NCBI RefSeq assembly: GCF_003688895.1
Contig: NZ_REFV01000002.1
Span: 124,001-188,000 of the forward strand
Reading direction: 5' to 3'
DNA from: Dokdonia sinensis
Lineage (GTDB): Bacteria > Bacteroidota > Bacteroidia > Flavobacteriales > Flavobacteriaceae
DNA length: 64,000 nt
Part shown: piece by piece, positions 1 through 64,000 of the stretch
How positions within the stretch are numbered: the stretch's first letter is position 1
Layout of the letters: each line of letters opens with the position of its first letter
The notes under the pieces: generated by a model
What the model saw: the letters and a program-made list of their open reading frames with translations, nothing else
The model's database searches: none
What the model was told of the DNA's origin: nothing
Program-made: the position numbers and the translations under genes

Positions 1-51
1 AACATTGAACATATAATACGGCAGTATAAGGCACTTAAAAGAAAGTCATAA
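1..51 (+). CDS. 3' end of a gene cut by the window edge (unidentified)
   Basis: Only one plus-strand frame stays open from base 1. It reads NIEHIIRQYKALKRKS and stops with TAA at 49-51; the other two plus frames stop within 15 bases. The basic, helical composition fits a protein C-terminus, and it would converge on the SPOR gene that follows. Sixteen residues are too few to name a family, and a chance open frame is possible. Confidence 0.3.
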   Translation, partial: NIEHIIRQYKALKRKS

Positions 52-92
52 GACGCAGGTTTAATACTTCTTGTAGCTAGCTTGATTACCTA

Positions 93-1028
93 TTATTTTT
101 CCAACTCCTTAACAAGCAACCAAGCGGCCTTGTTGTCAGAAGTTCTTATCGAACGCAATTCTGAAAGTGCATTTTTACTATCTGAGAAACTACCATACAC
201 TACTTGGTGTAGTCCGTAGCGGTTAGTTCCTATCTGACGGGCTTTGTAGCCTTTATCTCTGAGTTCAGAAACTTTTTTTGATGCATTTTCTGCCTGGCGG
301 AAGGCACCAGCAACAATATGATATTTCCCCACAGGCTTCATTACCGAAAGTGTAACTGCAGGTAGCGGGTTTTCAATGATAAAAGTCGCTTCTTGAATCT
401 TTCCTTCAAGTTGCTCATCTGCCTCTTGCTGTGAAGCGTAGTTGTATTCTTCTACATTCTGAACATACTTAAATCCAGCGAGACCTATTCCGCCCAGAAT
501 AACCATTCCGGCAACGGCATATTTTATCCAGCTGCTAGAGCGACGCTCTGGTGTAAAAGCAATAGGCGCTTTTTCTTCTAGTTTTTCGACTTCTTCCTTA
601 TATACTTCACGCGCAATTTGTGGTGTAGTAAATGAAGCAAGTCCAAAGGAGTCAGTTAAGTAATTGAGATGATACGAAGGCTCAAAAATTACGTGACTAT
701 CTGCCGTGAGCGATAGCGTCCCTATATTTTCTAGAACTTGAGTTTCTCCTCTGTGCAAGCTGTCAAAAAGAAAACGCACATAACTCGCAATGCGATTGTT
801 TGCTTCCTCGTGAGGAATCATCTCACTTTTTGCAATATAATTAGCCAGCAGGCCGTCATTGTCGGTGAGTTGTGCATTAAACGATAAACGCTTTTGCGGT
901 GGGTAAAATGCATTAGTACTTTCGTGTACGCGCGCACTTTTATATTGGGTGAGAAATGCACCAAAATTTGGTAAAATCACACACTCATATCTGTATAAAA
1001 GGTCGCTTATGTACTGGTCTAACTGCAT
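93..1028 (-). CDS. HU-CCDC81 and SPOR domain-containing membrane protein
   Basis: This 311-residue protein has three parts. Residues 1-130 match the prokaryotic HU-like CCDC81 domains that open flavobacterial SPOR proteins (start MQLDQYISDLLYRYE). A single membrane helix lies near 169-188, after a basic stretch. A SPOR domain covers about 233-308 (YHIVAGAFRQAENASKK, then YGLHQVVYGSF). SPOR domains bind denuded septal peptidoglycan, so a role at the envelope or division site is likely; the HU-like part would be cytoplasmic and its ligand is unknown. It is divergently transcribed from dprA about 100 bases away, a common flavobacterial arrangement. The family call is secure, the function inferred. 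Confidence 0.85.
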   Translation of the reverse strand: MQLDQYISDLLYRYECVILPNFGAFLTQYKSARVHESTNAFYPPQKRLSFNAQLTDNDGLLANYIAKSEMIPHEEANNRIASYVRFLFDSLHRGETQVLENIGTLSLTADSHVIFEPSYHLNYLTDSFGLASFTTPQIAREVYKEEVEKLEEKAPIAFTPERRSSSWIKYAVAGMVILGGIGLAGFKYVQNVEEYNYASQQEADEQLEGKIQEATFIIENPLPAVTLSVMKPVGKYHIVAGAFRQAENASKKVSELRDKGYKARQIGTNRYGLHQVVYGSFSDSKNALSELRSIRTSDNKAAWLLVKELEK

Positions 1029-1129
1029 ATCTCAAAATTAACCAAAATCGCGAGTGAGCCAAGACTTTCTACAACATTTTATTAACACGCAGAAATATCG
1101 TTACTTAGACCGCTCAATCTTGGATTCTT

Positions 1130-2233
1130 ATGTCAGAAAATGAACTTTTAACCCTCTTAACTTTGCAACATACGCCTAATCTGGGTGACGGAACCATTAA
1201 AAAGTTCATTAATATTTTTGGGAGTGCAGAAGAGGTCCTTCGGCAAAAGAAAAGTACGTTGTTAAAAATTGACGGCGTAGGGGAGCATAAATTAAGTGCT
1301 TTTGGTAAGGAGGAGTATTACGCTTTCGCGAAAGCGGAATTACAATACATACACGACAATAACATCCAGTACGCCACATACACAGATCCACATTACCCAC
1401 AGAAACTAAAGCATTGCATAGATGGGCCGATACTACTCTTCTCTCGTGGAAATATAGACTGGAACAACCCGCGTATCATTAGTATCGTGGGGACGCGTAA
1501 GATTACCACCTATGGAACTGCATTTTTAGAAAAACTCATTGCAGACATCGCACCGCTTAATCCGCTTATAATCTCTGGATTTGCTTATGGTGTGGACATC
1601 ACAGCCCATAAAGCGTGCGTCGAGCACGGAGTTCAAAACGTAGGAGTACTTGCCCACGGCCTGAATCAAATCTATCCCAAAGTACATTCAAAATACACCA
1701 AAGCCGTAGAAGCAAACGGCGGTTTTGTTACAGATTTTTGGAGTAGTGACAGTTTTGTGCATACTAACTTCTTGCAACGCAACCGTATTATCGCGGGACT
1801 GAGCGAAGCCACAATTGTCATAGAATCTGCTGCCAAGGGCGGTTCTCTTGTGACCGCTGAATTTGCAAATGGGTACAACCGTGACGTCTTTGCCGTTCCT
1901 GGTCGTGCAGATGACAAACAAAGTCTGGGTTGCAATAATCTTATTAAGCAGCAAAAGGCACACTTGATGACCAGCGCAGCAGACTTGCTATATATTTTAA
2001 ACTGGAAAATAGACGAGGCCGCTCCCAAGGTGATCCAAAAACAACTTTTTGTAGAACTTACAGAAGAGGAAAAAATAATATGGCGCTTTCTCAATGAAAA
2101 TGGGAAGGAGCAACTGGATATTATCGCCTTAAACTGTAAGCTCCCTACATTTAAAATAGCATCCCTGCTTTTGCAGATGGAAATGAAAGGTGTAATAAGA
2201 GCTTTACCGGGAAAACAGTTTGAGTTGGTATGA
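1130..2233 (+). CDS. dprA: DNA-processing protein DprA
   Basis: DprA loads RecA on single-stranded DNA taken up during natural transformation. The 367-residue protein has an N-terminal helix-hairpin-helix-like region (about 1-60, with IDGVGEHKLSAFG), the Rossmann-type DprA core (SIVGTRKITTYG near 117, then SGFAYGVDITAHKAC and the QRNRIIAGLSEATIVIE segment) and a C-terminal winged-helix-like domain (about 300-367). Length is normal for the family. A full copy of the CGCTTTCGCGAAAGCG palindrome sits inside the gene at 1321-1336 and encodes AFAKAE. A membrane protein converges on its 3' end 15 bases downstream. Confidence 0.95.
   Translation: MSENELLTLLTLQHTPNLGDGTIKKFINIFGSAEEVLRQKKSTLLKIDGVGEHKLSAFGKEEYYAFAKAELQYIHDNNIQYATYTDPHYPQKLKHCIDGPILLFSRGNIDWNNPRIISIVGTRKITTYGTAFLEKLIADIAPLNPLIISGFAYGVDITAHKACVEHGVQNVGVLAHGLNQIYPKVHSKYTKAVEANGGFVTDFWSSDSFVHTNFLQRNRIIAGLSEATIVIESAAKGGSLVTAEFANGYNRDVFAVPGRADDKQSLGCNNLIKQQKAHLMTSAADLLYILNWKIDEAAPKVIQKQLFVELTEEEKIIWRFLNENGKEQLDIIALNCKLPTFKIASLLLQMEMKGVIRALPGKQFELV
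1321..1336. repeat. Iterated palindrome, full 16 bp, inside dprA
   Basis: Perfect CGCTTTCGCGAAAGCG, read in frame as the peptide AFAKA. It lies between the helix-hairpin-helix region and the Rossmann core. Confidence 0.95.
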
Positions 2234-2248
2234 TTATCTAGTAATAAC

Positions 2249-2953
2249 TTATGGTCTCGGAATGATATACTTTTCCTGGAACCTGAGCAACGCATAGATA
2301 AAAGCACTCAATCCTATCATCTCTAGCAATTCTTCTATCGTATAAAGTATGAAAACAGGCCGTGACTTGTACATTGTGCTGTGATCTATGATGTGATTAT
2401 CTATATACCACCCACCCATCATCTCAAACCCTACGGCCCCAATGATGAAGATAGTTCCGGCACTTATGAACGATATAAGCGTCCGTCGCGGAAGACTAAA
2501 AAGAGGTTTGACGATAAAGATTCCCAAAATGATAAGGGCAATGCCATAAGGAATAACCCAACTGTAATAAAAAATCCCAGAAGTTTCCACATTATCAGAA
2601 AAAGCGCCACCTATTTTTTCGTGAATGCGCAATAATTCATCTGCTCCTAAAAACAGGAAGATAACTCCTAGTGAAATCCAGAAAACGTTGTGTTTCTTAA
2701 TTGCTAAATTACTAGTAGCTATTTTAAAAAGAAGTACACTTATAATCACATAGAGCAAGGTCGAAAAAACGGAAGGGGCATTCTTTTCCTCTCCAAAGTT
2801 TAGTTTTCTGAAGTACCAGTTTTCCGTACTCAAATTATTTGAAAGCGTATATGAATAGCTCCAAAAGTGAAGTATGAGTAACACGAAAATGGCAATTGCA
2901 AGAGCAATTGTAACCATTTTAGGAATATTGCGAGGAGTGGCTAGTCTTTTCAA
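2249..2953 (-). CDS. Unrecognised polytopic membrane protein
   Basis: I do not recognise a named family. The 234-residue protein has about six predicted membrane helices (near 13-33, 61-81, 88-106, 127-150, 160-178 and 204-225). Charged residues lie in or next to the helices: LGADELLRIHE after helix 3, GFEMMGG after helix 5 and EELLEMIG at the last one. Such buried acids and histidines suggest either a membrane-embedded enzyme or an ion-coupled transporter, but this is inference. M13 is a possible alternative start. It converges with dprA and lies upstream of the S9 peptidase in the opposite sense only by terminator spacing, so it is probably its own unit. Confidence 0.7.
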   Translation of the reverse strand: MKRLATPRNIPKMVTIALAIAIFVLLILHFWSYSYTLSNNLSTENWYFRKLNFGEEKNAPSVFSTLLYVIISVLLFKIATSNLAIKKHNVFWISLGVIFLFLGADELLRIHEKIGGAFSDNVETSGIFYYSWVIPYGIALIILGIFIVKPLFSLPRRTLISFISAGTIFIIGAVGFEMMGGWYIDNHIIDHSTMYKSRPVFILYTIEELLEMIGLSAFIYALLRFQEKYIIPRP

Positions 2954-2974
2954 AACGTATTCTTTAAAATAAAG

Positions 2975-3007
2975 AAGTCGAGCAATCTTTCAGGAGTTGC
3001 TCGACTT
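2975..3007 (-). terminator. Rho-independent terminator of the S9 peptidase gene
   Basis: An 11-bp perfect stem, AAGTCGAGCAA / TTGCTCGACTT, with an 11-base loop. On the minus strand it is followed by a T-rich run, 22 bases past the peptidase stop codon. Confidence 0.8.
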
Positions 3008-3028
3008 GATATTAGTTTTTACAAATAA

Positions 3029-5185
3029 TTATTTTTTAAACGTCTTAGGAAGTTCTTTATATCCCATATTGTAAAGTGTAAACCCAAAGATATCTGCATA
3101 CTGTTCAATGGTTTTAGAAACAGGTGTGCCAGCGCCGTGACCAGCGTCTGTCTCAATGCGGATTAATACTGGAGCATCACCAGCTTGTTTTTCCTGAAGT
3201 TCTGCAGCAAACTTAAAGGAATGTGCAGGCACCACACGGTCATCGTGATCTCCTGTTGTAACCATAGTCGCTGGATAGGGTACCCCTTCTTTAACATTGT
3301 GCACAGGAGAATATCCTTTAAGATATTCAAACATTTCCTTATTGTCCTCTGCTGTTCCATAGTCGTATGCCCATCCTGCTCCTGCGGTAAAAGTGTGATA
3401 ACGTAGCATATCCATAACACCTACTGCTGGAAGCGCTACTTGGACTAAATCTGGTCTTTGGGTCATTGTTGCCCCCACAAGCAGTCCTCCGTTAGAACCT
3501 CCACGTATCGCGAGATATTCTTTTGAAGTATATTTATTATCGATCAGATATTCCGCAGCAGCTATGAAATCGTCAAAAACATTTTGCTTTTTCATCTTGG
3601 TTCCTGCATCGTGCCACTCTTTACCATATTCTCCACCACCACGTAGGTTAGGAACAGCATAAATTCCGCCTTGCTCCATCCATACTGCGTTTGCAATACT
3701 AAAACCAGGTGTTAAGCTCACGTTGAAACCTCCATAACCATAGAGTATGGTTGGATTTTTTCCGTTGAGCTCTGTTCCTTTTTTGTAGGTAATAATCATC
3801 GGGACTTTTGTGCCGTCTTTTGAACTGTAAAAAACTTGCTTGCTTTCAAAATTATCAGGATTAAAGTCGATATCTGGCTTGATAAAGAGTTCAGACTTAC
3901 CACTCGCATAATCATATTTATAGATACTTCCAGGGGTTTTGTAATTTGAGAAGCTGTAATACGATTCTGTATAATCACGCTTCCCACCAAAACCACCTAC
4001 ACTTCCTACACCCGGCAAATCAATGTCGCGCACGAGCTTGCCATCGTAATCATATTGCTTTACTTTAGACACAGCGTCTACCATATACTCTGCAAAGAAG
4101 TAACCTCCGCCAGTACTTGGACTTAAAACATACTCAGTTTCTGGTATAAAATCTTTCCAGTTTTCTGGTGCTGGATTGCTTGCGTCTACGGTGATTATTT
4201 TTTGATTAGGAGCGTTTAAGTTCGTGACCATAAAAAGTTTACTGCCCTCATTCTCGATGAGGTAGGTGTCTGAGTCTTCGTGGTCAAGAATGGTGATAAA
4301 GTCACTATTTGGTTTGGTAAGATCTTTTAAAAACAGCTTTCCACCAGAAGTCGAGTTGCGGGCAGAAACAGTTAAATATCTATTATCCTCACTCACGCCA
4401 CCACCTACGTAGCGGTGTTTTTGATCTGCAGTCCCGCCAAAGATGAGCTTATCACTAGACTGCGGTGTCCCCAGTTTATGATAGTATAGTTTATGCTGGT
4501 CTGTCTTTGCCGAAAGTTCGCTCCCCTTCGGTTTATCATAGCTTGAGTAGTAAAAACCTTCATTTTTGTACCAAGACATTCCAGAGAATTTCACATCAAT
4601 AAGCGTGTCTTCTACAATTTCCTTTTTCTCCGTATCCATCACAAGAATCTTGCGCCAGTCACTTCCTCCTTCAGAGATTGCGTAGGCCAGAATACTTCCG
4701 TCATCAGAGAAGCTTGCGCCTCCTAGGGAGATGGTACCATCTTCGGCAAAGGTGTTTGGGTCTAAAAATACTTCGGCGGTGCTTGGGTCATCGCCTGTTT
4801 TATAACGGTAAATGACATACTGATTCTGCAATCCGTCATTTTTATAAAAATAGGTATAATCGCCTTCTTTGAATGGAGCGCCCACTTTCTCGTAGTTCCA
4901 AAGCTCAGAGAGCCTAGACTTTAACTCGTCTCTAAAAGGGATTTGATCCAGATATCCGTAAGTGGTTTCATTCTCACGTTTTACCCAATCCATTGTTTCT
5001 TCGCTTCGGTCGTCCTCGAGCCAGCGATAAGGGTCGGGAACTTCGGTGCCAAAATACGTATCTACGGTATCTACTTTTTTTGTTTCTGTATAATTCACAG
5101 CAATTTGGTTGGTTTTTTCTTCGGTTTCAGTTTTGCAGGCAGTTACAAGCGTAACGGTGCAAAGGAGTACTGCTAGTTTTCTCAT
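3029..5185 (-). CDS. Prolyl oligopeptidase family serine peptidase (S9), lipoprotein
   Basis: This 718-residue enzyme should cleave short peptides after proline. A lipoprotein signal ends at Cys17 (VTLVTAC), placing it in the periplasm or on the outer membrane. Residues about 35-430 form the beta-propeller (start of domain: DPYRWLEDD); about 435-718 are the alpha/beta-hydrolase domain. The catalytic Ser is S564 in [11 protein letters not shown], the acid lies in [12 protein letters not shown] (D648/D649) and the base is H683 in DAGHGAG. Length matches bacterial prolyl endopeptidases. It is a single-gene unit with its own promoter-like box and terminator. Confidence 0.95.
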
Positions 5186-5207
5186 AAGAAGGTGGTTTTT
5201 ATAGGTA

Positions 5208-5223
5208 CGCTTTCGCGAAAGCG
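5208..5223. repeat. Iterated palindrome, full form, 5' of the S9 peptidase
   Basis: Perfect 16-mer flanked by TA on both sides, giving the 20-bp palindrome TACGCTTTCGCGAAAGCGTA. It lies 23 bases upstream of the peptidase start, between the putative -7 box and the start codon. Confidence 0.95.
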
Positions 5224-5231
5224 TAACCCCT

Positions 5232-5239
5232 CAAATGTA
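5232..5239 (-). promoter_or_regulatory. Putative -7 promoter box for the S9 peptidase gene
   Basis: Minus-strand TACATTTG matches the Bacteroidota -7 consensus TAnnTTTG exactly. It is 47 bases upstream of the start codon. No clear TTG is seen at the expected -33 position, so the call is tentative. Confidence 0.4.
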
Positions 5240-5296
5240 ACACGAGTACGTGAATTGTAGCTTATATTTAAGAAAACGTTAAATATTTTAAGAGAA

Positions 5297-5319
5297 AAAC
5301 CAGCCCGATGAGCTGGTTT
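5297..5319 (-). terminator. Terminator of the DUF1761 gene
   Basis: Stem AAACCAGC / GCTGGTTT with a 7-base loop, followed on the minus strand by a T-rich run. It lies 34 bases past the DUF1761 stop codon. Confidence 0.7.
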
Positions 5320-5352
5320 CAATGTAAAAAGGGGTGAAAGACGTTTTGTGAG

Positions 5353-5790
5353 TTATACCCACGCGTTAATAATTCCACCCATAATTGCGAGTGTGATGGT
5401 CCAATAACCTACAGCGATAATGACGTACTTGAACGAGCGTCGCTCGTATAGCGCAATAGTTCCTAAAATAGGCGCGACAAAAAGTAGTGCCATAAGCGCC
5501 CCGTGAAAAGCACCGTGCTTAAAGGTAAGATACGGTTCCTTCCCGTGAATCTCGCCATTACCGCCGCCAAACATCACTAGCCCCCAAAGCATAAAGGAGA
5601 GTACAAAGGCAAACACAAAACTCATCCCAAAGATGAGTGCCATATTTCCTGTTTTGATTTTTTCTTCGGTCATTCCAGACTCGCGCATCCACGCTTTTCC
5701 GAACAGCGGTCCGTACCAAAAAAACCCCACGACAAGTGAGGAGGCAGACGCGACGAGCATCGCGAGCCAATTAGGATTAAATCCGTCCAT
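5353..5790 (-). CDS. DUF1761 family membrane protein
   Basis: The 145-residue protein has the DUF1761 N-terminal signature: NPNWLAMLVASASSLVVGF, then FWYGPLFGKAWMRESG. Four membrane helices are expected (about 7-27, 50-73, 95-113 and 122-144). No biochemical function is established for the family. It has its own terminator and is divergent from the SnoaL-like gene. Confidence 0.85.
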   Translation of the reverse strand: MDGFNPNWLAMLVASASSLVVGFFWYGPLFGKAWMRESGMTEEKIKTGNMALIFGMSFVFAFVLSFMLWGLVMFGGGNGEIHGKEPYLTFKHGAFHGALMALLFVAPILGTIALYERRSFKYVIIAVGYWTITLAIMGGIINAWV

Positions 5791-5941
5791 AAAAATTGAT
5801 TGTATTGGTTAGTTAGTTTTAAAAGTATCAAAAAAATATGGTAGTTGAGCGTAAGAATATTCCAATTTGTTTAATATCAGCGCTTTGAAACGTCAATATT
5901 CTTAATTATCTTTAAACAGAACAACTTAAAATCACAGTAAT

Positions 5942-6304
5942 ATGAAGACACAAGAAATTGCAAATAATCTAGTGGAGTGGTGTAATAAAGGCGATTATGG
6001 CCGTTGCTACCAAGAATTATACAGCCCAAATATCGTAAGTATAGAACCCGAGTGGGCCGAAAACCCAAGAGCCGAAGGAATGGAAGCCGTTGCTAAAAAA
6101 GGAGAGTGGTGGGAAGAAAACTTTGAAGTACATAGCAGTACCGTTAGTGAACCTACTGTGGCAGATAATTGGTTCTCCGTACGCTTTGATATGGATACCA
6201 CTCATAAACCTAGTGGACAGCGTAGTCGTATGCAAGAAATAGGAGTTTATCAAGTTAAGGATGGAAAAATTGTACAAGAGCAATTTTTCTATGATCAAGA
6301 ATAA
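5942..6304 (+). CDS. SnoaL/NTF2-like domain protein
   Basis: At 120 residues this fits a single cone-shaped SnoaL/NTF2-like fold: an N-terminal helical start (EIANNLVEWCNKGDYGRCY), a central strand region and a C-terminal strand ending KDGKIVQEQFFYD. The family includes polyketide cyclases, isomerases and many proteins of unknown activity, and nothing here identifies the substrate. Copy 1 of the GGTGGTTGAGTG hairpin repeat begins ten bases after the stop codon and may end its transcript. Confidence 0.75.
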   Translation: MKTQEIANNLVEWCNKGDYGRCYQELYSPNIVSIEPEWAENPRAEGMEAVAKKGEWWEENFEVHSSTVSEPTVADNWFSVRFDMDTTHKPSGQRSRMQEIGVYQVKDGKIVQEQFFYDQE

Positions 6305-6313
6305 AGGCACAGC

Positions 6314-6384
6314 CTGAGGTGGTTGAGTGATTTTCTTTAAAACGCAGAGCGTTTTAAAGAAAATTGTATCGAAACCTCCGGAAT
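6314..6384 (+). repeat. Variable-stem hairpin repeat, copy 1
   Basis: Conserved left end CTGAGGTGGTTGAGTG and right end TTGTATCGAAACCTCCGG enclose a perfect 15-bp stem (6331-6345 with 6349-6363, loop AGA). The stem sequence differs from those of the other copies. Confidence 0.85.
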
Positions 6385-6451
6385 CAAAATCTCAAGTTCT
6401 AAATTCCAATAAGACGATGTTGTTCTTGTGGAATTTGGGGATTTTATCATC

Positions 6452-6485
6452 ATCACAGGTGCGGGATTAATTCCGCACCTATGAT
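6452..6485. terminator. Bidirectional terminator between SnoaL-like and thioesterase genes
   Basis: Stem AGGTGCGG / CCGCACCT with an 8-base loop, extendable by ATCA/TGAT around one mismatch. A T run follows on the plus strand. It lies 19 bases past the thioesterase stop on the minus strand. Confidence 0.65.
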
Positions 6486-6503
6486 TTTTGTTTACATAAA
6501 AGT

Positions 6504-6983
6504 TTAAAGTTCTCGATCCTTGGGAACTTGTCCGTGCGCTCGCATATCCTCTTTAGTCAGGATTTTATAATCTGAAGTTTTAGGAGCATTTTCCAGCATA
6601 GGCATTAACTTTTCTGGAAGACCTATCATTTTTCTAGTCTTGAGATCTATCCAGCCTCCTTGCATACTTCCGCGAGCGAGGTTTCTGCCTTTGTGGTCAT
6701 AAAAGTTATGGACAAACTTAAAGAACATCCCATCTTCACTTGCACCACCTAACTCAAAGGTTACGGTAATGGGTTTACCTTGAAAGGCTTCTTTAAAAAA
6801 GAATAACTGCTCGTGAAAAATGACGGGCCCGATGTTATGAATGACCATTTCTTTTTGGCTCAGACCATTTTCTATCATAAATCCCATACGGGTATGTGAC
6901 ATAAAGTTTACATAAGCACTGTTAGCCAGATGCCGGTTTGCATCTATATCACTCCATCGTATGTCAAATTCTTTGGTGTACAT
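6504..6983 (-). CDS. Acyl-CoA thioesterase, 4HBT hotdog fold
   Basis: The 159-residue protein begins MYTKEFDIRWSDIDANRHL, with the D-x-D-x-N-x-H pattern typical of 4-hydroxybenzoyl-CoA-type thioesterases, and continues through the hotdog core (GPVIFHEQLFFFKEAFQG, then FVHNFYDHKGRNLARG). It probably hydrolyses an acyl-CoA in the cytoplasm. A longer open frame runs to 7139, but its extra 52 residues cover a terminator and a palindrome and are basic and unlike the family, so 6983 is chosen as the start. Confidence 0.85.
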   Translation of the reverse strand: MYTKEFDIRWSDIDANRHLANSAYVNFMSHTRMGFMIENGLSQKEMVIHNIGPVIFHEQLFFFKEAFQGKPITVTFELGGASEDGMFFKFVHNFYDHKGRNLARGSMQGGWIDLKTRKMIGLPEKLMPMLENAPKTSDYKILTKEDMRAHGQVPKDREL

Positions 6984-7024
6984 TTTTATTAGATTTTCCC
7001 GCTCCCGAAACAAGTTCGAGACAA

Positions 7025-7039
7025 GCTTTCGCGAAAGCG
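7025..7039. repeat. Iterated palindrome, 15 bp, 5' of the thioesterase
   Basis: GCTTTCGCGAAAGCG, 42 bases upstream of the thioesterase start. The outer left C is replaced by A. Confidence 0.95.
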
Positions 7040-7106
7040 GATGTATAATGGTAAAATTACAAAAACCGAAACTATGCGCGCATAGTATTATAGGAAGTTT
7101 AGCACA

Positions 7107-7136
7107 AAAAAAGCGCCTTTCACAGGGCGCTTTTTT
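7107..7136 (-). terminator. Terminator of the SDR gene
   Basis: GC-rich stem (AAGCGCC / GGGCGCTT) flanked by A and T runs, about 20 bases past the SDR stop codon on the minus strand. Confidence 0.85.
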
Positions 7137-7156
7137 CATTGGTAAATTGCCATATA

Positions 7157-7909
7157 TTAGATTTGACTCATCCCGCCATCTATTTCTAGCTCAATACCAT
7201 TTACATAGGAAGCATCTTCACTCGCTAGGAAAGCGACCGCCTTTGCAACTTCGTGAGACTCGCCAAAACGCTTTAGCGGAACACCTTCTGCAAAGCTAGC
7301 GCCCATCTCGTTTACTTGCTCCTCAGTCATTCCATCCATTTTACTATAAATAGGAGTGCCTATAGGTCCAGGTGCTACAGCGTTTACTCTTATTTTTCTA
7401 GGCGCGAGTTCTGTCGTAAGCACACGGGCATACGAACGTAAAGCACCTTTAGTTGCACTATAAATGCTTGAACCTTCAAAACCTTTCTGGTGTACAATAG
7501 AGGTGTTGAACACGATATTTGCCCCATCGTTAAGATGAGGGATTGCTTCTTTTACAAGAAATACAGGTCCCTTAATATTTATGTTAAACTGGTTGTCATA
7601 AAAATCTTCAGTCACTTGGTCTGAGGGTGCAAACTGTGCAACTCCTGCGTTTGCAAAAACGACATCTATTTTACCATAAGTAGCTACGGCTTCTTTAATG
7701 AGTTTTGCATTGTCGGCTGGTTTTGATTGGTCAGCTAGGACGGCTTTAAAATCTCCACTCAACTCTTTTGAAGCTTCATCCAGAGCTTCCTGACGTCTAC
7801 CAGAAAAGACAACTTTAGCACCTTCGGCGAGAAATTCTTTTACGGTTGCGTTTCCTATTCCAGAGTTTCCTCCTGTGATGACAACGACTTTGTTTTCAAA
7901 CTTTTTCAT
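7157..7909 (-). CDS. SDR family NAD(P)-dependent oxidoreductase
   Basis: A classical short-chain dehydrogenase of 250 residues. The cofactor motif is VVITGGNSGIGNATVKEF near the N-terminus, NAG lies in FANAGVAQ, and the active site is the S-Y-K series ending in YSATKGA. The C-terminus AFLASEDASYVNGIELEIDG is typical. An arginine near the end of the second strand (SGRRQ) suggests NADPH. It follows the TetR gene 60 bases downstream on the same strand, with an operator-like site between them, so it is the likely target of that regulator. Substrate unknown. Confidence 0.9.
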   Translation of the reverse strand: MKKFENKVVVITGGNSGIGNATVKEFLAEGAKVVFSGRRQEALDEASKELSGDFKAVLADQSKPADNAKLIKEAVATYGKIDVVFANAGVAQFAPSDQVTEDFYDNQFNINIKGPVFLVKEAIPHLNDGANIVFNTSIVHQKGFEGSSIYSATKGALRSYARVLTTELAPRKIRVNAVAPGPIGTPIYSKMDGMTEEQVNEMGASFAEGVPLKRFGESHEVAKAVAFLASEDASYVNGIELEIDGGMSQI

Positions 7910-7935
7910 AGTATTAATTGTTAGATATTTAGTTA

Positions 7936-7951
7936 TGGAACAATCGTTCCA
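7936..7951. promoter_or_regulatory. Operator-like inverted repeat between tetR and SDR genes
   Basis: TGGAAC-AATC-GTTCCA, 6-bp perfect arms with a 4-base spacer. The same TGGAACGATTG core (on the opposite strand here) recurs upstream of the TetR gene at 8585-8600. Two copies flanking a TetR gene fit autoregulation and target control. Confidence 0.6.
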
Positions 7952-7969
7952 AAATTGATTAAAAAAATT

Positions 7970-8551
7970 TTAGCTTAATATTTGGAGCGAGTTCTTTACG
8001 ATATGCTCCAGTTTTATTCTATTACGAGTGAGTATGCCTGTCATTCTAATTCCTTGAAAAATGCTGTATAGATAATAGGCATAATGTTCGGCAGTTTCTG
8101 TTGTATTTATGAGCCTTGCATCTTGTCCTTCCTGCACGAGTCCTTGAAAAAAATCAATACTTCGATCCTGCATTTTTTCAAGGTATTCTTTTATGGAAGC
8201 GTTGCTACGACTGAGTTCTGTCTTACAATTGAGGCTAAAACAACCTTTACCTTCCACATCTTTTATAATAGCATCAACAATATTCTCAAATATAAAATGT
8301 ATTGCCTCTAGCGGATTTTCAGCGCGGTGCAAAGCTTCTTGAAAAATGTCCTGACTTTCTTCCTGATATTGAATAAGCACCATTTTATAGAGCGCCATCT
8401 TGTTGCCAAAAGAGTTATACAGGCTCGACCGATTTAATCCCGTTGCTTCTACAAGGTCGTTCATAGAGGTGCCATTAAAACCCTTGTCCCAAAAAAGATC
8501 TCTCACTTTTTCGAGCACTTGTGGTCTATCAAAAACTTCGGTTCTAGGCAT
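7970..8551 (-). CDS. TetR/AcrR family transcriptional repressor
   Basis: The 193-residue protein has an N-terminal TetR helix-turn-helix: VRDLFWDKGFNGTSMNDLVE followed by ATGLNRSSLYNSFGNK, residues about 15-58. The remainder is a helical ligand-binding domain with a Cys in KGCFSLNC, typical of the AcrR subgroup that controls small SDR or reductase genes. It is immediately upstream of, and co-oriented with, the SDR gene; operator-like sites lie on both sides of it. The inducer is unknown. Confidence 0.9.
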   Translation of the reverse strand: MPRTEVFDRPQVLEKVRDLFWDKGFNGTSMNDLVEATGLNRSSLYNSFGNKMALYKMVLIQYQEESQDIFQEALHRAENPLEAIHFIFENIVDAIIKDVEGKGCFSLNCKTELSRSNASIKEYLEKMQDRSIDFFQGLVQEGQDARLINTTETAEHYAYYLYSIFQGIRMTGILTRNRIKLEHIVKNSLQILS

Positions 8552-8584
8552 TGCTTATTTTGAAATGAACGGTACAAATATAAT

Positions 8585-8600
8585 TGGAACGATTGGTTTA
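8585..8600. promoter_or_regulatory. Second operator-like site, 5' of the TetR gene
   Basis: TGGAACGATTGGTTTA shares the TGGAACGATTG core with the site at 7936-7951, but its right arm is degenerate. It starts 34 bases upstream of the TetR start codon. Confidence 0.5.
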
Positions 8601-8695
8601 AAAAAAGAATTTGTGATTTTTTTGACATTTGTGTGTTGTCCTGTTTATGACCTTAAAGTGGCCGTGCTCACTACTTCGGCTTGGCTCAGAAAGAG

Positions 8696-8708
8696 TTTCG
8701 CGAAAGCG
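8696..8708. repeat. Iterated palindrome, right-extended 13 bp
   Basis: TTTCGCGAAAGCG. The left part is replaced by an ACTTCG..GCTCAG..AG sequence (8673-8695) that also precedes the copy at 14328. Confidence 0.9.
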
Positions 8709-8725
8709 TAATTACCATATACACA

Positions 8726-10369
8726 TTACTTCACCGGTTGTAGTTCTGATAAGAACTGGTGCACCTGACTCACCGCCATAGATCCTTCTCCCACAGCAGA
8801 GGCCACTCTTTTTACAGAGCCTTTGCGTGCATCACCCACAGCAAAAAATCCTGGGATGCTTGTTTCTAAAGTTTGGGGCTGACGTCGCTCGTAGATGTCA
8901 CAGGCAGCGTAATCCTTCTTTTGAATAGCACTTCCTGTGCAGATAAATCCTTTATCATCCATTGCGACAAGATCTCCCATCCACTCTGTACAAGGTTTTG
9001 CACCTATGAAGGTAAATAGATTTGTAATGTTCTTTTGCTCATCACCATCTTGAGCGTGTGTAAGTGTTACAGACTCTAAATGACCATTGCCGTGCAGTTG
9101 TGTGACTTCAGTATGTAGCAGTACGTGAATATTTGGTGCAGCTTCTATGCGCTGTACGAGATAATCACTCATTTTTGCACCTATGTTATCCCCGCGTAGA
9201 ATGACAAAGACATCCTTTGCGTGGTCTGCAATAAAGAGCGCTGCCTGTCCCGCACTATTACCGCCACCCACGATCCCCACAAGTTCATTTGCGCACGATT
9301 TAGCATTCATCCCCGTGGCACTATAAAAGACGCCACTTCCTTCATAATCTTCTATATTTTCTATGGGGAGCTGACGATAGTTTGCTCCGGTTGCAGCCAT
9401 CACGGCTTTAGTGCGTATTAATTTACCGTTAGATGCACATACTTCAAAATGATCACCTTTATGCGTAACACTTTCGGCTTTATGGGGAATGGAAATGTTA
9501 CAACCAAATTTTTGTGCCTGCACATAGGCTCTATTTGCAAGATCGCTACCAGAGATTCCCGTAGGAAAACCTAGGTAGTTTTCGATTTTAGAGCTCTTTC
9601 CCGCCTGCCCCCCTGGAGCACTAGAATCTATGGTCACTACAGATAGTCCTTCTGAAGCAGCATACACACTTGCTGCCAGTCCGGCTGGACCTGCTCCTAT
9701 GACGAGTACGTCAAAAATCTTGTCCTCAAAGTCCATAAGAACACCTGCATAACGCGCAACTTCGTCTAGCGAGGGATTTTGACACACTTTGCTCTCGCTG
9801 TTTATCATAATAGGTAAATCATCCTCGGAAAGTTGGAAATTCTCGAGGAGCTCCATTGCTTCTTCTGAGGTGTCCGTATCCAGAAAATTATACCAGATGT
9901 GATTCTTATCCATAAAATCCCTAATGGCATACGTTGCCTTAGAGTTTCCGGAGCCCAAGAGCTTAGTACCGCCCGTAAACTCATTCAATACGGTTTCTTG
10001 ACGCAATAAAAATGCACTCAGGAGCACGTCACTTACATCAGAATGTTTTGTGATAGCTTCTTTGAGTTTTGATGGGCTTATTTTTATAAGCGAAGTTCCT
10101 TCTTTTGCATACGCGTGAAACTGCGCACCACGATTACTGAGCATCCCGCTATCTCCCGTAAACTCATTTTTACCGTGATTTACAATAATGTTGTTATCAT
10201 TATAAGGGTCTTCTATGGTCACTTCACCTTTCAAGATTATAAAAAAATCGTATTGAAGGTCGCCCAGAGCAAATACTCTTGTTCGTTTATCATAAGTTTT
10301 TACCTCTCCGTATTCTTTAAGCGTACGAATTTGTTTGGCTGTTAATTCTGGAAATCTTGGATCTTTCAT
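8726..10369 (-). CDS. CNBD-glutaredoxin-like-thioredoxin reductase-like FAD protein without CxxC
   Basis: This 547-residue flavoprotein has three parts. Residues about 10-130 form a cyclic-nucleotide-binding (Crp-like) domain; 137-211 look glutaredoxin-like with the cis-Pro segment DDLPIMIN but no CxxC; 218-547 are thioredoxin-reductase-like, with FAD motif VIGAGPAGLAASVYA, NAD(P) motif GIVGGGNSAGQAAL and C-terminal FAVGDARKGSVKRVASAVGE. At the place where thioredoxin reductases carry CATC, this protein has S350-A-T-G353, so the redox disulfide is missing and classical thioredoxin reductase activity is unlikely. It forms a tight pair with the UBP zinc finger gene just upstream (1 base apart). 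The substrate is unknown. Confidence 0.85.
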   Translation of the reverse strand: MKDPRFPELTAKQIRTLKEYGEVKTYDKRTRVFALGDLQYDFFIILKGEVTIEDPYNDNNIIVNHGKNEFTGDSGMLSNRGAQFHAYAKEGTSLIKISPSKLKEAITKHSDVSDVLLSAFLLRQETVLNEFTGGTKLLGSGNSKATYAIRDFMDKNHIWYNFLDTDTSEEAMELLENFQLSEDDLPIMINSESKVCQNPSLDEVARYAGVLMDFEDKIFDVLVIGAGPAGLAASVYAASEGLSVVTIDSSAPGGQAGKSSKIENYLGFPTGISGSDLANRAYVQAQKFGCNISIPHKAESVTHKGDHFEVCASNGKLIRTKAVMAATGANYRQLPIENIEDYEGSGVFYSATGMNAKSCANELVGIVGGGNSAGQAALFIADHAKDVFVILRGDNIGAKMSDYLVQRIEAAPNIHVLLHTEVTQLHGNGHLESVTLTHAQDGDEQKNITNLFTFIGAKPCTEWMGDLVAMDDKGFICTGSAIQKKDYAACDIYERRQPQTLETSIPGFFAVGDARKGSVKRVASAVGEGSMAVSQVHQFLSELQPVK

Positions 10370-10370
10370 T

Positions 10371-10646
10371 TTAGTATTTTAGAATTTCTTTGTCCTTATA
10401 GCACCACATCCACCTTTCACCGGGTTCAGCGCTTGCTGTGACGGGATGATTATGATTTATAGCGTGCTTACTCGCGTGTTTGTTTGGCGAGCTGTCACAG
10501 CATAACGTAGTACCACATTCCTGACAGGTTCTTAAGTGGAGCCAGGAATCGCCAGTTTTTGCACATTCGGCACACTCGTAGGAGTCGCCTTTAGATATAG
10601 TCTTGATTGCAATGAGATGTTGGCAGGTTTTAGGTCGGAATGCCAT
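10371..10646 (-). CDS. UBP-type zinc finger protein
   Basis: A 91-residue stand-alone ZnF-UBP domain. It has the conserved Cys/His ladder: TCQHL, YECAECAKTG, WLHLRTCQECGTTLCCD, then HASKHAINHNHPV. In eukaryotes this domain binds the free C-terminus of ubiquitin; bacteria have no ubiquitin, so here it presumably binds a peptide C-terminus or another small ligand. The downstream gene on the same strand is the CxxC-less flavoprotein, one base away, so the two are almost certainly co-transcribed. The family is clear; the role is not. Confidence 0.85.
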   Translation of the reverse strand: MAFRPKTCQHLIAIKTISKGDSYECAECAKTGDSWLHLRTCQECGTTLCCDSSPNKHASKHAINHNHPVTASAEPGERWMWCYKDKEILKY

Positions 10647-10750
10647 AGCTGGTCAAATTTCATACAAGTTCTTGAATAAGGATGTGCAATCCAAGTTTTT
10701 AGTAAATAATTAAGGACGGTAGATGTTATGATATATTTAGGATAGGGGTA

Positions 10751-10766
10751 CGCTTTCGCGAAAGCG
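10751..10766. repeat. Iterated palindrome, full form, 5' of kbp
   Basis: Perfect 16-mer. Eight bases after it comes TAACTTTC, a near match to the TAnnTTTG box; the copy upstream of the OsmC gene has almost the same arrangement. Confidence 0.95.
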
Positions 10767-10818
10767 GAATTTCGTAACTTTCCTCTTTAAATAATAAACT
10801 AACTTTAAATAACGAATT

Positions 10819-11319
10819 ATGGGATTATTTTCATTTATTAAAAATGCCGGAGCCAAAGTTTTCGGAATAGGAAAAACAGATGCTGAGGAAGCTGCCGAAA
10901 AGGCCGCTGCCGCCGAAGAAAAAATCGCAATGGCAAATGCAAAAGCTGCGAGTAATATGTCTGAAACAATTCACGACCTAGGTCTTGATGTAGACAACCT
11001 TGATATCTCTATAGATGGAGATGTAGCTGTTGTAACTGGAAGTGCTAATGACCAGGCAACGCGTGAAAAAGTAATCCTCGTTGTAGGAAACTCAACAGGA
11101 ATTGCAACGGTAGATGACCGTCTTACGGTTGAAAATCCAGAGCCAGAAGCTCGTTTTTACACAGTAGAAAAGGGAGATTACTTAAGCAAAATATCAAAAG
11201 AGGTATATGGTGATGCAATGAAATACAACGTCATTTTTGAAGCAAACAAGCCTATGCTTACAGATCCAGATAAGATTTATCCTGGACAAGTATTGCGTAT
11301 TCCGCATTTAGACAAATAA
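10819..11319 (+). CDS. kbp: BON-LysM protein, homologue of potassium-binding Kbp (YgaU)
   Basis: The 166-residue protein opens MGLFSFIKNAGAKVFG, as E. coli Kbp does, then has an Ala/Glu-rich insert (about 24-45), a BON domain (about 50-105, with VVGNSTGIATVDDRL) and a LysM domain (about 112-163, YTVEKGDYLSKISKEVYGD to YPGQVLRIP). E. coli Kbp is a cytoplasmic K+-binding protein induced by osmotic stress. No signal peptide is visible, which fits a cytoplasmic location. It is a single-gene unit with a palindrome upstream and a terminator downstream. Confidence 0.9.
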   Translation: MGLFSFIKNAGAKVFGIGKTDAEEAAEKAAAAEEKIAMANAKAASNMSETIHDLGLDVDNLDISIDGDVAVVTGSANDQATREKVILVVGNSTGIATVDDRLTVENPEPEARFYTVEKGDYLSKISKEVYGDAMKYNVIFEANKPMLTDPDKIYPGQVLRIPHLDK

Positions 11320-11340
11320 GACTTGAAATATTTATTTTGG

Positions 11341-11370
11341 AAAGCAGAGATTTAGGTCTCTGCTTTTTTT
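11341..11370 (+). terminator. Terminator of kbp
   Basis: Stem AAGCAGAGA / TCTCTGCTT followed by a T7 run, 21 bases past the kbp stop codon. Confidence 0.85.
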
Positions 11371-11381
11371 GTGCGTGTGTT

Positions 11382-11708
11382 TTACCAAGCAAAAGTTTGT
11401 AGTAAGTCATCCCTTAGAAAAATTAGAATCAAAGCCCAAAGTAAGACGCTAATCGATAAGTAACTCATCAATTTAAACTTGGAGAATGCGGTGGTCCCTT
11501 TACTTGCTTTTAATCCATTTCTAATACACAAAAAGTTAGTAGTTATAAAGAGAATAAGTGTGAGACCTATAATGATTTTTGGCAATACATCATCAGTATA
11601 CTTATAAGCCCATAGTGTTGCATTTAGAACGAGAAATGCAACTAATGCTGTATTTCCAAAATAATATGCTTGTTTAATATAATGGTTTTGTTTGTCAAGT
11701 TTTGGCAC
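11382..11708 (-). CDS. Small membrane protein, unrecognised
   Basis: 108 residues with three to four predicted membrane helices (about 14-34, 38-57 and 73-98) separated by short basic loops (RNGLKASKGTTAFSKFK). It starts MPKLDKQNHYIKQAYY. No family is recognised. It shares the strand of nadD, which lies upstream by 28 bases, so it may be the distal gene of the yicC-gmk-nadD unit. Confidence 0.65.
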   Translation of the reverse strand: MPKLDKQNHYIKQAYYFGNTALVAFLVLNATLWAYKYTDDVLPKIIIGLTLILFITTNFLCIRNGLKASKGTTAFSKFKLMSYLSISVLLWALILIFLRDDLLQTFAW

Positions 11709-11736
11709 TCTGAAATCTCTTTATGTTTTGTAGAAT

Positions 11737-12315
11737 CTACTTATAAAAATTCATCTCGTCCACGTAGGTATAAACTTCTGGTGGGAGCAAAGGTCTTATG
11801 TTTTTGCCTTCCTTGATTCCGTTGCGAATCATCGTAGAGGAAATTTCCATAATAGGAGCGTTTACACGATGAATTTTAGGGTGGTTGTCAAACCGCGTTT
11901 CCACCTTCCCTTCAGAAATTCGCGGGTACACGTAAATATCGTGATGTTCTAGAATGGCTTCGTAGTTTTTCCATTTATGCAGACTCTTGAGATTGTCCTC
12001 GCCCATAATCAAGCAAAATTCGTGTTTAGGATATTTCTCAGTAAGATGAACGAGCGTGTTTACCGTATAATTGGGTTGAGGTAAGTCAAACTCGGCTTTA
12101 CTGGGCTCAATAGTGTCATAATGCTCTACAGCTTCCATTACCATCTGGTAGCGGTGGTGGTTATCCAGAAGCGAACTCTTCTTCTTAAACGGATTATGCG
12201 GGGTAATCACCATCCATATTTTATCGAGATCGCTATGCTCTGCCATATGGTTTGCAATAGCGAGATGCCCTATGTGAATGGGATTAAAAGTTCCGAAGTA
12301 TAAGCCGATTTTCAT
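11737..12315 (-). CDS. nadD: Nicotinate-nucleotide adenylyltransferase
   Basis: NadD joins nicotinate mononucleotide to ATP to give deamido-NAD. The 192-residue protein carries the nucleotidyltransferase signature GTFNPIHIGHLAIANHM near its N-terminus and the ISSTMIRNGIKEGKNIRPLL motif near its C-terminus. MKIGLYFG at 12315 is the start; an in-frame extension to 12417 crosses a dispersed repeat and overlaps gmk, and is rejected. It is downstream of gmk on the same strand. Confidence 0.95.
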   Translation of the reverse strand: MKIGLYFGTFNPIHIGHLAIANHMAEHSDLDKIWMVITPHNPFKKKSSLLDNHHRYQMVMEAVEHYDTIEPSKAEFDLPQPNYTVNTLVHLTEKYPKHEFCLIMGEDNLKSLHKWKNYEAILEHHDIYVYPRISEGKVETRFDNHPKIHRVNAPIMEISSTMIRNGIKEGKNIRPLLPPEVYTYVDEMNFYK

Positions 12316-12330
12316 AGATAGAAATTCCTT

Positions 12331-12354
12331 GTCATTTCCGCGAAGGCGGAAATC
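12331..12354. repeat. TCATTCCCGCG-type dispersed repeat between nadD and gmk
   Basis: GTCATTTCCGCGAAGGCGGA followed by AATC. A short hairpin (TTTCCGC / GCGGAAA) is embedded in it. Related copies lie at 15497, 19829, 25932, 41189 and, partly, 58043. Confidence 0.8.
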
Positions 12355-12382
12355 TTGTTGTTTAATAGCTTGGTTAAATTTC

Positions 12383-13012
12383 TTACTCCTCCTCCAAAAC
12401 CTTCCCCTCACCACCATTCACAAACTCATCCACAAGCCCAACAGCCTCATCCAGCGCTTTTTCTAGATCATCATTGAGAATAATGTGGTCAAACTGAGGT
12501 GCGGTAGCAAGCTCTACAGAAGCTTTGGCGATGCGCATATTGATTTTTTCTTCGGTTTCGGTCTTGCGCTTTTTTAAGCGGATTTTAAGCTCGTCTACAC
12601 TTGGCGGTTTTACGAAAACGGCTAGTGTTTCTTTGGGAAATTTTTTCTTTATACGCAGTCCTCCTACAACGTCTATGTCAAAGATTACGTGCTTTCCCAT
12701 TGCCCAGATGCGCTCCACTTCGGCTTTTAGGGTGCCGTAAAAGTTGTCGCGATACACTTCTTCCCACTCTAGGAAATCGTCGTGTTTGATGTGCTGTTTA
12801 AACTCGGCAAGAGAGATGAAATAATAGTCCTTTCCCGATTCCTCTGTCCCACGAGGTTCACGACTCGTACAGGAAATAGAAAACTCGAGATTGAGTTTTT
12901 CTTGTTCCAGTAGGTGTCTTACAATGGTAGTTTTTCCACTCCCAGATGGCGCCGAAAACACGATAAGTTTTCCCTCACCTACAAGAGTTCCTTTTGCTTC
13001 GGTTTCACTCAT
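12383..13012 (-). CDS. gmk: Guanylate kinase
   Basis: Gmk phosphorylates GMP to GDP. The 209-residue protein has the P-loop FSAPSGSGKTTIVRHLL, the GMP-binding segment SCTSREPRGTEESGKDYYF, and DIDVVGGLRIKKKFP. The upstream yicC stop overlaps the gmk start by one base (TAATG), indicating translational coupling. The C-terminus ends in an acidic tail (GGEGKVLEEE). Confidence 0.95.
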   Translation of the reverse strand: MSETEAKGTLVGEGKLIVFSAPSGSGKTTIVRHLLEQEKLNLEFSISCTSREPRGTEESGKDYYFISLAEFKQHIKHDDFLEWEEVYRDNFYGTLKAEVERIWAMGKHVIFDIDVVGGLRIKKKFPKETLAVFVKPPSVDELKIRLKKRKTETEEKINMRIAKASVELATAPQFDHIILNDDLEKALDEAVGLVDEFVNGGEGKVLEEE

Positions 13013-13881
13013 TACAATACGTTTAAAACTTGCTCCTTTATTTTTTCTAACTCGTCCTTCATCTGTACAACGAGTTGTTGCATAGGGGCATAATTAGATT
13101 TAGAACCTATGGTGTTGATCTCGCGACCTATTTCCTGACCTATGAAACCTAGTTTTTTTCCGTTAGAGTCTGCGCTGTCTAGTGCCTCTGTAAAATAATC
13201 TAAGTGGTTTTTGAGACGTACCTTTTCTTCGGTGATGTCGTATTTTTCTAGGTAGTACACCAGTTCTTGTTCAAAGCGGTTTTCATCTACTTGAGCTTTT
13301 ACATCGGCCACAGCCTTTTCTAAGCGTACTTTTACATCGTCTAGACGGTCTACATCCATTTCGATGACTTGCTTTAGTAAATCTTGAAGGTTTGAGATGC
13401 GCAGTTCAAATTCTGTTTTGAGCGAGGCACCTTCATCTGCACGGTAGATGTTTATTTCTTTTAGCGCTTCTTCCAGATTTTTTACAATGGACTGATATTC
13501 GTTTTCGTCCAATTCTTCACGTTCTGTTTTAAGGGCGTCTGGAAGACGAACGGCCATTTTTAGGAGCTCTGTGGGTGATGCATTGGTGTCGAGAACGTCG
13601 GAGAGTTGCTTCATATAAGCGCTTACCACAGTCTCGTTAATGACAGTATTTGTGTTTTCACCCGTACTTTCTACATATAATCCTACGTCTATTTTGCCTC
13701 TTACAAGTTCTTTTGCCACCATATTGCGCATCGCGAGCTCCTTTTCTCTATACGTCGACGGGATGCGTGCGTTGAGGTCTAAGTTTTTGCTGTTAAGCGA
13801 CTTGATTTCTATGGTTATCTTTTTTCCAGGAAGTTGTAATACACTTTTCCCGAATCCTGTCATCGATTTTATCATAGGCAC
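13012..13881 (-). CDS. yicC: YicC/YloC family endoribonuclease
   Basis: The 289-residue protein has the YicC N-terminus IKSMTGFGKSVLQLPGKKI and the conserved C-terminus FIGQEIGREINTIGSKSN followed by MKDELEKIKEQVLNVL. E. coli YicC is an RNase that takes part in RNA decay. A yicC-gmk pair is conserved in many bacteria, and here the reading frames overlap by one base. M3 is a possible alternative start. Confidence 0.93.
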   Translation of the reverse strand: MPMIKSMTGFGKSVLQLPGKKITIEIKSLNSKNLDLNARIPSTYREKELAMRNMVAKELVRGKIDVGLYVESTGENTNTVINETVVSAYMKQLSDVLDTNASPTELLKMAVRLPDALKTEREELDENEYQSIVKNLEEALKEINIYRADEGASLKTEFELRISNLQDLLKQVIEMDVDRLDDVKVRLEKAVADVKAQVDENRFEQELVYYLEKYDITEEKVRLKNHLDYFTEALDSADSNGKKLGFIGQEIGREINTIGSKSNYAPMQQLVVQMKDELEKIKEQVLNVL

Positions 13882-14327
13882 AAAGATAGGGGTTCAAATG
13901 TGAATTTTTATTGTTGATAAAAGGAAGCGCTCTTTCACTTAGATTTCACTATATATTCCAATCTTTTTAATTTTCAATCCAATTGTTCATTTTTTTGCAT
14001 TGCCAAAAAAAACGAACCAAAAAAACGCTAGGCCGTGTAAAACTTCGCTAAAAATTTCCCTCGTTTCGGCGCAAAATAAAGGTGTCGTCATCTCAATACA
14101 ATTTTCTTATATAATTAAAATCTGTAGTACTAATATAGCATATGAGGCTGGCGCTATTTTGCTTAACCCTTCACTCACATCATTTTTTACGCGAAGTTTT
14201 TCAAAGCCATTTTTAGCTCCATTCGACGAAATTTATAGTCAAAAAATAACCTCTCAGAGATATTATTTGTCTTTTTGTAAAAGTGTTTTGCTGTGGATAA
14301 CGATACTTCGATTACGCTCAGTACAAG

Positions 14328-14340
14328 TTTCGCGAAAGCG
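14328..14340. repeat. Iterated palindrome, right-extended 13 bp
   Basis: TTTCGCGAAAGCG preceded from 14305 by ACTTCGATTACGCTCAGTAC and then AAG. The copy at 8696 has the same kind of left flank. Confidence 0.9.
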
Positions 14341-14371
14341 TAAAAGCCCTCATTATCAATTACTTATAATT

Positions 14372-14387
14372 TTGGCACGCGCTTTGG
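14372..14387 (+). promoter_or_regulatory. Sigma-54-like near match 5' of the lipoprotein gene
   Basis: TTGGCACGCGCTTTGG resembles the -24/-12 form TTGGCACnnnnTTTGC except for the final C, an important base. It lies about 33 bases upstream of the ATG. A weak call. Confidence 0.25.
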
Positions 14388-14419
14388 TTATTGTTAAGGG
14401 AATCAAAAAACGGACGATT

Positions 14420-15376
14420 ATGAAAGCGATGAAACACCTTAGCCTATTTGCCCTCGTGGCAATATTCTTTACATCCTGTTATACAGATGTGATTATAGAC
14501 GACGATTATGTAGATGTACCTGTGGTTACCTTAAACGAGGTGCTTACGGACTACGAAATCTGGTATGTAGATATAGACCGCTCCACGGGGTCAACTATTG
14601 TACCCTTCGTGCAAAAGGCGTTTACACTTTCCTTTAGAGGAGGTAATGTCTTTGCAAACAACAACCTTTCAGGCCTTGGTCAGAATGGTGGCGGATTTGG
14701 TATAGACGTTGGTTTTTACGACACCTTTGATTATGAGCTGGACGTGAGCCACGATCTGGATGGTACTTATAGTTTTGACGTAAGTGTTTTATCTGGCAAC
14801 GAGATTGAGCTGTATCATCCAGCGACGCGTTCGTCGTACATATTAATTGGATATCAGCGCAGTAACTTTGATTACGACCGCGTGTTTTATGACAACATAC
14901 ATTATTTCCTTCAGGAGTTTAGAGCGTGGGAGAAGATTTACACGAGTGATGATGGCGATATAAACCCATTTGACAACGAGAATTTCCTACAGTTTCTCCC
15001 AGCGGGAAACAGCGGAAACTTTAGAAGCTCAGAAGACAATAATGGCACATCTATTGATAATATATATTGGGATTACGACGGCATTTATGATGTAGATAAT
15101 ATTAGTGGAGATTTTTACAAAAAAACTTTAACACTAGATTATAATTTCCCAGACAATGAATTTTTTGAATTGACCGTTATAGATGACGAGACCGTAGAGT
15201 TGTACCAAATTAATACCGGCACAACCTACCAGTTCAGAGGAAAAGGATACATCCAGTACCGTACCGCCGAAGGAGCAAAAACTGCAACCCTTCCTAAGTA
15301 CAGAAAGCGTACTGCAGATATTAAAAAGGAAATCAAAGCGCTAAAAGCAAAAAAGCTCAAGGCCTTTAAGAAATAA
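14420..15376 (+). CDS. Lipoprotein of unknown function
   Basis: The 318-residue protein has a lipoprotein signal ending LVAIFFTSCYTD, with the Cys near residue 20, then an acidic, aromatic-rich, beta-strand-like body with no motif I recognise. The C-terminal 40 residues switch abruptly to a basic tail (RKRTADIKKEIKALKAKKLK). The open frame extends upstream to 14000, but the signal peptide fixes the start at 14420 or at the second ATG, 14429. A strong terminator follows. Confidence 0.75.
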   Translation: MKAMKHLSLFALVAIFFTSCYTDVIIDDDYVDVPVVTLNEVLTDYEIWYVDIDRSTGSTIVPFVQKAFTLSFRGGNVFANNNLSGLGQNGGGFGIDVGFYDTFDYELDVSHDLDGTYSFDVSVLSGNEIELYHPATRSSYILIGYQRSNFDYDRVFYDNIHYFLQEFRAWEKIYTSDDGDINPFDNENFLQFLPAGNSGNFRSSEDNNGTSIDNIYWDYDGIYDVDNISGDFYKKTLTLDYNFPDNEFFELTVIDDETVELYQINTGTTYQFRGKGYIQYRTAEGAKTATLPKYRKRTADIKKEIKALKAKKLKAFKK

Positions 15377-15433
15377 GCGTCCCGTCGCAACCAGACGTGA
15401 CAAATGAAGAATTTTTGGTTGGTTATTTAGTTG

Positions 15434-15479
15434 GAAACCGCTCATCAAGTGTTAATTTGAATGGGCGGTTTCTTTTTTT
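15434..15479 (+). terminator. Terminator of the 14420 lipoprotein gene
   Basis: Stem GAAACCGCTCAT / ATGGGCGGTTTC (one wobble pair) with a T7 run after it, about 60 bases past the stop codon. Confidence 0.8.
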
Positions 15480-15496
15480 GCCAAAGGCAAAAAAAG

Positions 15497-15518
15497 AATT
15501 CCCGTGAAGACGGGAATC
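15497..15518. repeat. TCATTCCCGCG-type repeat fragment
   Basis: AATTCCCGTGAAGACGGGAA followed by TC. It has an internal stem TTCCCGT / ACGGGAA with a 4-base loop. Confidence 0.7.
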
Positions 15519-15587
15519 TCCTCGAGGGTTGCACCCGAGAAACCTATAATACCTCTTCTGAATATTATTCAGTTTTATAAATGATTC

Positions 15588-15602
15588 CGCTTTCGCGAAA
15601 GC
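15588..15602. repeat. Iterated palindrome, 15 bp, 5' of the bestrophin gene
   Basis: CGCTTTCGCGAAAGC, 94 bases upstream of the bestrophin start. Confidence 0.95.
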
Positions 15603-15695
15603 AAAAAGTCCACCATCCTCAATTCAAATCACAATCCCCAAGATTTTCCTCATTTTCTCCCTATTTTTAAACTCCATTAAGAAAACCAATCAAAA

Positions 15696-16712
15696 ATGTA
15701 CATCAAAAGAAATATAGGCTGGGGACTTATCCTGCGCTACGCTTGGAAGAATCTCATACTTTTCACCATCTGGGCGACCGTTGTTTTTAGTGCTTATAAT
15801 TTTTTGGAGCTAGAGTTTCTTAAGATTCCGTTCCAGCCGTTGAGTGTGATTGGGATTGCGGTGGCGTTTTATATCGGTTTTAAGAACAGTCAGAGTTATG
15901 ACCGGTTTTGGGAAGGACGTAAGATTTGGGGCGGAATTGTAAATTATAGCCGTACGTGGGCGATACAGGTGCTAAGTTTTGTACAAACGGGCGATGAAAA
16001 ACTGGACAAGGAACTACACACCCAGATGATACACCGCCACATTGCGTGGATAAATGCGTTGCGTATCCAGTTGCGCCAGCCCAAATCCTGGGCAATCAAA
16101 GAAAATCGAATGATAGAAAAAGTCTTTGACCGTCACGCAGAACGCAATATTTCTTGCGAAGTGACCACCGGACTCATTTCTGACCAAGAATTTAAAGATT
16201 TAGAACCTAGAAAAAATACCGCTACGCACCTTGTAAAAAATCAAGCCTTTGTCATTCGAGATTTAAAGAAAAGAGGAATTCTGGACGGTTTCCAAGAAGA
16301 CCAGATGCAGTCCGTGCTGGAAGAATTCTATAATCTTCAAGGCAAATGTGAGCGCATCAAGAACACGCCATTCCCGAGACAATACGGATATTTTTCAAAA
16401 GTATTTACGTGGATTTTTGTGTTGCTCCTTCCTTTTGGGCTTTTAGATCTTTTTAACGGAGGGACGATGATAATGTGGCGCGATAACTGGGATGTGAGTG
16501 TTTTCTTGATGATACCGTTTTCGGTTTTGATTTCGTGGATTTTCACCACGATGGAAATCGTGGGGGATAATAGTGAAGACCCTTTTGAAGGTCGCATAAA
16601 CGACGTCCCAATGACTGCATTGTGTCGAACCATCGAGATAGACCTACGCGATATGCTCGACGAGGAAAACCTGCCGGCCGGGATAGAGCCTAAAGACAAC
16701 ATCTTGTATTAA
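15696..16712 (+). CDS. Bestrophin family ion channel
   Basis: This 338-residue protein matches prokaryotic bestrophins, pentameric channels for anions or cations in the inner membrane. The N-terminal helix region is followed by the hallmark FYIGFKNSQSYDRFWEGRKI near residue 60, then a cytoplasmic helical part, and two further membrane helices around 235-280 with DNSEDPFEG near the C-terminus, the acidic cluster found in bestrophins. Its stop overlaps the next gene's start by one base. Confidence 0.9.
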   Translation: MYIKRNIGWGLILRYAWKNLILFTIWATVVFSAYNFLELEFLKIPFQPLSVIGIAVAFYIGFKNSQSYDRFWEGRKIWGGIVNYSRTWAIQVLSFVQTGDEKLDKELHTQMIHRHIAWINALRIQLRQPKSWAIKENRMIEKVFDRHAERNISCEVTTGLISDQEFKDLEPRKNTATHLVKNQAFVIRDLKKRGILDGFQEDQMQSVLEEFYNLQGKCERIKNTPFPRQYGYFSKVFTWIFVLLLPFGLLDLFNGGTMIMWRDNWDVSVFLMIPFSVLISWIFTTMEIVGDNSEDPFEGRINDVPMTALCRTIEIDLRDMLDEENLPAGIEPKDNILY

Positions 16713-17683
16713 TGCCCCTAGTTTCCTCAACGTTTACCGCTCGCGGACTGATGAAAAATCCGCATTTCTCAACGATTTATTCGGCTAAGGTGCGTCGGGT
16801 GCGGGGTGTCGTTCAGGAGCGGGAACGTTTTGAACTGCCAGACGGGGATTTTATAGATGTGGACTGGAGTTTTCCGCTTTCGCGAAAGCAGACAAAGAAA
16901 GTAGCATTACTTTTTCACGGTCTAGAAGGAAACGCCCAGCGCACCTATATGCTCGGGATGGCAAAGCTCCTCAATCAAAATGGATACGACGTGGCCAGCG
17001 TAAACTTTAGAGGTTGTAGCGGAATACAAAACCGACGCTACCGCTCCTATCACAGCGGAGAAACAGAAGACATAAGACACCTCGCCAAAACCATCGCCGA
17101 AAGAGACGAATACCAAACGATGACGCTTTACGGTGTTAGTCTAGGAGGGAATGCTGTTTTAAAGTATTTGGGAGAAAAGAGAGGAATACCAACCATTCTT
17201 AAAGCAGTCGCGACAGTAGGTGTTCCCACAGATTTAAAAGCTTCACTCATACAACTCAACAAAAAGGAAAATATCGTTTATAGGACTTCGTTTCTAGTGG
17301 ATTTGCGGGGGAAATACAAAAAGAAAATGAAACTTTTTCCCGATAAAATGAGCTGGGAGGAATATAAGAAAATCAAGTCTTTACAGGCTTTTGATAATGT
17401 ATATACTGCACCTGCACACGGATTTGAAGACGCCCTCGATTATTATGCAAAGTCGAGTAGTTTTAATTATTTGCCTGAGGTTGAAATTCCAACTTTGGTT
17501 CTCAATGCACGTAACGACAGTTTCCTGCACGGAGATTGTTTTCCATATGCTACAGCGAAAGCGTCAAAAAATTTGCACCTGGAAACTCCAGAATACGGCG
17601 GTCACGTAGGTTTTTATCAAACTGGAGATTTTTATTATAGTGAGCTAAGAAGTCTGGAATTTTTTCAGGAAAATATGAAGTAA
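16712..17683 (+). CDS. YheT family alpha/beta-hydrolase
   Basis: The 323-residue hydrolase resembles E. coli YheT and eukaryotic ABHD1/3. It has the oxyanion segment LLFHGLEGNAQRTYM, the nucleophile elbow YGVSLGGNAVLKYLG (Ser in GVSLGG), an acid candidate in LNARNDSFL and the catalytic His in YGGHVGF. The substrate is probably an ester or lipid. Its start overlaps the bestrophin stop by one base, suggesting coupling. A palindrome copy at 16875 encodes PLSRKQ. Confidence 0.9.
   Translation: MPLVSSTFTARGLMKNPHFSTIYSAKVRRVRGVVQERERFELPDGDFIDVDWSFPLSRKQTKKVALLFHGLEGNAQRTYMLGMAKLLNQNGYDVASVNFRGCSGIQNRRYRSYHSGETEDIRHLAKTIAERDEYQTMTLYGVSLGGNAVLKYLGEKRGIPTILKAVATVGVPTDLKASLIQLNKKENIVYRTSFLVDLRGKYKKKMKLFPDKMSWEEYKKIKSLQAFDNVYTAPAHGFEDALDYYAKSSSFNYLPEVEIPTLVLNARNDSFLHGDCFPYATAKASKNLHLETPEYGGHVGFYQTGDFYYSELRSLEFFQENMK
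16875..16889. repeat. Iterated palindrome, 15 bp, inside the yheT-like gene
   Basis: CGCTTTCGCGAAAGC, read as LSRK in a surface-type stretch before the hydrolase core. Confidence 0.95.
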
Positions 17684-17734
17684 AAAAGGGCAGTTGCTTA
17701 TCTTTATATATTAGAATGTAATCCAATAGATATT

Positions 17735-18247
17735 ATGAATATTAAAAAAATACTGGCTTTAGTAGCCTTTGCAGGAGTGATTGTAAGTTGTGGTGGAGAC
17801 GAAAAGAAGAAAGATGAGAAGGAGTCTGTAACCATAGGAGCTAAGAAACAAAGCAAAAAGAAAGATGACAATGCAGTTAATCTAGCGCTTGCTGGAAATG
17901 ACTTGATGAAATTTGATAAGGAGGAGTTTACCGTAAAAGCGGGACAGGAAGTAACACTAACATTGCGTCATACCGGAAAAATAGATATTAAAGTTATGGG
18001 ACACAACTTTGTGCTTTTAAAGCAAGGCGTAAATGTGCCTGCCTTTTCTGCAAATGCTTCTTCAGCAGGACAAGCCAATGACTGGATTCCAGAAGGAACA
18101 GATGATGTTATTGCACATACAAAAATGATAGGTGGAGGTCAAAGCACTTCTGTAACCTTTACCGCTCCAGAAGCTGGAACTTACGATTTTATCTGTAGTT
18201 TTCCTGGGCATTCAGGACTGATGAAGGGTAAGTTTATTGTGGAGTAA
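17735..18247 (+). CDS. Azurin, type 1 copper protein (lipoprotein)
   Basis: Azurins carry single electrons in the periplasm. The 170-residue precursor has a lipoprotein signal (LVAFAGVIVSC), a Lys/Glu/Asp-rich linker (about 21-48) and a cupredoxin domain from about 50. The copper ligands are visible: His in VMGHNFVLL, and Cys, His and Met in FICSFPGHSGLMKGKF. The lipid anchor is unlike the soluble azurins of Proteobacteria but common in Bacteroidota. Confidence 0.93.
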   Translation: MNIKKILALVAFAGVIVSCGGDEKKKDEKESVTIGAKKQSKKKDDNAVNLALAGNDLMKFDKEEFTVKAGQEVTLTLRHTGKIDIKVMGHNFVLLKQGVNVPAFSANASSAGQANDWIPEGTDDVIAHTKMIGGGQSTSVTFTAPEAGTYDFICSFPGHSGLMKGKFIVE

Positions 18248-18265
18248 TTCATTATAATATATTTT

Positions 18266-18299
18266 GAGACCTGTATTGATTAAATTTAGTACGGGTTTC
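18266..18299 (+). terminator. Terminator of the azurin gene
   Basis: GAGACCTGTA pairs with TACGGGTTTC when G-U wobbles are allowed, with a TTGTTTT tail. It lies 18 bases past the stop codon. Confidence 0.6.
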
Positions 18300-18330
18300 T
18301 TGTTTTAGTCCTTTTCAATACCTTTGTGTT

Positions 18331-18537
18331 ATGTCCAAAAAAAATCTCAAAGAAAAACTAGCTCAGTACATTCTAGATGCAGACGAAAACGCCCTCAATT
18401 ATCTCAATGAAGCCGCTGTCAAGTATGATGAACATCAGAAAATACTTGATAAAATGATTGAGGAAGGGGAAGAGGATATTGCTGCGGGGCGAATAGTATC
18501 TCACGAGGAAGTGATGAAAAGTCTTGGTTTGAGATGA
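18331..18537 (+). CDS. Antitoxin of a ParE/RelE-type toxin-antitoxin pair
   Basis: A 68-residue, acidic, helical protein (AAVKYDEHQKILDKMIEEGE, then DIAAGRIVSHEEVMKSLGL). The tail IVSHEEVMK resembles the C-terminus of antitoxins that wrap ParE/RelE toxins. Its stop overlaps the toxin start by four bases (ATGA), the classical antitoxin-first order. The DNA-binding type is not clear from the sequence. Confidence 0.7.
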   Translation: MSKKNLKEKLAQYILDADENALNYLNEAAVKYDEHQKILDKMIEEGEEDIAAGRIVSHEEVMKSLGLR

Positions 18538-18845
18538 AAAAAGTTGCCTACTCTAAAAGAGGCTCTAGAGATTTTCATAAACTCAAAGAATTTTATAATC
18601 ATCTATACGGTGAGAAAAAAACCAGGTCTATCCTAGAAGAGCTTGATAAGACTATTCTTATACTAGAATCACCAAATTTCAACTTTAAAGAATCTGGAGA
18701 AATAGACCAACAATTTGACCATTTAGAGTACGAGTATAGAAAACTCATTCACCATCATTGCAAGATAACCTATAGGGAGGGGAAGGAGTTCATTTATGTT
18801 GTTCGGGTGTTTGATACGAGGCAGGCTCCTGATAGAAATTTATAA
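18534..18845 (+). CDS. ParE/RelE superfamily toxin
   Basis: The 103-residue protein has the ParE/RelE plan: SKRGSRDFHKLKEFYNHLYG as the first helices, a middle HLEYEYRKLIHHHCKITYRE strand pair and a C-terminal VVRVFDTRQAPDRNL, the family's final strand and Arg-containing tail. ParE toxins poison gyrase and RelE toxins cut mRNA; the sequence does not decide between them. It overlaps the antitoxin gene. Confidence 0.8.
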   Translation: MKKVAYSKRGSRDFHKLKEFYNHLYGEKKTRSILEELDKTILILESPNFNFKESGEIDQQFDHLEYEYRKLIHHHCKITYREGKEFIYVVRVFDTRQAPDRNL

Positions 18846-18850
18846 CAATC

Positions 18851-19822
18851 TTACAAAAAATCATCACTCTCCACATAAGCATCTATCACCCGTTGCTCAC
18901 CTTCTTTGCCTTTTATAGAATTCCCGTGCTCCATTCCTAAAACACCGTCGTAGCCTCGATTGTGTATGTATTTAAAGACGTTCTTATAGTTTATTTCACC
19001 AGAAGTAGGCTCGTTGCGACCGGGGTTGTCACCTATTTGGAAATAAGCGATTTCATCCCAAGTCTGTTCAATGTTAGGGATGAGATTTCCCTCTTGAATT
19101 TGCTGGTGGTAGATGTCAAATAGAATTTTACAGGAAGGACTGTTTACCGCCTTACAGATTTGATAAGCTTGAGGAGATTCCGAAAGGAATAGCCCAGGGT
19201 GATTTCTAAAATTGAGTGGTTCTAAAACCATTACAATCCCGTGAGGTTCTAGAATGGCACTTGCCTGTTTTAGTGTTTCAACAACATTTGCGGTTTGGTA
19301 GGCTATATTTTGACGCAAGTCTACGTGCCCCGGAACTACGGTCATCCATTTTGCATTTACTCTCTTTGCCACCGCTATAGATTTTCGGATGTCCTCCAGA
19401 AATTCGTCACGCCATTCTTGCTTCCCGCTTGCGAGGTTAGGTTCTGTCCAATAAATTTTATGGGCTACAAAAACACCCATTGTCATATTGCGGGCGACCA
19501 TTGTTTTTGCCATTGCCTCCTGTTCGGCGATGGGACGATTGCGCATCTCGTTGTCTTCAAAGGCTGTATAACCTTGATCTGCCATAAAATTAAGCTGATC
19601 AATAGGGTCGTTACCAGCCATTTCCTTAAACATCCCGATGTGGGGTGCGTAGTTTAGGTTAAAAGTGTGTTTGGCATTGTTTGCTATTTGGACTCCGCTC
19701 AGCAGAGTTTTCGCGAAAGCGGAATCATCCAAAGCATTTTCCATTGCACTTATACCTAATCCTCCTAAACCCAAAAAGGAACCCGTAAGAGCTCCTTTTT
19801 GTATAAATTTTCTTCTATTCAT
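18851..19822 (-). CDS. Tat-exported TIM-barrel (hydroxypyruvate isomerase-like) protein
   Basis: The 323-residue protein starts with a twin-arginine-type signal (MNRRKFIQKGALTGSFLG), so it is probably exported folded. The body is a sugar phosphate isomerase/epimerase-type TIM barrel (xylose isomerase-like) with metal-ligand candidates in VMVLEPLNF (Glu), ILFDIYHQQ (Asp, His), IQIGDNPGRNE and LGMEHGNS (Glu). It is distal in the minus-strand group that begins with the GMC dehydrogenase, and probably acts on an oxidised sugar in the periplasm. A palindrome copy at 19709 encodes AFAKT. Confidence 0.85.
   Translation of the reverse strand: MNRRKFIQKGALTGSFLGLGGLGISAMENALDDSAFAKTLLSGVQIANNAKHTFNLNYAPHIGMFKEMAGNDPIDQLNFMADQGYTAFEDNEMRNRPIAEQEAMAKTMVARNMTMGVFVAHKIYWTEPNLASGKQEWRDEFLEDIRKSIAVAKRVNAKWMTVVPGHVDLRQNIAYQTANVVETLKQASAILEPHGIVMVLEPLNFRNHPGLFLSESPQAYQICKAVNSPSCKILFDIYHQQIQEGNLIPNIEQTWDEIAYFQIGDNPGRNEPTSGEINYKNVFKYIHNRGYDGVLGMEHGNSIKGKEGEQRVIDAYVESDDFL
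19709..19721. repeat. Iterated palindrome, 13 bp, inside the Tat TIM-barrel gene
   Basis: TTTCGCGAAAGCG (minus-strand frame SAFAKT), just after the signal peptide region. Confidence 0.9.
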
Positions 19823-19828
19823 AATCTT

Positions 19829-19859
19829 GTCATTCCCGCGTAGACGGGAATCTCATCCC
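19829..19859. repeat. TCATTCCCGCG-type repeat
   Basis: TGTCATTCCCGCGTAGACGG then GAATCTCATCC. The hairpin TTCCCG / CGGGAA is internal. It lies between the TIM-barrel gene and the dehydrogenase small subunit gene. Confidence 0.8.
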
Positions 19860-19913
19860 ATCTATCACTAGTTTTATTAATACTACAAGTTTCCCATCTG
19901 CGAGGGAATTTAA

Positions 19914-20555
19914 TTATAACGAATACGCCTTTCCTCCCGTAGCTTCGCTCACAGGTAGACAGCCAACTTGCTGTCCGGGTACTGGCTCATAAGCGAGTAC
20001 ATTTTCTCCTATCTCTTCTGAGGCTTTCCATCCCCAAATTGTCATCCCACGAATGTTTCCTAAGAGACTATAAGCGGCCGCATCTGGATCTGGTTTTACC
20101 GTTTTATCACGTTGGTATGCCTGGTAATACTCTCCTAAGCTTTTATTAAAAGCACTCTCTTGCTCGATAGAGGCGTTGAGATACTTTGATAGCAGTTTGT
20201 CATAATCTTCTGCTCCTGCATTTTCAAAGGTTTTGCGTGTAGCATCTTGTAAACGGTTTGCCAGAGCATCAAATCCTGCTTTAATTTGTGCTTGGTTTTC
20301 TTCACTTGCCACCTCATTCCAATAACTATCTATAAACTGGTGAACGCCCACATCTACAGCTCCAGGAATCGTGTCGTCTGACGGGATGATGAGATCTACA
20401 ATATGTCTTAAGGCTTGCCCTTGTGGCTTACTTATGAATACGGTTTCAAATATAGGGTCGTTCTTGCAACTCTGTAAGAGACTTAAGACTGTGGGTGTAG
20501 CTACAAGTGCCACGCCACCTAAACCTAGATTCTTTAATACTTGTCTTCTTTTCAT
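19914..20555 (-). CDS. Gluconate 2-dehydrogenase subunit 3 family protein
   Basis: The 213-residue product starts MKRRQVLKNLGLGGVALVAT, a twin-arginine signal, and then matches the small subunit of membrane-bound GMC dehydrogenases (RHIVDLIIPSDDTIPGAVDV, VHQFIDSYW). This subunit is needed to export and stabilise the GMC partner, whose gene ends two bases upstream of this start. The in-frame extension to 20606 overlaps the GMC gene and lacks a signal peptide, so it is rejected. Confidence 0.88.
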   Translation of the reverse strand: MKRRQVLKNLGLGGVALVATPTVLSLLQSCKNDPIFETVFISKPQGQALRHIVDLIIPSDDTIPGAVDVGVHQFIDSYWNEVASEENQAQIKAGFDALANRLQDATRKTFENAGAEDYDKLLSKYLNASIEQESAFNKSLGEYYQAYQRDKTVKPDPDAAAYSLLGNIRGMTIWGWKASEEIGENVLAYEPVPGQQVGCLPVSEATGGKAYSL

Positions 20556-20556
20556 C

Positions 20557-22260
20557 TTATGCTTCTTTTTTAAGTTGAGCTGCCGCGTGATTTGCTGCAC
20601 GCGCACTAAAAGCCATATAGGTAAGTGATGGGTTTACACAACTGGCAGAGGTCATAAACGCTCCGTCAGTTACGTAAACATTAGGTACTGCGTGCAACTG
20701 GTTATTTCCATTACATACAGAAGTCTTTGGGTCACGACCCATACGAGCAGTTCCCATCTCGTGTATTCCATTTCCAGGGGCGCTAGGATCATCCATAGTT
20801 TGTATGTCTGTGAAGCCTGCATTTTTAAGCATATCCTTAGCGCTTGCAATCATATCTTTGCGCATTTCCCACTCGTTTTCTTTCCATTCTGCGTCAAAGT
20901 TCACTTTAGGTAATCCCCATTTGTCTAAATCATTATAATCTAGCGTCATTTTATTTTCGTGATAAGGAAGACATTCTCCAAAGCCCATAAGACCTATCGT
21001 CCATCCTCCGGGCTCTTGAATTGCTTTCTTAAGTCCCGCTCCGTATCCTGCTTCTGCAATTTGAGGTTGATAATCACCGCGACCTGCGCCACCTTGATAA
21101 CCATAACCCCTTTTAAAGCTTTTTTGCTCTGTCTCACCACCTATATTTCTAAAGCGTGGTATATAAATGCCATTAGGGCGACGGCCTTTGTAATATTTAT
21201 CCTTGTCTCCATCCCATTTTGCAGTTGCTCCCGCTTTAAAGTGATGATCCATTAAGTTATGTCCCAGTTCTCCAGAGTCATTCCCCATTCCGTTAGGGAA
21301 ACGCTCGCTCTTAGATTGCATAAGGATACTTGTAGATCCTATGGCAGAGGCACAAAGGAAAACTACTTTTGCTTTGAACTCTAACTTTTCGTTAGTTTCC
21401 TGGTCTACAACGCGTACGCCAGTTGCTTTGCCCGATTTGTCATCATACATTACTTCAGTAACAATAGAGTAAGGACGCAATGTCATGTTTCCCGTGCGTT
21501 CGGCCGCAGGAAGTGTAGATGAGTTACTTGAGAAATATCCTCCAAATGGACACCCGCGCATACACCTATTTCTGAATTGGCAGGCAGAGCGCCCATCGTA
21601 TGTTTTATTACCTGTGATATGAGCAACACGACCTATGGTAAGTAGGCGACCGTCTTTATAATTTTCGGCGATGTTCTTTTTTAGGGTTTCCTCCACGCAG
21701 TTCAACTCCATAGGTGGAGAGAATTTTCCGTCAGGTAAAACTTCCAGTCCAAGGTTCTCCCCAGAAACAGATATATATTCTTCTACTTTATCATACCAAG
21801 GTGCAATATCTGCATAACGTACTGGCCAGTCTACAGCAATACCTTCCTTTTTATTTGCTTCAAAATCTATGTCGCTCCAGCGATAACTCTGGCGTCCCCA
21901 CATTAGAGAACGGCCTCCTACGTGATAACCGCGTATCCAGTCAAAACGTTTTGTTTCATTATAGGGATGGTCTACATCATCTACAAAAAAGTGACGATTT
22001 TCTGCTTTGTGCACATATCCAGTACGTGCTTGTTTTTCATATCGCGCCTCAACATCTCGAGGGTTTTCCCCTTTAAATTTGAGATCCCAAGGATCTTGGT
22101 GCATTGTAGGATAATCTTCTATATGCTTAACCATACGTCCACGCTCTAGAACGAGGGTTTTTAGACCATTCTCACACAATTCTTTTGCTGCCCATCCTCC
22201 GGAGATACCTGAGCCTACGACAATTGCGTCGTACATTTCGTTTTCGTTAGCTGTATTCAC
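20557..22260 (-). CDS. GMC family oxidoreductase (sugar 3-dehydrogenase-like)
   Basis: The 567-residue flavoenzyme has the N-terminal FAD-binding motif AIVVGSGISGGWAAKELCEN and GMC C-terminal features: HEMGTARMGRDPKTSVCNGN and GAFMTSASCVNPSLTYMA. A Cys-rich stretch (CQFRNRCMRGCPFGGYF) is typical of gluconate/glucoside dehydrogenases of this type. No signal peptide is present; the Tat-signalled subunit 3 likely carries it out. With the DUF1080 and TIM-barrel genes around it, the best guess is oxidation of the sugar C3 hydroxyl, as in glucoside 3-dehydrogenases. Substrate is inferred from context. Confidence 0.9.
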   Translation of the reverse strand: MNTANENEMYDAIVVGSGISGGWAAKELCENGLKTLVLERGRMVKHIEDYPTMHQDPWDLKFKGENPRDVEARYEKQARTGYVHKAENRHFFVDDVDHPYNETKRFDWIRGYHVGGRSLMWGRQSYRWSDIDFEANKKEGIAVDWPVRYADIAPWYDKVEEYISVSGENLGLEVLPDGKFSPPMELNCVEETLKKNIAENYKDGRLLTIGRVAHITGNKTYDGRSACQFRNRCMRGCPFGGYFSSNSSTLPAAERTGNMTLRPYSIVTEVMYDDKSGKATGVRVVDQETNEKLEFKAKVVFLCASAIGSTSILMQSKSERFPNGMGNDSGELGHNLMDHHFKAGATAKWDGDKDKYYKGRRPNGIYIPRFRNIGGETEQKSFKRGYGYQGGAGRGDYQPQIAEAGYGAGLKKAIQEPGGWTIGLMGFGECLPYHENKMTLDYNDLDKWGLPKVNFDAEWKENEWEMRKDMIASAKDMLKNAGFTDIQTMDDPSAPGNGIHEMGTARMGRDPKTSVCNGNNQLHAVPNVYVTDGAFMTSASCVNPSLTYMAFSARAANHAAAQLKKEA

Positions 22261-22301
22261 TAGACTATGTATTAAAGTGATTTTTTTATGATGTAGATTA
22301 C

Positions 22302-22309
22302 CAAATATA
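22302..22309 (-). promoter_or_regulatory. Putative -7 promoter box of the GMC operon
   Basis: Minus-strand TATATTTG matches TAnnTTTG exactly, 42 bases upstream of the GMC start. A -33 TTG is not evident. Confidence 0.4.
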
Positions 22310-22426
22310 TAAATTTTAAGTTGTTTTTTGAGGAATTATAAAAAAGGTTACCTTAGACCAACAATAGATTTAACAGTAACTCGCGAGCGAAAACGTTATA
22401 GTTTGCTCAGAATTGAACAATCCAAT

Positions 22427-23416
22427 ATGAAAAAACAACTTATTCTAACTGTGTTAGGCGTTTTAACGCTTTTTTCTTGTAAAAATGAGGTTAAAAATGA
22501 TGATGATAACGCTTTCGCGAAAGCGGACTCAACAGCAACTACAGTCCCCAATGATGATTACAAACATTCCCTTGCTCAATGGTCCCTTCACAAACCGTTT
22601 CAAGACGGAACAATGGATCCGATGGAATTTCCTCAAATAGCCAAAGATCTTGGCTTTACAGGTGTCGAATATGTAACGCAACTCTACCCTTCTGTAAAAG
22701 AAGTAGGAGCTGATTATAAGGAGCGAGTTATGGAACTAGCTACTGCTCTAAATAATAAGGCTCAAGTTGCAGGAATGGATAACGTTCTCATTATGGTAGA
22801 TCATGCTGGTGAACTCGCAGATCCCGATCCTGCAAAACTCAAGCAGGCTATAGAAAACCATAAAATCTGGATAGATGCAGCAAAAGTAATGGGAGCACAT
22901 TCTGTAAGAGCAAATCTCTTTGGCGAACTTGATCCTGTAAAATGGCACGACCTTTCTGTTGCCTCTCTCAAAGAGCTTGGTGATTATGGAAAGAGTATAG
23001 GTGTAAACATTATAATAGAAAATCACGGAGGATGGTCAAGCGACGCCGCAAAGCTTGTGGCAGTAATGAAAGAAGTAGCAATGGAGAACGTAGGAGTACT
23101 CCCAGATTTTGGAAACTTCTGTGTAAAACGTGAGGGTGGAGAACGCTGGGGAGCACCTTGTGTAGAGGAGTATGACACGTATAAAGGAATAAAGGAAATG
23201 ATGCCTTATGCAAAAGGGGTTTCAGCAAAGTCCTACAACTTTGATAGCTATGGGAATGAGACAAAACTAGATTACCAACGCATTATGCAAATTGTAGCTG
23301 ATAGTGGTTTTAAAGGATATGTAGGGACAGAGTACGAAGGCCCTTTAGAAGATCCAAAAAAAGGTATTGCACTTACAAAGGCGCTAGTTCAAAAATCAAT
23401 TGAAAATCTTAAATAA
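22427..23416 (+). CDS. TIM-barrel sugar isomerase/epimerase lipoprotein
   Basis: The 329-residue protein starts MKKQLILTVLGVLTLFSCKN, a lipoprotein signal; the longer frame from 22328 is therefore rejected. A TIM-barrel of the xylose isomerase-like type follows from about 45. Metal-ligand candidates are Glu in NIIIENHGG, Asp and Asn in VLPDFGNFC, and Glu in YVGTEYEGP. It leads the plus-strand half of the divergent sugar locus. A palindrome copy at 22510 inserts AFAKAD in the linker after the lipid anchor. Confidence 0.88.
   Translation: MKKQLILTVLGVLTLFSCKNEVKNDDDNAFAKADSTATTVPNDDYKHSLAQWSLHKPFQDGTMDPMEFPQIAKDLGFTGVEYVTQLYPSVKEVGADYKERVMELATALNNKAQVAGMDNVLIMVDHAGELADPDPAKLKQAIENHKIWIDAAKVMGAHSVRANLFGELDPVKWHDLSVASLKELGDYGKSIGVNIIIENHGGWSSDAAKLVAVMKEVAMENVGVLPDFGNFCVKREGGERWGAPCVEEYDTYKGIKEMMPYAKGVSAKSYNFDSYGNETKLDYQRIMQIVADSGFKGYVGTEYEGPLEDPKKGIALTKALVQKSIENLK
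22510..22525. repeat. Iterated palindrome, full form, in the linker of the TIM-barrel lipoprotein
   Basis: Perfect 16-mer encoding AFAKA between the lipobox and the barrel, where an insertion would be tolerated. Confidence 0.95.
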
Positions 23417-23422
23417 TAGTAT

Positions 23423-24646
23423 ATGAAGTCTACTACAAAATTCCAACTTTCCTTTATGATGTTCCTCGAGTTTTTTATCTGGGGAGGGTGGTTTGTAACC
23501 TTAGGAACATTTATGGGAAATAACCTAAATGCCGAAGGCGCAGAGATTGCGGCAGCATTCTCTACCCAATCTTGGGGAGCGATAATAGCACCTTTCATTA
23601 TAGGCTTAATTGCAGATAGATTTTTTAATGCGGAGCGTATTCTGGGAGTATTACATTTAATAGGAGCAGGATTAATGTATATGATGTCTCAGGCGACAGA
23701 CTCGGCTGTTTTCTATCCATATGTTCTAGGTTATATGATTGCTTATATGCCCACATTGGCATTAGTAAATTCTGTAGCATTTAATCAGATGAAAGATCCA
23801 TCTAAGGATTTCCCTTTTATCAGAGTTTGGGGCACAGTAGGCTGGATTGTTGCTGGATTATTAATAAGCTTTGCTTTTGGATGGGATTCTCAGGAGTCTA
23901 TTGCAGGAGGATTATTAAAGAACACATTTATAATGACAGCAATTGCTTCGGCAGTATTGGGTCTTTTTAGTTTTGCACTTCCTGCGACACCGCCTAGTTC
24001 TAAAGGAGAAAAGGCGAGTATATCCGATATTTTAGGATTAGAAGCGCTTGGATTACTTAAGGATAGGAACTTTCTGGTATTCTTCCTTTCATCGGTTTTA
24101 ATTTGTATTCCGCTGGCGTTTTATTATCAGAATTTAAGTCCGTTTTTAACGGAATCTGGCGTAGAAAAGTCTACAGCACTTGCTTCTATAGGTCAAGTTT
24201 CTGAAGTTGTTTTTATGCTTTTACTCCCGTTTTTCTTTAAAAAATTTGGATTCAAAAAGACAATTTTAGTAGGAATGCTAGCTTGGACGGTACGTTACCT
24301 ATTGTTTGCATATGGTAATACGGGAGATTTATTCTTTATGGTAATCACAGGAATCGTACTCCACGGAATCTGTTATGACTTCTTCTTTGTTTCAGGGCAA
24401 ATTTATACAGACAGTAAGGCAGGTCCAAAAATCAAGAGTGCCGCTCAAGGCCTCATAACTTTAGCTACTTATGGAGTAGGAATGCTCGTAGGATTCTATG
24501 TGGCAGGAAAAATAACAGATGCAAATATTGTGGGTGAAGGACACGACTGGAATTCCGTATGGATATTTCCAGCGATATTTGCCGCTGCAGTTTTCGTAAT
24601 ATTTGCAGTACTTTTTAAGAGCGAAAAAATAGAATATCAAGAATAA
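23423..24646 (+). CDS. MFS permease, nucleoside:H+ symporter-like
   Basis: A 407-residue, 12-helix transporter resembling the NupG/XapB nucleoside permeases (LSFMMFLEFFIWGGWFVTLG, then IGLIADRFFNAERILG and FIRVWGTVGWIVAG). In sugar loci of Bacteroidota such permeases probably import mono- or disaccharides, including oxidised ones. It follows the TIM-barrel lipoprotein by six bases, so it is in the same operon, and a strong terminator follows it. Confidence 0.88.
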   Translation: MKSTTKFQLSFMMFLEFFIWGGWFVTLGTFMGNNLNAEGAEIAAAFSTQSWGAIIAPFIIGLIADRFFNAERILGVLHLIGAGLMYMMSQATDSAVFYPYVLGYMIAYMPTLALVNSVAFNQMKDPSKDFPFIRVWGTVGWIVAGLLISFAFGWDSQESIAGGLLKNTFIMTAIASAVLGLFSFALPATPPSSKGEKASISDILGLEALGLLKDRNFLVFFLSSVLICIPLAFYYQNLSPFLTESGVEKSTALASIGQVSEVVFMLLLPFFFKKFGFKKTILVGMLAWTVRYLLFAYGNTGDLFFMVITGIVLHGICYDFFFVSGQIYTDSKAGPKIKSAAQGLITLATYGVGMLVGFYVAGKITDANIVGEGHDWNSVWIFPAIFAAAVFVIFAVLFKSEKIEYQE

Positions 24647-24666
24647 CGTTGTACGCGAGTACGCTC

Positions 24667-24696
24667 AAATAGCCCAAGAACTTCTTTGGGCTATTT
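24667..24696 (+). terminator. Terminator or attenuator after the MFS gene
   Basis: Stem AAATAGCCCAAGAA / TTCTTTGGGCTATTT with a T-rich tail, between the MFS and Gfo/Idh genes. Confidence 0.75.
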
Positions 24697-24738
24697 GTTT
24701 TTTGTAATTTTAGAATAACTCAAAATAAATAGGATATA

Positions 24739-25875
24739 ATGAGCAATAAAATAAGATGGGGCGTCCTGGGTGGCGGTGGTGATAGTTTAATAGGCGTGCT
24801 ACACCGGGTGGCAGCAAGTATGTTTGATGCATATCAACTTGTAGGTGGATCCTTTAATCCAGACGTGGAGGTGAGTACCGCTTTCGCGAAAGAAATAGGA
24901 ATCCCAACAAACCGAATCTACAAAGATTTAAATGCGCTAGTAGATGCTGAGCTTTCGATGCCAGAAAATGAGCGTATGCAGGTCATTTCAATACTAACAC
25001 CTAATTTCCTGCACTTCCCGATGGCAAAAAAACTGTTGGAATCTGGATTTAATGTCATTTGTGAGAAGCCTATGACGATGACGTATGAGGAGGCATTAAT
25101 TCTTCAAGCCATACAGCAAAAGAATGGAAACATCTTTGGACTTACACATACCTACACCGGTTACCCTATGGTGCGCCAAATGAAGGAAATGATCGCAAAC
25201 GGCGAGATAGGCGAGGTGCAAAAAGTAGACGCGCAGTACTATCAAGGCTGGATAAATAATCTCATACATGATAAAGAACAACGCAATTCCACGTGGCGTC
25301 TTATGCCAGAGAAATCAGGAATTTCCTGTTGTCTGGGCGACATAGGCGTGCACGCATATCAGATGCTGGAGTTTGTAACTGGCAAAAAAATAAAATCTGT
25401 CCTTGCAGACCTAAACCATCTCTACGCCGATAATGAAATGGATATCGACGGGACAGTTTTACTACGCTTAGGAGAGTTCACAAAAGGCGTCTTGCGCTCT
25501 AGCCAAATTGCCACAGGCGAGGAAAACAACTTTACCGTTGCCATTTACGGTAAAAAAGCAGCGCTCAAATGGGAACAAGAAAACCCCAACTATCTCTACT
25601 TATTAGAAGAAGGACAACCTATGCGTGTTCTGAAGCCGGGACACGCCTACAATAGTGATGTATCCCTCGATGGTACAAAATTACCTCCAGGACACCCAGA
25701 AGGTATTTTTGATGCGATGGGGAATATTTACAAAGGAGTAGCAAAAGCAGTACGAGGACAAGAGTTCCATAAATCAGAATTCCCAGGAATGACTGATGGT
25801 GTACGCGGCATGAATTTTATCGAGAAAGCGGTAAAGAGTCATCGCGATGGGAATGTTTGGGTGGGGTTGGAGTAA
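24739..25875 (+). CDS. Gfo/Idh/MocA family oxidoreductase
   Basis: The 378-residue protein has an N-terminal Rossmann fold (WGVLGGGGDSLIGVLHRV), the EKP motif in VICEKPMTMTYEEA and a C-terminal GFO-type domain (LGDIGVHAYQMLEFVTG with the catalytic His). These enzymes reduce or oxidise sugar hydroxyls with NAD(P)(H). Here it could re-reduce a 3-keto sugar after import. A palindrome copy at 24879 encodes AFAKE. Confidence 0.92.
   Translation: MSNKIRWGVLGGGGDSLIGVLHRVAASMFDAYQLVGGSFNPDVEVSTAFAKEIGIPTNRIYKDLNALVDAELSMPENERMQVISILTPNFLHFPMAKKLLESGFNVICEKPMTMTYEEALILQAIQQKNGNIFGLTHTYTGYPMVRQMKEMIANGEIGEVQKVDAQYYQGWINNLIHDKEQRNSTWRLMPEKSGISCCLGDIGVHAYQMLEFVTGKKIKSVLADLNHLYADNEMDIDGTVLLRLGEFTKGVLRSSQIATGEENNFTVAIYGKKAALKWEQENPNYLYLLEEGQPMRVLKPGHAYNSDVSLDGTKLPPGHPEGIFDAMGNIYKGVAKAVRGQEFHKSEFPGMTDGVRGMNFIEKAVKSHRDGNVWVGLE
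24879..24892. repeat. Iterated palindrome, 14 bp, inside the Gfo/Idh gene
   Basis: CGCTTTCGCGAAAG, read as AFAKE in the Rossmann domain. Confidence 0.93.
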
Positions 25876-25883
25876 GTAGAGTA

Positions 25884-25899
25884 CGCTTTCGCGAAAGCG
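25884..25899. repeat. Iterated palindrome, full form, between Gfo/Idh and TIM-barrel genes
   Basis: Flanked by TA on both sides (20-bp palindrome). It lies inside the operon, nine bases after a stop codon. Confidence 0.95.
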
Positions 25900-25931
25900 T
25901 AACTAAGGAAAAACAATAAACAAAGCGCTAG

Positions 25932-25966
25932 GCTGGATGAGATTCCCGCCTTCGCGGGAATGACAA
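25932..25966. repeat. TCATTCCCGCG-type repeat within the sugar operon
   Basis: GCTGGATGAGATTCCCGCCT then TCGCGGGAATGACAA; reverse orientation to the 19829 copy. The stem ATTCCCGC / GCGGGAAT is perfect. It is eight bases before the next start codon. Confidence 0.85.
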
Positions 25967-25973
25967 CAAAACT

Positions 25974-27026
25974 ATGAAAACAATAAAAGGACCAGCAGTA
26001 TTTCTAGCCCAGTTTATGGACGATAAGGAGCCGTTCAATTCGCTGGATGGAATGTGCAAGTGGGCAGCAGATTTAGGGTATAAAGGCATTCAAATCCCTA
26101 CCTGGGAAAGCCGATTAATAGACCTAAAAACTGCTGGAGAAAGCAAAACCTATTGCGACGAACTCAAGGGAAAAATAAATAGCTACGGGTTAGAGATTAC
26201 AGAGCTTGCTACGCATTTACAAGGACAACTCGTTGCCGTGCATCCTGCGTATGATCTAATGTTTGACAATTTTGCGCCAGACGACTGCAGGAACAACCCA
26301 AAGAAGCGTACTGAATGGGCGCGCCAGCAAATGATGAGCGCGGCGCACGCCAGCAAACATCTAGGACTAAATGCTTGTCCGAGTTTTACGGGAAGTTTGC
26401 TATGGCACACGGCACATCCCTGGCCACAACGTCCAGATGGATTGGTAGAGATGGGCTTTGAAGAACTTGCAAAACGATGGACACCGCTGTTAAATGTTTT
26501 TGACGAATGCGGTGTAGATGTGGCTTACGAAGTGCATCCAGGAGAAGATGTGCACGACGGAGTGACCTTTGAGCGTTTTCTGGAAGCAACAGGTAATCAC
26601 AAGCGTTGTAACATACTTTATGACCCAAGTCATTTTGTATTGCAACAGTTAGATTATATAGAATACATAGACCATTATCACGAATTTATTAAAGCCTTTC
26701 ACGTGAAGGATTCTGAGTTTAAACCGGATGGCAAACGAGGGTCTTTTGGTGGTTTTAGCGATTGGAAAGATCGTGCGGGACGGTACCGCTCACCGGGAGA
26801 TGGACAAGTAGATTTTAAAACCATTTTTACCAAGCTTACAGAATATGGTTGTGACGTTTGGGCAGTGATGGAGTGGGAATGCTGTGTAAAGAGTCCTGAG
26901 CAGGGTGCAAGAGAAGGAGCACCATTTATTGCAAGCCATATTATTGAGGCTACGGAGAAGCGTTTTGATGATTTTGCTGGTGAAACTATTGATAAGGAGA
27001 AATTAAAGAAAATATTAGGGCTATAA
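25974..27026 (+). CDS. Sugar phosphate isomerase/epimerase, TIM barrel (cytoplasmic)
   Basis: The 350-residue protein lacks a signal peptide. Metal-binding candidates follow the xylose isomerase-like pattern: Glu in VAYEVHPGEDVHDG, Asp and His in ILYDPSHFVLQQ, His/Asp in KAFHVKDSEFKPDG, and Glu in VMEWECCVKS. In related loci this type acts on keto-sugars after import. It lies between the Gfo/Idh gene and the first DUF1080 gene. Confidence 0.9.
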   Translation: MKTIKGPAVFLAQFMDDKEPFNSLDGMCKWAADLGYKGIQIPTWESRLIDLKTAGESKTYCDELKGKINSYGLEITELATHLQGQLVAVHPAYDLMFDNFAPDDCRNNPKKRTEWARQQMMSAAHASKHLGLNACPSFTGSLLWHTAHPWPQRPDGLVEMGFEELAKRWTPLLNVFDECGVDVAYEVHPGEDVHDGVTFERFLEATGNHKRCNILYDPSHFVLQQLDYIEYIDHYHEFIKAFHVKDSEFKPDGKRGSFGGFSDWKDRAGRYRSPGDGQVDFKTIFTKLTEYGCDVWAVMEWECCVKSPEQGAREGAPFIASHIIEATEKRFDDFAGETIDKEKLKKILGL

Positions 27027-27036
27027 AGTGGTAACT

Positions 27037-27783
27037 ATGAAAAAAACTATCTACATCGCGGCAGTGGCAATTTTCGCTTTAAGCTGTAAAGAAAAAGAAA
27101 CTGATAAATCGGCAACAGATAGTGTTGTTGAGGTTACAGAAACTGCAATGAAAACACCTATTGAAGAAGTAGTTCTTTTTGACGGGTCAGATTTTGACGC
27201 TTGGAAAGGATATGGTATTGAGGGAATGCACGATGCCTGGATCATAGACGATGGTGCAATGCTATTTACGCCAAGTAAAGAAGGCGGAAAGAACATCATT
27301 ACTAAAGATGTTTATAAAAATTTCATACTATCCTTAGAATGGAAAATCTCCGAAGGTGGGAACAGCGGTATCTTTTGGGGAGTAAAAGAGTCTCCAGAAT
27401 TTAAAGAGGCTTATGAGACAGGTCCAGAAATTCAGGTGTTGGATGATGAGAGACATCCAGATGCAAAAGTGGCAAACGGAACGCACAAAGCGGGTTCTCT
27501 TTATGATATGATTAAACCTGAAGATGGGATGATAAACCCTGCTGGTGAGTGGAATGCAGTAGTTCTCACCATTAACCACGATGAGAATATGGGTAAAGTT
27601 GAACTCAACGGAAAAGAGGCATACACGTTTCCTGTAAACGGAGAAAAATGGGATGCTATGGTTGCAAAAACGAAATTTGCAGACTGGAAAGGCTTCGGTA
27701 AATATCCAGAAGGACACATAGGGTTGCAAGACCACGGCGATAAAGTTTGGTATCGTAACATCACAATTCAGGAAATAAATTAA
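27037..27783 (+). CDS. DUF1080 protein, 3-keto-disaccharide hydrolase-like lipoprotein (1)
   Basis: The 248-residue protein starts MKKTIYIAAVAIFALSCKEK with a lipobox; a GTG start at 27028 is possible but less likely. The DUF1080 domain, about 45-248, is a concanavalin-like beta sandwich with the family's VLFDGSDFDAW start, GNSGIFWGVKE and the end LQDHGDKVWYRNI. DUF1080 enzymes act on 3-keto-glycosides. It begins 11 bases past the TIM-barrel gene. Confidence 0.9.
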   Translation: MKKTIYIAAVAIFALSCKEKETDKSATDSVVEVTETAMKTPIEEVVLFDGSDFDAWKGYGIEGMHDAWIIDDGAMLFTPSKEGGKNIITKDVYKNFILSLEWKISEGGNSGIFWGVKESPEFKEAYETGPEIQVLDDERHPDAKVANGTHKAGSLYDMIKPEDGMINPAGEWNAVVLTINHDENMGKVELNGKEAYTFPVNGEKWDAMVAKTKFADWKGFGKYPEGHIGLQDHGDKVWYRNITIQEIN

Positions 27784-27785
27784 CT

Positions 27786-28547
27786 ATGAAATACAGTCCC
27801 ATTTTTACAGTTGCCATTGCTGTATTACTTACTTCCTGCGGTGCGGGAAATACGAACAGCAGTGAACCCACAAAACCAGAGCAAACAGAAGTTTGGAGTC
27901 CTAAGCCAGATAGAGTTTTCCCCACGGGGCAGTCTGGTGCACCCAGCGATGCGATAATTTTGTTTAATGGATCAAACTTAGAAAACTGGGAACATCGCGC
28001 AGATGGTCGAGCGCCAGAGTGGACTATAAATGGAGACGGTAGTATGACCGTAAACGACCGTACGGGAGATATACAGACAAAAGAAGATTTTGGCAGTGTC
28101 CAACTTCATTTAGAATGGAAAAGCGATCCTAATAATACTCAGACCAATCAAAACCGCAGTAATAGTGGCGTTTTTTTTCAAGGATTGTACGAGGTACAAA
28201 TCTTAAATAATAATGACAATGACACCTACGTGAACGGAATGGTAGGTTCTATTTACAAGCAGTCCATTCCGCTTGTAAATGCTGCTAATCCTACGGGTGA
28301 ATGGAATAGCTATGACATTGTTTTTCACGCGCCAGAGTTTGACGCTGCTGGTAAACGTACCAAAGCTGGAACAATGACCGTCTTCCTTAACGGAGTTCTT
28401 GTTCAAGATCACTATGAACTAGAGGGAAGTACAGAGTACATAGGATACCCCAAAAACGATCCTCACGGCGATGGCCCGATTATCTTGCAGGACCACGGCG
28501 ATAAAAGTGGTGTAGGTTTTAGAAATATCTGGGTACGTAAATTATAA
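27786..28547 (+). CDS. DUF1080 protein, 3-keto-disaccharide hydrolase-like lipoprotein (2)
   Basis: The 253-residue protein is a second DUF1080 lipoprotein (VLLTSCGAG), three bases downstream of the first. It shares ILFNGSNLENW, SNSGVFFQGLYEVQI and LQDHGDKSGVGFRNIWV. The two are diverged, not recent duplicates, so they probably differ in anomer or size preference. It ends the clear sugar part of the operon. Confidence 0.9.
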   Translation: MKYSPIFTVAIAVLLTSCGAGNTNSSEPTKPEQTEVWSPKPDRVFPTGQSGAPSDAIILFNGSNLENWEHRADGRAPEWTINGDGSMTVNDRTGDIQTKEDFGSVQLHLEWKSDPNNTQTNQNRSNSGVFFQGLYEVQILNNNDNDTYVNGMVGSIYKQSIPLVNAANPTGEWNSYDIVFHAPEFDAAGKRTKAGTMTVFLNGVLVQDHYELEGSTEYIGYPKNDPHGDGPIILQDHGDKSGVGFRNIWVRKL

Positions 28548-28549
28548 AT

Positions 28550-28912
28550 ATGCTCGCTGGAACTGATTTAGAAATTGATCTTGTCATTCTTTTTGATTGC
28601 TTTCTATTTATAGGTTTGGCGTGGTATTATTTGAAACGACCACCCAAGGAAATTAATGGACTCTATGGTTTTAGAACACGTAGGACAATGGCAAATCAAG
28701 ATATTTGGGATGAGGCAAACAAGCGCAATGCGCAGGACTTGTTTAAGTGGAGTCTTGTGCTTTTAGGAGTTCAAATTATAGCTTGGCTGCTGGGTATACC
28801 TCACCGGATCATAATTCATCTTGTTGTTATGTTAGTAGGTTTAGGTTTTGCCATCTTTGCTACCATTAATTATCTAGACAAGCACTTCGATAAAAACGGC
28901 AATAGAAAATGA
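28550..28912 (+). CDS. SdpI family membrane protein
   Basis: The 120-residue protein has the SdpI/YhfL signature (NGLYGFRTRRTMANQDIWDE, then ANKRNAQDLFKWS) and three helices. In Bacillus, SdpI is the immunity protein against the SdpC toxin; no sdpABC is present here, and most SdpI homologues are of unknown role. It starts two bases after the DUF1080 stop, so it may be co-transcribed. Confidence 0.8.
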   Translation: MLAGTDLEIDLVILFDCFLFIGLAWYYLKRPPKEINGLYGFRTRRTMANQDIWDEANKRNAQDLFKWSLVLLGVQIIAWLLGIPHRIIIHLVVMLVGLGFAIFATINYLDKHFDKNGNRK

Positions 28913-29244
28913 ATACAACTCCGCTTCTTACAACACTTGCTCCTGCTTTAATGGCTCTTATATTTTATGTGGCAAATAGGTTTTTTCCGCCATCAATTTC
29001 AAACGGAGGATTTTTCTCTAAGGCTCCAGAGTGGTGGGCGAGAGATGAGAAAACGTGGAATACCGCATTTTCATATCTCACTACTAAACTCGGGATTTAT
29101 GCGCTTGTCCTTTTGGTCATTTGCATAGGGTTGACGTTTGTGCACTGGGAATACGCACCGCTTATTGGTTTTGTATTGCTATTTGTATTTTTTATGCTGG
29201 CAAATTATCAAACGAGAGCGTATATGCAGGATAAGGTGAAGTAA
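28909..29244 (+). CDS. Small membrane protein, SdpI-like
   Basis: The 111-residue protein has three helices and a PEWWARDEKTWNTAFSY loop that resembles the Arg/Asp/Trp loop of SdpI proteins. Its start overlaps the SdpI stop by four bases (ATGA). It is probably a distant SdpI relative. No toxin gene is seen nearby. Confidence 0.65.
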   Translation: MNTTPLLTTLAPALMALIFYVANRFFPPSISNGGFFSKAPEWWARDEKTWNTAFSYLTTKLGIYALVLLVICIGLTFVHWEYAPLIGFVLLFVFFMLANYQTRAYMQDKVK

Positions 29245-29265
29245 ATGTTGTAAAACGTTTATTAT

Positions 29266-29280
29266 GCTTTCGCGAAAGCG
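29266..29280. repeat. Iterated palindrome, 15 bp, between convergent genes
   Basis: GCTTTCGCGAAAGCG, between two convergent stop codons at 29244 and 29291. Confidence 0.95.
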
Positions 29281-29290
29281 TAACCACCAT

Positions 29291-29686
29291 CTACTTTGCA
29301 ATAACCCCAAGCTTCCCCATCACAGGAACATTCACAGCATTGTCATCCATAATACTATGCGCAGGAAATTCAAAGCGCTTTTCGTACATCTTATTATGTA
29401 GGAAGTAGGTAACAGAATAAAAGTTATTGAGCCTGAAGATGCTTTCCTCCATAAACTCAATTTTTGCAAAGCCTTTAGCAGGGAGTATTTTGATGGTATG
29501 GCGCATATGCGTGGTCATGTCCTTGTCGTCGTATCCTTGAACAACAAGAAGTACCATCTCTAACGGTTCGTTGCCATCATTTATAATGTATGCATTCCAG
29601 TCTTCTGTCTTATAATCTGCGTGTAGTTCTTTAACTGCAACGATGTAAACATCCTTAACTTCTGGAATTTCAATGTCTTTTCTCAT
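29291..29686 (-). CDS. Conserved hypothetical protein, flavobacterial type
   Basis: A 131-residue soluble protein, rich in strands (DVYIVAVKELHADY, NNFYSVTYFLHNK). I do not recognise a domain. It is upstream of no obvious partner; pheS lies further upstream on the same strand, separated by an inverted repeat. Confidence 0.65.
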   Translation of the reverse strand: MRKDIEIPEVKDVYIVAVKELHADYKTEDWNAYIINDGNEPLEMVLLVVQGYDDKDMTTHMRHTIKILPAKGFAKIEFMEESIFRLNNFYSVTYFLHNKMYEKRFEFPAHSIMDDNAVNVPVMGKLGVIAK

Positions 29687-29696
29687 TATAATGTCT

Positions 29697-29758
29697 GGTC
29701 GAGCGCAGTCGAGACCCTAAAAGGTAAGTAATTAACCTCTCGACTGCGCTCGAGGGGG
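29697..29758. repeat. Inverted repeat of GTCGAGCGCAGTCGAGA
   Basis: GTCGAGCGCAGTCGAGA and its complement TCTCGACTGCGCTCGA flank a spacer of about 23 bases. It lies between pheS and the 29291 gene and could form a long hairpin that ends transcription. Confidence 0.8.
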
Positions 29759-29769
29759 ACAGAAGGCTT

Positions 29770-30786
29770 CTAGAAAGCACTCTTAAACTGCTCTAAAAAG
29801 CGCACATCGTTCTCACTGAGCATACGAATATCAGAAATCTGGTGTAGTAAAAGCGCAATACGGTCTATTCCCATACCGAAGGCAAAACCACTATATTCTT
29901 TACTGTCGATACCGCAATTTTCTAGAACGTTAGGATCTACCATCCCACAGCCCATAATCTCTAGCCAGCCGGTTCCTTTGGTCATTTTATAATCTGTTTC
30001 GGTTTCTAGTCCCCAGTAGACATCTACCTCTGCGCTAGGCTCGGTAAATGGGAAATAGGAGGGACGCAAGCGTATCTTGCTCTTACCGAACATTTCGGTT
30101 GTAAAATATTGCAACGTCTGCTTTAAATCTGCAAAGGAAACATCCTTATCGATATATAATCCTTCCACTTGGTGGAAAAAGCAATGGGAACGCCCACTTA
30201 TGGCCTCATTCCTATACACACGCCCCGGACTTATGGTACGAATGGGAGGTTTGTTATTTTCCATATACCTTACTTGAACAGATGAGGTATGTGTGCGTAA
30301 TAGTACATCTGGATTTGTCTGAATAAAAAATGTATCCTGCATATCGCGTGCAGGGTGATATTCTGGAAGATTAAGCGCCGTAAAGTTATGCCAGTCGTCC
30401 TCAATCTCTGGCCCTTCAGAAACGTTGAATCCTATGCGAGAAAAAATATCTATGATTTGATTTTTTACGATGGATATAGGATGACGCGCACCTATCTCTA
30501 TAGGCTCGCCAGGACGCGACAAATCTCCTGTCGCTCCAGCTTCCTCATCCCTTTCGAGTGCTTCCTTAAGAGCATTTACCTTTTCGAGAGCCTCTGTCTT
30601 GAGCTTGTTTATGACCTGCCCGTATTCCTTCTTCATCTCATTAGGCACATTGCGAAAATCTGCCATAAAATCATTTACCAGCCCCTTCTTTCCAGAATAT
30701 TTGATTCTGAAAGCCTCTACTTCCTCTAAAGTTTCGGCTTTAAAGGCCTTTACTTTTTCTATGTGTTCTTTGATTTTATCTAGCAT
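29770..30786 (-). CDS. pheS: Phenylalanine-tRNA ligase alpha subunit
   Basis: PheS carries the catalytic domain of the heterotetramer that charges tRNA-Phe. The 338-residue protein has an N-terminal coiled coil (1-90), class II motif 2 (GRSHCFFHQVEGLYIDKDV), the phenylalanine-binding part (GWLEIMGCGMVDPNVL) and motif 3 (AFGMGIDRIALLLHQISDI). pheT is not in the window, so the subunits are unlinked. Confidence 0.97.
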   Translation of the reverse strand: MLDKIKEHIEKVKAFKAETLEEVEAFRIKYSGKKGLVNDFMADFRNVPNEMKKEYGQVINKLKTEALEKVNALKEALERDEEAGATGDLSRPGEPIEIGARHPISIVKNQIIDIFSRIGFNVSEGPEIEDDWHNFTALNLPEYHPARDMQDTFFIQTNPDVLLRTHTSSVQVRYMENNKPPIRTISPGRVYRNEAISGRSHCFFHQVEGLYIDKDVSFADLKQTLQYFTTEMFGKSKIRLRPSYFPFTEPSAEVDVYWGLETETDYKMTKGTGWLEIMGCGMVDPNVLENCGIDSKEYSGFAFGMGIDRIALLLHQISDIRMLSENDVRFLEQFKSAF

Positions 30787-30853
30787 AACGTCATTTTGAC
30801 CGTTTAAAACGGAAGCGCAAATTTAAGAAAAAAGGTGGGTATGGGGTGGGTTA

Positions 30854-30869
30854 CGCTTTCGCGAATGCG
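30854..30869. repeat. Variant iterated palindrome upstream of pheS
   Basis: CGCTTTCGCGAATGCG, one substitution that breaks one arm position. Confidence 0.9.
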
Positions 30870-30886
30870 TAAAAAATACCATCGAG

Positions 30887-31249
30887 TTACTCAATCAATC
30901 CTTTTTCCAGAAAATACTGTACAATTGCGTCCTTCATCAAGATTTGTTGTTCCCCTGCTTTAAGTGGCGGAAGTGGCTCCAGCACCTTGTAATGAGGCCA
31001 TCCATCTGGGTCGTCATAATCGTACTGATAATAGCCAAAGGGTTCTAACAGCCTGCATATAGCAATATGCATCAGGTTCATTTTTTCATCCTTCTTGAAC
31101 TTTTTATCCAGCTGACCCAATTCCTGAATACCGATGAGATAAATGATACTGTCTAGATCCATCGCGCCGGTATCCCCATCTGCAAAACGAGCAGAAAGTT
31201 TCTCTACTACGGCATTATATCTTTCCTTGAGTTGTTCGTCTCTGGCCAT
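30887..31249 (-). CDS. Conserved hypothetical protein upstream of pheS
   Basis: A 120-residue, acidic, soluble protein (LDSIIYLIGIQELGQLDKKF, EPFGYYQYDYDDPDGWPHY). No known domain. It is co-oriented with pheS and separated from it by about 100 bases that hold the variant palindrome. It diverges from cvpA. Confidence 0.7.
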   Translation of the reverse strand: MARDEQLKERYNAVVEKLSARFADGDTGAMDLDSIIYLIGIQELGQLDKKFKKDEKMNLMHIAICRLLEPFGYYQYDYDDPDGWPHYKVLEPLPPLKAGEQQILMKDAIVQYFLEKGLIE

Positions 31250-31321
31250 TAAAAAGGTTGTGTTTTATTTTGATTAAGCCACAAAAATACCACCATTATA
31301 AAGAATTACTATCTTTAACGG

Positions 31322-31873
31322 ATGAACACGATAGACATCATTTTTGGAATAATATTGATACTTGGACTTATTCAAGGATTGCGCAAGGGGCTTTTTGTAG
31401 AACTTGCATCGCTCGTTGGGCTGGTGGCTGGGGTTTATGGAGCCATCCACTTTTCATACTACGTAGGCGATTGGCTCTTTGAAAGAACCTCTTGGAGTGA
31501 GCAGGCGATTAAGCTTTCGGCATTTGCCATTACATTTATTATCATTGTCGTGGTGGTTTCTCTAGCTGGAAAACTCCTTACCAAAGTGGCAAACTTTGCA
31601 ATGCTCGGCATTGTAAATAAACTCGCAGGAGCCGTGTTTGCCGTACTTAAGTTTGCATTCTTATTAAGTGTTGTGCTTATGTTTGTAGACGCTGCAGACA
31701 GGCAGATAGCCATCATAGGCGAAGACAAGAAGGATGAATCTGTATTATACCCCTTGGTTCAGCCACTAGCGCCAGCATTGTTGCCGTCTATCCTAAAAAA
31801 GGCCGACGAGGAAGGAATTTATCGCAATGACGACAACGACGAAGAAGAAAACCCGCCAGCTTCTGAGAACTAA
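31322..31873 (+). CDS. cvpA: CvpA family membrane protein
   Basis: The 183-residue protein has four predicted helices and the CvpA/DedV signature (IIFGIILILGLIQGLRKG near the start, then GLVAGVYGAIHFSYYVG). CvpA is linked to colicin V production and bile tolerance in enterobacteria; its role in Flavobacteria is not known. The C-terminus is an acidic tail (NDDNDEEENPPASEN). Confidence 0.85.
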   Translation: MNTIDIIFGIILILGLIQGLRKGLFVELASLVGLVAGVYGAIHFSYYVGDWLFERTSWSEQAIKLSAFAITFIIIVVVVSLAGKLLTKVANFAMLGIVNKLAGAVFAVLKFAFLLSVVLMFVDAADRQIAIIGEDKKDESVLYPLVQPLAPALLPSILKKADEEGIYRNDDNDEEENPPASEN

Positions 31874-31893
31874 CGGGTTTTGTAGAGTATGTA

Positions 31894-31908
31894 CGCTTTC
31901 GCGAAAGC
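31894..31908. repeat. Iterated palindrome, 15 bp, 3' of cvpA
   Basis: CGCTTTCGCGAAAGC, between two convergent stop codons. Confidence 0.95.
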
Positions 31909-31926
31909 AAAAAAGAACGGTACCTA

Positions 31927-33813
31927 TTAAGATTTATCAATCACATCTTCCACCTTCTTGCGTAAACTAGAAATACATTCCTCAAAAGTGCCATAAACCT
32001 CAGATTGAGGAATCAAGTTTGGAATAATCCCAATGCGTTCGAGCATATATTTAGGTTGTTTCTTAAGACCCACAATATGTAGTTTAATACCCGCCTGTTT
32101 TAATTGTAGCACCGTATCTTCTATAGCGTATACTCCTGATTGATCTACATATGGAACGCGTCCCATACGTAATATTACGTCTGATGCCGTAGCTGGGATT
32201 TGCTTTGTAAGTGCAGAAAACTCGCTAGTATATCCGAAAAATAGTGGACCGCTAAGATGTTTTATAAATATTTCTTCCTTCAGTTTTTCGGGGAAGCTTA
32301 CTTCATCACTCCATTTATTGTCGTTAGGGTTGAGGCTTTTAAAGTCTACGATTCTAGATTGCCTTGCTGTAAAATCTCCCATCTTTTTCATAAACATTAG
32401 GCAGGATAGAACTAAGCCTATTCCAACAGCAGCTACCAGATCCCAAACCACAGCTAGAACCATAACCGTAAACATGATAATGACTTCAGAACTTAGCTTT
32501 AGAGGCCCTACTTTTATGTCTTTTGGTAAATTAGGAATAGCCTTCAGGCCCTTATAATCCATAACCCCAAAACCGACGGTGATTAGTATACCTGCAAGAA
32601 CAGCAGCCGGAATTTGAGAGGCAACAGGTCCTAGTCCTAAAAGGATAATAAGTAATAGCACAGCTGCTACCATCCCAGAAAGTTTAGTCTTTGCCCCTGA
32701 ATTTATATTTACTACCGTTCTTATTGTCGCACCAGCTCCTGGAAGCCCTCCGAAAATAGAAGCAACAGCGTTCCCTATCCCCTGACCTACAAGTTCTTTG
32801 TTGGGTTTATGGTTTGTTTTTGTCATATTATCTGCAATGACGGAGGTGAGTAGAGAATCTATGGCACCTAAAAAAGAGAGAGAAAGTGCTGTAAGAATAT
32901 ACGGTGAAATTGTGCTAAAACTAAACTCAGTGATAATACCTAAATTTATCTTTGGGAAACCAACCGGTATCTCCTGTATCGCTCGATATTCAAATGGTGC
33001 AACATACGCTATACCTGAGACCACAAGCAGTGCGACCAGTGTGCTGGGCACCGCTGTAGTGATTTTCTTAAAGCCATAAATAATGAATATCGTTGCGAGC
33101 GCCAGGGCAAGCTCAATCCAGTTTATGTTTTGGACAGCTCTTCCTATTACCTTAAAAGTTCCTACCACTCCAGAGGAAGCTGCCTTAGCAAGGATGATAG
33201 CCTCTTTGTTTATGTCTTCGGATTGTCCTTCTCTCGCTAGTCGTATGGTTTCTTCAAAATTTTCAAGAACCAGTAACCCTTCTCCAGCCTCATCCCTTAA
33301 AGTTTTCTCAAGTAACACTTCTTGTGCTTGAGGAGTAAAACTCTGTACAAACTCTGTATCATCATTAGGATAATAGCCCACTGCGGGAAGAATTTGTGTG
33401 ATAAGTATCATAATACCTATAGCAGTCATAAAACCAGAAATCACAGGATAAGGAATGTACTTTATATATTTCCCTATTCCTGCGGCTCCAAGTATAATCT
33501 GAAAAACCCCAGCAAGTAAAAATACAGTAAGAATAGCTGGAAGCGCCTTTTCCATATCACCATCATTAGCTGCAAGAATCCCTGCAATAACAACCATACT
33601 TACTGCGGTCATTGGTGCTGTAGGCCCAGATATTTGGGTAGGCGTTCCGCCAAAAAGCGCAGCAACAAAACCTATAAAAATCGCGCCATAGAGCCCTGCA
33701 CTTGGACCTAGTCCAGAAGAAACACCAAAGGCAAGAGCAAGTGGCAGGGCTACAATACCTGCAGTAATTCCTCCAAAGGCATCGCCCTTTAGATGTTTAA
33801 AGAAGTCTTTCAT
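31927..33813 (-). CDS. SulP family anion permease with STAS domain (1)
   Basis: The 628-residue transporter has the SulP membrane domain (AFGVSSGLGPSAGLYGAIFI; PTAPMTAVSMVVIAGILAA) and a C-terminal STAS domain from about 520. An insert of about 70 residues with acidic composition (ANDDTEFVQSFTPQAQE region, 165-235) lies between helices. The start is taken at MKDFFKHLKGDAFGG, which matches the family; the frame extends 14 residues upstream. Substrates include sulfate or bicarbonate; the carbonic anhydrase gene lies just upstream, favouring bicarbonate. Confidence 0.88.
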   Translation of the reverse strand: MKDFFKHLKGDAFGGITAGIVALPLALAFGVSSGLGPSAGLYGAIFIGFVAALFGGTPTQISGPTAPMTAVSMVVIAGILAANDGDMEKALPAILTVFLLAGVFQIILGAAGIGKYIKYIPYPVISGFMTAIGIMILITQILPAVGYYPNDDTEFVQSFTPQAQEVLLEKTLRDEAGEGLLVLENFEETIRLAREGQSEDINKEAIILAKAASSGVVGTFKVIGRAVQNINWIELALALATIFIIYGFKKITTAVPSTLVALLVVSGIAYVAPFEYRAIQEIPVGFPKINLGIITEFSFSTISPYILTALSLSFLGAIDSLLTSVIADNMTKTNHKPNKELVGQGIGNAVASIFGGLPGAGATIRTVVNINSGAKTKLSGMVAAVLLLIILLGLGPVASQIPAAVLAGILITVGFGVMDYKGLKAIPNLPKDIKVGPLKLSSEVIIMFTVMVLAVVWDLVAAVGIGLVLSCLMFMKKMGDFTARQSRIVDFKSLNPNDNKWSDEVSFPEKLKEEIFIKHLSGPLFFGYTSEFSALTKQIPATASDVILRMGRVPYVDQSGVYAIEDTVLQLKQAGIKLHIVGLKKQPKYMLERIGIIPNLIPQSEVYGTFEECISSLRKKVEDVIDKS

Positions 33814-33854
33814 ACTAGATAACAATTTTTTTGAAGGTAAACTATTTACATACA

Positions 33855-33885
33855 AAACGGCAGATTCTCATTGAAACTGCCGTTT
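33855..33885 (-). terminator. Terminator of the carbonic anhydrase gene
   Basis: 9-bp stem AAACGGCAG / CTGCCGTTT with a 13-base loop, 44 bases past the stop codon on the minus strand. Confidence 0.65.
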
Positions 33886-33928
33886 AAGACGAGCGAATAT
33901 TTTATTTACGTTTGATCTTGGGGAATTT

Positions 33929-34555
33929 TTACATAAAGAGTACTTCCCCATTTGAGATATCATAAACACCGCCTACTATTTTAATATCCCCAGCTTCTTC
34001 CATCTCTTTAAGAAGTGGGCTGTCATTGCGCATCTTTTCAATAGTCATATGCACATTTTTTGTAACCACATCATTTACAAATGTCTTATTTGCACTTGTA
34101 CGTTCTGATGCTTCTTCGGGATGAGTAGTAGCGTGTACGGCTGGGCGTATTTTAGACAACAGCGCTGTGATATTACCAAGTTGTACGTCGTCGCAGGCAC
34201 CTTTTACAGCACCACACATGGTGTGCCCCAGAACTACTACAAGTTTAGAACCAGCTACTTTGCAGCCGTATTCTATACTTCCTAAAACGTCTTCATTTAC
34301 TATATTTCCTGCCACACGAGCACTAAAAATATCACCTATTCCTTGATCAAAAACAATCTCAGCAGGTACTCTGGAGTCTATACAGCTTAAAACAACAGAA
34401 TGTGGCCATTGACCTCCTGTAGTGTCTTTAACTTGATTAAGTAAATCTCTGTCCGCAACTTTTGCAGCTACAAATCTTTTATTTCCCTCTTTAAGAAGGT
34501 TTAATGCATCTACTGGGCTCGTGGCGTCTTGTATTTCTTTGTTAAATGTCTTCAT
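33929..34555 (-). CDS. Beta-carbonic anhydrase
   Basis: The 208-residue enzyme interconverts CO2 and bicarbonate. Zinc ligands are visible: Cys and Asp in VLSCIDSRVPAE, and His and Cys in LGHTMCGAVKGACD. The frame extends 12 residues upstream to 34591; MKTFNKEIQDATSP at 34555 is preferred for its family-like start. It lies between two SulP transporter genes on the same strand, which suggests bicarbonate supply. Confidence 0.92.
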   Translation of the reverse strand: MKTFNKEIQDATSPVDALNLLKEGNKRFVAAKVADRDLLNQVKDTTGGQWPHSVVLSCIDSRVPAEIVFDQGIGDIFSARVAGNIVNEDVLGSIEYGCKVAGSKLVVVLGHTMCGAVKGACDDVQLGNITALLSKIRPAVHATTHPEEASERTSANKTFVNDVVTKNVHMTIEKMRNDSPLLKEMEEAGDIKIVGGVYDISNGEVLFM

Positions 34556-34614
34556 ATCATTTATTTTTTTGAATCCCAAAGTCATCAGCACCTGGGAGTT
34601 TATTAATTATTAAA

Positions 34615-36195
34615 TTATGCAGTCTCTTTCTTAGGCCGGAACCTGAAAAACTCAATATAACTAGGAGGATTTTCTACTATACCACGTTCTGAGACTAGTT
34701 TTATATTTATGTTACGCTGTTTTGCCTTAAATGCAAAATCTTCTAAAATCTCTATGATGTCTGGATCCAGATATCTTGTTTTACGTACATCAAGTTCTAA
34801 AAAAGAATTTTCTGGTAGTCCATCTAATTCTTTTAAAATTGCACCCTTGTTAAAGAAGGTTACTTCTTCTGCTAGCGTCATTTTTACCTTTCCATCTGTA
34901 GGATCATCATTCTCTTTATGTAAAAAGTGTGAGTTTTTATAGCTCTTGTAGAGTACGATAACGATCCCAACAACTAGTCCCAATGCAAGGCCCTTAAGTA
35001 AATCAAGCATTACAATACCCACTACTGTGACCATAAACGGCACAAATTGCGTCCATCCCCCATCGTACATTGCTTTAAATGTTGATGGCTTTGCTAACTT
35101 GTATCCTACAATAAAGAGTACAGCTGCAAGCACGGACAGTGGAATTTTCTGTAATAAAAACGGTATGGCAGCTACAGATGCAATTAATAAAAATCCGTGT
35201 ATGATTGCCGAGGCTTTTGTCTTACCGCCCGACTGAATATTAGCCGAAGAGCGCACGATTACTTGTGTAATAGGTAATCCTCCTATAAAACCAGATACGA
35301 TGTTACCTGCTCCTTGAGCAAGAAGCTCTCTGTTTGTTGGGGTTACTCTTTTTGCTGGGTCCAGTTTATCTGTCGCTTCCACACATAAAAGTGTTTCGAG
35401 GCTTGCCACTAGAGCGATTGTAAACGCGGTAATTAACACCGGTGCCGTAAACGCCTGACTCCAATCTGGGGTAACAAAATTTGTAAGTAGCCCCTCTGTG
35501 TTCCTGTCTTCACTCAAAGAAACAAGATGCGCTTCTGTAATACCATAGTCAGTCCCTTGTGTGAATACATAGTAAATAATTCCTACAACTACTACCACTA
35601 AAGGACCTTGTACTAGCTCAAAAAACTTCCCTTTTTTTGAAAGCACATTACTCCATAATATTAATAGAGCAAGTGAGATTAACCCGATGATAGTAGGCCC
35701 TAAGCTCGGGTCGCCTATTGCGTTGAGAATTTCTGAAAAAGTGTTTTCTCCATCTACCTGAAAGAAAGCAAAATCTCCTTCTGGATCATCATCATCCCCC
35801 AAAAAGTGCGGGATTTGTTTAAGAATAATGATAATCCCAATACCTGTAAGCATTCCTCGTATTACAGAGCTGGGGAAATAATACCCTATAATTCCCAATC
35901 TTGCCACTCCAAAAAGAATTTGGATAACACCACCTATCACTACTGCAGATAGGAAGACTTTAAAACCTAATTGATCTATCGCTACAAGTACAATGGCAGC
36001 AAGACCTGCTGCTGGACCACTTACACCTACACTCGATCCACTTAATGCTCCTACAACGATACCTCCGACGATACCTGCAATAAGACCAGAAAAAAGCGGG
36101 GCTCCACTAGCGAGAGCAATCCCTAAACATAATGGTAGGGCTACAAAAAATACTACAATACTCGCGGGGAGATCATTTTTCAAATATTTAAACAT
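34615..36195 (-). CDS. SulP family anion permease, bicarbonate-type (2)
   Basis: The 526-residue SulP transporter starts MFKYLKNDLPASIVVFFVAL and has the family's SGAPLFSGLIAGIVGGIVVG and SGPAAGLAAIVLVAIDQLG. A C-terminal STAS-like part covers about 440-526. It is shorter than its neighbour and more like the BicA-type group. It lies 60 bases upstream of the carbonic anhydrase start, probably in one operon. Confidence 0.9.
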   Translation of the reverse strand: MFKYLKNDLPASIVVFFVALPLCLGIALASGAPLFSGLIAGIVGGIVVGALSGSSVGVSGPAAGLAAIVLVAIDQLGFKVFLSAVVIGGVIQILFGVARLGIIGYYFPSSVIRGMLTGIGIIIILKQIPHFLGDDDDPEGDFAFFQVDGENTFSEILNAIGDPSLGPTIIGLISLALLILWSNVLSKKGKFFELVQGPLVVVVVGIIYYVFTQGTDYGITEAHLVSLSEDRNTEGLLTNFVTPDWSQAFTAPVLITAFTIALVASLETLLCVEATDKLDPAKRVTPTNRELLAQGAGNIVSGFIGGLPITQVIVRSSANIQSGGKTKASAIIHGFLLIASVAAIPFLLQKIPLSVLAAVLFIVGYKLAKPSTFKAMYDGGWTQFVPFMVTVVGIVMLDLLKGLALGLVVGIVIVLYKSYKNSHFLHKENDDPTDGKVKMTLAEEVTFFNKGAILKELDGLPENSFLELDVRKTRYLDPDIIEILEDFAFKAKQRNINIKLVSERGIVENPPSYIEFFRFRPKKETA

Positions 36196-36290
36196 ACTAT
36201 AATAATTAGTTCCATCTCAAAAAATCCGGATGGAAAAAGTGACTACTAAAAAAGGGATCGCTAAGGGCGAAATAATAGAAATAGGAAGAA

Positions 36291-36584
36291 TTAAACTCGG
36301 GGAGGTGGGAAGTTTACATCAGGGGAGTATGTATAGATTTTATCTTGATAAAAGAAATTTGAATTATGAGTAACCTTAAATTGCGCCACAATAGGGGTGC
36401 TGTAATTTTCAAAGTATTTATCTCCCTCTTCTGTGTCTATCTTAATTTCATTGTTAGACTCTTCTTCAAAGTCGTTAACAATTTCAATATTGACACCATT
36501 TTCCAACAGTGCGATGATAGAAGGCCCCGAAATTGAAAGGCACATCAAGATTGCAAACACACAAGAAAATAACGTTTTAAGCAT
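36291..36584 (-). CDS. Small exported protein of unknown function
   Basis: A 97-residue product with a hydrophobic N-terminal segment (LFSCVFAILMCLSISGPSII) and an acidic C-terminal half (NDFEEESNNEIKIDTEEGD). The final part is Pro-rich (NFPPPRV). It precedes the SulP-carbonic anhydrase set on the same strand and may be linked to it, but no family is recognised. Confidence 0.6.
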   Translation of the reverse strand: MLKTLFSCVFAILMCLSISGPSIIALLENGVNIEIVNDFEEESNNEIKIDTEEGDKYFENYSTPIVAQFKVTHNSNFFYQDKIYTYSPDVNFPPPRV

Positions 36585-36706
36585 AAATTAAAAATTCTTA
36601 TCTCAAAGATAAAAAAAATTAATATTGAATGTTCAATATTAAGATAGACTTGGCAATTAAGAATTCTATGATATGTTTTGATTTTAGGGTACAAAAAAAG
36701 GAGTTT

Positions 36707-37471
36707 TTACAACTCCTTTATATCAGTAGTAGGAATCCAACCAGATTTTCCGTCTGCAATCTGGATGCGCTTCCAATTTTTAACGGTTTCTAGAATCAAT
36801 ACTTTTGTTCCTTCGTGTAGAATAAATGCTTCAGTACTTGCGAGATTTGGTTCTGACTTTACAGTAGACTCTGTTGCAAATACGATAGCAGGGTTGTCTT
36901 TTTCTGCTTTCGCGAAAGCGTTATAAGCAAACATCAAACTCAGTCCAGCAAGAAGAAGAGCAACAAAAGTTGCTGCAAAAAACACCCTTTTTCTTCCCGT
37001 CCCATAGCTAAAATAATAGGCGAGAAAAAATGCAACAAAAAACATAGCTAAAATTACAGTAGTATACGCCCATCCATCTGTAGTAAGTAGGTTAAGAATA
37101 TTGTTATAATATTTCTTTATCGTATTTTCTGGAAGTGGTGTAATGGCATCTATTTTCATTTTAGAAGCAAAAGCGGCATTATTTTTAATATCAGGATCTG
37201 CTGGAGCGAGCAATTTTGCTTTTTCATAATAGTAAATACTAGGCGCAACATTATTTAATTTATAATGAGCATTAGCCAGATTATAGTAAACCGCGGCGCT
37301 TTCTTTGCCACTATCCAAAACTTTCTGATAGGCATCTATGGCTTCTTGAAATTGTCCATCTGCATAATGTTTGTTTCCCGTTTCAAATGATTGCTCTGGG
37401 TTTTGAGCTTGAAGTTGGAAAACCGATATCATAAAAACGGCCATCACTATATGTTGGATTGCTTTTTTCAT
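36707..37471 (-). CDS. batE: BatE: TPR and SH3 domain aerotolerance protein
   Basis: The 254-residue protein has a signal peptide (MAVFMISVFQLQAQ), TPR repeats (about 28-105), two membrane helices (about 138-158 and 168-188) and a C-terminal bacterial SH3 domain (VKSEPNLASTEAFILHEGTK, then WKRIQIADGKSGWIP). It is the last gene of the bat operon; bat operons confer oxygen tolerance in Bacteroides. The palindrome at 36906 encodes AFAKAE. The BatD gene ends two bases upstream. Confidence 0.88.
   Translation of the reverse strand: MKKAIQHIVMAVFMISVFQLQAQNPEQSFETGNKHYADGQFQEAIDAYQKVLDSGKESAAVYYNLANAHYKLNNVAPSIYYYEKAKLLAPADPDIKNNAAFASKMKIDAITPLPENTIKKYYNNILNLLTTDGWAYTTVILAMFFVAFFLAYYFSYGTGRKRVFFAATFVALLLAGLSLMFAYNAFAKAEKDNPAIVFATESTVKSEPNLASTEAFILHEGTKVLILETVKNWKRIQIADGKSGWIPTTDIKEL
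36906..36920. repeat. Iterated palindrome, 15 bp, inside batE
   Basis: GCTTTCGCGAAAGCG, read as AFAKA after the second membrane helix. Confidence 0.95.
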
Positions 37472-37473
37472 CG

Positions 37474-39249
37474 CTATAATTGTTTGTCCATAGTAGAAAT
37501 AACACGCACCGCTTTATCATAATCCTGCTGCATCGCCACACTACTCGCTGGAGTATACCGTGCAAACTCGCAACTTTCAAGTAAACTGATAAACTCAATA
37601 GTAGTTGCATTTTCCAGATCGCGCTCGTTGAGCAGTTTTGTGATACGATCTTTAGACATCTCGCTGGTAGTGATGTTGAGCTTTGCTTTGAGATAATTAT
37701 GCAAAGCTCGCTCCATTGCGATATAGAATTCTTTCTGGTTGCCTAAATTTTTCTTTGCAGCACTTAGGAATTTACGGGCAAGCTTATCTGCTTTTCGTAT
37801 ACGGTTTCCAGTAACATCATTTGCATACGCCATACGTTTTTTCCTAACTATCATCGCAAGAGGAATGAGTAATAACGGACCGAATGTAAGTGCCCAGAAC
37901 GACTTTGATTTAAAGAAGCGTTCTTTTTTCTGGGGCTGCAAGTTTGTTTTAAGTTTAATGTATTCAAACTGCGTATCTGCCGCAACAACGCTTTGTTGCT
38001 GGGGTAGATCTCCACCTTGAGTAATAGTCCCAGCACTATCAGTTGGGCCATTTTCAACAGTTACTATTATATTTTCGGAGGTTTGACGTTCGTATTTTCC
38101 CGTGTTAGGATTGAAGAATGTAAACGAAAACTGAGGTATAGGATACGTACCTTTATACTGTGGCACTACCGTGTAGGTCTCTTTTTTTAAACCGCTCATT
38201 CCGGCTAAATTGGTCCTGATTCTGTCTTCGCTTTCTGGCTCATAAACTTCTAGAGAACTTGGTAATGTGGGCTCAGGAAGCGGAAAAAGTTTAAGGTTTC
38301 CTTTGCCTTGAATTTCAACACTTAATTGAAACGCCTCTCCTGCATCTAAAGAGTTTTTATCTGTGCGCACCGCAAAGTCAAAATCTCCTACGGCACCTGT
38401 AAAATCATCTGGTTTTCCAGCAGTAGGTAATGCCTTAACATTTATTGTCCTGGTAGGAGCGCTTATGGTGATGTTTGTGTTTTTCGTCAAGCGACGTCCA
38501 AAGATGTCTCGTCTATTTGTAGGAACACTAACTGCTACGCTCAAGCTTAACGGTTCAATCTCGAGTTTACCAGTTTTTTGGGGATATAAAACCGTGCGTC
38601 GCAATATGACATAGCGATACGGCTCACCGTCATATTCACCGTCATAAATCTTAAATTGTTTCTCGTCTATATTCTGGCTCCAAAAATCGGCAAACTTAGG
38701 AGAGTCTAGCTCGCGCCAGTTGCTCACACTTGTTTCTGGAGCAACATACAGTTTGTACACGACATTAAATGCCTCGTTGATGTAAGGGCTTGTTTTAGAG
38801 ACCTCTGCAACGAGGTGTATGTTTTCTTTAGCAAGAAATGTGGGGTCGTTCGGATCTTTAGGAACCTCGACGGCCGCAGTTACAACAACATTTACAGGAG
38901 GTGTCTTATATACCTCACCATTTATCGTGATTTCGGCCTGATCTATAGTAAGTGTTCCCCGTTCCTGAGGTTGTAAGAAGTAACCATACGTTTTTGAATA
39001 AGTAAGTTTCCCATTATTGCTCACCCGGCTGATGGCTTGATTAGGGCCGCCTACGACTACAAATCCTTCAAAACTAGGTGGGCGAAAGCCGTCTCCGTCT
39101 TGATTAACCGTAAAATCTACGCGCAAGCGTTCATTAATACCCAGTTTTTTCTTGCTCACTTTTGTATCAAACTGTACATCCTGCGCAAACACCGTAGTGC
39201 TGGCAAAAAATATTAAAACGAGTATGTAAGCTATTTTTTTCATTACCAA
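37474..39249 (-). CDS. batD: BatD family protein
   Basis: The 591-residue protein starts with a signal peptide (AYILVLIFFASTTVFAQD) and has the BatD body of repeated beta-sandwich units (INERLRVDFTVNQDGDGFR; SPYINEAFNVVYKLYV). One membrane helix lies near 452-470. The cytoplasmic C-terminus is helical (AKRKFLSAAKK-type). It overlaps batC by seven bases, indicating coupling. It is thought to form part of a periplasmic-membrane assembly with BatA/B. Confidence 0.9.
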   Translation of the reverse strand: MVMKKIAYILVLIFFASTTVFAQDVQFDTKVSKKKLGINERLRVDFTVNQDGDGFRPPSFEGFVVVGGPNQAISRVSNNGKLTYSKTYGYFLQPQERGTLTIDQAEITINGEVYKTPPVNVVVTAAVEVPKDPNDPTFLAKENIHLVAEVSKTSPYINEAFNVVYKLYVAPETSVSNWRELDSPKFADFWSQNIDEKQFKIYDGEYDGEPYRYVILRRTVLYPQKTGKLEIEPLSLSVAVSVPTNRRDIFGRRLTKNTNITISAPTRTINVKALPTAGKPDDFTGAVGDFDFAVRTDKNSLDAGEAFQLSVEIQGKGNLKLFPLPEPTLPSSLEVYEPESEDRIRTNLAGMSGLKKETYTVVPQYKGTYPIPQFSFTFFNPNTGKYERQTSENIIVTVENGPTDSAGTITQGGDLPQQQSVVAADTQFEYIKLKTNLQPQKKERFFKSKSFWALTFGPLLLIPLAMIVRKKRMAYANDVTGNRIRKADKLARKFLSAAKKNLGNQKEFYIAMERALHNYLKAKLNITTSEMSKDRITKLLNERDLENATTIEFISLLESCEFARYTPASSVAMQQDYDKAVRVISTMDKQL

Positions 39250-40133
39250 TCTTTCTCCGTCTTAACTTTTGCTCCTTTTACCTTTTGAGCATTCATTTTT
39301 TCCTGTGTCTTCTTCTCCTGGTCCTGCATCGCCTCTAGCAGGTTTTTTACTTGCTGTGGAGATAATTGTCCCTGTTGCGGTTGTTGCTGTTGGGGTTTCT
39401 TTTCTTCATCACCTTTGCCGCCTTGCTGATCTTGTTTTTTATCTTCTGGCTTTCCATTTTCATCTTCTTTTTGCTCCCCTTCGTCTTTCTTTTCGTCGCC
39501 TTTATCTTCTGTTTCTTTCTCCTTACCGTCGTCACCTTCTTTTTGATCACCGTCGCCGTTTTGGTCCTTCTGGTTTTCGTCTTTATTTTCTTGCTCTTTG
39601 TCTTTGTTTTCGTTTTCATCGTCGCCGCCTCCGCCGCCTCCGCCGTTTTTCTCTTTCTCTTTTTTTGCAAGTTGCAGGTTATAACGAGTTTCCTCGTCCG
39701 TAGGATCGTTTCTTAAAGCATTTTTATAAGCTTCTACCGCGCCTTCAAATTGTTTTTGCTGGTACAGTGCATTGCCTAGATTGTGGTAAGCTTTGTGCTT
39801 TTCTTTTTTGGTTTTGGCAACAGCTGTCGCTTTGATTAGCGCATCAGTGCTTTCTTCCCATTTTTTGTTTTTATAGTAGTTGTTCCCAGCATTATATTTT
39901 GCGGGTACGCTCTCTGGTGTGAGTGATATGGCGGCGCGTAGTTTAGATTCCGCTTTCGCGAAAGCGTCAAAATCAACAACACCTCCATCTTGATTTGTCA
40001 GTGCTTCTGTTCCTTCAATAATAAGGTCGCGGGACTCCGAAGCGTATGGATTTTCTGGAGCTTCAGTCTTTTTATCCTGACCCCAGGCAGTAAATGAAAG
40101 TGTGGCAAACGCCAAAAGTAAAACCTTTCTCAT
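39243..40133 (-). CDS. batC: BatC: TPR protein with long acidic/basic low-complexity tail
   Basis: The 296-residue protein has a signal peptide (LLLAFATLSFTAWGQ), TPR repeats (about 60-155) and then a Lys/Glu/Asp/Gln-rich tail with a Gly run (155-296). The tail gives rise to long antisense open frames that are artefacts. A palindrome at 39951 encodes AFAKAE. It overlaps batD and lies four bases downstream of batB. Confidence 0.9.
   Translation of the reverse strand: MRKVLLLAFATLSFTAWGQDKKTEAPENPYASESRDLIIEGTEALTNQDGGVVDFDAFAKAESKLRAAISLTPESVPAKYNAGNNYYKNKKWEESTDALIKATAVAKTKKEKHKAYHNLGNALYQQKQFEGAVEAYKNALRNDPTDEETRYNLQLAKKEKEKNGGGGGGGDDENENKDKEQENKDENQKDQNGDGDQKEGDDGKEKETEDKGDEKKDEGEQKEDENGKPEDKKQDQQGGKGDEEKKPQQQQPQQGQLSPQQVKNLLEAMQDQEKKTQEKMNAQKVKGAKVKTEKDW
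39951..39966. repeat. Iterated palindrome, full form, inside batC
   Basis: Perfect 16-mer, read as DAFAKAE at the start of the TPR region. Confidence 0.95.
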
Positions 40134-40136
40134 TGC

Positions 40137-41171
40137 TTAGTTTTCATTAAATAAATTCAACTTTTTGAGCCAACCTGTTTTTTTATCCAGTAAAAAGATA
40201 TCGAGAAACAGGAATAAAAGTGCAACCCCTAGAAACCATTGAAACTGGTCTTTAAAGTCTGCAAACTGCTTAGCCTCAAACTCTTTCTTATCCATACTGT
40301 TAAGCAAATTCTGTACCGTTTCTACCACATCTGCCGTATTGCTACCATCTAGATATTCTCCGTTTGCTTCGGCGGCGATGTCTTTTAGAGTTTGGGCATC
40401 CAGACGGGTGATGACCGTCTCTCCGTTTTGGTCCTTTTTGTATGCTTGAACAACACCGTTGCGCTTTAAAGGAATAGGACCACCTTCAGGTTTTCCTACG
40501 CCTATGGTGAAGATGCGTATGCCCTCTTCGTTTGCCTGTTCGGCGAGATTTGAGGCCTCTCCCACGTGGTCTTCTCCATCTGAAATGATAAAAAGGACAC
40601 GATTGGTCTGTTCTTCGTCGTTATAATAGGTTTTCGCTAGTTCGATAGCCTCTGCGATTGCTGTTCCCTGACTGGATAGCATATCGGTATTCATTTGGCT
40701 AAGGAAGAGCTTTGCACTGCTATAGTCTGTAGTTATGGGTAATTGTGGATACGCACTTCCCGCATAAGCAATGATCCCAATGCGGTCGCTTCCTAGGTTA
40801 TTGATAATTTGCGTGACGAGTTGCTTGGATTTCTCAATGCGATTAGGCGCGATATCTTCAGCGAGCATAGATTTTGATACGTCTATTGCAAAAACAACAT
40901 CCACACCCTCACGTTTTACGGTTTCTAGCTTTGTGCCCATTTTGAGGTTTACGAGCCCAAAAACGAGGAAGAAAATCGCTATACATAAGATCAGAATTTT
41001 GAGCGTAGGTTTAAAATAAGATCGGTCAGGACTTAGCTGTTTGAGCAACGGTTGGGATGCAAATCTCTTCTGGGCACTGCGTTGCCACACCACCACACCT
41101 AAGTAAAGCAGTATTACCAGCGGTATTGCCAGCAGTAACCAAAACCATATTTTTTCTTCTAGTAAGTACAT
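40137..41171 (-). CDS. batB: BatB: VWA domain membrane protein
   Basis: The 344-residue protein has two N-terminal helices (about 8-28 and 55-75), a von Willebrand A domain (about 88-290) with the MIDAS motif FAIDVSKSMLAED, and a C-terminal helix (about 314-334). The other MIDAS residues lie in STDYSSAK-type and IISDGEDHVG segments. It is paired with BatA. Confidence 0.93.
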   Translation of the reverse strand: MYLLEEKIWFWLLLAIPLVILLYLGVVVWQRSAQKRFASQPLLKQLSPDRSYFKPTLKILILCIAIFFLVFGLVNLKMGTKLETVKREGVDVVFAIDVSKSMLAEDIAPNRIEKSKQLVTQIINNLGSDRIGIIAYAGSAYPQLPITTDYSSAKLFLSQMNTDMLSSQGTAIAEAIELAKTYYNDEEQTNRVLFIISDGEDHVGEASNLAEQANEEGIRIFTIGVGKPEGGPIPLKRNGVVQAYKKDQNGETVITRLDAQTLKDIAAEANGEYLDGSNTADVVETVQNLLNSMDKKEFEAKQFADFKDQFQWFLGVALLFLFLDIFLLDKKTGWLKKLNLFNEN

Positions 41172-41188
41172 TAAAAATGTATTTCTTT

Positions 41189-41215
41189 TGTCATTTCCGC
41201 GAAGGCAGAAATCTC
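41189..41215. repeat. TCATTCCCGCG-type repeat between batB and batA
   Basis: TTGTCATTTCCGCGAAGGCA then GAAATCT, one mismatch in the hairpin. It interrupts the operon without an obvious terminator. Confidence 0.75.
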
Positions 41216-41236
41216 AATTCACATTGTCATAAATCT

Positions 41237-42238
41237 TTAAACAAAACTCCTAAACACTGTATACTTTAATAACAACTCGATAAGCAATAATAAGCCTGCC
41301 AGCAATACTAGTGGTCTGTATTTCTCCTCGTAATTTGTGTATTTAAACTCCTCGACATCTGTCTTCTCGAGTTTGTCTATCTCGTCGTAAATCTCCTTGA
41401 GCTTCTCATTGTTCGTTGCTCGGAAGTATTGTCCACCCGTTGTAGCAGCAATTTCTTTGAGTAACTCTTCGTCTATAGTAACTTTTACATTGTCATACAC
41501 AAAGCTATTTCCATTAAGACCTACGGGTGATAAAGCCATCCCATTTGTTCCCATCCCAATGGTGTACACCTTAATGCCAAATTCCTGGGCCAGCTCTGCG
41601 GCAATGCGAGGGTCAATCTGCCCTGCATTGTTCTCACCATCTGTCATTAATATAATGACTTTACTAAGCGCTTTACTATCTTTTAGTCTGTTTACACCTG
41701 TGGCAAGTCCCATTCCTATGGCTGTTCCTCCTTCTATGATATTATTGTACTCCACACTTTTTAAAGCGCTTAATACAATGCTCTTGTCGCTGGTAATCGG
41801 TGTTTTTGTAAAACTTTCTCCGGCATACTCTACAATACCGATACGGTCGTTAGGTCTACCATTTATAAACTTTGCCGCAACTGTTTTTAGAGCGGTAAGT
41901 CTGTTGGGGCGTAAATCCTTAGCCAGCATACTCGCCGAAACATCAATAGAAATAACAATATCAATCCCTCGTGTTGTCTTTGTTTTGGTCGAGACTTCTA
42001 CATTTCTAGGTCTAGCAAGGGCGGTAATGATGAGCGCCATTGTGGCCAATCTTAAGATAAAAAGTATAGGGCGCAATTTTGGAAGAATACTGCTTCCCGT
42101 TTTAAATCCTTTTAGACTCGATATTTTTACAGCAGGTGTTTGTTTCTTCCGTTTCCACAAGTACCAAGCGATAGCGACTGGTAGTGCGAGAAGCAACCAG
42201 AAAAACTCAGGATTTGAAAATTCAAAATTTGAGAGCAT
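41237..42238 (-). CDS. batA: BatA: VWA domain membrane protein
   Basis: The 333-residue protein has the BatA plan: N-terminal helix (FFWLLLALPVAIAWYLW), a second helix (about 58-78), a VWA domain with ISIDVSASMLAKD and ILMTDGENNAG, and a C-terminal helix at about 308-328. The next gene upstream overlaps it by one base. Confidence 0.93.
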   Translation of the reverse strand: MLSNFEFSNPEFFWLLLALPVAIAWYLWKRKKQTPAVKISSLKGFKTGSSILPKLRPILFILRLATMALIITALARPRNVEVSTKTKTTRGIDIVISIDVSASMLAKDLRPNRLTALKTVAAKFINGRPNDRIGIVEYAGESFTKTPITSDKSIVLSALKSVEYNNIIEGGTAIGMGLATGVNRLKDSKALSKVIILMTDGENNAGQIDPRIAAELAQEFGIKVYTIGMGTNGMALSPVGLNGNSFVYDNVKVTIDEELLKEIAATTGGQYFRATNNEKLKEIYDEIDKLEKTDVEEFKYTNYEEKYRPLVLLAGLLLLIELLLKYTVFRSFV

Positions 42239-43899
42239 TATTTTTCCTGTTTTGGGGCTTGAAGTTCAACACTCTGTAATACACGTTCTGCGATTTGCTT
42301 GCTGTATTCATCTTCCTCCTGCCAGCTTATAAAAAGCTGTTGCACGATATTCTCTGCCTGAAAAGTGAGCATCGCATACTCACCAGAAATTTCAACGCCT
42401 TTCTTTTCATTTTTTAAAGTCCCTGTCCCGAACGTTTTTAAACCTTCGGCGCCGTTAGGTGTTTTGTATTTTTCGTTCTTAACTAAATCTGCCGTGAATC
42501 CTTGCGCCTCAAACTCTGCCAGCTGGCTATTTATTAATTGCTCGAGTTGAACCTCTGTGCCTTGCGGGAACTTGAATTGATAAACCGCTACCGAAACATT
42601 AGGTGGCACCGTGGCCCAAGCAAAGGCCGTAGCTTCCATTTTTCCTTGTGCTTCTGGAGGGAGTGGCACATCTTGTCGCACTAAAACCTTTGGCGTGCTC
42701 ACGACCATAGACGGTGATCCGTACTCGCTGGTGATCCAGGTTCCTTCGGCGAGCTCTCTGGTGGCGTTTCCGAGGATAAAATCTCTTACTTCGTCATAAC
42801 CTTTTACAGCAATCCCGATTCCTGTGGCTATAAGTAAAATGGCCAATACTCCGCCTATTCCTGTAAGCCAAAGTTTTCTTTTACGCTTTCGCGAAAGCGT
42901 CTCACGGTAATCCTCCTGCTTCATCAATTCCTCAACAGTAGGAGCGGGGAGCGCTTCTTTAGTCTCCTTTACAATCTCCTCAACTACCAGGCGGTCTGCG
43001 TGGGCTTTTCCCTCTGGCGGATTTACACGGGCAAACTTGATAAGGTCTGCACGTTTAAAAATGTCCTTAAGCTTAGCAATGGTCTGTGTGCTGAAAGGGA
43101 TGTGACCACTCTCACGTTCCATTTCTAGGCGCTCCAGCAGTTCGTCTGTCGTACTTTCCATCGCGCGATCGTACACTTTTTCATCATAGTAGCGACGTAC
43201 GGCATCTGTTAGTACGGAGTAGTATTCTTTGTACTTAGCATTTGCAATGAAGTCTTTGCTGTCCAGTTCGTGCAGGGTTGCAAGCGCCTTTTCAAAAGGA
43301 GGCACATATTTTTCGGCTTCTTTTTGTTTTTTATTTCGGCGTAGGAGCCACCATAAAAATGCTCCTATGGCAAGCGCAACGGGTAGAATCCACAAGAGAT
43401 ATTTCCACCAGTTGCTGTAATCTTTTGGTAATTCAATAACCGGTTTAATGTCGTAAAGGCCTTGGTTTACGGTGTCTAAAATAACATTGCGCACTTCAAC
43501 ACGGAAAGAGTCTGTCTCAACCGTACGCGTGCCGATCAAGATTTTTTGTCTCGGTATTTTATAAGACCCGCTATCAAATTGAGTCAGCCCGTATTTTTTA
43601 ATCAGTCGCACTTTTGCCGAGGCAGAACTAGCCGTATCTACCGCATAACTCTCAATCATCTCCAGCGGACTAAAAGTCTGTCCCTCTGGAAAAACAACGG
43701 GTTCTCCCTCGTTTGCCAGGACTTCAACTTTATAATTAATTTGTTGGCCTATAAGGATTTGTGTGGAGTCTATGGTTGCTAGGACTTCTTTTTCTTGGGC
43801 GTTTGCTTGTGAGAATAGAAAGCAGAAAATAATGAACAGGGAAAACGTGCGCAGGATTGCGTTTTTGGACTGTATGCTATTTTTATTTTTTCTATTCAT
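42238..43899 (-). CDS. Bat operon protein with DUF4381/BatD-like region
   Basis: The 553-residue protein has a signal peptide (FLFSQANAQEKE), a periplasmic beta domain (about 40-160), a first membrane helix (about 167-187), a cytoplasmic helical region rich in charged residues (about 190-335), a second helix (about 345-367) and a C-terminal beta-rich part. In bat operons a protein of this type lies between the DUF58 and batA genes. The palindrome at 42884 encodes ETLSRKRKRK just before helix 2. Confidence 0.8.
   Translation of the reverse strand: MNRKNKNSIQSKNAILRTFSLFIIFCFLFSQANAQEKEVLATIDSTQILIGQQINYKVEVLANEGEPVVFPEGQTFSPLEMIESYAVDTASSASAKVRLIKKYGLTQFDSGSYKIPRQKILIGTRTVETDSFRVEVRNVILDTVNQGLYDIKPVIELPKDYSNWWKYLLWILPVALAIGAFLWWLLRRNKKQKEAEKYVPPFEKALATLHELDSKDFIANAKYKEYYSVLTDAVRRYYDEKVYDRAMESTTDELLERLEMERESGHIPFSTQTIAKLKDIFKRADLIKFARVNPPEGKAHADRLVVEEIVKETKEALPAPTVEELMKQEDYRETLSRKRKRKLWLTGIGGVLAILLIATGIGIAVKGYDEVRDFILGNATRELAEGTWITSEYGSPSMVVSTPKVLVRQDVPLPPEAQGKMEATAFAWATVPPNVSVAVYQFKFPQGTEVQLEQLINSQLAEFEAQGFTADLVKNEKYKTPNGAEGLKTFGTGTLKNEKKGVEISGEYAMLTFQAENIVQQLFISWQEEDEYSKQIAERVLQSVELQAPKQEK
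42884..42899. repeat. Iterated palindrome, full form, inside the bat operon gene
   Basis: Perfect 16-mer, read as ETLSRKR at the cytoplasmic side of the second membrane helix. Confidence 0.95.
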
Positions 43900-44151
43900 T
43901 TATGTAATGGTCTTCATACTCTTATGGGTTACGTGCTCGCCTTCGGCTTTGCCCGTGACCCGCCCCGCTTTCCTGCGGAAACCACCCCTCCCTTTCAGGG
44001 TGGGGAGCCATTAAGTGTCAGCCTTTGGCTCCATAATGCAATGCGGAGCTTTTTTCGTTACGAGCTTTGCTCGTGTCCTAAAAAGTCCTACGTCCTATGT
44101 CAGGGTGTGCAACACCCAAGTCTTAGGTCATTTTTCGCGAAAGCGAAAACA
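43900..44151. repeat. Hairpin-rich GC-rich island inside the bat operon
   Basis: This gap holds a chain of short inverted repeats: GGTTACG..CGTGACC, CCACCCC..GGGTGGGG, AGCCTTTGGCT, ACGAGCTTTGCTCGT and GGGTGTGCAACACCC, ending with a palindrome copy. It is richer in GC than its neighbours. No gene fits: the open frames across it read through the repeats. Confidence 0.6.
44133..44145. repeat. Iterated palindrome, right-extended, at the end of the hairpin island
   Basis: TTTCGCGAAAGCG, just outside the 3' end of the DUF58 gene. The left arm is replaced by T. Confidence 0.9.
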
Positions 44152-45018
44152 TTACCCTCTCCTCTTAAAATACCCCAATAACTTTTTTACATAACTCTCA
44201 TCCGTACGAACATCAATCACTCCTGCACCACTACGACGGAAGGTTTCTTTAAAATAATCTACCCGGTCATTGTAATATTGAGCGTAGTTGTTACGTACTT
44301 TTTTTGAGCCCGTGTTCACTAATAATAATTCTCCTGTTTCTTCATCCTCCATCTGGACGATTCCGAGACTGGGAATACTTTCTTCTCGCTGATCATATAT
44401 CCTGATTCCAGTGATATCGTGTTTATTTGCAGCGATTTTCATCGTTTGTTCGTATCCATCTGTCATAAAATCTGAAAGCACAAAAACGATAGCTTTCTTT
44501 TTCATCACATTACTCAAGAACTTTATGGCTTGGGCAAGATCTGTTTTCTTGGATTTTGGCTTAAATTCTAATAGTTCTCGTATAATGCGTAGGACGTGCG
44601 ATTTTCCTTTTTTAGGAGGAATAAATAATTCAATCTCGTCTGTAAAAAGAATGAGACCTATTTTATCATTGTTCTGCATCGCACTAAAGGCTAAGGTTGC
44701 AGCCACTTCGGTTACAATCTCGTTTTTAAACTGCTCGTCCGTCCCAAAAAATTCTGACCCAGAAACATCTGCCACGAGCATCATTGTGAGTTCACGCTCT
44801 TCTTCAAAAACTTTGATGTAAGGCTCGCTATATCGAGCAGTAACATTCCAATCGATATTACGTACATCATCCCCAAACTGATATTGTCGCACCTCAGAAA
44901 AAGTCATACCACGCCCCTTGAAGGTCGAGTGGTACTCGCCACCAAAAATGTGATCAGACAACCTACGTGTCTTAATCTCAATCTTGCGTACTTTTTTGAG
45001 AAGTTCTTTTGTATCCAA
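44152..45018 (-). CDS. DUF58 domain protein of the bat operon
   Basis: The 288-residue protein has the DUF58 signature (GRGMTFSEVRQYQFGDDVRN, IDWNVTARYSEPYIKVF) and a VWA-like fold after it with DVSGSEFFG. In MoxR systems, DUF58 proteins are partners of the AAA+ ATPase. Its gene follows moxR by 121 bases. Confidence 0.93.
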   Translation of the reverse strand: MDTKELLKKVRKIEIKTRRLSDHIFGGEYHSTFKGRGMTFSEVRQYQFGDDVRNIDWNVTARYSEPYIKVFEEERELTMMLVADVSGSEFFGTDEQFKNEIVTEVAATLAFSAMQNNDKIGLILFTDEIELFIPPKKGKSHVLRIIRELLEFKPKSKKTDLAQAIKFLSNVMKKKAIVFVLSDFMTDGYEQTMKIAANKHDITGIRIYDQREESIPSLGIVQMEDEETGELLLVNTGSKKVRNNYAQYYNDRVDYFKETFRRSGAGVIDVRTDESYVKKLLGYFKRRG

Positions 45019-45096
45019 TTGTTTCAGTTTGTAGTATTCAATTCCAGTTTACAGTTAAAATCTTTAAGAATTTGCAACGCCAGCAACACTTTGATT

Positions 45097-45117
45097 GCTG
45101 ACTGCTGACTGCTGACT
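45097..45117. repeat. Short tandem repeat, three units of GCTGACT
   Basis: Three exact 7-base units followed by a degenerate one (GCGACTG), in the gap between moxR and the DUF58 gene. Copy number could vary between strains and alter spacing. Confidence 0.8.
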
Positions 45118-45139
45118 GCGACTGTAAGTGCTCACTAAA

Positions 45140-46177
45140 TCAAGGCACTTCGATTTGGTTTACAATTTTGTTTATGATATCTACAGAGGTAATATTCTCT
45201 GCCTCGGCCTCATACGTGATACCTATACGGTGGCGCAGGATATCGTGTACCACGGCGCGCACATCTTCTGGAATAACATATCCGCGACGTTTGATAAAGG
45301 CATAACATTTGGCCGCTGTTGCAAGGTTGATACTACCACGAGGGGAAGCGCCAAAGTTGATTAACGGTTTTAAATCTGCAAGCCCATAATTTTCTGGATA
45401 TCTTGTAGCAAAAATGATATCGAGAATATATTTTTCAATCTTTTCGTCCATATACACCTCTCTCACGGCACTTTGTGCACGAAGGATTTGGTCTACGGAA
45501 ACAACAGGATTCACTTTTTCATAGCTTCCCTTTAAGTTTTGGCGTATGATTAATTGCTCATCTGCCAGTTTTGGGTAGTCTATGACTGTTTTGAGCATAA
45601 AACGGTCTACTTGCGCTTCAGGAAGTGGGTATGTCCCTTCTTGCTCTACGGGGTTTTGAGTGGCCATTACCAGGAAAGGCTTGTCTAGCACAAACGTCTC
45701 ATCACCTATGGTTACTTGCTTTTCCTGCATCGCCTCCAGTAGTGCAGACTGTACTTTGGCCGGAGCACGGTTAATCTCATCTGCAAGGACAAAGTTGGCA
45801 AAAATGGGTCCTTTCTTAATGCTGAAATCATTAAGCTTCATATTGTAGATGAGTGTCCCCACCACATCTGCCGGAAGTAAGTCTGGTGTAAACTGAATTC
45901 TGGAAAATGAACCGTGTACTGCTTGGGCTAGCGTATTAATTGCTAGCGTTTTTGCCAGTCCAGGAACACCTTCTAGAAGGATGTGCCCTTGACCTAAAAG
46001 CCCAATCATCAGTCTCTCGATCATATGTTTTTGACCCACGATGACTTTGTTCATTTCCATCGCGAGAATGTCTACAAAGGCACTCTCTCTTTCAATCTTT
46101 TCATTAATCGCCTGTATGTCTATCGCGCCAGGATTTGCGCTTTTATTCAGGTCGATACCTGTAGTATTTTCTTCCAT
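45140..46177 (-). CDS. moxR: MoxR family AAA+ ATPase
   Basis: The 345-residue ATPase has Walker A in LEGVPGLAKTLAINTLAQA, Walker B in FVLADEINRAPAKVQSALLE and sensor 1 in MATQNPVEQEGTYPLPEAQ. It is the first gene of the eight-gene bat operon and probably acts as a chaperone that inserts metal or assembles the Bat proteins. It diverges from the aldo-keto reductase gene. Confidence 0.95.
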   Translation of the reverse strand: MEENTTGIDLNKSANPGAIDIQAINEKIERESAFVDILAMEMNKVIVGQKHMIERLMIGLLGQGHILLEGVPGLAKTLAINTLAQAVHGSFSRIQFTPDLLPADVVGTLIYNMKLNDFSIKKGPIFANFVLADEINRAPAKVQSALLEAMQEKQVTIGDETFVLDKPFLVMATQNPVEQEGTYPLPEAQVDRFMLKTVIDYPKLADEQLIIRQNLKGSYEKVNPVVSVDQILRAQSAVREVYMDEKIEKYILDIIFATRYPENYGLADLKPLINFGASPRGSINLATAAKCYAFIKRRGYVIPEDVRAVVHDILRHRIGITYEAEAENITSVDIINKIVNQIEVP

Positions 46178-46339
46178 AATTGCAGTTTCTGTTTAGGGAA
46201 AATCTATAACGGTGCAAAGTCCTGTTTTATTCCTAAAAATCTTGTTAACATTTGGTTAAAAATTATTGAAAATAAAGGGCTTCACATCGATTTGACTAGT
46301 TTTAAAAAGGCTAATTTTAATCGAAACACAATTTAAAAA

Positions 46340-47212
46340 ATGATGACGAAATTTTCAAGAATCATTCAGGGCTGTATGACGTGGGGTGCCTGGGGTAAGC
46401 AATTCAATGAGCAAGAGATGATTGCGACGATGCACCATTGTTTGGAAGCTGGCATCACCACCTTTGACCACGCAGATATTTATGGGGATTATACGACAGA
46501 GGAGGATTTTGGTAACGCTTTCGCGAAAGCGGACATCCCAAGAGACTCCATCCAGCTCATAAGCAAGTGCGGTATCCAGATGAAAGGAGAGGCGCGACCA
46601 GAAAACACCATAAAACACTACCAGTACGACGCAAACTACGTCATCTCCAGCGCCGAACGATCGCTTAAAATGTTGCAGACGGAATATCTTGATCTATTCC
46701 TGTTGCACCGACCGAGCCCTTTATTACGTCCTGACGAAGTAAGTAAGGCGGTGGAACAATTGAAGTCTCAAGGAAAAATTAAAGCCTTCGGTCTTTCAAA
46801 CTTTACTCCAGCGCAAACGGATTTAGTAAGAACCAAAACCGAAGTGGTGGCAAACCAAATAGAAATTTCCCTCACCACTAGAGAATCGCTTACGGATGGA
46901 AGCCTAGATTATATGATGACACACGGCATAGCGCCTATGAGTTGGAGTCCGCTGGGGAGTGTTTTTAGAGAAGACACCCCGCAAAATCAGCGTATCAAAA
47001 AGAAACTGAAATCGCTGAGTGAAAAATACAATGCCAAAGACGACCAATTGTTACTGGCCTGGCTTCTTAAACATCCATCTGGCATTCATCCAGTAATAGG
47101 AACCACAAATAAAGAACGGATTACAAATGCCGTCACAGCTTCAGACATTGAACTGGAGTTAAAAGACTGGTTTGAATTGCTAGAGGCGAGTGTAGGGGAG
47201 GAAGTGGCTTGA
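46340..47212 (+). CDS. Aldo/keto reductase
   Basis: The 290-residue protein resembles E. coli YdhF. It has the catalytic tetrad region (Asp and Tyr in TFDHADIYGDY, Lys in LISKCGIQ, His in LFLLHRPSP) and NADPH site (FGLSNFTPAQ; VIGTTNKERI). The substrate is unknown. M2 may be the true start. A full palindrome at 46516 encodes NAFAKAD. Confidence 0.92.
   Translation: MMTKFSRIIQGCMTWGAWGKQFNEQEMIATMHHCLEAGITTFDHADIYGDYTTEEDFGNAFAKADIPRDSIQLISKCGIQMKGEARPENTIKHYQYDANYVISSAERSLKMLQTEYLDLFLLHRPSPLLRPDEVSKAVEQLKSQGKIKAFGLSNFTPAQTDLVRTKTEVVANQIEISLTTRESLTDGSLDYMMTHGIAPMSWSPLGSVFREDTPQNQRIKKKLKSLSEKYNAKDDQLLLAWLLKHPSGIHPVIGTTNKERITNAVTASDIELELKDWFELLEASVGEEVA
46516..46531. repeat. Iterated palindrome, full form, inside the aldo-keto reductase gene
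   Basis: Perfect 16-mer, read as AFAKA in a loop after the Tyr active-site segment. Confidence 0.95.
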
Positions 47213-47255
47213 TTAAATCGAATTCGAAACTGAAATCGAAGTTGAAGATGATGTC

Positions 47256-47318
47256 GGAGGTTTCGATACGATTTACAATAGCGCAACGCGCTATTGTAAA
47301 TCACTCAACCACCTCAGA
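47256..47318 (-). repeat. Variable-stem hairpin repeat, copy 2 (reverse)
   Basis: CGGAGGTTTCGATAC at one end and CACTCAACCACCTCAG at the other. Inner stem of 15 perfect pairs (47271-47285 with 47289-47303, loop AAC): the same geometry as copy 1 but a different stem sequence. Confidence 0.9.
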
Positions 47319-47353
47319 TAGTTAAGCTGATTTAAAATTTATTTAAAAATAAA

Positions 47354-47418
47354 GGTGGTTGAGTGTTTTTTGAAGAAGCGATTAGCTTTTTTAAAAAATG
47401 TATCGAAACTACCGGAAT
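47354..47418 (+). repeat. Variable-stem hairpin repeat, copy 3
   Basis: Stem TTTTTTGAAGAAGC with GCTTTTTTAAAAAA, loop GATTA. The two non-Watson-Crick positions are G-T, that is G-U in RNA. Confidence 0.88.
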
Positions 47419-47563
47419 GAAACGAAGAAGCCTCAAAGGATTATGAGTTTCAAGCTTCCTCCTTTGAAGATTGCCTCTGACGACCGAGGCACGAGGGAGA
47501 GGAAGTCTTAAAGATGGATGTTCAGCAACAGTGAGTACAGATTCTATTAAAATTAAAAATCCA

Positions 47564-47630
47564 AGGTGGTTGAGTGATTTTTGAAAAAGCGATGAGCTTT
47601 ATCAAAAATTGTATCGAAACTACCGAAATG
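47564..47630 (+). repeat. Variable-stem hairpin repeat, copy 4
   Basis: Stem ATTTTTGAAAAAGC with GCTTTATCAAAAAT (one A-A mismatch), loop GATGA. Its right end lies nine bases before the SDR start codon. Confidence 0.9.
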
Positions 47631-47639
47631 AAATAAACT

Positions 47640-48389
47640 ATGAGAACAGCACTAATCACAGGAGCAACATCAGGAATAGGAAAAGCCACCGCAACACGAT
47701 TTGCTCGAGAAGGAATAAATCTTATACTATGTGGGAGACGTCAGGAAGAGTTGGATAAACTACAAGAAGAGTTAGGCAATCTTGTAAAAGTTCACACGCT
47801 CAATTTTGACATACGTAGCAATGAAAAAGTAACAGAAGCACTCGCTAGTTTACCTCAAGACTTCCGGCAGATAGATATTCTTATAAACAATGCAGGAAAC
47901 GCTCACGGTCTAGACCCTATCCAAACAGGAAGCGTAGCCGATTGGGACGCAATGCTAGACATCAATGTAAAAGGTTTGCTGTATGTAAGTAAAGCCATCA
48001 TCCCACAAATGACAGAGCGAAAGTCTGGCCACATCATAAACATAGGATCTACTGCAGGGAAGGAAGTATATCCTAATGGTAATGTGTATTGCGCAAGTAA
48101 ACACGCCGTAGATGCCATTAATCAAGGAATGAGACTAGACCTTAATAAGCACAACGTACGAGTAGGTGCCATTAACCCCGCAATGGTCGAAACAGATTTT
48201 AGCAAAGTGCGCTTTAAAGGAGATTCTGAAAGAGCAGAAAAAGTCTACCAAGGTTTTGACTGTTTACAACCCGAAGATATCGCAGATATTATTCACTTCG
48301 TAGTCTCAAGACCATACCACGTGAATATTGCAGACTTAGTGGTTTTTAGTACGGCACAGGCTAGTAGTACTATTGTGAATAGAAATTAA
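47640..48389 (+). CDS. SDR family oxidoreductase (YdfG-like)
   Basis: The 249-residue protein has the NADP motif ALITGATSGIGKATATRFA with an Arg pair (CGRRQEELDKL), NNAG in ILINNAGNAHG, and the active-site Y-x3-K in YCASKHAVDA. It resembles YdfG (serine or 3-hydroxy acid dehydrogenase). It is flanked on both sides by copies of the variable-stem repeat. Confidence 0.92.
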   Translation: MRTALITGATSGIGKATATRFAREGINLILCGRRQEELDKLQEELGNLVKVHTLNFDIRSNEKVTEALASLPQDFRQIDILINNAGNAHGLDPIQTGSVADWDAMLDINVKGLLYVSKAIIPQMTERKSGHIINIGSTAGKEVYPNGNVYCASKHAVDAINQGMRLDLNKHNVRVGAINPAMVETDFSKVRFKGDSERAEKVYQGFDCLQPEDIADIIHFVVSRPYHVNIADLVVFSTAQASSTIVNRN

Positions 48390-48394
48390 TATTG

Positions 48395-48459
48395 CCGGAG
48401 GTTTCGATACTTTTTTATTGAAAACCGAATAGCTTTCAATAAAAAAACTCAACCACCTT
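48395..48459 (-). repeat. Variable-stem hairpin repeat, copy 5 (reverse)
   Basis: GGTTTCGATAC and AACTCAACCACC ends. Stem of 13 perfect pairs (48411-48423 with 48434-48446), 10-base loop. It starts six bases after the SDR stop and may terminate it. Confidence 0.88.
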
Positions 48460-48496
48460 AGATAGTTAAATACATTGAAAATATATGGGCAAATTA

Positions 48497-48560
48497 AGGG
48501 GGTTGAGTGATTTTTATCAGAGCGATAGCGGAGATAAAAATTGTATCGAAACTGCCGAAA
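48497..48560 (+). repeat. Variable-stem hairpin repeat, copy 6
   Basis: GGGGTTGAGTG and TTGTATCGAAACTGCCG ends. Outer stem ATTTTTATC / GATAAAAAT, then an inner GC pair. It ends 12 bases before the AlbA-gene start. Confidence 0.85.
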
Positions 48561-48571
48561 TAGAATAAACA

Positions 48572-49708
48572 ATGATCAACAAACGCCTTCTCGTAAAAAA
48601 TCTTCTCGCACACAATGACGAGAACAGTTTTTATGACAAGAAGCGTAAGATTGACATCGGTAACAAGGAAGGAAAAGCCAAATTCCTAAAGCACATCTGC
48701 GCGCTCTCTAACAGTAATCCAAAAAACAATTCCTACATCGTCATAGGTGTGGACGATGGTGAAAATGCAATCATAGGAGTTCCATTTTTTGACGATAGTA
48801 AATTGCAAAATCTTATTAATGCCTATCTGGAGAATCCGCCTATTATTTCTTATGAAAACATACCTTTTCCTAACCTTCCTACAGATTTGGTGGTGGGACT
48901 TGTCACCATCCGGGCGCAGGACAAACTCACAGCGCTCAAGCGTAATATTTGGAAATATTGGGGAGGAACGGTGTTCTTTCGGGATGGGAGTATGTCTATG
49001 CCTAAGGTTTTTAAAAGTGACATAGTAGATGTAAACAGCGCCATTGTTTCTGCCATTGAGAACCACGCCAAAAATAGCATCGAGCTTACCTTGGACGGTG
49101 TGATGGATTTTGTAAACAACCGCCACAAGGATATGGAGAGCACCTACAAGGTGTTCAAAGAGCAGTTTGTGGTGTGCTGGGCGGGTAAAAAGAAGGTGGT
49201 TAAAGGGGATACCTACTATTCCCGCGTGGATATTGAGCTTATAAACGAGCAGGTAAAACTGTTTTATTCGGCGCTGGATGAGGTTTCTATTTCTTATGAT
49301 AATGACACGTTTACGATTTTAGAATATGTGCATTTAGGAGTACAAGAGCAATTTAAATATTACCCGCTGGAAGAGGTGGTAATACGCTTTCGCGAAAGCG
49401 GAACCTACACCATCGATACCCATCTCATTTTTGAACCGCCCCAGGTGGACCGCAAGACTTTGTATCATATTTTTAATAACAATAATGTGATTTTTTACAA
49501 GCTCAAACGTAGTATCGAGCTTAATCAAGGTGAGTGGAAGGACCTGTATAATCTGTCCAACACGTATTTGATTTGCTATCTGAACGGATTTGACTCTGCC
49601 ATTCAGAAGCTTGTAGAATTAAAACCCTTTTTAAAGAAATTTAGTGGTGGCATTTATGGCAGGTATAAAGAAACGATGCGTATTTTAAGGAAAGTGCGTT
49701 ATGAATAA
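48572..49708 (+). CDS. AlbA_2 (Schlafen AlbA) domain ATP-binding protein
   Basis: The 378-residue protein has an N-terminal AlbA_2 domain (about 15-150): NKEGKAKFLKHICALSNSN, then SYIVIGVDDGENAIIGV and VTIRAQDKLTAL. The C-terminal 220 residues are not recognised and there is no helicase or WH tail, so this is a stand-alone form. Proteins of this class often act as transcription regulators or in defence, but nothing nearby supports either. A full palindrome at 49385 encodes IRFRESG. The next gene follows by about 15 bases. Confidence 0.78.
   Translation: MINKRLLVKNLLAHNDENSFYDKKRKIDIGNKEGKAKFLKHICALSNSNPKNNSYIVIGVDDGENAIIGVPFFDDSKLQNLINAYLENPPIISYENIPFPNLPTDLVVGLVTIRAQDKLTALKRNIWKYWGGTVFFRDGSMSMPKVFKSDIVDVNSAIVSAIENHAKNSIELTLDGVMDFVNNRHKDMESTYKVFKEQFVVCWAGKKKVVKGDTYYSRVDIELINEQVKLFYSALDEVSISYDNDTFTILEYVHLGVQEQFKYYPLEEVVIRFRESGTYTIDTHLIFEPPQVDRKTLYHIFNNNNVIFYKLKRSIELNQGEWKDLYNLSNTYLICYLNGFDSAIQKLVELKPFLKKFSGGIYGRYKETMRILRKVRYE
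49385..49400. repeat. Iterated palindrome, full form, inside the AlbA-domain gene
   Basis: Perfect 16-mer, read as RFRES: the third of the three possible frames. Confidence 0.95.
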
Positions 49709-49722
49709 AAGTGATTGTATTT

Positions 49723-50466
49723 ATGGGTAGAACATTAGTTTTTGGAGATATACACGGTGGTCTTAAGGCGCTAAAGCAAGTTATGCAACGCGCAAAAGTT
49801 TCTGCAGAGGATCATCTTATTTTTTTAGGTGATTACGTAGATGGATGGAGTGAGAGTGCGGGGGTGATAGATTACTTGATTACGCTTTCGCGAAAGCAAA
49901 GAACCACCCTCATACGCGGTAACCATGATGACCTCGTACAGCAATGGCTGGAAGGAAGAGCGCTGTCTCCCAAATGGTTGCAACACGGCGGTCAGAGCAC
50001 TATAGATTCTTATAATGCCAAGTCGTCTAAAGAGATAGATAAACATATCGCTTTTTATAAGACATTTAAAGACTATTATATAGATAAGGAAAACCGAATG
50101 TTCTGTCACGCGGGTTTCCAAAATCTCAACGGCCCCGAGCACGAGTGGCACAGCACCGCATTTTACTGGGATCGCACCTTATGGGAAATGGTGTGTGCGA
50201 TGCGGGAAGACCTCGATCCGGAAGATTTATTTTATCCCAAACGATTAAAACTTTTTACCGAAATATTCATAGGTCACACGCCTGTAACAAGAATAAATAG
50301 GACGGAGCCTGTGAATAAGGCAAACGTATGGAATCTAGATACCGGTGCCGCATTTAAAGGAACCCTTACGGTGATGGATGTAGATACGAAGGAGTTCTGG
50401 CAAAGTGATCCTGTAATGCAATTGTACGCAACTGAGAGTGGTCGCAATGAGCAATCCTATAAATAA
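49723..50466 (+). CDS. Metallophosphoesterase (Ser/Thr phosphatase-like)
   Basis: The 247-residue protein has the calcineurin-like motifs in order: FGDIHGGLKAL (GDxHG), FLGDYVDGWSES (GDxxDR-like), IRGNHDDLVQQWL (GNHD) and FIGHTPVTRINR (GHTP). It is likely a protein or nucleotide phosphatase of the PrpA/ApaH type. The frame extends to a GTG at 49711, but MGRTLVFGDIHG is the family start. A palindrome at 49883 encodes TLSRKQ. Confidence 0.92.
   Translation: MGRTLVFGDIHGGLKALKQVMQRAKVSAEDHLIFLGDYVDGWSESAGVIDYLITLSRKQRTTLIRGNHDDLVQQWLEGRALSPKWLQHGGQSTIDSYNAKSSKEIDKHIAFYKTFKDYYIDKENRMFCHAGFQNLNGPEHEWHSTAFYWDRTLWEMVCAMREDLDPEDLFYPKRLKLFTEIFIGHTPVTRINRTEPVNKANVWNLDTGAAFKGTLTVMDVDTKEFWQSDPVMQLYATESGRNEQSYK
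49883..49897. repeat. Iterated palindrome, 15 bp, inside the phosphoesterase gene
   Basis: CGCTTTCGCGAAAGC, read as LSRK just before the GNHD motif. Confidence 0.95.
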
Positions 50467-50561
50467 TTAAGGTAAATGCCTAGTCTAATTTCACAAATAA
50501 CCTTTTGATTAATAGGTTATTAGCTGTTATATTTTGAGTTTTTTGAATGGTGTATTTCGTT

Positions 50562-50580
50562 TATAACGATATCATATTTG
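50562..50580 (+). promoter_or_regulatory. Shared upstream motif of the collagen-like lipoprotein gene
   Basis: TATAACGATATCATATTTG. The 11-mer TATAACGATAT and the CATATTTG box recur upstream of the 51313 small gene, so they may share control. CATATTTG is one base off the -7 consensus. Confidence 0.4.
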
Positions 50581-50603
50581 CACCCTAACAAAAACTCAAT
50601 ATT

Positions 50604-51131
50604 ATGAAAACTTCAAGATTTTTTATGTATTTATTTATGGTCTTTGCCATTACACTCACGGCTTGTTCTGAAGACGGAGAAGATGGTATGGACGGTATGG
50701 ATGGCGCTCCTGGAGCACAAGGACCTGCGGGTGAAGATGGACAGGATGGAGAAGATGGTAATGCAAATGTAGTATCTATTACCATAGACGGATTTCCTAT
50801 TGTAAGTGGGATTAATAACATTACAATTCCAGAAGTCACTCAGGATATTGTAGATAATGGTTTAGTTCTAGGATATACTACTGTTTCTGGAAATCCTTTT
50901 TGGGAAACACTTCCAGTTGTAACTGGAGGTTCGGTAATCTTAGATATAGACAGGATTTTTCTAGAAACTGTAAGGCTAACATCAACCTTTAACCAGACAT
51001 TAGATTTTAGATTCCTAATTATAGAGGGAACTCCACTAGGACGTCAATCTGGAAGTACCCGAGAATACTACGAGATGCAAGGGGTAGATTTTAATGATTA
51101 CGAATCTGTTAAGGAATTCTTTAATCTTTAG
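50604..51131 (+). CDS. Lipoprotein with collagen-like G-x-y repeats
   Basis: The 175-residue precursor has a lipoprotein signal (FAITLTACSEDG), then about nine collagen-like G-x-y triplets (GEDGMDGMDGAPGAQGPAGE and on to about residue 55), and a C-terminal beta-strand domain. Collagen-like triple helices would make it a trimer on the cell surface. No adhesin domain is recognised. A strong terminator follows. Confidence 0.8.
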   Translation: MKTSRFFMYLFMVFAITLTACSEDGEDGMDGMDGAPGAQGPAGEDGQDGEDGNANVVSITIDGFPIVSGINNITIPEVTQDIVDNGLVLGYTTVSGNPFWETLPVVTGGSVILDIDRIFLETVRLTSTFNQTLDFRFLIIEGTPLGRQSGSTREYYEMQGVDFNDYESVKEFFNL

Positions 51132-51157
51132 AATTATTATTGAGCCTCGAAAATTTG

Positions 51158-51196
51158 AAAACCGAATGTTCAGAAATGACATTCGGTTTCTTTTTT
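51158..51196 (+). terminator. Terminator of the collagen-like lipoprotein gene
   Basis: Stem AAACCGAATGT / ACATTCGGTTT with a 9-base loop and a TCTTTTTT tail, 27 bases after the stop codon. Confidence 0.88.
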
Positions 51197-51253
51197 ATGA
51201 ACTTTTGAATTAAGGGGTAAATACCCCTATCCGATTGCGACAATACCACCTCA

Positions 51254-51281
51254 TATAACGATATGATAGGTCGCATATTTG
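51254..51281 (+). promoter_or_regulatory. Shared upstream motif of the 39-residue gene
   Basis: TATAACGATATGAT, then a 6-base insert and CATATTTG. It is the same 11-mer as at 50562, with a different spacing to the -7-like box. Confidence 0.35.
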
Positions 51282-51312
51282 TAGTGTATTAATCACTTAA
51301 CCACATTTTATT

Positions 51313-51432
51313 ATGAAAACGCAAAAAGGAGATTTGGGGCTTCTGGAGCAGTTTATTCAAGACGAAGAGTTTGACGTATCTTACTTTTCGGTAGAGTTTC
51401 CAGATGGGAGTTCTTATGAATATCAAGCTTAG
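51313..51432 (+). CDS. Small protein, 39 residues, unannotated type
   Basis: ATG at 51313 opens a 39-residue frame: it starts MKTQKGDLGLLEQFIQDEEF and ends DGSSYEYQA. It is acidic and has no signal peptide or membrane helix. Support comes from position: its own promoter-like motif upstream, its own strong terminator downstream, and an A-rich start region (TTTTATTATG) like that of its neighbours. No family is recognised. A regulatory RNA is an alternative. Confidence 0.55.
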   Translation: MKTQKGDLGLLEQFIQDEEFDVSYFSVEFPDGSSYEYQA

Positions 51433-51480
51433 ATAACTATCCAAGATTTGAATTAGCCAGCACGTGAGTGTGCTTGAGAC

Positions 51481-51519
51481 ATCGGCTATGAGTTTGAGAA
51501 AACACATAGCCGATTTTTT
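51481..51519 (+). terminator. Terminator of the 39-residue gene
   Basis: 10-bp stem ATCGGCTATG / CATAGCCGAT with a T6 tail, 49 bases after the stop codon. Confidence 0.88.
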
Positions 51520-51564
51520 ATAGAGTTTTCGTAGCTTTAGAACAGAAATTTAAAATAACAACCT

Positions 51565-52704
51565 ATGGGACTTTTTGATAAAATAAAGGAAAAACTGAGC
51601 AACGAGTTTATAGACATCATCGAGTGGCTTGACTATACAGATGATACGATTGCCCACCGTTTTGAACGCTACCAGAACGAGATAAAAAACAACGCAAAAC
51701 TCATAGTAAGGGAAGGACAAACAGCTGTCTTTGTAAATGAAGGCCAGATAGCAGATGTTTTTAAACCGGGAACATATACGCTGAGCACTCAAAACTTACC
51801 CATTCTGACGACTTTAAAAGGTTGGAAATATGGTTTTGATAGTCCCTTCAAAGCCGAGGTCTATTTTGTAAACACGCATTTATTTACTGATGAAAAATGG
51901 GGAACGAAGAACCCTATTACTTTAAGTGATGAGCGCTTTGGACTCGTAGAGATTCGTGCGTTTGGGACTTATGCATTTAAAATAGCAGATGCAGGAATGT
52001 TCATCAAGGAAATTGTGGGGACAGATAATAACTTTACAAATTTTGAGATTAATGAACACCTTAAAAGTCTCATAGCGACTCGATTTACAGATACAGTAGG
52101 AGAAGCAAACCTTCCTATAGAATTATATGCCGCAAATACCTCAGAGCTTTCAGAAACGTGTCAAGATGTTATGAAGCCTGAGTTTATGACGGTAGGTATC
52201 TCGCTGGAGAAATTCTATATTGAGAATGTCTCAATGCCAGAGGATCTTAAGAAGGAGATTTTCGAATACAGTCGTATTGACAAACTGGACTTGGATAAGC
52301 TAACGAAGTTCAAAACTGCAAAAGCTATAGAGGCTGCCGCAGCAAACGAAGGGGGAACGGCTGGCGCAGGAATGGGAATGGGAATGGGCTTTGTGCTAGC
52401 ACAACAAATGGGCGGTATGATGACTCCTAATATGGGAGGGCAACAACAAGCGCAAACTCAAATGAATCAAGGGGCATCTATGCCACCACCTATGCCAGCG
52501 GCAGTTCAATATTTCTACGCCTCTAACGGAGCACAGCAAGGTCCGGTTTCTTTTGAGCAATTACGGGCTCTTTTTGCCAGCCGAACTATCAATAAAGAAA
52601 GCTTGGTTTGGAAACAGGGAATGTCTGGATGGATGGCTTTACAAGAGGTGGAAGAACTCAAAGCTTTTTTAGGAGGGAATACGCCACCGCCCTTACCTGC
52701 ATAA
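51565..52704 (+). CDS. SPFH-like YdjI family protein with C-terminal GYF_2 domain
   Basis: The 379-residue protein starts MGLFDKIKEKLSNEFIDIIE and has an SPFH (YdjI/virion-core-like) domain (about 40-235). A Gly/Met/Gln-rich linker (about 262-312) leads to a GYF_2 domain (about 318-370; QYFYASNGAQQGPVSFEQLR). B. subtilis YdjI acts with YdjF (PspA-like) and YdjG in the membrane stress response. Here the YdjG-like gene follows, separated by one degenerate hairpin repeat and a palindrome. Confidence 0.85.
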   Translation: MGLFDKIKEKLSNEFIDIIEWLDYTDDTIAHRFERYQNEIKNNAKLIVREGQTAVFVNEGQIADVFKPGTYTLSTQNLPILTTLKGWKYGFDSPFKAEVYFVNTHLFTDEKWGTKNPITLSDERFGLVEIRAFGTYAFKIADAGMFIKEIVGTDNNFTNFEINEHLKSLIATRFTDTVGEANLPIELYAANTSELSETCQDVMKPEFMTVGISLEKFYIENVSMPEDLKKEIFEYSRIDKLDLDKLTKFKTAKAIEAAAANEGGTAGAGMGMGMGFVLAQQMGGMMTPNMGGQQQAQTQMNQGASMPPPMPAAVQYFYASNGAQQGPVSFEQLRALFASRTINKESLVWKQGMSGWMALQEVEELKAFLGGNTPPPLPA

Positions 52705-52749
52705 TAGATAATGGTTGCTCATTTTTAGTTTGTTCAAACTAAAAATCTA

Positions 52750-52808
52750 AGGTGGTTAAGATTTTTTAAAGAGCTTGTAGCTTTTTTGATAATTCTATCG
52801 AAATCTCT
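52750..52808 (+). repeat. Variable-stem hairpin repeat, copy 7 (degenerate)
   Basis: AAGGTGGTTAAGATTTTTTA to TCTATCGAAATCTC. Ends and stem partly decayed, but the plan is recognisable. Confidence 0.6.
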
Positions 52809-52840
52809 CATTTAAAATGCATCCTTTTCAAATTTAAAAT

Positions 52841-52853
52841 TTTCGCGAAAGCG
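52841..52853. repeat. Iterated palindrome, right-extended, 5' of the YdjG-like gene
   Basis: TTTCGCGAAAGCG, 13 bases before the start codon. Confidence 0.9.
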
Positions 52854-52866
52854 AACCCAAAATACA

Positions 52867-53976
52867 ATGACAGAAACACCTGTCCATAAAACCGAACTTA
52901 AAAAAGCTTGCATTAACTGTGGGGCAGAGCTTAAGTACAAGCCTGGGACCACATCCATAACATGTGACTATTGCGGGCATCAGGAAAAAATTTCTATTGA
53001 AACAAGCACCTTTGAGGAGTTGGAACTCTACCCTTATCTCAAGGAAATGGGAGATCAGCGCCATAGTGAGGAAATCTCAATGCTGCATTGCAAGAACTGC
53101 GGAGCAAACCAACACGTAGAGGAAAATTATAAGTCTCTGCATTGCGTTTATTGCAGTATGCCGCTTATTCTGGAAGATGCTTACAAGGAAGATTGGATTC
53201 TGCCTGGAGCAGTTTTACCTTTTCAAATAGACACACAAAAGTCATTTTTGATATTTCAAAAATGGGTTAAGGGTCTTTGGTGGGCGCCCAATAAACTTAA
53301 AAAAGCATCTCTAGATCCTCAATTTACGAAGGGGTTATATTTACCCTATTGGACTTTTGACGCTCATCTAGATGCAGATTATACTGGACAGCGCGGCGAG
53401 TACTACTACGTGACTGAAACCTACAGAGATAGCAAAGGAAACACAAAGAGCAGGCAAGTACGTAAAACACGATGGTACCCTGCATCTGGTCACGTTTCGG
53501 GATTTGTAGACGATACGTTGGTAAAAGCCTCTGGGCAGCGGGCAGGTCGCGTTCCGTCAAAAATTGCAAGATGGAATTTAAAGAAGTTGCAACCTTTTCA
53601 CAGTAGCTTTCTGGCAGGTTTTGTGACCGAAAAGTACACCATTCCTCTTAAAGATGGACATTTAAAATCCGAAGAGGTTGCCCAAGGAATAGCAACGAGC
53701 TGGGCCAGGAGCGACATAGGTGGAGATACGCAGCGCGTAAGCTCGATAAGTGTTGACCTATCGCGAGAGACGTTTAAACATATTTTGTTACCTGTTTACG
53801 TAAGCGCTTATCGTTACAATGGCAAGGAGTATAATTTCTTCGTAAATGGAGAAACTGGAGCCCTCTCCGGTAATAGGCCCTATTCCTTTTGGAAAATCTT
53901 CTTTGCGGTTCTCGGTGTTCTCATCATTATCGGGATTATTGTGCTTTTTGCACAACAGGCAGAGCAATTGCAGTAG
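52867..53976 (+). CDS. YdjG-like zinc-ribbon membrane protein
   Basis: The 369-residue protein starts with two zinc ribbons: CINCGAELKYKPGTTSITCD with CGHQEK (about 17-45) and CKNCGANQHVEENYKSLHCV with YCSMP (about 72-100). A middle beta-rich part binds an unknown ligand, and a C-terminal helix (about 341-360; FAVLGVLIIIGIIVLFAQQ) anchors it. In B. subtilis YdjG recruits YdjI to the membrane; the adjacent SPFH gene supports that. Confidence 0.85.
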   Translation: MTETPVHKTELKKACINCGAELKYKPGTTSITCDYCGHQEKISIETSTFEELELYPYLKEMGDQRHSEEISMLHCKNCGANQHVEENYKSLHCVYCSMPLILEDAYKEDWILPGAVLPFQIDTQKSFLIFQKWVKGLWWAPNKLKKASLDPQFTKGLYLPYWTFDAHLDADYTGQRGEYYYVTETYRDSKGNTKSRQVRKTRWYPASGHVSGFVDDTLVKASGQRAGRVPSKIARWNLKKLQPFHSSFLAGFVTEKYTIPLKDGHLKSEEVAQGIATSWARSDIGGDTQRVSSISVDLSRETFKHILLPVYVSAYRYNGKEYNFFVNGETGALSGNRPYSFWKIFFAVLGVLIIIGIIVLFAQQAEQLQ

Positions 53977-54029
53977 TTCTTATTGTTGTTTAAATAGCTG
54001 TTAAATGTGGTGTTAGATTTTGTTAATTA

Positions 54030-54045
54030 CGCTTTCGCGAAAGCG
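54030..54045. repeat. Iterated palindrome, full form, 5' of OsmC
   Basis: Flanked by TA on both sides (20 bp). TAACTTTA, a near -7 box, starts nine bases after it; compare the kbp upstream region. Confidence 0.95.
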
Positions 54046-54087
54046 TACTCCTCGTAACTTTATATCAATCAACTTAAACTACGTATT

Positions 54088-54504
54088 ATGAAATTTACAA
54101 GAACAGCTAGTGCAAACTGGAAAGGAACTGGAAAAGAGGGAAAAGGTTCAATATCTACCGAGAGTACCGTGCTAGAAAATGCACAATATGCCTTTGGGAC
54201 ACGTTTTGAGGAAGGAAAAGGGACAAACCCAGAGGAGCTTATCGGAGCGGCGCACGCAGGGTGTTACACGATGCAACTCAGTTTTCTATTAAATGAAGAT
54301 AAATTTACAGCGACTAATCTTGATACAAAAGCTCACGTAACCTTTGAAGACGGAGAGATTACTAAAATTAAACTCGTTTGTAAGGGAGAAGTGCCAGAAA
54401 TTAGTAAAGACAAATTTGAAGAGATTGCTCAAAAGGCAAAAGAAGTTTGTCCACTCTCTAAACTCTTGAAAGCCGAAATCACTTTAGAAGCGACGCTTCA
54501 ATAG
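54088..54504 (+). CDS. osmC: OsmC family peroxiredoxin
   Basis: The 138-residue protein reduces organic hydroperoxides. It has the two catalytic Cys in GAAHAGCYTMQLSF and KEVCPLSKLLKAE, and the N-terminus RTASANWKGTGKEGKGSIST of the OsmC subgroup. It is a single-gene unit with a palindrome upstream and a terminator downstream. Confidence 0.95.
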   Translation: MKFTRTASANWKGTGKEGKGSISTESTVLENAQYAFGTRFEEGKGTNPEELIGAAHAGCYTMQLSFLLNEDKFTATNLDTKAHVTFEDGEITKIKLVCKGEVPEISKDKFEEIAQKAKEVCPLSKLLKAEITLEATLQ

Positions 54505-54528
54505 CATTTAAATATTCATACAAATGAT

Positions 54529-54560
54529 AACCGCCAAAGCTCTTGAGAACTTTGGCGGTT
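54529..54560 (+). terminator. Terminator of OsmC (bidirectional)
   Basis: Stem AACCGCCAAAG / CTTTGGCGGTT with a 10-base loop. It lies between the convergent OsmC and HhH genes and has T-rich flanks on the plus side. Confidence 0.85.
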
Positions 54561-54589
54561 TCTTTATGGCGCTAATTCAAATTTGAGTA

Positions 54590-55162
54590 TTACTCCTTGC
54601 CATAATCGTGTTCATCTTGCCATCTTTTAAGTTGGTCCCATTTTCCTAATGCAGCAAGTTCTGCTTGCATAGGCCAGGTTGCAGGTCTGTGTATTTCGAA
54701 GCGTTTTCCGCCAGAATTAAGTACTTCCTGACACTTCTCTACAGAAGTCTCGGCGAGATTTGCCCACGTTTTAATATCGTGGTTGTGAAAGAGCTCTGCT
54801 ATTTTAGGACCAATTCCTTCAACAACGGTTAAGTCATCTTGTTTAATTTTTTTGCCAAACGCAGCCGCTGCAGCCGCTGCATCAAAAGAAATTGGGACTA
54901 TCCTAGTAACCGTTTTGTTGCCAGCAGTAAATGAGGAAGCCATACTTGCACTACTCGATGCAGCTACTGGAGCAGCCTTGAGTTTAGAATTACAAGCGTC
55001 TAAGTCTGCTTGAAGGGAAGCGTTCTTCCGTTTCCAGAGCTCGATATCTCCTTCACTATTACTTGACCCGCCTGCGAGACGTCCAAGAAGATATCCTAGT
55101 ATTCCGCAGATGATTCCTGCAATGAGTGGCCATATCCAGCAAGCTATATTTGAAAAATCCAT
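54590..55162 (-). CDS. Membrane-anchored helix-hairpin-helix protein
   Basis: The 190-residue protein has an N-terminal helix (about 8-28, CWIWPLIAGIICGILGYLLG), a coiled-coil-like stretch (about 40-60), an Ala/Ser-rich linker and a C-terminal HhH domain (about 112-185): TVVEGIGPKIAELFHNHDIK then TWANLAETSVEKCQ. Domains of this kind bind DNA or RNA non-specifically. It follows the OmpA-family gene by 24 bases on the same strand. Confidence 0.8.
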   Translation of the reverse strand: MDFSNIACWIWPLIAGIICGILGYLLGRLAGGSSNSEGDIELWKRKNASLQADLDACNSKLKAAPVAASSSASMASSFTAGNKTVTRIVPISFDAAAAAAAFGKKIKQDDLTVVEGIGPKIAELFHNHDIKTWANLAETSVEKCQEVLNSGGKRFEIHRPATWPMQAELAALGKWDQLKRWQDEHDYGKE

Positions 55163-55186
55163 AATGTATATTTTTTAAGTTTGTTG

Positions 55187-56146
55187 TTAGTTTAATGTGA
55201 CGACACAGCGTCTATTTTTTGCACGTCCAGCTTCTGTATCATTTGTAGCGATTGGAGCATCTGGACCTTGTGATGTAGTATTGATTTTGTTAGGAGCAAT
55301 ACCATTTCTAGCAAGGTAATTTTTAGCAAAATTTGCTCTTTCTAACCCAAGCCTTGTATTTGTGGTTCTACTGCCTGTGTTGTCGGTATGGCCTGTAATT
55401 GCAACAGTTGCACCTTCGACTTTATCAAGATAACGACTCATTGCACCTACTTTTTCTCGCTGTTCTGGGGTGAGTTGTATGGATGCTTCTGCAGTATCGA
55501 AATATAGAATGAGAGGATTTGCTTTAATATCTGTAGCGATGGCCTCGAGCGCATCTGCTTCTTGTGCAGCTGCATCATCTGTGCGCGTTGTCATACTATA
55601 TTTTATAGGTCCTCTATACACATTTCCATCTGGGACGAGCGATGCGTTGAGTTCACCATACGTATTGATACGTGTAGATGGGATTCCTTTACCTACAAAG
55701 TAGTTTTTTACAGCATTTGCTCGTGCAAGTCCAAGATTTGCAAGTGCAGATGTGTTTTCTTCATCACTATCATAGTAACCTGTAATGTCTACAAATTTTC
55801 CAGTATTCCCATCAGCATTGAGATAGGCATAAAGTTTTCCTATGCCATCATCTACTTGTCCGGAAACGGGTTGAAGAATACTAAATTCTGACGTGTTAAA
55901 ATTAAAATTGTCATTGCTATTAATGGCAAAGCTTCCATCGGGGTCTTTAAGATCAAAGCCCCAACTTGTCGCTGTATCTGCGGTGGTCTCGCTAGCGACG
56001 GCATTACGATTGTCTGTATCGCTTTGTGTTGAAGTTCCTGCAGCTGTTGCTCCTTCTTGAGCTCCGCAGCAGAAAAACCAGGCCAAAATCATACAGATGA
56101 TCATCGTAAGCAACATACCTAGTAGGTATCCTGATTTCTTACTCAT
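55187..56146 (-). CDS. Protein with N-terminal helix and two OmpA-type domains
   Basis: The 319-residue protein has an N-terminal helix (LLGMLLTMIICMILAWFFCC), a linker and two OmpA-like domains: a degenerate one (about 95-180) and a typical one (about 210-319; ITGHTDNTGSRTTNTRLGLE and AKNRRCVVTL). OmpA domains bind peptidoglycan. It is followed by the HhH gene, with which it forms a unit. Confidence 0.85.
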   Translation of the reverse strand: MSKKSGYLLGMLLTMIICMILAWFFCCGAQEGATAAGTSTQSDTDNRNAVASETTADTATSWGFDLKDPDGSFAINSNDNFNFNTSEFSILQPVSGQVDDGIGKLYAYLNADGNTGKFVDITGYYDSDEENTSALANLGLARANAVKNYFVGKGIPSTRINTYGELNASLVPDGNVYRGPIKYSMTTRTDDAAAQEADALEAIATDIKANPLILYFDTAEASIQLTPEQREKVGAMSRYLDKVEGATVAITGHTDNTGSRTTNTRLGLERANFAKNYLARNGIAPNKINTTSQGPDAPIATNDTEAGRAKNRRCVVTLN

Positions 56147-56353
56147 GTGGTTCGTTTTTACGGTTAATGTGTCTTAAAGTTAGTTAAAAAACGAACACGA
56201 AAGTTTCTTACAGGCTCATATTTAATGATTTAGGCAGTTGCACGGAATATTTGATGCGTTTGTCGGTGTATTAAACAATATAATTTTGTGTTAAACGTGA
56301 ACTTTGGGCGCCTGGAGCTGATTTTTTGGGTAACTAGAATCTTTGCTCTTTTT

Positions 56354-56368
56354 GCTTTCGCGAAAGCG
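56354..56368. repeat. Iterated palindrome, 15 bp, upstream of the ALDH terminator
   Basis: GCTTTCGCGAAAGCG. Left flank C is replaced by T. Confidence 0.95.
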
Positions 56369-56396
56369 TAAAAACGGGAGAGGAATTATAAAAGCA

Positions 56397-56428
56397 AAAC
56401 GCCACTTGTGTAGTTCAAGTGGCGTTTT
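56397..56428 (-). terminator. Terminator of the ALDH gene
   Basis: Stem AAAACGCCACTTG / CAAGTGGCGTTTT with a 6-base loop, 24 bases past the stop codon on the minus strand; near-symmetric, so it may work both ways. Confidence 0.88.
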
Positions 56429-56452
56429 AGATTAATTAAGAAATACTGAAAC

Positions 56453-58006
56453 CTACAAATCAAATTTGATTCCCTGTGCGAGTGGCAGTTCAGTAGTATA
56501 GTTTATAGTATTTGTCTGACGGCGCATATATACTTTCCAAGCGTCTGATCCAGACTCACGTCCTCCTCCAGTATCTTTTTCTCCTCCGAAGGCACCACCT
56601 ATCTCTGCTCCAGAAGTTCCTATATTAACGTTTGCAATACCACAGTCTGAACCGGCAACGCTTAAGAAGCGTTCTGCCTCACGAAGGTTGTTCGTCATTA
56701 TTGCAGAAGATAGTCCTTGTGCCACTCCGTTTTGAAGTTCAAGAGCATTCTCAACATCTCCACTATATTTTAATAAATATAAAACGGGAGCAAATGTCTC
56801 GTGTTGTACGATCTCAAACTCATTGCTAGCTTCTGCAATTGCTGGTTTTACATAGCAGCCGCTCTCGTAGCCTTCTCCAGAGAGTACGCCGCCTTCTACG
56901 ATGATCTTTCCACCCTCTGCAACAACGCGCTCTAGAGCTTTGTTGTAGTTTGCTACCGCATCTTTATCGATAAGTGGTCCCACGTGATTATTTTCATCTA
57001 GTGGATTACCTATGCGTAGTTGTCCATAAGCATCTACAATTGCATTTTTTACTTTGTCATATATAGATTCGTGTATGATAATACGACGGGTGGACGTACA
57101 ACGCTGTCCAGCCGTTCCTACAGCACCAAACACCCCACCTATCACAGTCATTTTTACATCTGCATCTGGAGTAACAATAATAGCATTATTTCCTCCTAGC
57201 TCAAGTAATGACTTCCCTAGGCGTTCTCCCACAGTAGCAGCAACGATTTTACCCATACGTGTAGAACCTGTTGCAGAAACTAGAGGGATTCTTCGATCTG
57301 TAGTCATCATTTCTCCTACCTTATAATCGCCATTGATAAGACAAGAAATACCTTCTGGTAAGTCATTTGCTTTTAAAACTTCGGCAATGATATTTTGACA
57401 AGCTACACCACAAAGTGGTGTTTTTTCTGACGGCTTCCAGACGCATACATCTCCACAAATCCAAGCGAGAGCCGTATTCCAAGCCCAAACCGCTACTGGG
57501 AAGTTAAAGGCAGAAATAATTCCTACCACTCCTAGTGGGTGATATTGCTCGTACATTCTGTGTCCTGGACGCTCAGAGTGCATGGTAAGTCCGTGTAACT
57601 GACGTGAAAGACCAACTGCAAAATCACAGATGTCTATCATCTCTTGCACTTCACCTAATCCTTCTTGATAGGATTTCCCCATTTCATAAGAAACGAGTTT
57701 TCCTAGCGCTTCTTTTTTTTCGCGTAGTTTTTCTCCAAACTGGCGTACAATCTCTCCACGTAAAGGTGCAGGCATTGTTCTAAAGTCCTTAAAAGCAGCG
57801 GTTGCTGCGCTCATCACTTTCTCATAGTCTTCCTTAGTTGTAGATTTTACTTTTCCTATAAGTTGACCATCCACAGGAGAGTAAGACTCAATTACTTCTC
57901 CATTGCTAAAGTTTTCCTGACCCGTTGATGTTCCTTCATTAACATCTTTTACACCCAATTGCTTAAGTGCCTCTACTATTCCAAATTCCTGTGCTACTGT
58001 GCTCAT
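56453..58006 (-). CDS. amaB: ALDH7-type aldehyde dehydrogenase (aminoadipate semialdehyde dehydrogenase)
   Basis: The 517-residue enzyme is closest to the ALDH7 group, which oxidises alpha-aminoadipate semialdehyde (piperideine-6-carboxylate) in lysine breakdown. It has the catalytic Cys in VGTAGQRCTSTRRI, the general base Glu in LLELGGNNAI and the signature NFPVAVWAWNTALAWICGD with KPSEKTPLC. The C-terminus FGGEKDTGGGRESGSDAW is typical of ALDH7. The upstream gene on the same strand encodes 3-hydroxyanthranilate dioxygenase, a tryptophan-pathway enzyme. Confidence 0.88.
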   Translation of the reverse strand: MSTVAQEFGIVEALKQLGVKDVNEGTSTGQENFSNGEVIESYSPVDGQLIGKVKSTTKEDYEKVMSAATAAFKDFRTMPAPLRGEIVRQFGEKLREKKEALGKLVSYEMGKSYQEGLGEVQEMIDICDFAVGLSRQLHGLTMHSERPGHRMYEQYHPLGVVGIISAFNFPVAVWAWNTALAWICGDVCVWKPSEKTPLCGVACQNIIAEVLKANDLPEGISCLINGDYKVGEMMTTDRRIPLVSATGSTRMGKIVAATVGERLGKSLLELGGNNAIIVTPDADVKMTVIGGVFGAVGTAGQRCTSTRRIIIHESIYDKVKNAIVDAYGQLRIGNPLDENNHVGPLIDKDAVANYNKALERVVAEGGKIIVEGGVLSGEGYESGCYVKPAIAEASNEFEIVQHETFAPVLYLLKYSGDVENALELQNGVAQGLSSAIMTNNLREAERFLSVAGSDCGIANVNIGTSGAEIGGAFGGEKDTGGGRESGSDAWKVYMRRQTNTINYTTELPLAQGIKFDL

Positions 58007-58028
58007 ATTTTCATTTAATTTCTGCGAA

Positions 58029-58071
58029 CCTGCCTACTGGCAGGCAGGGGCGGAAATCTCATCCAGCCTGT
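58029..58071. repeat. Hairpin plus TCATTCCCGCG-type fragment
   Basis: CCTGCCTACTGGCAGGCAGG is a strong hairpin (CCTGCC / GGCAGG), followed by GCGGAAATCTCATCCAGCCT, the right half of the dispersed repeat. Confidence 0.7.
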
Positions 58072-58179
58072 CGCAATGATTATTCATTCGTAAAACCTTC
58101 CGCCTGTGCAGAAGCGTATTAAATTACGAAAGCGTGACTCATCTCACCTATCGCAATAGTTATTCATTAAAAAGTTTTC

Positions 58180-58195
58180 CGCTTTCGCGAAAGCG
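58180..58195. repeat. Iterated palindrome, full form, upstream of ALDH
   Basis: Perfect 16-mer, 173 bases upstream of the ALDH start. Confidence 0.95.
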
Positions 58196-58316
58196 TCTAA
58201 AAACCGAAATCATTAATAAAAATGTACTAGCGATTTTTTATCAAAAAAGCCGAAATTTAATTCTTAATTTTTGATCGCACGAATTTAAGGATAATTCAAG
58301 GGTATCCATAAAAAAG

Positions 58317-58336
58317 GGCGTGATTTTCATCACGCC
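58317..58336 (-). terminator. Terminator of the 3-hydroxyanthranilate dioxygenase gene
   Basis: Stem GGCGTGA / TCACGCC with a 6-base loop; T-rich on both sides; 24 bases past the stop codon. Confidence 0.8.
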
Positions 58337-58360
58337 TAGTATTTTTAGTTACTTTTTTGA

Positions 58361-58897
58361 TTATTCTGCAGTAAAGCGTTCGTCTGCTTGCATCACTTCA
58401 CCACAATTATCGCACGTTCTTTTGTGTATATCGTTGTAAAAATCCTTAAAGTGTTTAAGGAAATCTTTCTCAATATCTGTAAGTGGGAAGTAGACGTCAT
58501 ACAATTTATTGTTACAATTATCACAGAACCACAAAAGCCCATCCTTACCCGCTACGTCATCGCGTTTACGCTCAATGACAAGGCCTATAGATCCCTCGTG
58601 ACGCACGGGAGAGTGCGGTACTTTTGCAGGGTGTAAATACATATCGCCAGGTCCAAGCTTCATCGTGCGCTTCTTACCATTGTCTTGAACGTGGACTTCG
58701 ATGTGGCCTTCCAGCTGGTAAAAAAGTTCTTCAGTCTCATTATAGTGATAATCTTTGCGGGCATTAGGCCCCGCTACGATCATTACGATATAGTCGCCTG
58801 CGTCTTTGTATAAATTCTTATTTCCCACAGGAGGCTTGAGTAAATCTCTATTTTCTTCGACCCACTTGTTGAGGTTAAATGGTTTTTGGATAGCCAT
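58361..58897 (-). CDS. nbaC: 3-hydroxyanthranilate 3,4-dioxygenase
   Basis: The 178-residue cupin opens the aromatic ring of 3-hydroxyanthranilate, in tryptophan (kynurenine) breakdown or NAD synthesis. Iron ligands lie in KDYHYNETEELFYQLEG (His and Glu) and in LHPAKVPHSPVRHE. A rubredoxin-like zinc site is given by two pairs of Cys, LWFCDNCNNKLYD and RTCDNCGEVMQ, a feature of the bacterial enzyme. Length is normal. Confidence 0.96.
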   Translation of the reverse strand: MAIQKPFNLNKWVEENRDLLKPPVGNKNLYKDAGDYIVMIVAGPNARKDYHYNETEELFYQLEGHIEVHVQDNGKKRTMKLGPGDMYLHPAKVPHSPVRHEGSIGLVIERKRDDVAGKDGLLWFCDNCNNKLYDVYFPLTDIEKDFLKHFKDFYNDIHKRTCDNCGEVMQADERFTAE

Positions 58898-58936
58898 ATG
58901 GTTTGTTTTCTATAAAAATACAATTTTCTCCGAGTA

Positions 58937-58952
58937 CGCTTTCGCAAAAGCG
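58937..58952. repeat. Variant iterated palindrome, upstream of the dioxygenase gene
   Basis: CGCTTTCGCAAAAGCG, one substitution in the core, flanked by TA on both sides; 39 bases upstream of the start. Confidence 0.9.
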
Positions 58953-58964
58953 TACCAAAAAACA

Positions 58965-58990
58965 ACCCCACATACTTAAGTTTGTGGGGT
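58965..58990 (-). terminator. Terminator of the CAP-domain gene
   Basis: Stem ACCCCACA / TGTGGGGT with a 10-base loop, followed on the minus strand by TTGTTTTTT; 40 bases past the stop codon. Confidence 0.85.
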
Positions 58991-59029
58991 CGATAATCAT
59001 ATACCTATGATTTGGGGTATCGTTGAGGC

Positions 59030-59524
59030 TTACTTTATAAATATCTGGGTGTAATAATTAATTCCGTATTCATTTGCAGCAACTCCTATTCCTGTATGAG
59101 TGTAGTTGCTTTCTATAGCTTCTTTGTGTGAAGGACTATTTAACCAAGCGGCTACAACAAGCTCAGGAGTGCGTTGCCCGTATGCTACGTTTTCGCTCAC
59201 CACCTCAGCTCCCTTTGCTTTTAGAAAATCCGAACGTTTAAAAAAGTTGTCGTGACTCATCTTATTTTGCTCTACCATATAAATGGTATGTTCGATTGCT
59301 TTTGCCTTAGACGATGTGTCTAGTCGTAGCTCATCGAGACCTATACTCGCACGATGTGCATTGATCTCATCAAGAACATCTAGCGCAAAGTCATCGTCTT
59401 GAACAATGTTTACATTTGTTTCTAAATTTGCCGTTTCATTAATTTCAGAAACAGGCTCTGGGCTGCAAGATGCCAATAGACCAATAAGGCCCATTAGGCA
59501 TAAACTTCGGTTAATCAATTTCAT
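59030..59524 (-). CDS. CAP (SCP/PR1) domain lipoprotein
   Basis: The 164-residue protein has a lipoprotein signal (LMGLIGLLASCSPEP) and a CAP domain (about 45-164): VLDEINAHRASIGLDELRLD, then HTIYMVEQNKMSHDNFFKRS, VVSENVAYG and AWLNSPSHKEAIESNYTHTG. His and Glu of the CAP cavity are present. Bacterial CAP proteins have unclear roles in envelope processes. Confidence 0.92.
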   Translation of the reverse strand: MKLINRSLCLMGLIGLLASCSPEPVSEINETANLETNVNIVQDDDFALDVLDEINAHRASIGLDELRLDTSSKAKAIEHTIYMVEQNKMSHDNFFKRSDFLKAKGAEVVSENVAYGQRTPELVVAAWLNSPSHKEAIESNYTHTGIGVAANEYGINYYTQIFIK

Positions 59525-59840
59525 AATTTGGGGTTATGATAGATGACTAATTTATAAAACTATTGCATTTAAACGTTATAATTATGTATTTAATCGATGA
59601 AATGCATAGTAAATTATATTTAGACTATAGGATTAATCTTGTTCAAGGTAGATGGAGTCGATTATGATCGACGAAATGCACAATTTTTAATTTTTCTCCC
59701 TTTTAGTGCCATTTTATAATGGATTTATAACTTTTTTGTGGGAATTTTCCTTTTTTACGCTTTCGCGAAAGCGTAATTATCACCACGCACCACGACCAAT
59801 TTTCTCCTTATATTTAAAGACTCAACAAAACAGTTGCACT
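59525..59840. other. 316-base gap between CAP and isoaspartyl peptidase genes
   Basis: AT-rich. It holds two related short stretches (ATCGATGAAATGCA near 59593 and GATCGACGAAATGCACAA near 59667) and the palindrome at 59758. No gene seen; the frame crossing it from 59706 lacks a signal peptide. Confidence 0.6.
59758..59773. repeat. Iterated palindrome, full form, upstream of the isoaspartyl peptidase
   Basis: Flanked by TA on both sides (20 bp); 67 bases upstream of the start codon. Confidence 0.95.
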
Positions 59841-60911
59841 ATGAAAAAGTTAATATATATGTGTGTCGCTTTGGTAGCGTTTGCTTCCTGTGATATGCCA
59901 GTTAAAGAAAGATCTACAGATACTGCTCAAACGGACAATCGAGCACCCGAGGAGAAATTTGGCATTGTGATCCACGGGGGAGCTGGGACAATCCTTAAAA
60001 AGAATATGAGCGATTCTCTTGAAGCAGCTTACAAAGCAAAGCTAGAAGAGGCTATCCAGGTGGGACATAAAATCCTTGCAAGTGGTGGCACGAGTATGGA
60101 AGCCGTAACTGCTACGATAAATATTATGGAAGATAGTCCGCTGTTTAATGCTGGTAAAGGTGCTGTTTTTACACACGATGGTACAAATGAACTCGACGCA
60201 AGTGTGATGGACGGAAAAACCCTTAATGCTGGCGCAATCTCTGGTGTAACTACCGTTAAAAATCCGATTAACCTCGCCGTTGCGGTTATGGATAAAAGCG
60301 AGCACGTAATGCTAAGTGCAAAAGGAGCTGAGCAGTTTGCGGCCGAACAAGGGTTGGAAATCGTAGACCCAAAATATTTTTATACAGAACGTAGATTCCA
60401 GTCACTGCAACATATTATCGATAAAGAGAAAACGGAGTTGGACCACGATGGAGACAAAAAAGTTAGTTTTGTAGATCCTTTTATTAAGGATTCAAAATTT
60501 GGAACCGTAGGATGTGCAGCACTCGACAAATACGGAAATCTTGCTGCGGGAACATCTACCGGTGGGATGACAAATAAGCGTTACAACCGCATAGGTGATG
60601 CTCCCATTATAGGTTCTGGGACGTATGCAAATAATGCGACCTGCGCAGTGAGCAGCACAGGTTGGGGCGAATTTTTTATACGCGCTCAGGTGGCCCACGA
60701 CATTAGTGCGATGATGGAATATAAAGGAGTTTCACTTCAAGAGGCAGCAAGCGAGGTCATCCAAAAGAAGGTCCCAGCTTTAGGCGGAGATGGTGGAATT
60801 GTAGCCATAGACAAGGATGGAAACATTGCAATGGAGTTCAATACTGCTGGGATGTACCGTGCTCATATGAATGCAGATGGTGAATTGACCGTAGGAATCT
60901 ATAAGAAGTAA
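59841..60911 (+). CDS. Isoaspartyl peptidase/L-asparaginase lipoprotein
   Basis: The 356-residue precursor of a Ntn-type plant asparaginase family enzyme starts MKKLIYMCVALVAFASCDMP, a lipoprotein signal; the frame from 59706 is rejected. After the anchor come FGIVIHGGAGTILK and NPINLAVAVMDKSEHVMLSA, and self-cleavage should occur before Thr222 (KFGTVGCAALDKYGNLAAGT). Thr in GTSTGGMTNK is the second active-site residue. Substrate is isoaspartyl dipeptides or asparagine. Confidence 0.93.
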   Translation: MKKLIYMCVALVAFASCDMPVKERSTDTAQTDNRAPEEKFGIVIHGGAGTILKKNMSDSLEAAYKAKLEEAIQVGHKILASGGTSMEAVTATINIMEDSPLFNAGKGAVFTHDGTNELDASVMDGKTLNAGAISGVTTVKNPINLAVAVMDKSEHVMLSAKGAEQFAAEQGLEIVDPKYFYTERRFQSLQHIIDKEKTELDHDGDKKVSFVDPFIKDSKFGTVGCAALDKYGNLAAGTSTGGMTNKRYNRIGDAPIIGSGTYANNATCAVSSTGWGEFFIRAQVAHDISAMMEYKGVSLQEAASEVIQKKVPALGGDGGIVAIDKDGNIAMEFNTAGMYRAHMNADGELTVGIYKK

Positions 60912-61690
60912 TGGTAAAAACAGCACTGATCACTGGAGCAAGTAGCGGGATAGGTAAGGAACTAGCGAGAATTCACGCAAAAAACGGCGGTAATCTAGTT
61001 ATAGTCGCCCGTAGCGAGGACAAGCTTAAAGACTTGCAAGGCGAACTCGAAAGAACCCAAGGTGTCGAGGTTCACGTTATTGTAAAGGACTTGACGACTA
61101 CCAGTGCTGCTCAAGAAATATACAATGAAGCAAAGAATAAGGGAATTGCGGTAGATTATCTTATAAACAACGCCGGCTTTGGAGGTCATGGGAAATTTCA
61201 CGAGCGGGATTGGGAAGATGATCTAGCGATGATACATCTAAATGTGGTGGCACTTACTGCGCTTTCGCGAAAGTTTTTACCCGATTTTGTGAATCGAAAT
61301 TCGGGAAGAATTCTAAATGTATCCTCCACAGCGAGTTTGATGCCCGGGCCGTTACAAGCAGTTTATTTTGCAACTAAGGCTTATGTAACCTCCTTTAGCA
61401 ACGCCATTGCCGAAGAGTTAAGCGATACAAAAGTTACCGTTACCGCATTACTGCCAGGAGCGACCGAAACAGACTTTGCCGAAACTGCAGGAATGGCAGA
61501 TGCAGATCTTTTTCAAAATACCTTTAGTGCTAGGGAAGTGGCGCAAGCAGGATATGATGCAATGCTACAAGGAAAGCTAGAAGTAATGGCTGGACTTACC
61601 TTTGGTCAAAAAGTGATGATGAAGACGCTAGCGATTACTCCGAAAAAGCTCGTGATGAAGCAGGTGAGGAAATTACAGGAGAAAAAGTGA
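60911..61690 (+). CDS. SDR family oxidoreductase
   Basis: The 259-residue protein has the cofactor motif ALITGASSGIGKELARIHA, NNAG in LINNAGFGGHG, and Y-x3-K in YFATKAYVTSF. C-terminal residues resemble 3-oxoacyl reductases of the DltE type. Its start codon overlaps the isoaspartyl peptidase stop by one base (TAATG). A palindrome at 61260 encodes ALSRKF. Confidence 0.92.
   Translation: MVKTALITGASSGIGKELARIHAKNGGNLVIVARSEDKLKDLQGELERTQGVEVHVIVKDLTTTSAAQEIYNEAKNKGIAVDYLINNAGFGGHGKFHERDWEDDLAMIHLNVVALTALSRKFLPDFVNRNSGRILNVSSTASLMPGPLQAVYFATKAYVTSFSNAIAEELSDTKVTVTALLPGATETDFAETAGMADADLFQNTFSAREVAQAGYDAMLQGKLEVMAGLTFGQKVMMKTLAITPKKLVMKQVRKLQEKK
61260..61273. repeat. Iterated palindrome, 14 bp, inside the SDR gene
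   Basis: CGCTTTCGCGAAAG, read as LSRK, just before the active-site strand. Confidence 0.93.
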
Positions 61691-61724
61691 ATGATAATTA
61701 ACTAATTTAAAGCGAATATAGGTG

Positions 61725-61753
61725 GAGATTCCCGCCGGAGTTTATCCTGAGCG
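61725..61753. repeat. GAGATTCCCGCC..TTTATCCTGAGCG repeat, copy 1
   Basis: GAGATTCCCGCCGGAG then TTTATCCTGAGCG. A second copy lies at 62233, so each precedes a small gene. Confidence 0.75.
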
Positions 61754-61849
61754 CTTTGACAGAATTTTCCAGTTTGCAGGTTTTAAAATAACATTTAAAA
61801 AGCAATAATTTAAAAATCGCCTCAGTCGAAGGGCGGGAATTGATTAAAT

Positions 61850-62200
61850 ATGAACAGAGCTTGCCCAGAATGTGGCGATAAGATTATAGGTCGTGCAGAT
61901 AAGAAATTCTGTAGTGACTCTTGTCGCAATGCGCATAACAATAGTCAGAATAAGGATACTAAAAATATTATGCGCAATATAAATAACAGACTGCGCAAGA
62001 ATTACCGAATCCTAGAAACCCTAAACCCAGAGGATAAAACTAGGGTGCCTAAGTCCAAACTAGACGCTGCTGGTTTCGATTTTAACTATTTTACAAGTAT
62101 CTACACCACAAAAGCGGGAACGGTCTATTACTTTATATACGACCAGGGGTACTTACCGCTGGACGGGGATTTTTACGCGCTGGTGAAACGTAATAAGTAA
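61850..62200 (+). CDS. Zinc-ribbon (DUF2116-like) small protein
   Basis: The 116-residue protein has an N-terminal zinc finger CPECGDKIIGRADKKFCSDS with CRNAHN. The remainder is a helical and strand part (TYNNRLRKNYRILETLNPED-like) with a C-terminal YFIYDQGYLPLDGDFYAL. The finger resembles those that help fold bacterial RNA-binding or nucleic acid-associated proteins; no function is known. Confidence 0.75.
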   Translation: MNRACPECGDKIIGRADKKFCSDSCRNAHNNSQNKDTKNIMRNINNRLRKNYRILETLNPEDKTRVPKSKLDAAGFDFNYFTSIYTTKAGTVYYFIYDQGYLPLDGDFYALVKRNK

Positions 62201-62232
62201 GTGTCAGATAATATATAAGAATATTTAATTAA

Positions 62233-62261
62233 GAGATTTCCGCCATAGTTTATCCTGAGCG
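62233..62261. repeat. GAGATTCCCGCC..TTTATCCTGAGCG repeat, copy 2
   Basis: GAGATTTCCGCCATAG then TTTATCCTGAGCG, followed by GATAGTCGAAGGACGGGG, 19 bases before the GNAT start. Confidence 0.75.
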
Positions 62262-62289
62262 ATAGTCGAAGGACGGGGATGAAAAGAAT

Positions 62290-62817
62290 ATGGAATACCA
62301 CATAGAAACAGAACATCTCATCCTTCGTGAGATACGCATAGAAGATACGGGAGATTTATATAGGCTAGATAGTAATCCCGTTGTACATAAATATTTAGGA
62401 AATAAACCTATTTCCTGTATGGGGAAAGCGCGTCACTATATTGACTACATTATTATGCAGTACGAGAAGTATGGCATAGGACGCTGGGCAACCATTGAGA
62501 AAAGTTCTGGGGATTTTATAGGCTGGTCGGGTCTTAAAATGAATTTTGAAGAGGAAATGAACGGTCATATAAACTACTATGATATAGGCTACCGCTTTAT
62601 GCCAGAATATTGGGGTAAGGGCTATGCAACAGAATCCTCTATTGCCGCGAAAGATTACTTCTTTGGGCATTTTCCTGGCCACAAACTCTGCGGTTTAGCA
62701 GAGATTGGTAATGGTGCTTCTTGTCGTGTTCTTGAAAAAATAGGACTCGAACGTAAGGATGATTTTTACTATGAAAAAGAGGATGTAGATATTGCTTGGT
62801 TTGAGCTTGAGAAGTAA
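62290..62817 (+). CDS. GNAT family N-acetyltransferase (RimJ/RimL-like)
   Basis: The 175-residue protein has the RimJ/RimL-type GNAT fold: TEHLILREIRIEDTGDLYRL at the start, GRWATIEKSSGDFIGWSGL, then YDIGYRFMPEYWGKGYATES (acetyl-CoA site) and GNGASCRVLEKIGLERKD. It probably acetylates a protein N-terminus or small amine. It converges with the CBS gene with no gap between stops. Confidence 0.9.
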   Translation: MEYHIETEHLILREIRIEDTGDLYRLDSNPVVHKYLGNKPISCMGKARHYIDYIIMQYEKYGIGRWATIEKSSGDFIGWSGLKMNFEEEMNGHINYYDIGYRFMPEYWGKGYATESSIAAKDYFFGHFPGHKLCGLAEIGNGASCRVLEKIGLERKDDFYYEKEDVDIAWFELEK

Positions 62818-63282
62818 TTACTTCCACGTCTGTCCATTCAATTTTAAAGCAGCCTTGAGCACATCTTTTTGGCTAATCTGACCTACTAGTTTTCCATTTT
62901 CTACGATGGGGAAACGACGTCGTTTGGTCTCTAGAAACTTATTTGCCGCATCAAAAACGTTCATATTTCCATCTATCGTATCCACGTTAGAAACCATATG
63001 TTTTTCGACTTTCATATTGTCCATAGGCATATTGTAATATCGACTTTCTGAAATCTGTTTCATACAATCGCCTTCAGAGATAATACCTAATAACTCGTTT
63101 TTGTCATTCACAACGGGCCCACCAGAAATTTTATTTTTAATGAGGCTGGTCATTACCTCCATAACAGACTGGTCTGGCTTAAAGGTGATGAGTTTACGAG
63201 TCATATAATCACTTACTTTAATTTCTGAGGTGGTGCCTTTGGTATCTTTTGCACGCTTGCCCATAAAACTTTTGATTGCCAT
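62818..63282 (-). CDS. Two-CBS-domain protein
   Basis: The 154-residue protein has two CBS domains (about 20-80: VSDYMTRKLITFKPDQSVME; about 87-148: MVSNVDTIDGNMNVFDAANK). CBS pairs bind adenosine nucleotides and regulate partner proteins; here it stands alone. It diverges from the M28 peptidase gene with the palindrome in between. Confidence 0.93.
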   Translation of the reverse strand: MAIKSFMGKRAKDTKGTTSEIKVSDYMTRKLITFKPDQSVMEVMTSLIKNKISGGPVVNDKNELLGIISEGDCMKQISESRYYNMPMDNMKVEKHMVSNVDTIDGNMNVFDAANKFLETKRRRFPIVENGKLVGQISQKDVLKAALKLNGQTWK

Positions 63283-63338
63283 AACTGTCTGGTTTTGAAT
63301 TCTTGAAGTTAATGAATTTTGTTGATATTTTATGTTTC

Positions 63339-63354
63339 CGCTTTCGCGAAAGCG
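63339..63354. repeat. Iterated palindrome, full form, between CBS and M28 genes
   Basis: Perfect 16-mer in the divergent promoter region, 57 bases from the CBS start and 60 bases from the M28 start. Confidence 0.95.
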
Positions 63355-63414
63355 TACTCCATCCTAAAAATCGTATTTTACGTTGACTAAAATTCAACCA
63401 AAACCAACTAGTTT

Positions 63415-64000
63415 ATGAAACGCCTTCGCCACATCGTCTCATTTGTTTTACTATTACTTCTCACCTGGCTCAGCTTTTACTCGCTATTGCCTAAGAAAGT
63501 GACTAAAGCAGACGCTCCCCTTACTGAATTCTCCACCGAAAGAGCCTTAGAACAACTCAAGGTAATTTCAGAAAAACCACATTATGTAGGGTCAGAGGCG
63601 CACGCTGAGGTGAGAGATTATATTATGATGGAGTTGCGTAAACTGGGTCTGGAGCCAGAAATTCAGGAAGGATTTGTGCTTGATAGTTGGTGGGGTTCCA
63701 GCACACTTGTAAAACCTCAAAATATAGTAGCTAGATATAAGGGAACCGCGCCCACCAAATCGCTATTGCTTATGTCGCATTATGATAGCGCACCACATAG
63801 CAAATCTTACGGGGCGAGTGATGCAGGTTCTGGAGTAGTAACTGTTTTAGAAAGTCTACGCGCTTATCTTGCAGGCTCAGAAAAACCAAAGAATGATATT
63901 ATTGTCCTTTTTACAGACTCTGAAGAACTCGGTCTCGACGGAGCAACGCTTTTTACTAAAGAACACCGTTGGGCAAAAGACGTAGGAGTAGCGCTCAATT
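63415..64000 (+). CDS. M28 family metallopeptidase, 5' part (cut by window edge)
   Basis: The ATG at 63415 opens a frame that stays open to the window edge (195 codons). It encodes an N-terminal membrane anchor (HIVSFVLLLLLTWLSFYSLL) and the start of an M28 zinc aminopeptidase. Metal ligands are seen in LLLMSHYDSAPHS (His), GASDAGSGVV (Asp) and FTDSEELGLDGA (Glu/Asp). The remaining part is outside the window. It would release amino acids from peptides in the periplasm. Confidence 0.88.
   Translation, partial: MKRLRHIVSFVLLLLLTWLSFYSLLPKKVTKADAPLTEFSTERALEQLKVISEKPHYVGSEAHAEVRDYIMMELRKLGLEPEIQEGFVLDSWWGSSTLVKPQNIVARYKGTAPTKSLLLMSHYDSAPHSKSYGASDAGSGVVTVLESLRAYLAGSEKPKNDIIVLFTDSEELGLDGATLFTKEHRWAKDVGVALN

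Follow-up and report, generated by a model that had tools for sequence, protein, structure and literature searches.

The window (the whole 64-kb stretch of DNA that was analysed) lies on contig 12 of a genome of 3.65 Mb and carries six clean copies of a hairpin repeat, each 58-62 nt long, plus one decayed copy (Table 1). An earlier note on this DNA had singled out the same seven as one dispersed family, and the family holds up with its seventh member as the decayed one; the coordinates given were correct to a few bases, and two of the copies are now placed on the minus strand. The perfect stems with 3-nt loops that it had reported for the copies at 6318 and 47256 are indeed there. Seven pattern matches were found in the window, against an average of 0.3 and a maximum of 2 in dinucleotide-shuffled windows (n=60); the match at 55465, which is stemless, looks like chance. 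Folding each copy as single-stranded DNA put five of the seven ahead of all 200 shuffles. The fold of 48498-48556 is weaker (z -1.98, equalled by 5/200 shuffles), and for the decayed copy at 52751 four of the 200 shuffles equal the native fold (z -2.49).

Table 1. Hairpin repeats of the window and two candidate members of the wider class.
Feature	Position	Strand	Remarks
Hairpin repeat copy	6318..6379	+	Single; perfect 16-bp inner stem, 3-nt loop
Hairpin repeat copy	47256..47313	-	Left half of a REPIN-like inverted pair; perfect 15-bp stem, 3-nt loop
Hairpin repeat copy	47354..47413	+	Right half of the same pair as the 47256 copy; spacer to 47313 is 40 nt
Hairpin repeat copy	47565..47624	+	87% identity to the 47354 copy across 82 nt
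Hairpin repeat copy	48397..48457	-	Left half of a second inverted pair
Hairpin repeat copy	48498..48556	+	Right half, with the 48397 copy as left half; spacer of 40 nt; poorest fold among the six clean copies
Decayed copy	about 52751..52808	+	Starts GGTGGTTAAGA...; core TGAG gone, stem pairs partly
Short TGAG..CGAA hairpin	14301..14326	-	Apex CGTAAT; may belong to the wider class (candidate)
Short TGAG..CGAA hairpin	62250..62276	+	Apex CGATAGT; may belong to the wider class (candidate)

Across the whole genome there are 41 exact-ended copies, whereas the same pattern read backwards gives none; please note that these counts come from pattern searches and that decayed copies are missed. For the study of pairing we assembled 48 distinct sequences from the fetched loci of this genome, exact or near-exact, with the ends relaxed. 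Small exceptions aside, an element consists of GGTGGTTGAGTG, a stem-loop, two bases and TATCGAAAC, followed mostly by CTCC or TACC. The inner stem-loop ranges from 19 to 42 nt in length, and its register is constant in 47/48 copies.

In the arms of these 48 stems, 567/656 cells are paired (86.4%; 547 Watson-Crick and 20 G.T), compared with a mean of 54.9% and a maximum of 62.2% when partners are shuffled (n=2000). Similarly, the covariation score of the 11 gap-free 60-nt copies is 0.474, against 0.138 after shuffling and at most 0.151 when the arms are slid; of their 15 inner pairs, 13 have changed on both sides and 2 are invariant. The idea that it is the folded structure that is kept is therefore supported, since pairing and covariation exceed both the partner shuffles and the slid controls and are also seen between species at orthologous sites. 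The gathering of more copies did not undo it, as most of these pair too.

The “conserved ends” of the family need to be restated. The outer helix is nearly invariant within the 11 gap-free copies, and it covaries as well across 180 distinct elements (40 from this genome and 140 from others), obtained by a search in which the core letters were fixed and the outer helix had to have 5 or more of its 7 pairs. Variants include GGTGGTT/AACCACC, GGTGGCT/AGCCACC, GGTGTCT/AGACACC, GGTCACT/AGTGACC, and GGACACT/AGTGTCC. In the same set, 74% of the inner stems reach at least 75% pairing. What is constant is the core TGAG...CGAA, with both helices variable but paired.

Elements of the window type are TGAGTR..GTATCGAA hairpins in which another hairpin, free to vary, makes up the apex (TGAGTR-stem-nGTATCGAA). 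In addition, there are elements with a short apex, in which the outer arms are 70% paired although pairing was not demanded (48% after shuffling, maximum 54%). Only 36/88 raw short-apex matches have at least 5 of 6 outer pairs, so many of the raw matches are not elements. Some copies (L230 4708-4776, L233 6432-6508, L234 2500-2576; L053 1437-1520, L055 3382-3449) either have two adjacent hairpins within one set of ends or bear a further palindrome, of CTTCGACTCCGCTCAG type, at the base of the stem.

Where do the copies lie? For 44/48 the midpoint is not within an open frame of 120 codons or longer; the remaining four extend over the 5′ end of a frame with an uncertain start. Among the 38 copies whose neighbouring genes could be classified, 29 sit between co-directional, 7 between divergent and 2 between convergent genes. 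Such placement would suit elements that act as RNA, be it as terminators, mRNA stabilisers or processing signals, with the fold selected in transcripts, and so would the excess of G.T over A.C cells on the listed strand of the 180 elements (74 vs 27; the commonest unpaired cell type is A/G, with 96). That bias is expected wherever one single strand folds, and it fits a single strand of DNA as well as RNA; the association with a nuclease described below points to DNA. Speaking against an RNA role, copies occur in both orientations and as inverted pairs, and the element's patchy spread under the strict pattern (3/18 genomes of the genus and 4/298 of the family) fits mobile DNA. Rfam places no family in the window at gathering score, and a permissive scan of 47200-48620 returned 12 matches, all far under their gathering scores. 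We regard a function in RNA as improbable, and Rho-independent terminators are ruled out by the missing run of T after the stem.

Nine inverted pairs are found among the 41 exact-ended copies, with the GGTGG ends pointing inward across gaps of 31-49 nt. This is the arrangement of REPINs and BIMEs, in which two inverted copies are separated by a short spacer, and two such pairs lie in the window. One inverted pair was compared with its orthologous sites, which are empty in relatives: the distance from flank to flank is 51 nt in two of them versus 259 here, and 24, 22, and 0 nt in three more versus 235, 233, and 210 here. That pair is an insertion.

The same exact ends, enclosing other stems, are also present in records titled Treponema, Gordonia, Microbacterium, Propionibacteriaceae, Anaerolineales, Ignavibacteriae, and various flavobacteria, although a few of these 69 exact-end stretches (e.g., L082 and L107) look like chance. 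Closer to home, the window from 47645 to 53932 and positions 591-5139 of L091, a Marixanthomonas contig, have a common gene order with two repeat-bearing gaps. The same two gaps carry elements in both, and the genes there are 68-77% identical; the likeness may reflect common descent, transfer or repeated insertion.

Orthologous sites are instructive in another respect. Across five related genomes of flavobacteria (two carry the title Marixanthomonas), elements have been retained at matching intergenic positions. In 11 such comparisons, two of them place-swapped, the ends match at 18-21 of 21 positions, the stem-loops range from 17/17 down to 19/41 columns and the 40-nt flanks from 19/48 to 39/40. 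At one site (group G; two genomes with about 90% identity across 4.8 kb), the stem-loops of a pair are swapped from one half to the other; at another (group B), one has moved in this way and the second is not recognisable. Both flanks are shared between the species in these two groups, and the right-half stem-loop of one species is found in the left half in the other with its reading direction unchanged. The simplest reading of these alignments would be inversion in place, the spacer being uninformative in either. The spacers of group I are clear reverse complements of each other in the species compared, but as one flank differs, re-insertion may have occurred instead. In group C the stems appear exchanged with the spacer direction retained, for which we have no simple explanation. 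A partly converted apex between species was also seen.

It is worthwhile asking whether such palindromes need any partner at all, since template switching during replication could perfect and flip hairpins neutrally, with neither selection nor a nuclease. The traded halves and the partly converted apex are what this would produce, and template switching may well be a source of mutations here. As an account of the repeats it is unlikely, since it leaves unexplained an invariant core that is not self-complementary, in ends that match at 18 or more positions even where stem-loops have diverged to 19/41. Nor does it explain the linkage to a clade of nucleases, to which we now turn.

The most likely partner of the repeats is a GIY-YIG protein with a single domain and about 95 residues, not a RAYT transposase. 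A gene for such a protein lies amid repeat copies in the window's own genome (C23:150105-150392, with one in-frame stop) and, likewise amid copies, at loci of Dokdonia, Leeuwenhoekiella, Marixanthomonas spongiae, Bacteroidales, and Anaerolineales. In M. spongiae the gene is enclosed by two copies of the same inverted pair. Within the genus, 4/18 genomes have a homologue above 160 bits, of which three are intact and that of the window genome is broken. Extended elements lie at most 900 bp from all four genes; owing to divergent outer helices, the strict pattern had not picked up two of the four genomes.

Is the linkage a property of this clade, or of GIY-YIG genes at large? None of the 25 fetched paralogues scoring below 80 bits has an element within 600 bp. 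Among loci from the genus and from element-bearing genomes, a set picked in part for genomes that carry elements, extended elements are found at 16/22 loci of at least 120 bits vs 0/36 below. The other 6/22 are without the extended type, and two of those have a short-apex hairpin.

A sample chosen blind to the repeats gives a similar picture. Of 395 Bacteroidota genomes, 36 matched the nuclease at 1e-30, and we examined the 29 best new loci among the 41 matches listed. TGAG...CGAA hairpins flank 23 of these 29 within 600 bp and are absent from the other six; 10 flanked loci have extended hairpins and 19 have short ones, some having both. Flanking on both sides within 600 bp is found at 10 loci, and the median distance to the nearest hairpin is 57 bp. 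A search of the flanks that presupposed no motif ranked TGAG/CGAA inside a 6-bp stem first, at 15/29 loci, with at most 3 loci in 20 mononucleotide shuffles and at most 4 in far flanks.

Repeats that are scattered genome-wide thus also flank the nuclease gene, with exceptions at some loci and in some genomes. Among 34 element-bearing genomes the nuclease profile finds a match of at least 120 bits in 16, only weaker ones in 9 and none at 1e-15 in a further 9. The match at the level of genomes is therefore partial, as 18/34 are missing a high-scoring homologue; it is important to remember that several of the 34 are incomplete drafts and that lone strict-pattern matches in distant genomes may be chance. 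As examples, G290 has 14 relaxed-pattern elements and no nuclease match at 1e-15, and G010, of the same genus as the window, has 8 strict elements and weak nuclease matches only. Gene loss, drafts, another nuclease of the family or a misreading on our part are possible reasons for elements without a high-scoring gene. In the window genome, the in-frame stop in the nuclease gene means that the repeats may be relics, or they may be served by an intact relative at C12:333643-333903. This relative (G000, L266) scores 122 bits and has a CCCTGAGCGTAGCCGAAGGG hairpin nearby; together they are perhaps a second system of the same genome.

The more familiar candidate would be a RAYT (Y1 HUH) transposase moving classical REP or REPIN elements. 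The inverted pairs 31-49 nt apart resemble REPINs and BIMEs, the window genome has one Y1 gene, and on the other strand 11/48 copies start with GGTAG and 31/48 with GGAGG. A REP of the RAYT type has an unpaired GTAG or GTGG foot at its 5′ end; here the GGTAG bases pair with GGTGG. That sole Y1 gene, however, is flanked by a different repeat, CAGACCTACAAGG..., a Y1 match at 1e-3 is missing in 14/32 element-bearing genomes, G009 and G010 are also without one, and the element is present at 3/50 Y1 loci fetched (of 65 matches). With the only Y1 gene carrying other repeats and Y1 loci elsewhere rarely near elements, we have dropped the RAYT as partner and give little credence to the reading built on it. 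The repeat family around that gene deserves a record of its own: its copies run from CAGACCTACAAGGAG to CCTCGCAGGTC with an inner hairpin that differs between copies, and they lie at about 1166-1212 and 1881-1929 of L031, on either side of the RAYT-like Y1 gene (L031:1300-1863).

Turning to the GIY-YIG protein itself, Pfam PF01541 (GIY-YIG) matches the 4 proteins scanned, of 95-103 aa, at 59-71 bits. Y7, Y17, G19, R27, H31, and E64 are invariant across 6 aligned nucleases; these are GIY-YIG-type residues, which have a catalytic role. An AlphaFold2 model of one nuclease is a single small domain (mean pLDDT 90), whose best Foldseek matches are the UPF0213 proteins 1zg2 and 1ywl (TM 0.5-0.57). 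PADLOC and PHROGs returned no family for the three nucleases scanned.

The apices of the hairpins fall into the classes TR-stem-nGTAT (extended), GNNCT, CYTGY, and CGNAGY, and apex class follows nuclease clade. With each of 44 nucleases in a tree assigned the majority apex class of its locus, 7 changes are needed (minimum 3), compared with a mean of 16.9 for shuffled labels, of which 0/200 were as low; near-copies in one genus inflate this clustering, and the tree, built on 98 columns, has 4/40 inner branches strongly supported. CYTGY alone, with 4 rows, is not clearly clustered (38/500 shuffles as low). Because apex class tracks the nuclease, and because the helices vary freely yet pair, it would be the core plus apex of the folded strand that is recognised. 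For the nuclease, this points to recognition of a folded hairpin through its shape and core, and not through stem sequence.

From the structure, linkage and coevolution observed, we infer that the repeats are probably hairpin substrates of the single-domain GIY-YIG nuclease, which would bind, nick and move them. The wider class of elements can be written as [variable outer helix]-TGAG-[apex]-CGAA-[outer helix]; where TGAG faces CGAA between the helices, two neighbouring G.A pairs are predicted. The nuclease would read this core and the type of apex, the helices needing only to pair, so that their sequence could drift through compensating changes. A hairpin that is extruded or single-stranded would be nicked, and the resulting strand exchange would spread copies, build inverted pairs, and flip or exchange halves in place.

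A more ambitious version is offered tentatively, as a conjecture that may well prove wrong. It would have a mobile-element class in several phyla, in which a GIY-YIG nuclease of roughly 95 residues, encoded between its own hairpins, reads the tandem-G.A core of a folded DNA single strand irrespective of stem sequence, its nicking spreading, pairing and flipping the hairpins, and in which the palindromes TGAGCCTGTCGAA and TGAGCGNAGTCGAA are further apex classes. Palindromes of these two types are common in bacteria. If the proposal is right, dispersed bacterial palindromes gain a candidate partner and a recognition rule (constant core, free helices, apex tied to clade). The origin and upkeep of palindromic repeats without a RAYT would then become testable with a small protein and oligonucleotides, and a nuclease that reads fold and core rather than stem would make a useful tool for single-stranded DNA.

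How does this compare with known systems? Ssn, a site-specific single-stranded GIY-YIG nuclease of Neisseria meningitidis with a repeated target, NTS, was reportedly described by Chenal et al. in Nature Communications in 2025. It is reported to be a small GIY-YIG protein with a target repeat scattered over the genome, and to have many homologues whose specificities differ. Ssn with its repeated target would be the nearest known kind, alike in the small GIY-YIG protein and the scattered repeats; the target here differs in being a hairpin of two helices, with free stems around a TGAG/CGAA core, which occurs in inverted pairs and flanks the gene. The REP, REPIN, and BIME elements associated with RAYTs are likewise short intergenic hairpins with inverted pairs and a nuclease-type gene near some loci, but the partner here is GIY-YIG, not Y1 HUH, and stem sequence is unconserved within a genome.

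Integron attC sites have conserved ends, imperfect pairing and a variable terminal hairpin, and are recognised as a folded single strand. The elements resemble them in the first three features; their ends are GGTGGTT...AACCACC, not RYYYAAC...GTTRRRY, and they are not cassette boundaries. It was the way in which the end boxes are oriented that led us to reject attC.

Within the Bacteroidetes, RAYT subclass 2.6 is described as having atypical structures (PMC6006769). The CGTC-tagged palindromic repeats are dispersed hairpins of five phyla for which the available text reports no association with a transposase (PMC3733652); they differ from the present elements in their 8-9 bp stems and CGTC tag, and that text mentions no TGAG/CGAA core. 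Searches of the open-licence literature for the element sequences, or for GIY-YIG together with repeats, gave no relevant report among the matches listed, where the TGAG/CGAA recognition rule did not turn up either.

Two further observations may be of use to others. Y1_Tnp domains were found in unusually long frames, of about 440-580 codons, in L126-L129 and further matches, which are records of Chloroflexota type. In the window itself, a 14-nt palindrome, GCTTTCGCGAAAGC, has 21 occurrences, the first at 1322 and one inside the frame 49711-50466.
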